This document shows positions 1 to 22,904 of a stretch of 22,904 bases of DNA, piece by piece. Position 1 is the stretch's first letter. Each line of letters opens with the position of its first letter. This stretch comes from a virus. Location: the IMG/VR virus record IMGVR_UViG_3300037010_000133, positions 1 through 22,904 of that record; one strand, written 5' to 3'. The translations under genes were made by a program, and so were the position numbers. The notes below the pieces were generated by a model that saw nothing but the letters and a program-made list of their open reading frames with translations, was not told the origin of the DNA and did no database searches.

Positions 1-6
1 CTCCTC
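1..6 (-). promoter_or_regulatory. Ribosome-binding site for a gene beyond the left edge
   Basis: GAGGAG on the minus strand, overlapping the TGA of the gene ending at 5. It points to a further coupled gene whose start lies outside the window. Confidence 0.4.
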
Positions 7-478
7 AACCACAAATGATTTTGTACACTGGTACTTGCATTGATTTAGTATCTTGCCCTACAACTACCCTTCTACAAGTCGCTCCATCGGCATCAGAAGG
101 ATAGCATGTTATCTGCAAACAAAATTTGTAGCCTGGCATCTTAGATAAGAATACTCTAGTACCGTCACTAGGGCTATCTCTAGACTCAAACTCTATTCCG
201 AATTCCTCCTCAATAGTTTGGAGGTAATCCGAAATTGACTGAAAAGATAGTATAGATATAGTTATATATAAATAAGCCCTATCATATAAGCTTATATAAC
301 TACTGACAAGCTCTGCGCCTTCAGGTAGAGGTAGACTTTGAATATAAGCCATGAATTTAAATTCTATTTCTTGTAATTCTGAAACAAATAATGAAGCGCG
401 AGCTAATGTATCTAAACGAAAATCAATTTCTTGTAATGCTATATTTTTAAAATATTCAAAATCTTTCACTTCTTGCAT
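5..478 (-). CDS. Protein of unknown function downstream of the lysis operon (157 aa)
   Basis: I do not recognise this family. The N-terminal half is helical and charged (DFEYFKNIALQEIDFRLDTL, then SELQEIEFKFM). The middle has an aromatic helix (SLYDRAYLYITISILSFQ), and the C-terminal third is beta with four Cys (FCLQITCYP, ATCRRVVVG, VYKIICG). It might be a small two-domain protein with disulphide or metal sites. It has no signal peptide or clear membrane helix. AAGGA lies eight bases before the ATG. The gene is separated from the operon by a terminator and preceded by a palindrome, so it may be an independent moron-like unit. A GAGGAG overlapping its stop (1-6) suggests another gene starts just past the window edge. 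Confidence 0.65.
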   Translation of the reverse strand: MQEVKDFEYFKNIALQEIDFRLDTLARASLFVSELQEIEFKFMAYIQSLPLPEGAELVSSYISLYDRAYLYITISILSFQSISDYLQTIEEEFGIEFESRDSPSDGTRVFLSKMPGYKFCLQITCYPSDADGATCRRVVVGQDTKSMQVPVYKIICG

Positions 479-497
479 TTTAAGGTTCCTTGTAATG

Positions 498-540
498 ATA
501 CCACCGTGGTATTCATATAAGATACCCTTATTTGCGCAAT
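498..540 (-). promoter_or_regulatory. Possible promoter with palindromic operator before the left-end gene
   Basis: Between the terminator and the gene starting at 478 there is a 15-bp palindrome at 498-512: ATACCAC, a central C, then GTGGTAT, with 7-bp perfect arms. Just upstream on the minus strand are TTGCGC (539-534) and AT-rich TATATG/TATGAA stretches, only a weak match to a sigma-70 promoter. A regulated promoter is needed here unless the terminator leaks. The palindrome may be its operator, but no repressor gene is in this window. Confidence 0.4.
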
Positions 541-567
541 TAAAAACCCTACGATATTCTGTAGGGT
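541..567 (-). terminator. Intrinsic terminator ending the tail-lysis operon
   Basis: On the minus strand ACCCTAC (567-561), loop AGAATATC, GTAGGGT (552-546) and then TTTT at 545-542 form a perfect 7-bp stem with a T run (five T with the last stem base). It lies nine bases after the holin stop. It should end the long tail-lysis transcript. Confidence 0.85.
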
Positions 568-575
568 GTATTACT

Positions 576-995
576 TTACTTTGCTGCGCCTTTTACTTTT
601 TCCCAAGATCGCCCTGCAACATATCCAGTCATTACTACACCGAATAATTGCAAAACAGGATCAGGGATTGATGCTAACCAGCCTTTAAACCCTATCGTGA
701 ACGACAACGCTCTTTCAGGGTAGAACATGCTGAGGAATCCCATTGGGATAGACCATAGTAACAGGATGTATACAACATAAAGAAACGATGGTCGAGCGCG
801 GCTAGTCCATGGGTCAGTACTTTGAGAGTCTGCAATAATTGCTGAAAGTTGTATTTTAACTTCATCTAATTCTCCTGCTTGTTGAGCTTTATAAAGTTCT
901 AGCTTTGCCGCATCACGCTGGGCGGGATCTGGAAATAGCTTATCTATTACTTTTCCGCCAATATCTAATACGGCGGTTATTGGGTCTAGTGACAT
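576..995 (-). CDS. Holin, GTA-type 3TM family (139 aa)
   Basis: Starts SLDPITAVLDIGGKVIDKLF, then a charged helix DPAQRDAAKLELYKAQQAGE. After a DPWTSRARP linker come hydrophobic segments (FLYVVYILLLWSIPMGFLSM and, further on, VLQLFGVVMTGYVAG). That order, an amphipathic N-terminal half then RP---- and membrane helices, fits GTA_holin_3TM family members. Holins of this kind form the membrane lesion that releases endolysin. I use ATG 993-995 because AAGGAG sits five bases upstream; an in-frame start at 1064 would overlap the endolysin gene and lacks such a site. A strong intrinsic terminator lies nine bases past the stop. No spanin gene is visible in the window. Confidence 0.78.
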   Translation of the reverse strand: MSLDPITAVLDIGGKVIDKLFPDPAQRDAAKLELYKAQQAGELDEVKIQLSAIIADSQSTDPWTSRARPSFLYVVYILLLWSIPMGFLSMFYPERALSFTIGFKGWLASIPDPVLQLFGVVMTGYVAGRSWEKVKGAAK

Positions 996-1000
996 TTGTT

Positions 1001-1006
1001 CTCCTT
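1001..1006 (-). promoter_or_regulatory. Ribosome-binding site that decides the holin start
   Basis: AAGGAG, five bases before ATG 995. It sets the 139-residue holin start and rules against the longer frame running into the endolysin gene. Confidence 0.65.
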
Positions 1007-1423
1007 CTATGGATAAAAAACATGGCGACCTGATGCTGGAGGTTTTACAGACCAGTGACTCCAATTAGGAGTCTTATCAGGGTGCTCAATATAAATACCA
1101 TGCTCTTCTAGAACGTCAGGGTTCTTTAAAAGATATGCATCAATTTCGCCATTAGGGTCGTATAAGTCTACAGCTAAGCCTTCTTTGTGGGAGCTGTTCG
1201 GTGCGCCTTGAGTACAAGATTGCGGCCTAAAGCCTCCATAAAGTTGCCCACTGATTTGTGAGTTAGTTGTAGGATTTGTGCGGAATTCTATATCCTCTGA
1301 TACAAGCCTAGCATAGAGGCTTTCTACAGCTGGCATAAGCTTATTTTGGATATTCGCAACTCGTTCGTAAGTCAAGTCAGGTGACAAATACCACCGTCCT
1401 ATGTACTGTTCATATGTAAACAT
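1007..1423 (-). CDS. Endolysin, M15-family peptidase (138 aa)
   Basis: A single-domain zinc peptidase. The segment SSHKEGLAVD gives His79 and Asp86, and WSHW gives His123, matching the S-H---G-A-D and late -H-W ligands of M15 peptidases. The total length is close to that of the 137-residue T5 L-alanyl-D-glutamate endopeptidase. The product probably cuts peptide cross-links or stems in peptidoglycan during lysis; whether it is an Ala-Glu or D-Ala-D-Ala type cannot be told. No signal peptide is seen, so export needs the holin. AAAGG is five bases before the ATG. The holin gene follows after an 11-bp gap. Confidence 0.8.
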   Translation of the reverse strand: MFTYEQYIGRWYLSPDLTYERVANIQNKLMPAVESLYARLVSEDIEFRTNPTTNSQISGQLYGGFRPQSCTQGAPNSSHKEGLAVDLYDPNGEIDAYLLKNPDVLEEHGIYIEHPDKTPNWSHWSVKPPASGRHVFYP

Positions 1424-1436
1424 AACAACCTTTCTA

Positions 1437-2672
1437 TTAGTTTTCTACTTCTGCGTATACAAGAGATATGTCAAAAGCTACCGCTAAAGCTGTAGCGTTA
1501 TTCGTTCTCCATATTTGTTGCGTAAGAAACACGCTAGGGTCAGGTGTTGTAACGCCTACCGTCACTGGCGTTAAGACACCTTCTGCTACAAATGTCGTGC
1601 CAAGTCGCTCAACCCGCCATGCAATAACGCCAGCTCCTTGCCCTATCGTGTTAATCGAAATATCATAAAATGTTCCACTATTAACGCCAACACCCGCCAT
1701 GGGTGGAAAGTTAGTGCCAAGCGCTATAGGTGACTGCGCAGTTGTTCCGCCATATACTAAATACAACTGTGTACTGTCAGTAGATAACTGAGCAATCCCA
1801 ATTGAATTCACTAGAGTGTTAGGTTCTACGTTTGTGGCAGCTGCGATGCTAGAGCTTAATCCGAAAAAAGATCTTGCTCCAGCAACAGCTGCTGCATCTG
1901 TAATAGCTATCCGCATAGTGGTAAAGAATCCACCAAGGCCAGCTCCATCCGCTGTTGTAATAGATGCAGCTGGCATCCGCCAGGATGTTAAAGAGCCTGC
2001 TGTAGCAGCTGATACATAACCAAGTTTTCCAGTTCTTGTTAGAAGATTTGTACTTGCAAAAGTTCTTAGCGTAGCTGTACCAACTGTTGTAGGCGCTTGG
2101 AAGCCTAAAATAAAACCTGCACTAGAAGCTGGCGGTGTGCTGACGCCCGACGCCTCCCAAATAGATATCTTATTCCTAAATAGAGAAGGTTGGAAGAGTA
2201 CGCTACTAGCAGAATCTAGCGTAGCTGGAAATGTACGCCCTGCAACGGCTTTGCCAAAAAGCTTTACACCTGCTGAGGGCTTTACTAAGCTGCTGGTGAT
2301 GCCTAATAGGATGTCACCATCTTGGATATATGCGTTAGAGGCTCCTCCGAAAGCACCTGCGTTATTATACTGCAAGGTTCCTGAGCTGCCTCCTGCACTA
2401 CCTCCAGAGATATCGCTAAGCATCGCAACAGTGCCATCTTTATCAGGCATTGTCCAAGTTCTAGCGGTAGCCGCAGCAGTTGTAAACCAGCTTGTCACTG
2501 TGTTTGTAGTGTTCTTTAAGTTTAACTTAAATAATGTCAAACCTGCGTAACCCCCTGAAGCATCTTTTGTTGATATCTCTTGTTTATCAGCATTCAGATT
2601 TGAGAAGTTTGCATCTAGCTCTGTATTGGTTAAGGGCGACCCTTTACTCGCTCGTGTTACTATTGTAGACAT
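1437..2672 (-). CDS. Tail fibre / receptor-binding protein (411 aa)
   Basis: The N-terminus IVTRASKGSPLTNTELDANF then SNLNADKQE is the recurrent phage fibre opening of the form RA-KGSPLT--E-D-NF-NLN. The middle is Ala/Gly/Ser/Thr-rich with TWTMPDKDGTVAMLS, a motif also common just before fibre tip domains. From about residue 130 a beta-rich domain runs to the end with many short strands (FYDISINTIGQ, TTFVAEGVLTPVTVGVTTPD), as expected of a receptor-binding tip. No chaperone, trimerisation or peptidase motif is visible. AAGGGG lies about six bases before the ATG. As the last structural gene before lysis it may be the main host-range determinant. A specific receptor cannot be read from it. Confidence 0.7.
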   Translation of the reverse strand: MSTIVTRASKGSPLTNTELDANFSNLNADKQEISTKDASGGYAGLTLFKLNLKNTTNTVTSWFTTAAATARTWTMPDKDGTVAMLSDISGGSAGGSSGTLQYNNAGAFGGASNAYIQDGDILLGITSSLVKPSAGVKLFGKAVAGRTFPATLDSASSVLFQPSLFRNKISIWEASGVSTPPASSAGFILGFQAPTTVGTATLRTFASTNLLTRTGKLGYVSAATAGSLTSWRMPAASITTADGAGLGGFFTTMRIAITDAAAVAGARSFFGLSSSIAAATNVEPNTLVNSIGIAQLSTDSTQLYLVYGGTTAQSPIALGTNFPPMAGVGVNSGTFYDISINTIGQGAGVIAWRVERLGTTFVAEGVLTPVTVGVTTPDPSVFLTQQIWRTNNATALAVAFDISLVYAEVEN

Positions 2673-2687
2673 TTGTCGCCCCTTTCA

Positions 2688-3143
2688 TTATGCTATTTTA
2701 ATTTGCCATGTCATAGTCAATGAATCGCCAGCAGCTTTATTAACTACCGCGAATGTCAAGCGATTAAGCATTAAGCCTGTATTAGCTGTAACTACGTTGA
2801 AGATACCCGCTTCTGTCAAAGCACCAGTACCTACACCTGCACCAAATGTGGCTACATGCTGTACTGTGTCATTGGCTTGTGTAGTTGTGACTGTTGATAC
2901 AGCTGTTGCTACACGAGCTATCTCCGCGCCAAGTAGTGTATTGCCTACAACTTCGACTGTGGCGTTAGTACCAACACCCATCCAACCCATAGAAGCTTGT
3001 GCTGTGCCCTGCATTCGACTGGCAATATGAGCTAACCCACCAGCTACTATAATATTCTTTAGAACTTGTTCTTGCTTGACATTACCATTAGCATCACGCA
3101 GTACGATGTAAACAGTACCTACAACTTTTGAAGTTTCTTGCAT
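2688..3143 (-). CDS. Conserved phage tail protein (151 aa)
   Basis: The chain opens GTVYIVLRDANGNVKQEQVL, then KNIIVAGGLAHIASRMQG. It goes on through SMGWMGVGTN and TEAGIFN to a final NKAAGDSLTMTWQIKIA. This layout (a strand with DANGNVK, an N-[IL]IV--G---IASRM helix, then M--[GA]VGT and EAGIFN) is one I recall from many phage tail and fibre regions. Its role there is not firmly established to my knowledge; it may be a fibre-attachment or fibre-tip domain. AAAGGA lies seven bases before the ATG. It sits between the repeat protein and the fibre gene. Confidence 0.6.
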   Translation of the reverse strand: MQETSKVVGTVYIVLRDANGNVKQEQVLKNIIVAGGLAHIASRMQGTAQASMGWMGVGTNATVEVVGNTLLGAEIARVATAVSTVTTTQANDTVQHVATFGAGVGTGALTEAGIFNVVTANTGLMLNRLTFAVVNKAAGDSLTMTWQIKIA

Positions 3144-3153
3144 TTTATTTCCT

Positions 3154-4587
3154 TTATAATGTTTGGGAGATTCCTACAAAATTTCCTGCAAAGTAGTCAC
3201 TACTACCGTAATTTTGCATTATAATTGAGCAGGAAGCTGTTATTGAAGTAGTTTCCGAACTAAGTTTTCCTGTGGTCTTTACAAGCTTATCGGATATTGC
3301 TGTATTCTCAGATAATATTTTAACACAACTCCTCGCAAGAGTCTCAAGAATGCTTGAAGCTTCTAGTGCAGCTTTTGTGGAAGTCTTTTTAAATACCTCT
3401 AAGATACCTGTCTGGTCTTTTAATAATTTTGAGAATGATCTTACAAAACTCTCAACCAGAGCAGAAGTGTCCGCTGACATATGACCAACAGCTTTAATCA
3501 TAATTTCAGAGTTTAATAAACTTTCATTGAATGATAAGACAAGCGCAGACGATGTAGAAAGAACCTTAGTCAAAGTCTCTACAAGGCCTAAAGCATCATT
3601 AAATGCTTTAGATTGCCCTTTTGATAGATTCTCATTAGCATTAATATTTTCTATGCCTAATCTCGATATATTGCGCTTTAAAACTTCCAAAATACCTGTT
3701 TGGTCTTTTAAAGATTTTGAGAATGATCTTACAAAACTCTCAACCAAAGCAGAAGTATCCGCAGAGGCATGACCGAGAGATTTGGCCAGTTTTTCAGAGT
3801 TTAACAAACTTTCATTAAATGCTAAAACAAGGCCAGCCGTTGATAGAAACTTCGTCAAAGTCTCCAGAAGTCCTAAAGCATCGTTGAAAGTCTTAGATTG
3901 CCCTTTCAATAGCTTCTCATTAGCATTAGTATTCTCAACAGTAGTTCTGAATAACTGCTGCATATATAACATTTGAATGCCCGTAGATTCCGAAGTAATC
4001 TTTGAGGATGCCTTAGATATCTTCTCAGACACTCCTGTGCCGTCTACAAGACTCCTATATTGAGTTGCTACTTTAATTAAAACTTCAGCAATATGCAAGA
4101 TATCAGTTTTACTATTCGATGAAAGCCTCTTGAGGCTCTCCGAAGAAACTATAGAGTCTGCAGCTTTCTTACCTATGGCTTTATTTAAGAGTTGCCCGAT
4201 GCTCAGTTGTTCCATTGCAGACTTTCGTAAAGCTTTTAAGTATGATTCAACAACATTTGCAATTTCTGTTTTAGTAAAACTATTATTTTGCGTAAACAGA
4301 CTTGTGCTGCTAAATACGCCATAGCCTGTAGTATCAACCTCCACAATAGCTTCGATTAGATTTATAATCTCAACATCATTGACAACAGCTGTTTTAAGTA
4401 GGCCGTCAGTGTAATTTGTAGAAGCTATCTTTTGCAAAGGCAGATTAACACCTAATGTAGAAACTGCACTACTTACGATAACCGCATCACTTATATTAGC
4501 AACAGCAATTTTATTGTTAGCAAGAGAAGCTACTGGTGCTTTTGCATTTACAGTAATCTGTATTGGAACTCTAGTCGGGTTGTACAT
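3154..4587 (-). CDS. Tandem-repeat tail protein, probable fibre component (477 aa)
   Basis: Residues 1-215 are diverse. From about 217, two units of 95-96 residues occur in tandem: each has NANE-L-KGQSK-FNDALGL, then ETLTK-LST, and ends with SADTSALVESFVRSFSK and LKDQTGILEV. Within them a looser period of about 24 residues (D---L-E---K) runs from about residue 110 to the end. The last residues, GSSDYFAGNFVG, resemble a C-terminal peptide common in phage repeat proteins as I recall. Such repeats suggest a long rod-like, perhaps trimeric, shaft. No receptor-binding domain is visible in this chain. No strong ribosome-binding sequence precedes the ATG, which lies one base after the upstream stop, so coupling is likely. 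Function is inferred. Confidence 0.6.
   Translation of the reverse strand: MYNPTRVPIQITVNAKAPVASLANNKIAVANISDAVIVSSAVSTLGVNLPLQKIASTNYTDGLLKTAVVNDVEIINLIEAIVEVDTTGYGVFSSTSLFTQNNSFTKTEIANVVESYLKALRKSAMEQLSIGQLLNKAIGKKAADSIVSSESLKRLSSNSKTDILHIAEVLIKVATQYRSLVDGTGVSEKISKASSKITSESTGIQMLYMQQLFRTTVENTNANEKLLKGQSKTFNDALGLLETLTKFLSTAGLVLAFNESLLNSEKLAKSLGHASADTSALVESFVRSFSKSLKDQTGILEVLKRNISRLGIENINANENLSKGQSKAFNDALGLVETLTKVLSTSSALVLSFNESLLNSEIMIKAVGHMSADTSALVESFVRSFSKLLKDQTGILEVFKKTSTKAALEASSILETLARSCVKILSENTAISDKLVKTTGKLSSETTSITASCSIIMQNYGSSDYFAGNFVGISQTL
3367..3654 (-). repeat. 95-residue tandem repeat, copy 2
   Basis: Covers residues 312-407, from IENINANENLS to TSTKAA, directly abutting copy 1. 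It has one extra residue, in LSTSSALVLSF as against LSTAGLVLAF. The VESFVRSFSK and LKDQTGILEV segments are identical in both copies. Confidence 0.8.
3655..3939 (-). repeat. 95-residue tandem repeat, copy 1
   Basis: Covers residues 217-311 of the 477-aa protein, from VENTNANEKLL to NISRLG. It matches copy 2 at both DNA and protein level across almost the whole length. Confidence 0.8.
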
Positions 4588-4588
4588 A

Positions 4589-5182
4589 CTAAGCTACCAG
4601 ATTAGTAGGGCTAAACAATATCTCAATCAAGCCTCTCATTGGTTTCCAAGTTCTTGTGAATACTCCGCCAGAAGGCTCTGTTACTCGCAATTCAAAGAAA
4701 CCATGAACAGGCGATACGCTGTTAGGCTGAACAGCCCAAGCTGGTAGCGTAGACAGTGTTGCAGGGAATTGCACGTAGACTTGATTAGGCGTGTATAATT
4801 CCCAATTCGTGTCAGCTGTTGGCAATGCTGCATTTACAATATTAGTGCCTGATTTTAATTTATAATAAACACCTGCGTAGGATACTACGTCTTCCCTATT
4901 ATAGGCAGTAGTACTTACCCAAGCGCCTTTGTCTGCAGGAACTCTAACAGTGAGCGTTGTATTTACTCCACCCACTCTTACATCAACAGGTGGTGTAGAA
5001 TCACCCGCGATATTAGCAGCTTCCATAACTACTGCTTCATATGAATAACCAGCTCCTGCATTCTCTAAAAAGTTTAGTACAATTGGGAACTCTAATTGCT
5101 CTCCTTGGACTATAGACCAAAGGACGCTACCAGAGTCTGCCTGTAGATCATTTGAGATAGTGCTTATGCTAGATCTCGCCAT
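4589..5182 (-). CDS. Tail protein with chitin-binding-like module (197 aa)
   Basis: The first 85 residues read as a beta domain (SVLWSIVQGEQLEFPIVLNF then TTLTVRVPADK). Residues about 86-130 are a carbohydrate-binding-like module: GAWVSTTAYNREDVVSYAGV, then YYKLKSG, ending TNWELYTPN. It has the W---TAY---D-V-Y-G--Y pattern of the ChtBD3/CBM5-12 type. The C-terminus resembles phage tail baseplate-upper or fibre-linking proteins (FELRVTEP, RTWKPMRGLIEILF). A similar module occurs twice in the tip protein. AAAGGA lies six bases before the ATG. The stop is one base before the next ATG. It may join the tip to the repeat protein or bind surface glycans. Confidence 0.6.
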   Translation of the reverse strand: MARSSISTISNDLQADSGSVLWSIVQGEQLEFPIVLNFLENAGAGYSYEAVVMEAANIAGDSTPPVDVRVGGVNTTLTVRVPADKGAWVSTTAYNREDVVSYAGVYYKLKSGTNIVNAALPTADTNWELYTPNQVYVQFPATLSTLPAWAVQPNSVSPVHGFFELRVTEPSGGVFTRTWKPMRGLIEILFSPTNLVA

Positions 5183-5397
5183 GTTCTTTCCTTTCTCTTA
5201 TTATATATCTATTAATAACTATACACCATAGGAGCCCTTAGGTTCCCCTTAGATACAGGGGAGGGCAGCCTTATCATTAATTTAACGGGGTCTATATTGG
5301 TTTGTGCATGATATTCCTTACTATTATTTTGAAAGTAAAATGTTATCAGGGACTTTACAATCATTATGAATGCTTATTTAAATCCCTGAAAATTAAA
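5183..5397 (-). promoter_or_regulatory. 215-bp noncoding gap with inverted repeats before the adhesion cassette
   Basis: Longest gene-free stretch in the window. On the transcript a TCAGGGA (5389-5383) can pair with TCCCTGA (5352-5346) across 30 bases. Further on, TCCCCT and AGGGGA (5262-5257, 5249-5244) form a hairpin with a 7-base loop that can be extended by GCCC and GGGC. A CCCTTAG direct repeat (plus strand 5235, 5246) has an 11-bp period. A TATAAT lies shortly before the ribosome-binding site of the 197-aa gene but no good -35 box matches it. No T run makes a terminator. It probably controls separate expression of the fibre genes; the mechanism is not visible. Confidence 0.45.
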
Positions 5398-8300
5398 TTA
5401 CTCACCAGTTGCTATCCATTGCAAAGAGCCTGTAGCTAATACTTGCGCCGTATTTAAAGAATATCCGTAGTTTTGGAATGTGTCTGAGTTACTTGGTGTA
5501 GTAGAATTCGTTACAACTTGACGAAGGTATATAGTAACAGTTGCAGCACTAAGCTCAACGCCCCAGTAGTTAGTGGTAGTTGTTCCGCCAGTAGCCTTAT
5601 TCATTCTTACGGTTATGTTATTTGCGTAACTACTTGTAGTCAATGTATAGCTTCTACTTATTGGTGTAGATGTGTAATTATTAGTCCCTACTGTTATAGA
5701 TGTATTTGTTGTAGGGTTGGTATTAGCTATAACACTGCCTGTTGCAAGCTCAGTATACGCAAGATACACTACGCCAGAGCTCCCTAAGAATTCAGGCTTA
5801 AGGTAAGGCTCTATTGTATACTGATAATTTACCTGATATACGCTCCAAGTAGCCGCTGGAGTATATGTCGGTAGCGTCATTACTGTGTCTTGATAGAACT
5901 CTAACTGGTACGATGCTTTGTACTGATAATGCGTAGGGGTTCCTGTTACCTTAGATGTAGTAACAGTAGTACTGCCAATAGCATCACCAGATTCTACAAC
6001 TGGGCCAGCTGCTGTTACTGTAGCTGTTGTATAGTTGTACTGCACAGCGCCTGTACTAAATGTACCACCAGCATCTGAAGTAGAAAACTCTAGATAAAAT
6101 TGCCAGGCATTCGCTGATGGAAATGTGAATGATTGACTATCTGTAACAGAGCCTGTAGTAGAGCCTATTACTTTCAATTTCCAAGAACCAGCAACCCAGG
6201 CAGAGCCATTATAATACACAACACGCCAATTTAAATTTCTTAAATAATACTGCCCAGAAGTCCCAGTACCACGAGTTGCGGTAACCGATATATTAGGCGT
6301 TACACTGATAGTGTTAGCAGCAGTCGTATACGTAGAGCTTACCCAACTATCTGCAGTACTATTAGTAATCGCGTTTAATACAGTAGATCCAGTAGCTGCT
6401 GCTAGATTCAAAGTAGCAGTAGGCGTGAATTGATACTGCATAGAGCCTACTGCTGTTTCCGATATAGCATTAGTCGCACAAACGATAGATTGATTCTGGT
6501 TAGCATACGATGTGTTGTAAAGCATCAATGAACTCGGAGCTACCATTACCTTAGGTTGAGAAGCCCAGTAACCTGGGATTATAACAGCTGTACCATTAGT
6601 GCACACACCTGTTTCCACATGAGATAGAGATTTATACACATGGTCTACACCAGCCACTTTTCTAGAAGTTGATACACCTCCAGTGGAGATTATAGTAGTA
6701 TCTACTGCACCTTGAGATCTGAATGTGCCATCACCTGATAAGCTCCACCCTGAAGTACCGCCCGCTGCGTAGTCAGAAGAAGCTATAGAGCCTGATGCAC
6801 CTACTATTACAGCACCGAAAGTTCCCGTAGCTGCGTTTAAAGCACCTGCAAACGTACCCGTAGCTGCATTTAACGCGCCCCCAAATGTTGCGCTCCCATC
6901 AGAGGTTATCGCGAATGTTGTAATAGTATTCTTAACTGCTAATATGCCATTGTTACTTATAGCAACACCATTACCCCCTGCGTAACCACTAGTCTGAAGC
7001 TCTACTGCAGCTGAGAGTACATTAATAGCATCATTGTCAAGCTTCGTTGTCAATTCCGCCATTGCAGCTAAAGCTGTATTTGATGTAGATATTACTGCGC
7101 CCTCTTGCGAGTATGGAGTTGCTGGTCCAACACCAGCTTCTAGCTTAATTTGTCTACAACCTAATCCTGTAGAACCTACTATATTTTCGCATACAAATCT
7201 TACTTTTACAAAAGCTGCGTTAGAAGGTGTAGTTACAGTTATTGTATGTGCTTTACGATTAGACGTATCATCATTAAAGTCATGCGCAGTCGTTAAAGCA
7301 TTTTGGGTACTATCTAATATTAGATTGTATGCGCTATCATAGAGCATCATATCATAATATACACTGCCACTAGTGGCTTGCATTCTAGAGTCACCTGTCA
7401 ATGTGTACGAGGTATTTGACCTTATAGCTAGAAAATCGCTATAAATCACCGATGTGCCATCTTGTGTGGCTGATCTTAAAACTCTCCCGAAGGCTGGTGC
7501 ATCAGTTATTTCGAATGCAGTTGGTGCCGTCCAACCTTGTAGACCCAGCTCAAATCCACCATTAGGTAATAAATTAGGCCTTCCGTAGGCTGCAGCAGAA
7601 GCGGCATCTGCTAATGCTTTAGCATTAGTATAAATCTTATTCAAAAGATTTTGCTTAGCAGTATACACATCTGAGAACTTAGTTCTAAACGTAGTACCAA
7701 CAATAGCAGTATCGTCAGCTGTATTTGACCACAACACAGGTGTTGTTAATGTCGCCATGTAATTAATTAAAGCTGTTACACTATTATCATAATCCGTCTT
7801 TTCAGTTGTTATAGCATACGCAGTAGCTTGAATGTCCAGACCAGCTTGCTCAGCTATGATAGCATTATAATCAGTTATTACAGGAGGTTTCTCGCCTGCT
7901 GTTAGCATATTATCGCTAGCTATATCAGCGAGATCTGCATTTGCTGTGTTAGCAGCAGTTTGAGCAGCGTCTGCAGCACTCTGCGCATTGCTAATCGTTG
8001 TACTATCAATCACCCCTAGAGCACCAACACTTACCCAATCTACAGAAGTGCTAGAGTTCACATTTTGGTTAAAATCAAATCTTAACGCCGTAACGTTTCC
8101 GCCTGTCATGTAATCAGTGCCGCCCGCACTCAATGTACGCATATCTAGATTGATTACAGTCCATGCGCCCAGTGTAGGTGCAGGGATTGCTTTGTAATAT
8201 GAGGCTGACTCCCCGTGTATAGTATTGGAGTGGAATATTAGACCTTCCCAATCTCCAGAGTTCCATAGAACACGCATAGATATCATATAACTCTTCGTGG

Positions 8301-11300
8301 GAGCTAGAGATAGGCTCGTTAATCGTAATGACTGATCTGATGCCAAATTAGTTAGTTTTGTAGCAGTACCACTTTCGGCCGATTCAACTTTTCCTGGGGT
8401 TGTTCCAATCCCGAATGTTGTACCTATAGGTAATGTTCCTTGGAAATCGTAAGATACCAAAGGCTTCAATAATATTCCTGCCGTAGCTTGCGCGGTATCA
8501 GCTAATGTTTTTGCTGAGCTATAAATCTTATTTAAAAGATTCTGTTTAGCAGTATACACATCTGAGAACTTAGTTCTAAACGTAGTCCCTACAATATTAG
8601 TATCACCAGACGTATTTGACCATAGTGTCGGCGCAGTTAGCGTCGCCATATAACTAATTAAAGCTGTTACACTGTTGTCATAAGTTGTCTTTTCGGTTGT
8701 GATTCCATAAGCAGTAGCTTGTGTGTCAATTCCGGATTGCTCTGAAGTTACCGCATTATAGTCAAGTATTACAGGAGATTTCTCTCCTGCAGATAGAACG
8801 TTATCGCTAGATATTGTAGTGATCTGGGAGTTAGCGGCATCAGCAGAAGCTTGTGCGGCTGTAGCAGCATTCTGAGCAGTAGCAGCATTCGTAAGAGCTG
8901 TATTAGCATTTAAAGAAGCTTGAGATATAGTCGTAGCTAAACCACCTTCTAGCAATAGAGTATTTATAGATCCTGCCGCAATCTGAGCAGAAGCTACTTG
9001 ACCTATTACGACAGTCTTCGCTAGCACACCGCCTGTAACAGAATCTTTAGTCTTATATCTCAGCCAAATATGCATAGTAACGCCCAAAGGCATTGAGATA
9101 GAAGTAGCGCTTCCTTGGAATTCTGCAAGCTTAGGTGTAGTACTCGCATTGAAGACTGTTGATGCAGAGCTTCCAAATACCTCTGTAGAGTAATGGCCAT
9201 GCCCTTGCGTGTAGTTCAACAAATCTACAATATTAATAAATACAGTACTATAATCTACTACAGTGCTTATATTAACAGGGATTGGTGGAGGCGTTAGATC
9301 TTGCACGTAACCGACATTCACCGCTGAAACTGTGATGACGACATCTGAATGAGTACCTAAGTAGGTTGCGCGGATTGTTGCACTGCCGAGGTTTCCGAGC
9401 AAGTTGGTAACAGAGTATGCCCCACGAGTAGCTGATGCGCTATTATCTACAGTTAGCGTGCAGTTATTTAGGCTTAATACTGAGTATACTACATCTGTAG
9501 ATAGCGTCAGATTAGCTCCATTCACTACCACTTGCATATTACCTTTAGCATCTGTATAGCCGTAATTCACGTCATCGGCGTCTTGTAAAACACCGATCAC
9601 AGGTTTTGTGGCTATCGTGTAAGTTGTAGGGTCGCTAGTTACAACTGGTGTTGACCATGCTAAATTAGTATCTGTCTGCGCGTTACCAGTGCTCTCAGCG
9701 ATCGTCTGAGATACCCACAATTGTGACAAACCGATAGGTGGTGTTAAGTACCAACCAGCAGGTAAGACTGTCATTGTTTTAGCATAGAAGTCATAAGCCC
9801 CGCCAAGAGGTGTTGACGGCTGTAAATCAGTTCTTGCGTAGATACTGACAGATTGTAAAGTTGTGCCATTTACAGAAGTGCTTGAGAAACCTACAGCTAC
9901 CATTCCCCAACCTGTCCCATCTAGCTGGTTATAAAACGGCGCTTCAATTCCATTCCCTTGCGCTACAACAGCCAGCGTGTATGCCCCACCAATCATCAGA
10001 GGAAGGTCAAAACTTAGGCTAGATGTTGTTCCGATATCTATCCATGTAGTACTTTGTTGTATAGCTATGTAATCATCTAACGTATAGCGAATGCAATAGT
10101 CAGTAGTACGAATATCAGAAGAAGCTGCCCAATCAAGCCTTCCAGATGAACTCGCAGCAGACAACGCAGCAGCTGAGAATATTACACCAGTAGCTTGAGA
10201 TAACGCGTTATCATATATTACACGAGGCTCTACAACTTCATCATCCTTTGCATTCCAAGCTAAGTTACGCGCATCAAAACGTGTTCCTGACAGCTGTATC
10301 ATACCTTTAGAGTCAGGCTTTACAGACTCTAATAGTATCAAATCACCTGGAATATTTAGAACATTAGATTTTACTCTTACGATATCCCCAGGCTCTAACT
10401 CTACGTGTCGCCTATCAACACTTATAGCATAAGTTATTCCATCACGGCTACTTCTAACTAAGTACTCAGCCATAGCTAATGCAGAATAATATGAGGTAGC
10501 GCCTGTGGCAAACTGCTCTGTCTCGAGTGGAAGCCCGCTGTCTTCTGCAACATAAGCAGCATATACAGTGTTGTTGTTATAAACTAGCCAAGCTGGGTCT
10601 AAATTAGGGGCTATAGAATTAACTCGCAATGCGCCTGAAGACAGCTGGTAAACAACTGAAGGGTAGCCTATAGGTGTATATGTAACTTTGTCGCTTGTAT
10701 TATATGCAGTAACGCCTGACCATGTACCACGATCGATCCCTGCTCCAGCTACTACACCCGTTTTTGGAGGCCATGACACACTATCCTCAGCGAAATCTTT
10801 AGATTCGTTTAGGTATTTTACAGTTGCGTAATTAAGGCGAGTTTGAGCATTAGGCCAACTTAAACTTGTCTCACCCTCACGAATAATACTATCATCGTCA
10901 ATATAAGCATCAATTGCATCAGACCAGTTAGCTGATCCTACGGGGCTGTCTAAGTTTCCGTCAATTAAGGATTTATAAAGACCTGTAGAAGTACCTGCTC
11001 CGTCTTGCACCACAACATCCTTAGGGTATACGACACCTTCTGTGTAAACTTCTGGATATGCTAAGTTAAGTTTATATTTACCACCAGACCAGATAAGATC
11101 AGCTTTATTCATTGTTTCTAGGATGGTAGAGATATTCTCGCGAATAGGCTTAGCGGTATCAATAGCTAGGTTGCACTCGTACATTTTGGTTTCACGAATT
11201 CCACCCTTGGCATTCCAGAAGCTGCCCTCTAGTGGGATATTTGTCTGGACAACTCTTTCGCATATCAAGTAAGCATCATAGAATGATTCTAGATCTATGC

Positions 11301-12255
11301 TTGCTACATCAAGGCCTCTCCCGTAGATAGGGTTCAGGAGATAGTCTAGCAGGCATAATACAGGATTATTAGAATATGCTTTTTCAGTTGATAAAGTTCT
11401 AAAGCCAGCCTCGCCAGTTATTAACAGCACACGCATACCTTCTACATAGAATTGCGCAGTAGGGACACCTGAAGTAAACTGCGGATCATCTCTATTTAAA
11501 CGATATACACACGTAGCGAAAGCTGTGTTTGTAAAGATAGCTGTACTTCTTGCGGGGTCTTGAGCCACCATCAAGGGGTCTGCTATATTACCACCAGGGT
11601 ACACATGCACACGACAACCGTAATCGTAAGGTGTGACATGTTTAACACCTGCAGGAACTGCTGCAGGGTTTACATTGAGAATTACTTCTCCATTATCATT
11701 AATATACTCACCTGCAATTTTACGGGTATCGATATCAACGTCATACACGGCGTTTATTCCTGCGAATCCTAGAACCTGCTGTGTGAAGAGAAACTCATGT
11801 TTAGAGCCTCCCATTGAAGAGTCTAAGCCACTGTTGACCGCAGCAGGGGCGCTATGTAAGATTAAAGCTGATATATTGAAAACACCTTCGACCCAAGTGA
11901 TTGCATTATAAGTAGGGGCGGTTACATTTCCGCTGGCTTTAAATACTTGCCCTCCTTCAGCTGGTGCTGCAAAATTGTAGTTATTAAAGGTCTGGTGATA
12001 AACTCGCGAGCCGCCTACTAGATTTCTACCATACAGAACACGCACGGTGTCAGGAGCACTGTCAGTTACTAGCTGCATCCCCTTAGCTGCGTCAGCTGCT
12101 GCTGCTGCGTTTTCTTGCGCTTTTCGCTGGGCATCCCTAGCTTTTGCTGCAGCTTGCTGTTGTACTATGACCGAGACTACCGTCATAGCTATAGATAGAA
12201 GAGTTGCTACTGAAATTGTCAGATAAGCCGCGATTGCGGATACAGCTACTACCAT
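5398..12255 (-). CDS. Lambda J-like central tail tip / host specificity protein (2285 aa)
   Basis: Starts with a hydrophobic segment (residues 2-32) and an Ala-rich helix, then VRVLYGRNLVGGSRVYH, the usual J-like hub opening. The hub continues with DYLLNPIYGRGLD (about 300) and RHVELEPGDIVRV (about 610). Two inserted chitin-binding-like modules lie near 400-445 and 508-560. Fibronectin-like and Ig-like stretches span about 690-990. A helical module of about 110 residues occurs twice (about 1147-1250 and 1444-1549), each followed by a beta module; the second begins NLLPNGGFELGLQGW, typical of carbohydrate-binding folds. A GALNAATGTF repeat is near 1793-1813. The last 450 residues are Thr/Ser-rich beta and probably carry receptor contact. 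Lambda J is about half this length. AGGAG is seven bases before the ATG. Confidence 0.88.
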   Translation of the reverse strand: MVVAVSAIAAYLTISVATLLSIAMTVVSVIVQQQAAAKARDAQRKAQENAAAAADAAKGMQLVTDSAPDTVRVLYGRNLVGGSRVYHQTFNNYNFAAPAEGGQVFKASGNVTAPTYNAITWVEGVFNISALILHSAPAAVNSGLDSSMGGSKHEFLFTQQVLGFAGINAVYDVDIDTRKIAGEYINDNGEVILNVNPAAVPAGVKHVTPYDYGCRVHVYPGGNIADPLMVAQDPARSTAIFTNTAFATCVYRLNRDDPQFTSGVPTAQFYVEGMRVLLITGEAGFRTLSTEKAYSNNPVLCLLDYLLNPIYGRGLDVASIDLESFYDAYLICERVVQTNIPLEGSFWNAKGGIRETKMYECNLAIDTAKPIRENISTILETMNKADLIWSGGKYKLNLAYPEVYTEGVVYPKDVVVQDGAGTSTGLYKSLIDGNLDSPVGSANWSDAIDAYIDDDSIIREGETSLSWPNAQTRLNYATVKYLNESKDFAEDSVSWPPKTGVVAGAGIDRGTWSGVTAYNTSDKVTYTPIGYPSVVYQLSSGALRVNSIAPNLDPAWLVYNNNTVYAAYVAEDSGLPLETEQFATGATSYYSALAMAEYLVRSSRDGITYAISVDRRHVELEPGDIVRVKSNVLNIPGDLILLESVKPDSKGMIQLSGTRFDARNLAWNAKDDEVVEPRVIYDNALSQATGVIFSAAALSAASSSGRLDWAASSDIRTTDYCIRYTLDDYIAIQQSTTWIDIGTTSSLSFDLPLMIGGAYTLAVVAQGNGIEAPFYNQLDGTGWGMVAVGFSSTSVNGTTLQSVSIYARTDLQPSTPLGGAYDFYAKTMTVLPAGWYLTPPIGLSQLWVSQTIAESTGNAQTDTNLAWSTPVVTSDPTTYTIATKPVIGVLQDADDVNYGYTDAKGNMQVVVNGANLTLSTDVVYSVLSLNNCTLTVDNSASATRGAYSVTNLLGNLGSATIRATYLGTHSDVVITVSAVNVGYVQDLTPPPIPVNISTVVDYSTVFINIVDLLNYTQGHGHYSTEVFGSSASTVFNASTTPKLAEFQGSATSISMPLGVTMHIWLRYKTKDSVTGGVLAKTVVIGQVASAQIAAGSINTLLLEGGLATTISQASLNANTALTNAATAQNAATAAQASADAANSQITTISSDNVLSAGEKSPVILDYNAVTSEQSGIDTQATAYGITTEKTTYDNSVTALISYMATLTAPTLWSNTSGDTNIVGTTFRTKFSDVYTAKQNLLNKIYSSAKTLADTAQATAGILLKPLVSYDFQGTLPIGTTFGIGTTPGKVESAESGTATKLTNLASDQSLRLTSLSLAPTKSYMISMRVLWNSGDWEGLIFHSNTIHGESASYYKAIPAPTLGAWTVINLDMRTLSAGGTDYMTGGNVTALRFDFNQNVNSSTSVDWVSVGALGVIDSTTISNAQSAADAAQTAANTANADLADIASDNMLTAGEKPPVITDYNAIIAEQAGLDIQATAYAITTEKTDYDNSVTALINYMATLTTPVLWSNTADDTAIVGTTFRTKFSDVYTAKQNLLNKIYTNAKALADAASAAAYGRPNLLPNGGFELGLQGWTAPTAFEITDAPAFGRVLRSATQDGTSVIYSDFLAIRSNTSYTLTGDSRMQATSGSVYYDMMLYDSAYNLILDSTQNALTTAHDFNDDTSNRKAHTITVTTPSNAAFVKVRFVCENIVGSTGLGCRQIKLEAGVGPATPYSQEGAVISTSNTALAAMAELTTKLDNDAINVLSAAVELQTSGYAGGNGVAISNNGILAVKNTITTFAITSDGSATFGGALNAATGTFAGALNAATGTFGAVIVGASGSIASSDYAAGGTSGWSLSGDGTFRSQGAVDTTIISTGGVSTSRKVAGVDHVYKSLSHVETGVCTNGTAVIIPGYWASQPKVMVAPSSLMLYNTSYANQNQSIVCATNAISETAVGSMQYQFTPTATLNLAAATGSTVLNAITNSTADSWVSSTYTTAANTISVTPNISVTATRGTGTSGQYYLRNLNWRVVYYNGSAWVAGSWKLKVIGSTTGSVTDSQSFTFPSANAWQFYLEFSTSDAGGTFSTGAVQYNYTTATVTAAGPVVESGDAIGSTTVTTSKVTGTPTHYQYKASYQLEFYQDTVMTLPTYTPAATWSVYQVNYQYTIEPYLKPEFLGSSGVVYLAYTELATGSVIANTNPTTNTSITVGTNNYTSTPISRSYTLTTSSYANNITVRMNKATGGTTTTNYWGVELSAATVTIYLRQVVTNSTTPSNSDTFQNYGYSLNTAQVLATGSLQWIATGE
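6817..6879 (-). repeat. Short tandem repeat GALNAATGTF in the tip protein
   Basis: Two copies of a 30-bp unit at 33-bp period (6850-6879 and 6817-6846) each encode GALNAATGTF, with one Ala between. A third, degenerate unit (SATFG) precedes them. Glycine-rich units of this kind often form short trimeric turns in fibre-like regions. Confidence 0.75.
7610..7925 (-). repeat. Tip protein module, duplicated segment copy 2
   Basis: Encodes IASDNMLTAGEK to NLLNKIYTNAKA, paired with copy 1 at an exact 891-bp (297-residue) spacing. Each copy is followed by a different beta module, so the unit looks like a helical linker plus a variable binding domain. Confidence 0.8.
8501..8816 (-). repeat. Tip protein module, duplicated segment copy 1
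   Basis: Encodes ISSDNVLSAGEK to NLLNKIYSSAKT. It aligns without gaps to the copy 891 bp further along the gene. By eye I count 24 differences in 110 aligned residues, and the DNA between them is almost identical in the FRTKFSDVYTAKQNLLNKIY part. Confidence 0.8.
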
Positions 12256-12257
12256 AA

Positions 12258-12782
12258 TTATTCTCCTATGTTTAATGTGTGTTCATTAATGAATTTGGTG
12301 TAATCACCGTACTTCTTAAATGTTAATATATCAATCAATTCATCCGCATGATATTGCTCAGGATTCTGTATACCATAAGCGCAAATCCAGTGTGTATCGG
12401 TATGGGCATAGCCTGCGCGTTTCATACCAGGTGATACTTCAGTTATTGATGGACCAAATACATCATGAACACCTTTATCAGGAGTCCATATAGTCATGTG
12501 ACCGCTAAGCATAATACTTACATGATGTAGTTTCTGGACACCTCCAGTAGCTATTGTTCCTGCTTTAAAGAATAATTCCCTAACATAAACATTTTCACCA
12601 AAGTAGTGGTTCAACTCCATTTCAACTTGGGGCTCTTTAGACATTAGTACTTCCAAATTTTCAATCTTAGCAATAGTATCACCTCCCGTTCGCATAAGAT
12701 TGTTATATGCAATTAACGCAGGAGGAGACACTCTAGGCTTAGCTAATGAAGACATCTTTTGTAAATTACCTGCGCTAAACAT
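12258..12782 (-). CDS. Cupin-fold protein in the tail tip cluster (174 aa)
   Basis: The C-terminal two thirds are a cupin-like barrel: MELNHYFGENVYVRELFFKA, then GVQKLHHVSIMLSGHM, and SPGMKRAGYAHTDTHW near residue 120-140. The first motif has adjacent histidines where cupins have metal ligands, and the second has P-G---AG--H. I recall similar unnamed cupin-like proteins in phage structural clusters, but not a proven role. It occupies the place where lambda has K and I, just before J; neither an NlpC/P60 nor a gpI-like protein is visible here. I start at ATG 12780-12782, with GGGGGA seven bases upstream and TAATG overlap; a TTG at 12797 is the alternative. An enzymatic sugar-modifying role and a purely structural one are both possible. 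Confidence 0.6.
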   Translation of the reverse strand: MFSAGNLQKMSSLAKPRVSPPALIAYNNLMRTGGDTIAKIENLEVLMSKEPQVEMELNHYFGENVYVRELFFKAGTIATGGVQKLHHVSIMLSGHMTIWTPDKGVHDVFGPSITEVSPGMKRAGYAHTDTHWICAYGIQNPEQYHADELIDILTFKKYGDYTKFINEHTLNIGE

Positions 12783-13384
12783 TAAGCTTTCCCCCAAAGT
12801 CTTCTCACTTTAGAAGAGCCTGTGTATATCTGGTCGAAAGATGTATCGTTAGGGTTGATTTGTTGCATTTCATTCTTCGATGTCGTAAAGTGTTTAATAA
12901 GGCCTAGACTTGCAACAGGACTTGAACACTCGATTGCAGCTACTACTGTTCCAGCGCTAGGCTCTATAGCATAGCCTTGGGTGTCTACAACACCTTCATA
13001 GGCTACTATCAAATCTTCTAAATTAGTCAAAGGTTCGTTTGGCAACGCACCTCCAAGAACTGTGGTAGTTGAGTTAAAGAAGCCCACATACACTGTAGCT
13101 TTGGAACCAGTAAGAATTGCTTCAAACAAAGCTATTTTCTCAAATTCAGGGTCAATATAGATAAGTTTATAGACTTCCCTATCTACAACTGAAGACAGCT
13201 TAGGAGGCTCTACTGTAAGCAATCCATTGCTAGGGCTGAATGTACCTAATGCTGGTATGTTGATTGGGTACGCGGCTGTTGTGTCTAGGAGCGTACTACT
13301 AGTTGTTTCAATTTTAACTAAGTAGAAAGTTAATACCTCTTCCTGTTGTAAAAGTAATTTAACGTTAGCACTGAAAATTCGCAT
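12782..13384 (-). CDS. Tail hub / minor tail protein, gpL- or DUF2163-like (200 aa)
   Basis: The chain starts with a short helix and strand (SANVKLLLQQEEVLTFYLVK), continues with beta stretches such as EVYKLIYIDPEF and ATVYVGFFN, and ends in MQQINPNDTSFDQIY then RRLWGKA. That ending resembles the C-termini of hub proteins labelled DUF2163 or gpL in phage and gene-transfer-agent tails (R/K-TN--QQ---DT-FD ... WGK). This protein is shorter than typical DUF2163 members, so a reduced or related form is likely. It lies between Dit-like and cupin genes, the place where lambda has gpL. A GGAGG is about ten bases before the ATG. I see no cysteines placed to suggest an iron-sulphur cluster as in lambda gpL. 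Confidence 0.5.
   Translation of the reverse strand: MRIFSANVKLLLQQEEVLTFYLVKIETTSSTLLDTTAAYPINIPALGTFSPSNGLLTVEPPKLSSVVDREVYKLIYIDPEFEKIALFEAILTGSKATVYVGFFNSTTTVLGGALPNEPLTNLEDLIVAYEGVVDTQGYAIEPSAGTVVAAIECSSPVASLGLIKHFTTSKNEMQQINPNDTSFDQIYTGSSKVRRLWGKA
12790..12795 (-). promoter_or_regulatory. Ribosome-binding site deciding the cupin start
   Basis: GGGGGA seven bases before ATG 12782 and inside the end of the upstream gene. It supports this ATG over the TTG five codons earlier. Confidence 0.55.
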
Positions 13385-13992
13385 TATGCTAAATCCTCCA
13401 CAAATGTAATACTTCCAGGTTCACTTAGAATGCCGTCATTATATAGAATACCTATTTGTGAATTAGTATCGTAGCGTGCCTGCATAGTAACAGCGCCTAG
13501 CTTGAATGCTGTTCCTGCAATAGCATTCTTTCTAAGCCTTGGTTCGAACATCACACCAGTACCCCCGCTTCCACCATCAGTTACTAAGTATACCTTAGGG
13601 TCAGACCCTAAGTTAAAGAATTCACCAGCCACAAGACTGGCTGCTCCTATAATATTTAATGTTGTACAGCCTGCTACAATGTCATTTGCAAGTGTAACGG
13701 TATTAGTAGTTGTTTTCAAAATAGCGACCTGCGGCATTCTTATTGGGAATATCTTATGATGACCGTTTAAAACACCATGCACTAGCATCGTTGGATCCCC
13801 TGCAGACTGCGCTATGGAAGCTTCGATTTCCCATCTTTGCACATTTTGTGAGCTTGCTTTTCGTTTTAAATTTATTGCGTCTTGCACGTAATCAGGCTGG
13901 TTACTTGTTACTCTGAGAGGCACAATAAACACAGATGCAATCTCAGAATCTAAGCCTGTGTTTGTAGAATTTTTCAATATTCCATATATCAT
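13384..13992 (-). CDS. Probable distal tail (Dit-like) protein (202 aa)
   Basis: A beta-rich 202-residue protein immediately after the tape measure. The early part has SVFIVPLRVTSNQPDYVQDA and then QNVQRWEIEAS, the central part a long beta segment (TNTVTLANDI, GEFFNLGSDPKVYLVTDG), and the end is QIGILYNDG followed by GSITFVEDLA. Dit-type proteins of about 200 residues form the hexameric ring that joins tube to hub. The RWEI strand early in the chain fits that fold. I see no diagnostic motif; the call rests on gene order and length. AAGGAG is six bases before the ATG, the best ribosome-binding site in this region. The stop overlaps the next ATG as TAATG. Confidence 0.6.
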   Translation of the reverse strand: MIYGILKNSTNTGLDSEIASVFIVPLRVTSNQPDYVQDAINLKRKASSQNVQRWEIEASIAQSAGDPTMLVHGVLNGHHKIFPIRMPQVAILKTTTNTVTLANDIVAGCTTLNIIGAASLVAGEFFNLGSDPKVYLVTDGGSGGTGVMFEPRLRKNAIAGTAFKLGAVTMQARYDTNSQIGILYNDGILSEPGSITFVEDLA

Positions 13993-14010
13993 TTATATCT
14001 CCTTAGAAAT

Positions 14011-14045
14011 TGCCGCTATACAAATTTTAGTAATTATGCGCGGCA
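14011..14045 (-). repeat. Inverted repeat between tape measure and Dit-like genes
   Basis: TGCCGC and GCGGCA arms (14011-14016 and 14040-14045), 23 bases apart, in the 57-bp gap after the tape measure stop. No T run follows; a strong AAGGAG ribosome-binding site does. It could be a weak transcript structure rather than a terminator. Confidence 0.3.
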
Positions 14046-14049
14046 TTTA

Positions 14050-17000
14050 TTAACGTTTACCTTGTTCGTAATTATGCATATTAACACCTGTTGCTATCAT
14101 CGGGATCATTTTCTGGATTTCCGTGCGAGTCTGGCTACTTACATCACCAGTTATGTTTATGTTAAATACAGATTGTGAACTCTTTGTAGGATGCCTCTTA
14201 GAGCTTAAATCATGGCTTTTAGGCATATCAATTAGCCCGACAGGTGCAAATCCTCTGAGACCATTAACTATACCGCCAGTTGCAAATTTCTTTACAGAGC
14301 CTTTGTTGATGGAATCTAATAGCCCGAAATGCATCTTAGTAGCCTTGGCATTTACAACAAATTCACCGTTAGATAACATTGCGGGAATACTGTCGGAAGT
14401 TCCTGTGCCCTCGCCTGAAATATATCCGCCAGTTGCAGCATGTACAGCTGGCGCAGGCACTTTAACGGCGCTGGAGTATGCGGAATAAGCTGATACAGCT
14501 AAACCTATCCAGCTCATAGTTGAGTTTCCGCCTGACAGACCTGCTATTGCCATTCCAAGTCCTGCGAAGCCTGCTACAGTATTGAAATTCAAGCCAAGGA
14601 CATTAGAGCTAATTTTGTCAGTGCCTACTACAGTAGCATCCTTTAAACCCGCCCCATCAAAGCCTGTAGTCAAGCTATTCACAGAAGCTGGATCAATACT
14701 CATTGCTGGAGGAGTAGCAGCGTCGAACAGCGAAGAGGATGACGTTTCTATAGTTGCTGTACCATCTTGCTTCAATCCAGTTGGCATAGAATTGCTAGTG
14801 TTACCTACGCCCATACTTTGAATAGCACTTGAAAAGTTCTGAACACTAGTACTAAAGTCACTGACGCCATTAGACCAAACAACATCTGACGCCGACTTAT
14901 TATCTAGCTTATCCGAAGACGGAGCGCCATTAAGCCAATCTGCGGCCTTTCCAAGAATGCCCGTAGGTGCTGGTGCTTTAATATCTCCAGCTACTTTAGG
15001 TACACCTTTTGAGAACCAAGATACAATTGTTTCTCCCATCATTTTACCGAAATCAAATTGCTCAGTGATCTTCGCGCCTATCTTCTTAGTAATGTCAAAA
15101 CCCTTGTCGAGCGCTGTAAAGAATGACGATACGGTGTTGTCAATAATGCCATTGGTGAATGTATTAACCCAAAGGTTTGTAGCTTCTCTTACGCTTGTCT
15201 TACCCTTTGCAAGATCTTGAAAACTTGAAATCATGGTACTACTAGCTGTGTCTTGGAATGCAGTACCAGCTTTAAGAGCTTCTGGAGAATGATCTTTATT
15301 GAGAAGAGCCTCAGCTTCTTCTTTAGCAGCTGCCAATGCTTTTACTTTACTAGCGAGGTCTGATTTCAAGTCACTCTGCAAACCACGTGACCATAGTGAA
15401 AGCAAGGGAGTATTTCTGCTTCTAGCCGCTACCTGCTTAAACTCAGATATCTTTTCAACGATTTCACTCAAATCAGATGTTTTCAAATCTTTGAAATCTT
15501 CAACTAAATTCAAGCCCATTGACTTTAACTCGTTATTTATCAATAATAAAGCTTGAGAAGCTGTAGTAACATTGGCTATTGAAGTCTTAAAAGGAGCGAT
15601 TGCATTTTCGGTATCTGAAGATTGCTTATCTGCAGCTATATTAGTGCTAGTGGCAGATACAGCAGCCCTCGCTGTATTAACTTCATTCTGCGACCAAAGA
15701 CTTGCGCCCTTGTCAGGTAACTTTGCAGAAGATTCTTTTACAGCTTTCCAGGCTTCTATTTGATCTGATAGAGTCTTCAGCTTATTAACATCTATTCCAT
15801 TAAAGTTATCAATTAAATCAAGTCCCATAGCTTTTAACTGTTCGTTTATTGCTACTACTGCATCACTAGTTTTAGTAACTGAATCTATTGTCTCTTTAAA
15901 CGTAGGCGTAGTTATAGGTTTAGGCTTAAGGTCATTTACTGATTTAGCGATCCTGTCGAATACACTTACAGTAACACCTTTCATATTATGCCCAACTTTA
16001 ATTAAATAGTCGCGGAGCTCTGCGTAACTCTTACCTACAAGCTTAGTGACATCTAAAGAGCCACTAGAAAGTATGTTAGAGTTTTCACCATGGTGGTATG
16101 CAGCAATAATTGATTGAGTATCACCGTGAAATTTATCAGTAAGTCTTTTAAGCAACTCTACACCCATGTCTATACTCTTGTAGGGATCCTTACGATCATC
16201 AGGAGAATACCCCATCCCTTTCGCAGTATCTGGCTGGAACTGTGATATACCATAGGCATGAGAGTTAGCAAAATGCAAATGAGCATCTGCAGTAGGAACA
16301 AATCCAGACTCTTGCTGAAATATAGCTAAGGCTAGCGCGGGGTCTACTCCAAGCATTTTGCTCTTGCTGGCAGCATAAGATCTATATTTATCTTTATCAA
16401 TATCAGGTGCAAATGTAGTAGAAGCAATTTTATTTGCGTTAGCCTCACCCGATGTTGGTTTATGATCTAGCACTAACTGCTGGTCTAGAAGGTACCTTAG
16501 CTGCTCTTTGATATTAACAGCAGGCGGTATATGCAGTGTCACGTCGGTCTTAATCATGACGCCTTTAACTATCTCAGGTATCTCCATATAAGGCTTAGAT
16601 GCGCCTGCGCCATTCAGACTCTCGCTTACAGTTGATATTCTATTACGAGCCTCATTTAACGTCTTAGGAGTTTCGTTGAGAGGCGGTGGAGAATACGCTG
16701 GAGCTGCTTGCTTCGGAGCTTCTTTATCTTTATTAGCGAATGGATTCCATTCCTTGAGCTTCGCTATAAAGCCATTAAACCCTGAAATTAGCTCGTCTTT
16801 CCATTTAATCATTAACTCTACAAATCCAATTTTACCTGTAAATAATGCTTTAATATCATCCCACTTCCACCAAACAGCAAGTGCAGCTGATATCGCAGCA
16901 CCTATTATTGCAGCAACGGCTGTAACAGATATGCCTAGCGCAGCTGCAATAGTAGCACCGATACCTACGAAAGCTGAATAGACAGCTCCTGCAGCGGCAG

Positions 17001-19899
17001 TGGCTGCTTCTAGTAAGATAGTTCCATACTTCTTAGTTAGCGCAAGGAATATCGCAGCTAACGAAACTCCTATACCAGAAGCAATTGCTTGACCAGTAAG
17101 CGCGGAAGCTAGAACTACACCGACCTTAGCCCACCCTGGGTAGTCTGTCATACCGCTTGCGATTTCTTGACCTATATTGTAGCCAGCTAAAGTACCGAAT
17201 ACCCCTGCAACACTACCAGTATTTGAAATCACGGCTTCTTTAGCGGCAGCTCTTCTCTCTGATATGATATTTTTAAGATCATCGCTTTGCTTTACAAGTG
17301 AACCTCTTTGTGCTTCTAATGCGCCTGTGTTAGCTTCTAGGGCTTTCTGCTGCTTCTTCAAATTATCAACTACTTCTTTACTAGCAGTTACAGCATTAGC
17401 AGTTGCGTCTAGGCGTGTATTGTTACGATCAGCAGGCCTTGCCGCTATCCAGTCGGTCTTAGCGTCCGCAGCGTCTTTATAAGCTGCAGTGCGATTCTCT
17501 CTTGCAGTCTTCAAAGCAGAGGTCAGATTATCTGATATAGTTTTGTTATTGTAGTCAAATTTACTTATACTACGATCTACAAGGGCTTTGTCAACGTGTG
17601 TCGCAGTGCCGCTAGCTATCCTCGCTGGAGCTGTTAAGAAATTCTTAGCCATACCTGATAGCATGTCACGGCCTGATTGAAACAGTAGCATTATCTTAGC
17701 TATTTGAACTAAAGTTTTCGCGATGCTATCACCAAACATGTTTTTACCGAATATCAAATCTGTTGCCACCTTAAGAGCTTCAAGCACGCTTGTCAAGATG
17801 TTAGTAGTTATGCGGTTCATGGCATTTCCGTCAGACATTCTTCCAACTGCGCCTGTGAAAGCTAAAGATATTGCGTACAATAAAGCTGCACGTACACCTG
17901 TACTAGATACTGCGGCAAATACAGCTGCTACTAACAACCCTGTTACTGCGATTATTGAAGGTAACTGCAAGGCTATTGGAACCTTAGCAGCAAGCGGGCT
18001 AGCATTAGGATTGGGTATAAATTCGCTAGGTGAACGCAAACCTATGTTATTCTTAAAAGAATGAAAGGCCATCTGTATTGTTTCAATACTTTTCCCAATA
18101 AACGTATTAGTATCTTCAAGCGCAGGTGTCGGAGGTTTGACTGTTTTAATGCCCTTAAAAGTGTTATAAATAGCAGCTACGAGACCTGGAATTGCAAATG
18201 CCCATACTTTGCCCCATAATGAGAATGAGCTTAATGTTCCAAAGAATCTTAAGGCTAGTAATCCACCAGCACCTGCCATTAAAACATTTAAAACATTACC
18301 GTTTGTAAAAGCAGAACCAGATTCCTCAGATGGGAGTACTTTATCAATGCCAGATTTATGTACCATTAAGTCAAAGAATGACACTACCTTTGAAAAGCCG
18401 TACTTGATATACTCCAAAAAGTTTACTACAGTATTATTGTGCTTTGACGTCTCCATAGCAAAATCAACAAGTGTTGTATTACGGGCAAAGTCAGCATTTG
18501 ATACACCAAGCCTCGATAGCGCAGAATCTGTAGGTTTTGGTTTACCAGTATCAGAGTATGTGATAGCATTGTTAGCAGGTAGCCTCTCCCATCCGCCGCC
18601 AGACCTTGTAGCTTGAGCAGCTACAGCAGGAATACTTATAGCTTCAGATTTTATAGAATTAAAGAAACCTTTCCACATCTTAGAGACCTTGGAAGCTAAC
18701 GACTCAAACATGTCGGAAGCGCGTTTCACAAAACTCTGTACATAACCTAGCGGGTCTCCCATCAATTTCTTCGTAAAATGCTCAACACCGTCTACGAGGT
18801 CAGGAATCCAAGAGTGCCCAATAACTCTGTCATACAGCCAGAAGAAACCATGTTCAACAGTCTTTATCCAACTCATAACAGTATTCAATGATTTATCCAA
18901 ATCATCAAAAATCATATTAATCGTTACTTTAGGAAACTTAAAGCTAGAGAAGATAGAGCTTACTTTTTGTGCCATCCCACCTGCGAGACCAGCAATTCTA
19001 CTTCCAATATTGTCAGCTATCTCAAGGACATCCGCTGCAAATAAGAAGAATCTAACGCGCATATTCAAAACGATTCCGTTGAAATTAGACGCGACATTAT
19101 TAATGAACAAAGCAAGATTATTAATAGATGAAGCTAGACCACCGCCAATAGATGCTCCACCTACGGCTGAAAATAATGCTAATGCGGATGTTTTCAAGTT
19201 TGTAAATGCGCCGCCGAAAGTTACGGAAACTTTCTTGAATTTCGCATCTAATACATCCGTCTGTGAAAGGATAGCTTTAAAAACTTCTTCCGAAGTTAAT
19301 TTACCAGCTGCCCCTAGTAATCTTAATTGTCCAAATGAGACATGTAAGCCATCGGCAATTGCGCGTGCTAACGCGGGTGAATTCTCTAAGATAGAGCGCA
19401 ACTCATCGCCTTGTAAAATACCAGAACTTAAAGCCTGTCCTAGCTGCATTATAGCTGCCTGGCTTTCGGCTACACCTGCGCCTGAGATAGTCATAGCTTG
19501 TGCTACACTGCGTGTTACTAAAGCTATTTGTGAATTAGTAACGCCAAGGCCAGCTGCTGACAGCGAAAGCTTAGCGTATAGCTCTGAAACTTCTGTTACA
19601 GAAGTGCGTGTAGCTAACGCAATGTTCTTAGAATCAGTCATAGCCTTATTTAAAGCTGTCTGAGAATTGGTTACTAACACTAATTTAGATTGAATATTAC
19701 TCAAAGTATCGGAATACTTTATGAAAGTTGCTACACCGCCAAAGGCAGCCGCTGCAGTTGAAAGACCGAAAAACATCGTCTTAATTGAGGATCCCGCAGT
19801 TGTTGCTGTTAATTGTATAGCTTCAACGGACGCTCGCAGCTTAGCTAGGTCTGCTTGGGCTTGGGCGGAGTTTGATACAACCTTTAGTTCTAAAGACAT
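14050..19899 (-). CDS. Tape measure protein with embedded lytic transglycosylase domain (1949 aa)
   Basis: The N-terminal third is the classical tape measure domain (about residues 60-240), with SRSVAQA-type helices and LSSGILQGDELRSILENSPA. At the far C-terminus (about residues 1840-1885) stands GGYISGEGTGTSDSIPAMLS then NGEFVVNA, the conserved tail of lambda-gpH-type proteins. Hydrophobic membrane-like segments lie near residues 535-575, 640-690 and 920-1015. Residues about 1165-1305 are an SLT-type lytic transglycosylase: IFQQESGF gives the catalytic Glu near 1197, with AYGISQFQ and later IIAAYHHG. The domain may cut peptidoglycan during DNA entry. Two related segments of about 70 residues occur near 1330-1510. 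At about 1.5 angstrom per residue the length implies a tail of up to roughly 290 nm. AAGGGG is five bases before the ATG. Confidence 0.93.
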   Translation of the reverse strand: MSLELKVVSNSAQAQADLAKLRASVEAIQLTATTAGSSIKTMFFGLSTAAAAFGGVATFIKYSDTLSNIQSKLVLVTNSQTALNKAMTDSKNIALATRTSVTEVSELYAKLSLSAAGLGVTNSQIALVTRSVAQAMTISGAGVAESQAAIMQLGQALSSGILQGDELRSILENSPALARAIADGLHVSFGQLRLLGAAGKLTSEEVFKAILSQTDVLDAKFKKVSVTFGGAFTNLKTSALALFSAVGGASIGGGLASSINNLALFINNVASNFNGIVLNMRVRFFLFAADVLEIADNIGSRIAGLAGGMAQKVSSIFSSFKFPKVTINMIFDDLDKSLNTVMSWIKTVEHGFFWLYDRVIGHSWIPDLVDGVEHFTKKLMGDPLGYVQSFVKRASDMFESLASKVSKMWKGFFNSIKSEAISIPAVAAQATRSGGGWERLPANNAITYSDTGKPKPTDSALSRLGVSNADFARNTTLVDFAMETSKHNNTVVNFLEYIKYGFSKVVSFFDLMVHKSGIDKVLPSEESGSAFTNGNVLNVLMAGAGGLLALRFFGTLSSFSLWGKVWAFAIPGLVAAIYNTFKGIKTVKPPTPALEDTNTFIGKSIETIQMAFHSFKNNIGLRSPSEFIPNPNASPLAAKVPIALQLPSIIAVTGLLVAAVFAAVSSTGVRAALLYAISLAFTGAVGRMSDGNAMNRITTNILTSVLEALKVATDLIFGKNMFGDSIAKTLVQIAKIMLLFQSGRDMLSGMAKNFLTAPARIASGTATHVDKALVDRSISKFDYNNKTISDNLTSALKTARENRTAAYKDAADAKTDWIAARPADRNNTRLDATANAVTASKEVVDNLKKQQKALEANTGALEAQRGSLVKQSDDLKNIISERRAAAKEAVISNTGSVAGVFGTLAGYNIGQEIASGMTDYPGWAKVGVVLASALTGQAIASGIGVSLAAIFLALTKKYGTILLEAATAAAGAVYSAFVGIGATIAAALGISVTAVAAIIGAAISAALAVWWKWDDIKALFTGKIGFVELMIKWKDELISGFNGFIAKLKEWNPFANKDKEAPKQAAPAYSPPPLNETPKTLNEARNRISTVSESLNGAGASKPYMEIPEIVKGVMIKTDVTLHIPPAVNIKEQLRYLLDQQLVLDHKPTSGEANANKIASTTFAPDIDKDKYRSYAASKSKMLGVDPALALAIFQQESGFVPTADAHLHFANSHAYGISQFQPDTAKGMGYSPDDRKDPYKSIDMGVELLKRLTDKFHGDTQSIIAAYHHGENSNILSSGSLDVTKLVGKSYAELRDYLIKVGHNMKGVTVSVFDRIAKSVNDLKPKPITTPTFKETIDSVTKTSDAVVAINEQLKAMGLDLIDNFNGIDVNKLKTLSDQIEAWKAVKESSAKLPDKGASLWSQNEVNTARAAVSATSTNIAADKQSSDTENAIAPFKTSIANVTTASQALLLINNELKSMGLNLVEDFKDLKTSDLSEIVEKISEFKQVAARSRNTPLLSLWSRGLQSDLKSDLASKVKALAAAKEEAEALLNKDHSPEALKAGTAFQDTASSTMISSFQDLAKGKTSVREATNLWVNTFTNGIIDNTVSSFFTALDKGFDITKKIGAKITEQFDFGKMMGETIVSWFSKGVPKVAGDIKAPAPTGILGKAADWLNGAPSSDKLDNKSASDVVWSNGVSDFSTSVQNFSSAIQSMGVGNTSNSMPTGLKQDGTATIETSSSSLFDAATPPAMSIDPASVNSLTTGFDGAGLKDATVVGTDKISSNVLGLNFNTVAGFAGLGMAIAGLSGGNSTMSWIGLAVSAYSAYSSAVKVPAPAVHAATGGYISGEGTGTSDSIPAMLSNGEFVVNAKATKMHFGLLDSINKGSVKKFATGGIVNGLRGFAPVGLIDMPKSHDLSSKRHPTKSSQSVFNINITGDVSSQTRTEIQKMIPMIATGVNMHNYEQGKR
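15384..15597 (-). repeat. Tape measure internal repeat, copy 2
   Basis: Encodes LINNELKSMGLNLVEDF and ends in SLWSRGLQ, aligning with copy 1 about 309 bp upstream in the transcript. The copies presumably lengthened the tape measure, and therefore the tail, by duplication. Confidence 0.6.
15690..15909 (-). repeat. Tape measure internal repeat, copy 1
   Basis: Encodes a helical segment with AINEQLKAMGLDL and ending in SLWSQ. It matches copy 2 at about 15384-15597 in the motif order F K-[TS]I--VT, IN-[EQ]LK-MGL, then SLWS. The spacing is about 103 residues. The two copies are clearly related but diverged, as expected for old duplication in a tape measure rod. Confidence 0.6.
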
Positions 19900-19915
19900 A
19901 TATTCCCCTTATGTT

Positions 19916-19944
19916 AAAAACCCAAATGCAATTAGCATCTGGGT
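19916..19944 (-). terminator. Intrinsic terminator between the gp10-like gene and the tape measure
   Basis: On the minus strand ACCCAGATGC (19944-19935), loop TAATT, then GCATTTGGGT (19929-19920) form a 10-bp stem with a single G-U pair, followed by TTTT at 19919-19916 (five T counting the stem's last base). It begins four bases after the upstream stop. Only a ribosome-binding site stands between it and the tape measure ATG, and I see no new promoter, so the tape measure must depend on readthrough or antitermination. Confidence 0.75.
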
Positions 19945-19947
19945 AGT

Positions 19948-20274
19948 TTAATTTACTTTAACGATAGACCCTAAAGGTTTACCGTATTTTAATGCAATAC
20001 GTTCTATGAAATATTTAGGAGCTTGTTTAGAAGATCCCATATTAAGTCTTTGAATGTAAGGCACACTGTTGCGAAGTATTGCTACTTTCTTTCCATCATT
20101 TTGTGTATGAATTTCTTCAGTCCACGAAGCTTTTGCAAGCCCTGTGTCTACAGGTGTAGCTTCTTCTAACTCTCGTAGCATTGAGCTAGACTTTGTTACT
20201 AAGTTTGTATTTACAGTTAGCTCTAATTTAGCTTCAGCGTCTTTGAAGAAGCTGTCAATATTAGTAAAACTCAT
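19948..20274 (-). CDS. HK97 gp10-like neck/tail-completion protein (108 aa)
   Basis: The middle carries TPVDTGLAKASW, later VPYIQRLNMGSSKQAPKYFI. These are the two hallmarks of the HK97-gp10_like family as I remember it: a T-P-VDTG--R/K-SW motif, then Y---N-G-S-QAP--F. Members are about 100-150 residues and normally lie in the neck cluster between head closure and tail terminator. Here the gene lies after the chaperones and before the tape measure, and no gp10-like gene is visible in the usual slot. No clear ribosome-binding sequence precedes the ATG; the closest GGAG is about 19 bases away, beside the upstream stop. It is followed at once by an intrinsic terminator. Confidence 0.7.
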   Translation of the reverse strand: MSFTNIDSFFKDAEAKLELTVNTNLVTKSSSMLRELEEATPVDTGLAKASWTEEIHTQNDGKKVAILRNSVPYIQRLNMGSSKQAPKYFIERIALKYGKPLGSIVKVN

Positions 20275-20287
20275 TTTAGTAGTTATA

Positions 20288-20623
20288 TCAAGCTCCTAAG
20301 AAATCAGGCTTATCACCTTTAGAGGTAAGCATCATACTAAACATCGCTGAGGCTTTTAGCGTACTTGCCACATCAGCTTCATCTTTTCCATGTTTCATCA
20401 TTGCAGCTAAGCTCGGAAATAGCTCGTTAGCTTTAGCGGAGACTCCCGCCGCAGATAACTGCATTGATACGCGGTGATCTTCACGCCAGCCGAAAGGTCT
20501 TACCTTAAAGTACTCGAACCATCCTACGAACTCGTCATAAGGCATTTCTTCTAAAAGCTTATAAACGGGCATTCGGAGATGATGCGCTAACTCAAAGATT
20601 TCTAACTCTTCCGGGCTTAACAT
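20288..20623 (-). CDS. Tail assembly chaperone, second component (gpT / DUF4035-like, 111 aa)
   Basis: The N-terminus reads FELAHHLRMPVYKLLEEMPY followed by DEFVGWFEYF. This is the pattern known from DUF4035-type second chaperone components: AHHL-M, then LLE-P--E, then an aromatic W--Y. In lambda the equivalent domain is made only as a GT frameshift fusion, and it bridges tube subunits and tape measure. Here the gene has its own ATG, overlapping the upstream stop as TAATG. In this reading frame a TAA sits at 20627-20629, just two codons before the ATG, so a fusion protein could form only by slipping at the last codons. The final codons, AGT AAA TAA, do not form an X XXY YYZ slippery site. No strong ribosome-binding sequence is visible, so reinitiation after the upstream stop is the likely mode. 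Confidence 0.75.
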   Translation of the reverse strand: MLSPEELEIFELAHHLRMPVYKLLEEMPYDEFVGWFEYFKVRPFGWREDHRVSMQLSAAGVSAKANELFPSLAAMMKHGKDEADVASTLKASAMFSMMLTSKGDKPDFLGA

Positions 20624-20925
20624 TATTTACTTGAAGCTGGTGTCGTAAGGCCTGAATACTTCAAAATTTCATTGGACAAACCAGACAACTCGTCCATAGG
20701 GAAATCACAAATTTCCTCATCTGTCAAATCTCGCAGTTCAGGTGCGCCTGCACGTACCACAAACATCAGTAAATCGATGTTATCTTTTTCATTCGATGTA
20801 TCAATCTTCTTTGCTGATTCTTGAATTTCTAAAACTTGCATAACAGTAAGTTTATTGATATCCAATTCTGTTCCCATGAATTTGGATTTCTTTGACACTT
20901 TTGTGCCGATAAAGCGATTTGCCAT
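20623..20925 (-). CDS. Tail assembly chaperone, first component (gpG-like, 100 aa)
   Basis: The sequence MANRFIGTKVSKKSKFMGTE followed by LDINKLTVMQVLEIQE has the layout of siphophage tail assembly chaperones: a short basic N-terminus, then a conserved helix start of the form ...KLTV.QVLE.Q. A helical body with LLMFVVRAG and an acidic LTDEEICDFPMDEL segment follow. In lambda the equivalent gpG binds tube subunits and the tape measure. I chose ATG 20923-20925 because AAGGAAG lies seven bases upstream. An in-frame ATG at 20970 adds 15 residues and overlaps the upstream stop as ATGA, but has no visible ribosome-binding sequence. The stop overlaps the next gene's ATG as TAATG. I find no slippery heptamer near the 3' end, unlike lambda G/T. 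Confidence 0.75.
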   Translation of the reverse strand: MANRFIGTKVSKKSKFMGTELDINKLTVMQVLEIQESAKKIDTSNEKDNIDLLMFVVRAGAPELRDLTDEEICDFPMDELSGLSNEILKYSGLTTPASSK

Positions 20926-20933
20926 TTTGATAT

Positions 20934-20940
20934 CTTCCTT
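20934..20940 (-). promoter_or_regulatory. Ribosome-binding site that decides the chaperone start
   Basis: AAGGAAG seven bases before ATG 20925. It favours the 100-residue form of the chaperone over the 115-residue form starting at 20970, which has no such site. Confidence 0.6.
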
Positions 20941-20966
20941 TATTGTGTTTAAACTAAATTTTGCAG

Positions 20967-21206
20967 TCATACTTTTGCAAATAGTTCTGCATTAAGTGAT
21001 TGGAACTCTTCTAACTGTTTTCGCAAGCCATGTAATGCTGCAAGTGTTTTGAAGACTTCCTCTGATTTTTTCTGATTACCATCAAATTCAGCAATTCTGT
21101 CGAATGTTTTTTCTATGCTGATATCAATACTCTTACGCATGTGCTTAGTTGTGGTATCTAGCACATAAGAAATACTGAAGGGTTTGGGGTCATTATTAGA
21201 TTTCAT
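20967..21206 (-). CDS. Small protein of unknown function between tube and chaperone genes (79 aa)
   Basis: A 79-residue, charged, probably all-helical protein (SIEKTFDRIAEFDGNQ, then KTLAALHGLRKQLEEFQSL), reading like a short coiled coil. AAGGA lies five to six bases before the ATG, so it has its own good ribosome-binding site. The reading frame ends at 20967-20969. I do not recognise the family. Its place between tail tube and chaperone genes suggests a tail assembly accessory role, and small helical proteins are common there, but nothing in the sequence proves it. It could be an extra chaperone component or a tube-completion factor. Confidence 0.7.
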   Translation of the reverse strand: MKSNNDPKPFSISYVLDTTTKHMRKSIDISIEKTFDRIAEFDGNQKKSEEVFKTLAALHGLRKQLEEFQSLNAELFAKV

Positions 21207-21298
21207 TAGTTTCCTTTATCAGGGACACCCATCCTTTGTGGCCGTGGGTTGTTTAAGAGTAGGGCAGCCGCACCCACGTACTCCCCTCAAATTACATA
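21207..21298 (-). promoter_or_regulatory. Structured intergenic RNA after the tail tube gene
   Basis: This 92-bp gap holds no gene but several inverted repeats. On the transcript, CGTGGGT near 21279 can pair with ACCCACG near 21244 (7 bp). Alternatively GAGTA and GGG pair with CCC and TACTC (21256-21263) around a 3-base bulge; the two pairings share bases and exclude each other. No run of T follows, so it is not a simple intrinsic terminator. A 3'-end stabiliser or processing site between an abundant structural mRNA and the low-abundance chaperones would fit. The gap also holds GGCTGCCCT and GTCCCTGATAA, both of which recur in the 5183-5397 gap. Confidence 0.45.
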
Positions 21299-21889
21299 TT
21301 AGATGGTGTAAGCACCGTAGAACGCTGATTGCAGAGTGATAGTGACAGTAGCAGTGTTAGAGTCCGTCAGTTGCGGTGTTACTAACAAAGCTTCGACCTT
21401 ACCAACCCAGTAGTATTGGCTGTTCTGAACAGAACCCAGACCAGTTGCAGTAGATGCATACTGAGTCGCATCAACGCCTGTAGGCTGTGAGTTAAGTAAA
21501 GTAAAGCGAAATACATACTGGTTACCATCACTCACCATATTGCCAAGGATGTTACCTACATCTTTAGCCCAGTCAGATGCGACAAAGTTCAACGTGATTT
21601 CCATATTAGGAGCATCAGATTGGCCTTGAATCTGTTGAGAGGTCTTCTGACCATATGTAGGTACTTTGACAACGTTAGGTGGTGTACCCATCGCAGGGAA
21701 TGTACGAACGTTCTTAATGCGTGTGAATGTACCAATACCCTTTGTACCACCTACAGAGTTAATTTCAGTTGTGTACAACGCTTGAAACTCAGCCGCAGTG
21801 TCAAGTGTAGCAAAGTTAGGCGCTACTGAAGGTACTGCAACTGCTAGATCGGAAAAGAGACCAGCGCCGATTGATGTAATATGTGCCAT
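21299..21889 (-). CDS. Major tail tube protein (196 aa)
   Basis: A 196-residue, beta-rich protein with few charged residues. Its size and place (after the terminator, before the assembly chaperones) are those of the siphophage tube subunit, which stacks in hexameric rings around the tape measure. The body shows alternating strands such as DAPNMEITLNFVASDW and NQYVFRFTLLN, and ends in a strand pair (YYWVGKVEALLV, TATVTITLQSAFYGAY). Strand-plus-loop organisation of this kind is typical of tube domains with the gpV-like fold. The nearest ribosome-binding sequence is a GGAG eleven bases before the ATG, rather distant for what should be an abundant product. A structured 92-bp gap follows the stop codon, the kind of element that could set the ratio of tube to chaperone. 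Confidence 0.8.
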   Translation of the reverse strand: MAHITSIGAGLFSDLAVAVPSVAPNFATLDTAAEFQALYTTEINSVGGTKGIGTFTRIKNVRTFPAMGTPPNVVKVPTYGQKTSQQIQGQSDAPNMEITLNFVASDWAKDVGNILGNMVSDGNQYVFRFTLLNSQPTGVDATQYASTATGLGSVQNSQYYWVGKVEALLVTPQLTDSNTATVTITLQSAFYGAYTI

Positions 21890-21895
21890 GTGTTT

Positions 21896-22306
21896 TTATA
21901 CTCCAAAGTAATTAAAAGATAGTGAGTACAAGAAACGATACAGATTAACATTAGCTGTATCATTCCCTATACTTGACATAGTACTAGTTCCAAACTGAAC
22001 GTTTCCGTTAGGTGCAGAATTCCTACTTTGCCCTGCTAGATATTTATCTAGTTTATCTGCAATTTGAGTAGCTCTGTCTGAGCCAACCCCTGCAGGTACG
22101 AATATATCTATCATTAATTGACCAGCTACAGATCTAGTGGAGTTTACAGGTGTTTCTCCACTAGTGAGTATTATAACTCGAATGTATTCATTCCCCACCG
22201 AAGTGCCTGTAAAGTTTTCAGGAAATGTTTCAATAGCTTCAGCTTTCCATTCTGCTGATGCAAATATAGAATATACTAAGCTTTTTACAGTTGTATACTT
22301 ACCCAT
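21896..22306 (-). CDS. Tail terminator-like protein (136 aa)
   Basis: A 136-residue protein with an N-terminal helix and aromatic beta stretch, a strand carrying IRVIILTSG, then GQLMIDIFVPAG. A helix (RATQIADKLDKYLAG) follows and the C-terminus ends in an aromatic strand (FLYSLSFNYFGV). This alpha-beta pattern and length agree with the gpU / DUF4128 tail terminator group, which forms a hexameric ring on the finished tail tube and makes the interface with the head. It sits directly before the tail tube gene, the usual place. An AAGGG sequence is five bases before the ATG, and the start overlaps the upstream stop as TAATG. The family call comes from remembered pattern; the position strongly supports it. 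Confidence 0.65.
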   Translation of the reverse strand: MGKYTTVKSLVYSIFASAEWKAEAIETFPENFTGTSVGNEYIRVIILTSGETPVNSTRSVAGQLMIDIFVPAGVGSDRATQIADKLDKYLAGQSRNSAPNGNVQFGTSTMSSIGNDTANVNLYRFLYSLSFNYFGV

Positions 22307-22689
22307 TATGTCCCTTTACTGACAGTAGCTGTCACGAGATAACCATCTGTTTCAAATGGCAGGATTAAGCTCCAAACTTTGCCATCTGGCATCGTTACTG
22401 TATCATAGCTTGTAACATCATCTATATCATCGGCCTTGAAAAGCAGTTGCATTTGCGAATCCATCGATAACTGTTGTGTTTGAGCGCCTATTGTCCTATT
22501 AGCTTCTTTCTTGCGTGTTGATACAATACACTCAACGGTTTTAATCGTAGAAGCGCCTGTTGTAGCCAAGCCAGTACTAAAGTCAAAAGATGCTGTTGCT
22601 TTTTGAGACAGAGTTACTATAGTCTTTATATCGCCTACGGCTGAAAAAGCTTTTCTTACCTTACTCCTAATCAAAGCATCATAGCTCAT
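22306..22689 (-). CDS. Putative head closure / neck protein (127 aa)
   Basis: A 127-residue protein with a short N-terminal helix (SYDALIRSKVRKAF), followed by what reads as a small beta-barrel. The C-terminal strands include YDTVTMPDGKVWSLI and YLVTATVSKGT. Small beta-barrel stoppers of about 110-130 residues sit in this position, between adaptor and tail terminator, in HK97- and SPP1-type phages, where they close the head after DNA packaging. I recognise no diagnostic motif, so the function is assigned from size, predicted fold and synteny. A GGAGG lies eight bases before the ATG, inside the end of the upstream gene. The stop at 22306-22308 overlaps the next ATG by one base. An alternative is a generic head-tail joining protein of another fold. 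Confidence 0.55.
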   Translation of the reverse strand: MSYDALIRSKVRKAFSAVGDIKTIVTLSQKATASFDFSTGLATTGASTIKTVECIVSTRKKEANRTIGAQTQQLSMDSQMQLLFKADDIDDVTSYDTVTMPDGKVWSLILPFETDGYLVTATVSKGT

Positions 22690-22904
22690 TAATTAGCCCT
22701 CCACCAAGAGTTAGCCCCAGCATTCACAAGTAATGGCTTTATCAGCCGTTTTACTATTCCTGGTATTAGATTAGGAGCTATAACTTCAGTGAGTTTAATA
22801 GATCCCACCTCGATATCTTTGACGGTTCCCGTATTGTCAAGAATTCCGTCATTGTTAAGAAAGTGGTAAGCTAGCTCTATAGAAGCTGTGAAGACACGAG
22901 GAGG
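22689..22904 (-). CDS. Head-tail adaptor / DnaT-like connector, C-terminal part (partial)
   Basis: The frame is open from the right edge of the window to a TAA at 22689-22691 and gives the last 71 residues; the start lies outside. The fragment opens with a proline pair and a helical stretch (RVFTASIELAYHFLNNDG). A short beta stretch (EVGSIKLTEVIAP) follows, then a C-terminal LIPGIVKRLIKPLL. This matches, from memory, the C-terminus of the phage family often labelled DnaT-like ssDNA-binding protein, which by gene position is the gp6-type adaptor docking on the portal. The ending of TAA overlaps the next gene's ATG by one base (TAATG), so the two are probably translationally coupled. Being first in a neck-tube-chaperone run supports the adaptor role. 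The product name is an inference from pattern and position; the fact of a coding frame is firm. Confidence 0.6.
   Translation of the reverse strand, partial: PPRVFTASIELAYHFLNNDGILDNTGTVKDIEVGSIKLTEVIAPNLIPGIVKRLIKPLLVNAGANSWWRAN

Follow-up and report, generated by a model that had tools for sequence, protein, structure and literature searches.

The ratio of tube subunits to tape measure protein is poorly explained at the level of gene expression in long-tailed phages. Partial termination has been measured at T-phi of T7 (after gene 10) and in phiX174, at sites that follow the major coat gene, and a partial terminator placed within a structural operon would cut the supply of low-copy proteins encoded downstream. 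The hairpin described here is similar in this respect, whereas it lies before the tape measure gene rather than after a coat gene, and termination, measured in T7 and phiX174, is at this site something that we infer. In lambda-like late operons, antitermination carries the polymerase through terminators. The late genes of SPP1 likewise form clusters bounded by stem-loop terminators, one of which closes the tail tube gene (PMC6316719); there, however, the tape measure gene begins about 12 nt after the chaperone gene, which leaves no room for a hairpin. The demand for unequal expression is illustrated by the JBD30 virion, which contains 270 major tail proteins per tape-measure trimer (PMC11445458).

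Terminators before the tape measure gene are of a known kind, since this slot is already annotated in HK97. The HK97 record (GenBank AF069529) carries "terminator, putative" features at 6692-6719, 7443-7462, and 8398-8422; putative terminators flank the major tail gene on both sides, and another lies directly before gene H, which encodes the tape measure protein. Comparison of twelve tape-measure loci from other cultured phages revealed a canonical terminator 18-27 nt before the tape measure ATG in four (HK97, Bordetella PHB09, Pseudomonas U7, and Acinetobacter B1251), and no canonical terminator before that gene in eight (RcSpartan, S0112, PAE1, 13KS502A, Kakheti25, Pan1, 9NA, and RHph_I4). 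PAE1, RcSpartan, Kakheti25, and others have the same gene order as the DNA studied here, yet the hairpin is absent or weak. The hairpin analysed below resembles that of HK97: both are of the intrinsic-terminator type with a U run, both belong to the late tail operon, and in both some 20 nt remain between hairpin and tape measure ATG. The HK97 terminator differs in its longer U run and in its place behind a moron gene (15), whereas ours follows a conserved neck gene, with the stem beginning 3 nt past its stop codon. It may thus join the known HK97-type internal terminators. The features that may deserve a specialist's notice are its recurrence, its spacing from the stop codon, and the GAUGG arm found in one clade; the last two (a stop-to-stem distance of about 5 nt and the fixed arm) are new to the argument. 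The literature searched contained no statement that such terminators recur at this position across unrelated tail operons, which is not proof that none has been made.

All tail genes of the window (the whole 22,904-nt stretch analysed) are on the minus strand, with gene starts taken from predictions. The major tail protein gene (21299-21889; phrog_158), from which the tail-operon comparison starts, is followed by a gene for a tail assembly chaperone-like protein related to lambda T (20288-20623; PF06223), and by a gene for a 108-residue neck/tail-completion protein of the HK97 gp10 type (19948-20274; phrog_169, E = 2e-12), which ends with a TAA stop codon at 19948-19950. The tape measure gene (14050-19899) encodes 1949 residues, and matches PF20155 (TMP_3; E = 2e-52) and the SLT domain PF01464; the latter, a lytic transglycosylase domain, occupies residues 1175-1274. 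Both neighbours named in the earlier note, a gp10-like gene upstream and the tape measure gene downstream, were therefore identified correctly.

The gap between these two genes (19947-19900, minus strand) consists of 48 nt, ACTACCCAGATGCTAATTGCATTTGGGTTTTTAACATAAGGGGAATAT, and reads on the coding strand ACT-ACCCAGATGC-TAATT-GCATTTGGGT-TTTTAACATAAGGGGAATAT, followed by the tape-measure ATG (19899-19897). The arms ACCCAGATGC and GCATTTGGGT form the stem (19944-19920), and the U run (19920-19916) includes the last stem base among its five U residues; the hairpin and its TTTTA tail together correspond to plus-strand positions 19916-19944. The reported stem of 10 bp with one G-U pair, its 5-base loop, and the T run were all recovered as described. 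The stem-loop has the stability and G+C-richness expected of an intrinsic terminator (-15.3 kcal/mol by RNAfold), and the U run, UUUUUAAC, directly follows the stem, although it is only moderate in length. A simple terminator scan missed the hairpin, because only four T residues follow the last counted pair. On the opposite strand the fold is weaker (-10.9 kcal/mol), because the G-U pair becomes an A-C mismatch, and there is no U run. The better fold and the U run are thus confined to the minus strand, indicating that the element is built for the transcript entering the tape measure gene.

Scoring with RNAfold and a home-made TransTermHP-style scorer confirmed that the hairpin is real, and far beyond chance. 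Its 71-nt context folds with z = -3.5 (0 of 200 shuffles), its score was not reached when the gap context was shuffled 20,000 times with dinucleotides kept, and no match in 40 shuffles of both whole strands attained it. Across both strands of the window, the hairpin ranks first. The next good site, at 547-566 (minus strand), follows the gene for a GTA-type holin (576-1064; PF11351), 9 nt past its stop codon. Searches of the tape-measure gaps of the window and its relatives against Rfam gave no family above the curated score.

The stem ends 20 nt before the tape-measure ATG, and this interval is filled by the U run and, directly behind it, the Shine-Dalgarno sequence AAGGGGA (AAGGGGAA, 19903-19910). 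A promoter would not fit behind the hairpin for this reason, in agreement with the earlier note, which had seen none. Within a single operon, the hairpin separates structural genes whose products are needed in many copies from those needed in few, with no promoter behind it. Because the downstream genes are needed, the element must be leaky, read through, or antiterminated. The explanation that we consider probable is a leaky intrinsic (Rho-independent) terminator in the late tail operon that lowers transcription of the tape measure gene. A terminator at this point, after the last gene of the neck/chaperone type and ahead of the tape measure gene, would stop part of the RNA polymerases, so that the tape measure gene and the genes behind it would be transcribed less than those for the major tail protein and the chaperones. 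A ribosome finishing the upstream gene would cover the 5′ arm and let the polymerase pass, making the step-down partial and dependent on translation. Such lowering would suit a virion with few tape-measure copies per hundreds of tube subunits. The earlier proposal of an intrinsic terminator that lowers tape-measure transcription agrees with the terminator-like appearance of the hairpin, with its conservation as an altered stem, and with the JBD30 ratio. From what was read directly (the hairpin, its U run, the strand asymmetry, the conserved position with changed sequence, and the short distance from stop codon to stem), we infer termination and its efficiency, an effect of the ribosome in this host, and a purpose in dosage. 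The reading as a terminator has good support, and the dosage idea is plausible and strengthened by the comparison of relatives.

Homologous loci were retrieved through the upstream neck protein and not through the hairpin, which yielded an unselected set of 43 distinct gaps in viral contigs; these loci are phylogenetically related. The window derives from an uncultivated virus; one contig was identical to it (L002/L011), and relatives at the DNA level were not found in the phage collection. Plasmids searched with the 3′ portion of the tape measure gene gave no match, and a search of genome contigs for a host returned only three MAG contigs and no firm host. A hairpin of -8 kcal/mol or lower was present in 40 of the 43 gaps, and a U-rich tail (at least four U in the next eight positions) followed it in 36 of those 40. 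In the relatives, the stem starts a median of 5 nt past the upstream stop codon (middle half, 4-8 nt), and about 20 nt separate its end from the ATG. Scanned under strict settings, 266 kb of these loci returned 57 forward matches, compared with 19 from shuffles; 28 of the 57 fell in the tape-measure gap, which makes up 1.1% of the bases. Stem sequences are unrelated among the clades represented by the window, L013, L014, L016, L017, L027, L205, and L307, as illustrated by ACCCAGATGC in the window, TACCCAGGGTCC in L014, AGCCCTCTA in L017, ATACCCAAGGAT in L016, TCCCCGCATAT in L027, and GCCCCACACAGCGTGGGGC in L307. Unrelated stems at one spot indicate that position and structure, rather than sequence, have been kept.

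The major tail protein closest to that of the window in the phage collection belongs to EBPR siphovirus 1 (57.6% identity). In this phage the hairpin occupies a 29-nt gap, and the upstream stop codon lies in its loop (ACCCGC-TGAAAG-GCGGGT-TTTT); the predicted upstream stop of L012, read by eye, is likewise within the stem-loop. The hairpin is absent or weak in L004, Kolga, L308, and L309, and in L003 a similar hairpin precedes the neck gene instead of the tape measure gene. Comparison of the same gap in related phages, which the earlier note had suggested as a check, thus revealed a hairpin in 40 of 43 gaps, with stem sequences that change between clades, and the element withstands that check; it is missing in several phages of the same gene order, and is therefore useful or strongly favoured, but not obligatory. 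That many distantly related phages have a terminator at this point, formed by unrelated stems, suggests a simple transcriptional step-down, an idea that becomes testable in cultured phages such as HK97 and DSS3_VP1 (hairpin at 30,709-30,746 of the latter's record).

Loci retrieved with HK97 and PHB09 as queries, a set made up largely of closely related enterobacterial prophages, gave 39 distinct upstream stretches, of which 37 carried a terminator; the stems were of many kinds. In these HK97-like loci the terminator mostly follows a moron gene, and morons that bring their own terminators would account for most occurrences at this slot, which speaks against the explanation favoured above. By extension, the window hairpin could be the remnant of a once-inserted moron gene, with no present role. 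This appears highly improbable: at the window site there is no moron, that is, no small inserted gene with its own promoter, the upstream gene being a conserved neck/tail-completion gene, and hairpins of unrelated sequence are kept at the same place in most relatives. In L286, where no moron intervenes and only 46 nt lie between chaperone T and the tape measure gene, the terminator is still present.

Many HK97-like relatives have very strong terminators at the slot, with 7-8 U. They lend some support to the view that the element is a full terminator of the upstream unit, which phage-encoded antitermination would override at the late stage, as is established for lambda-like late operons; it would block only stray early or lysogen transcription, and would have no effect on dosage late. 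We regard this as unlikely for the window, whose hairpin is only of moderate strength, and among whose family relatives the presence of the hairpin varies.

A leaky terminator agrees with the position of the stem relative to the upstream stop codon. Only 3 nt (19945-19947) separate the two in the window, and the median of 5 nt in the relatives is also within the roughly 10 nt over which a terminating ribosome is expected to occlude a terminator. In constructs with tR2, moving the stop codon from 28 to 5 bp upstream lowered termination from about 90% to less than 10%, and the effect was abolished when translation was uncoupled (PMC4824070). The window hairpin resembles these constructs and the pyrBI attenuator in that its stem lies a few nucleotides past a stop codon, and would be predicted to be occluded by the terminating ribosome; the settings differ, as those systems are synthetic or belong to a biosynthetic operon, and not to this phage or host. 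With the stem in the ribosome footprint, termination should be leaky and dependent on translation, and in a host that couples the two processes, transcription should stop at the hairpin only if the polymerase has no ribosome close behind it. A partial, translation-dependent step-down would therefore be the most economical mechanism. If ribosomes of the host occluded the hairpin completely, it might cause almost no termination.

A comparison is offered by the hairpins that follow the major tail gene in these phages. They begin 11 nt from the stop codon, versus 5 nt before the tape measure gene (p = 6e-9, unselected loci), and the median number of U residues in the next eight positions is 3.5, versus 6 before the tape measure gene (p = 4e-9, unselected loci); both p values are too small, because the sequences share ancestry and do not count as independent. 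The gap behind the major tail protein gene in about 90 related loci (e.g. L024, L046, and L203) contains strong hairpins (-15 to -20 kcal/mol), many of which lack a U run; they lie a median of 11 nt past the stop codon, and are perhaps mRNA stabilisers and not terminators. Hairpins of this stabiliser-like type, together with stems before the tape measure gene that reach -20 to -30 kcal/mol in one clade, give some support to the view that the window element concerns mRNA stability or processing, either shielding the upstream tail mRNA at its 3′ end or being cut by RNase III, with decay setting the dosage. A stabiliser does not need the U run that is kept before the tape measure gene, and we consider this view quite unlikely.

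A role in translation of the tape measure gene, in which the structure would hide or present the ribosome-binding site and couple it to upstream translation, is improbable. In nearly all relatives some 20 nt lie between stem and ATG, which places the end of the stem at the border of the initiation region, and in some of them the minimum free energy (MFE) fold pairs the Shine-Dalgarno sequence with the end of the upstream gene. In the window, however, the ribosome-binding site lies outside the hairpin, and Shine-Dalgarno accessibility (0.42) did not differ significantly from that obtained with a shuffled upstream part (0.47; p = 0.06).

The largest related clade accounts for 35 of the 43 unselected gaps, and its 5′ arm contains GATGG without exception. 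The bases opposite the five letters, counted in 37 sequences, were T29/C8; T37; G20/A16 (one unpaired); T19/C18; and C24/T11 (two unpaired). Pairs were counted per folded hairpin, since the 3′ arm was not aligned correctly by MAFFT on its own. All partner changes preserve G-C/G-U or U-A/U-G pairing, the pairs adjoining GATGG show true two-sided changes, and the same partner pattern was seen in 81 sequences, part of them chosen by a GATGG-containing pattern. Changes limited to those that G-U pairing tolerates argue for pairing at the RNA level in the direction of the tape measure gene, and for the letters of the 5′ arm being held by something else; the pattern looks as if something reads the GAUGG arm. 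The window is not a member of this group, in which the element combines the GAUGG arm with a second inner stem: the window arm carries GAUGC and forms a single short stem, and model R1 gives no match.

The GAUGG element was also found in the roseophages DSS3_VP1 and DSS3_PM1, and in phages with a 2042-residue tape measure protein that gave no tblastn match and was identified by profile. DSS3_VP1 is established as a dU-DNA phage (PMC12697855), and DSS3_PM1 is assumed to be one from its kinship with DSS3_VP1. When 13 records were searched whole, clear matches to the element occurred at one place each, at the tape-measure gap; weak matches were also returned, and many of these were that very site read from the other strand. 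One strong match per genome indicates that the element is not a general terminator of these phages. A regulated attenuator, with the stem in the footprint of the upstream ribosome, the GAUGG of the large clade read by a phage or host factor, and several siphophage lineages having arrived at it independently, is a tentative alternative that we would not call likely; it would tie tape-measure synthesis to translation of the neck/chaperone genes. The invariant clade would, in that case, add a specific regulator to seek. A leader peptide starting from the AUG in GAUGG was considered and rejected, as all three frames occur with respect to the tape measure gene (32/28/21) and the open reading frames range from 3 to 41 codons. 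The inner loops of GATGG hairpins are often RANATAC-like (GATATAC, GAAATAC, or GACATAC; e.g. L056, L069, and L131), and ATA or TAT is present in 65 of 81 loops, a possible second sequence constraint.

Two further structures were observed near the tail genes. In DSS3_VP1 (L203, 11229-11260), L052, and L062, another terminator (GGTCATCCCTTCGGGGGTGGCC plus a T run) lies directly behind the tape measure gene, which is therefore bracketed by terminators in these phages. In the window, the gap behind the major tail gene (21207-21298, minus strand) contains an unusual RNA-like stretch with the motif CTACTCTYAAACAAC. It gave no Rfam match, and RNAfold yielded no stable MFE structure for the copy in the window. 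The stretch is common to the L018/L021 group although the remaining DNA has diverged, and a three-helix layout is possible, with GGGGA..TCCC outside, and CCCA/TGGG in the window versus CCGTC/GACGG in L018/L021.
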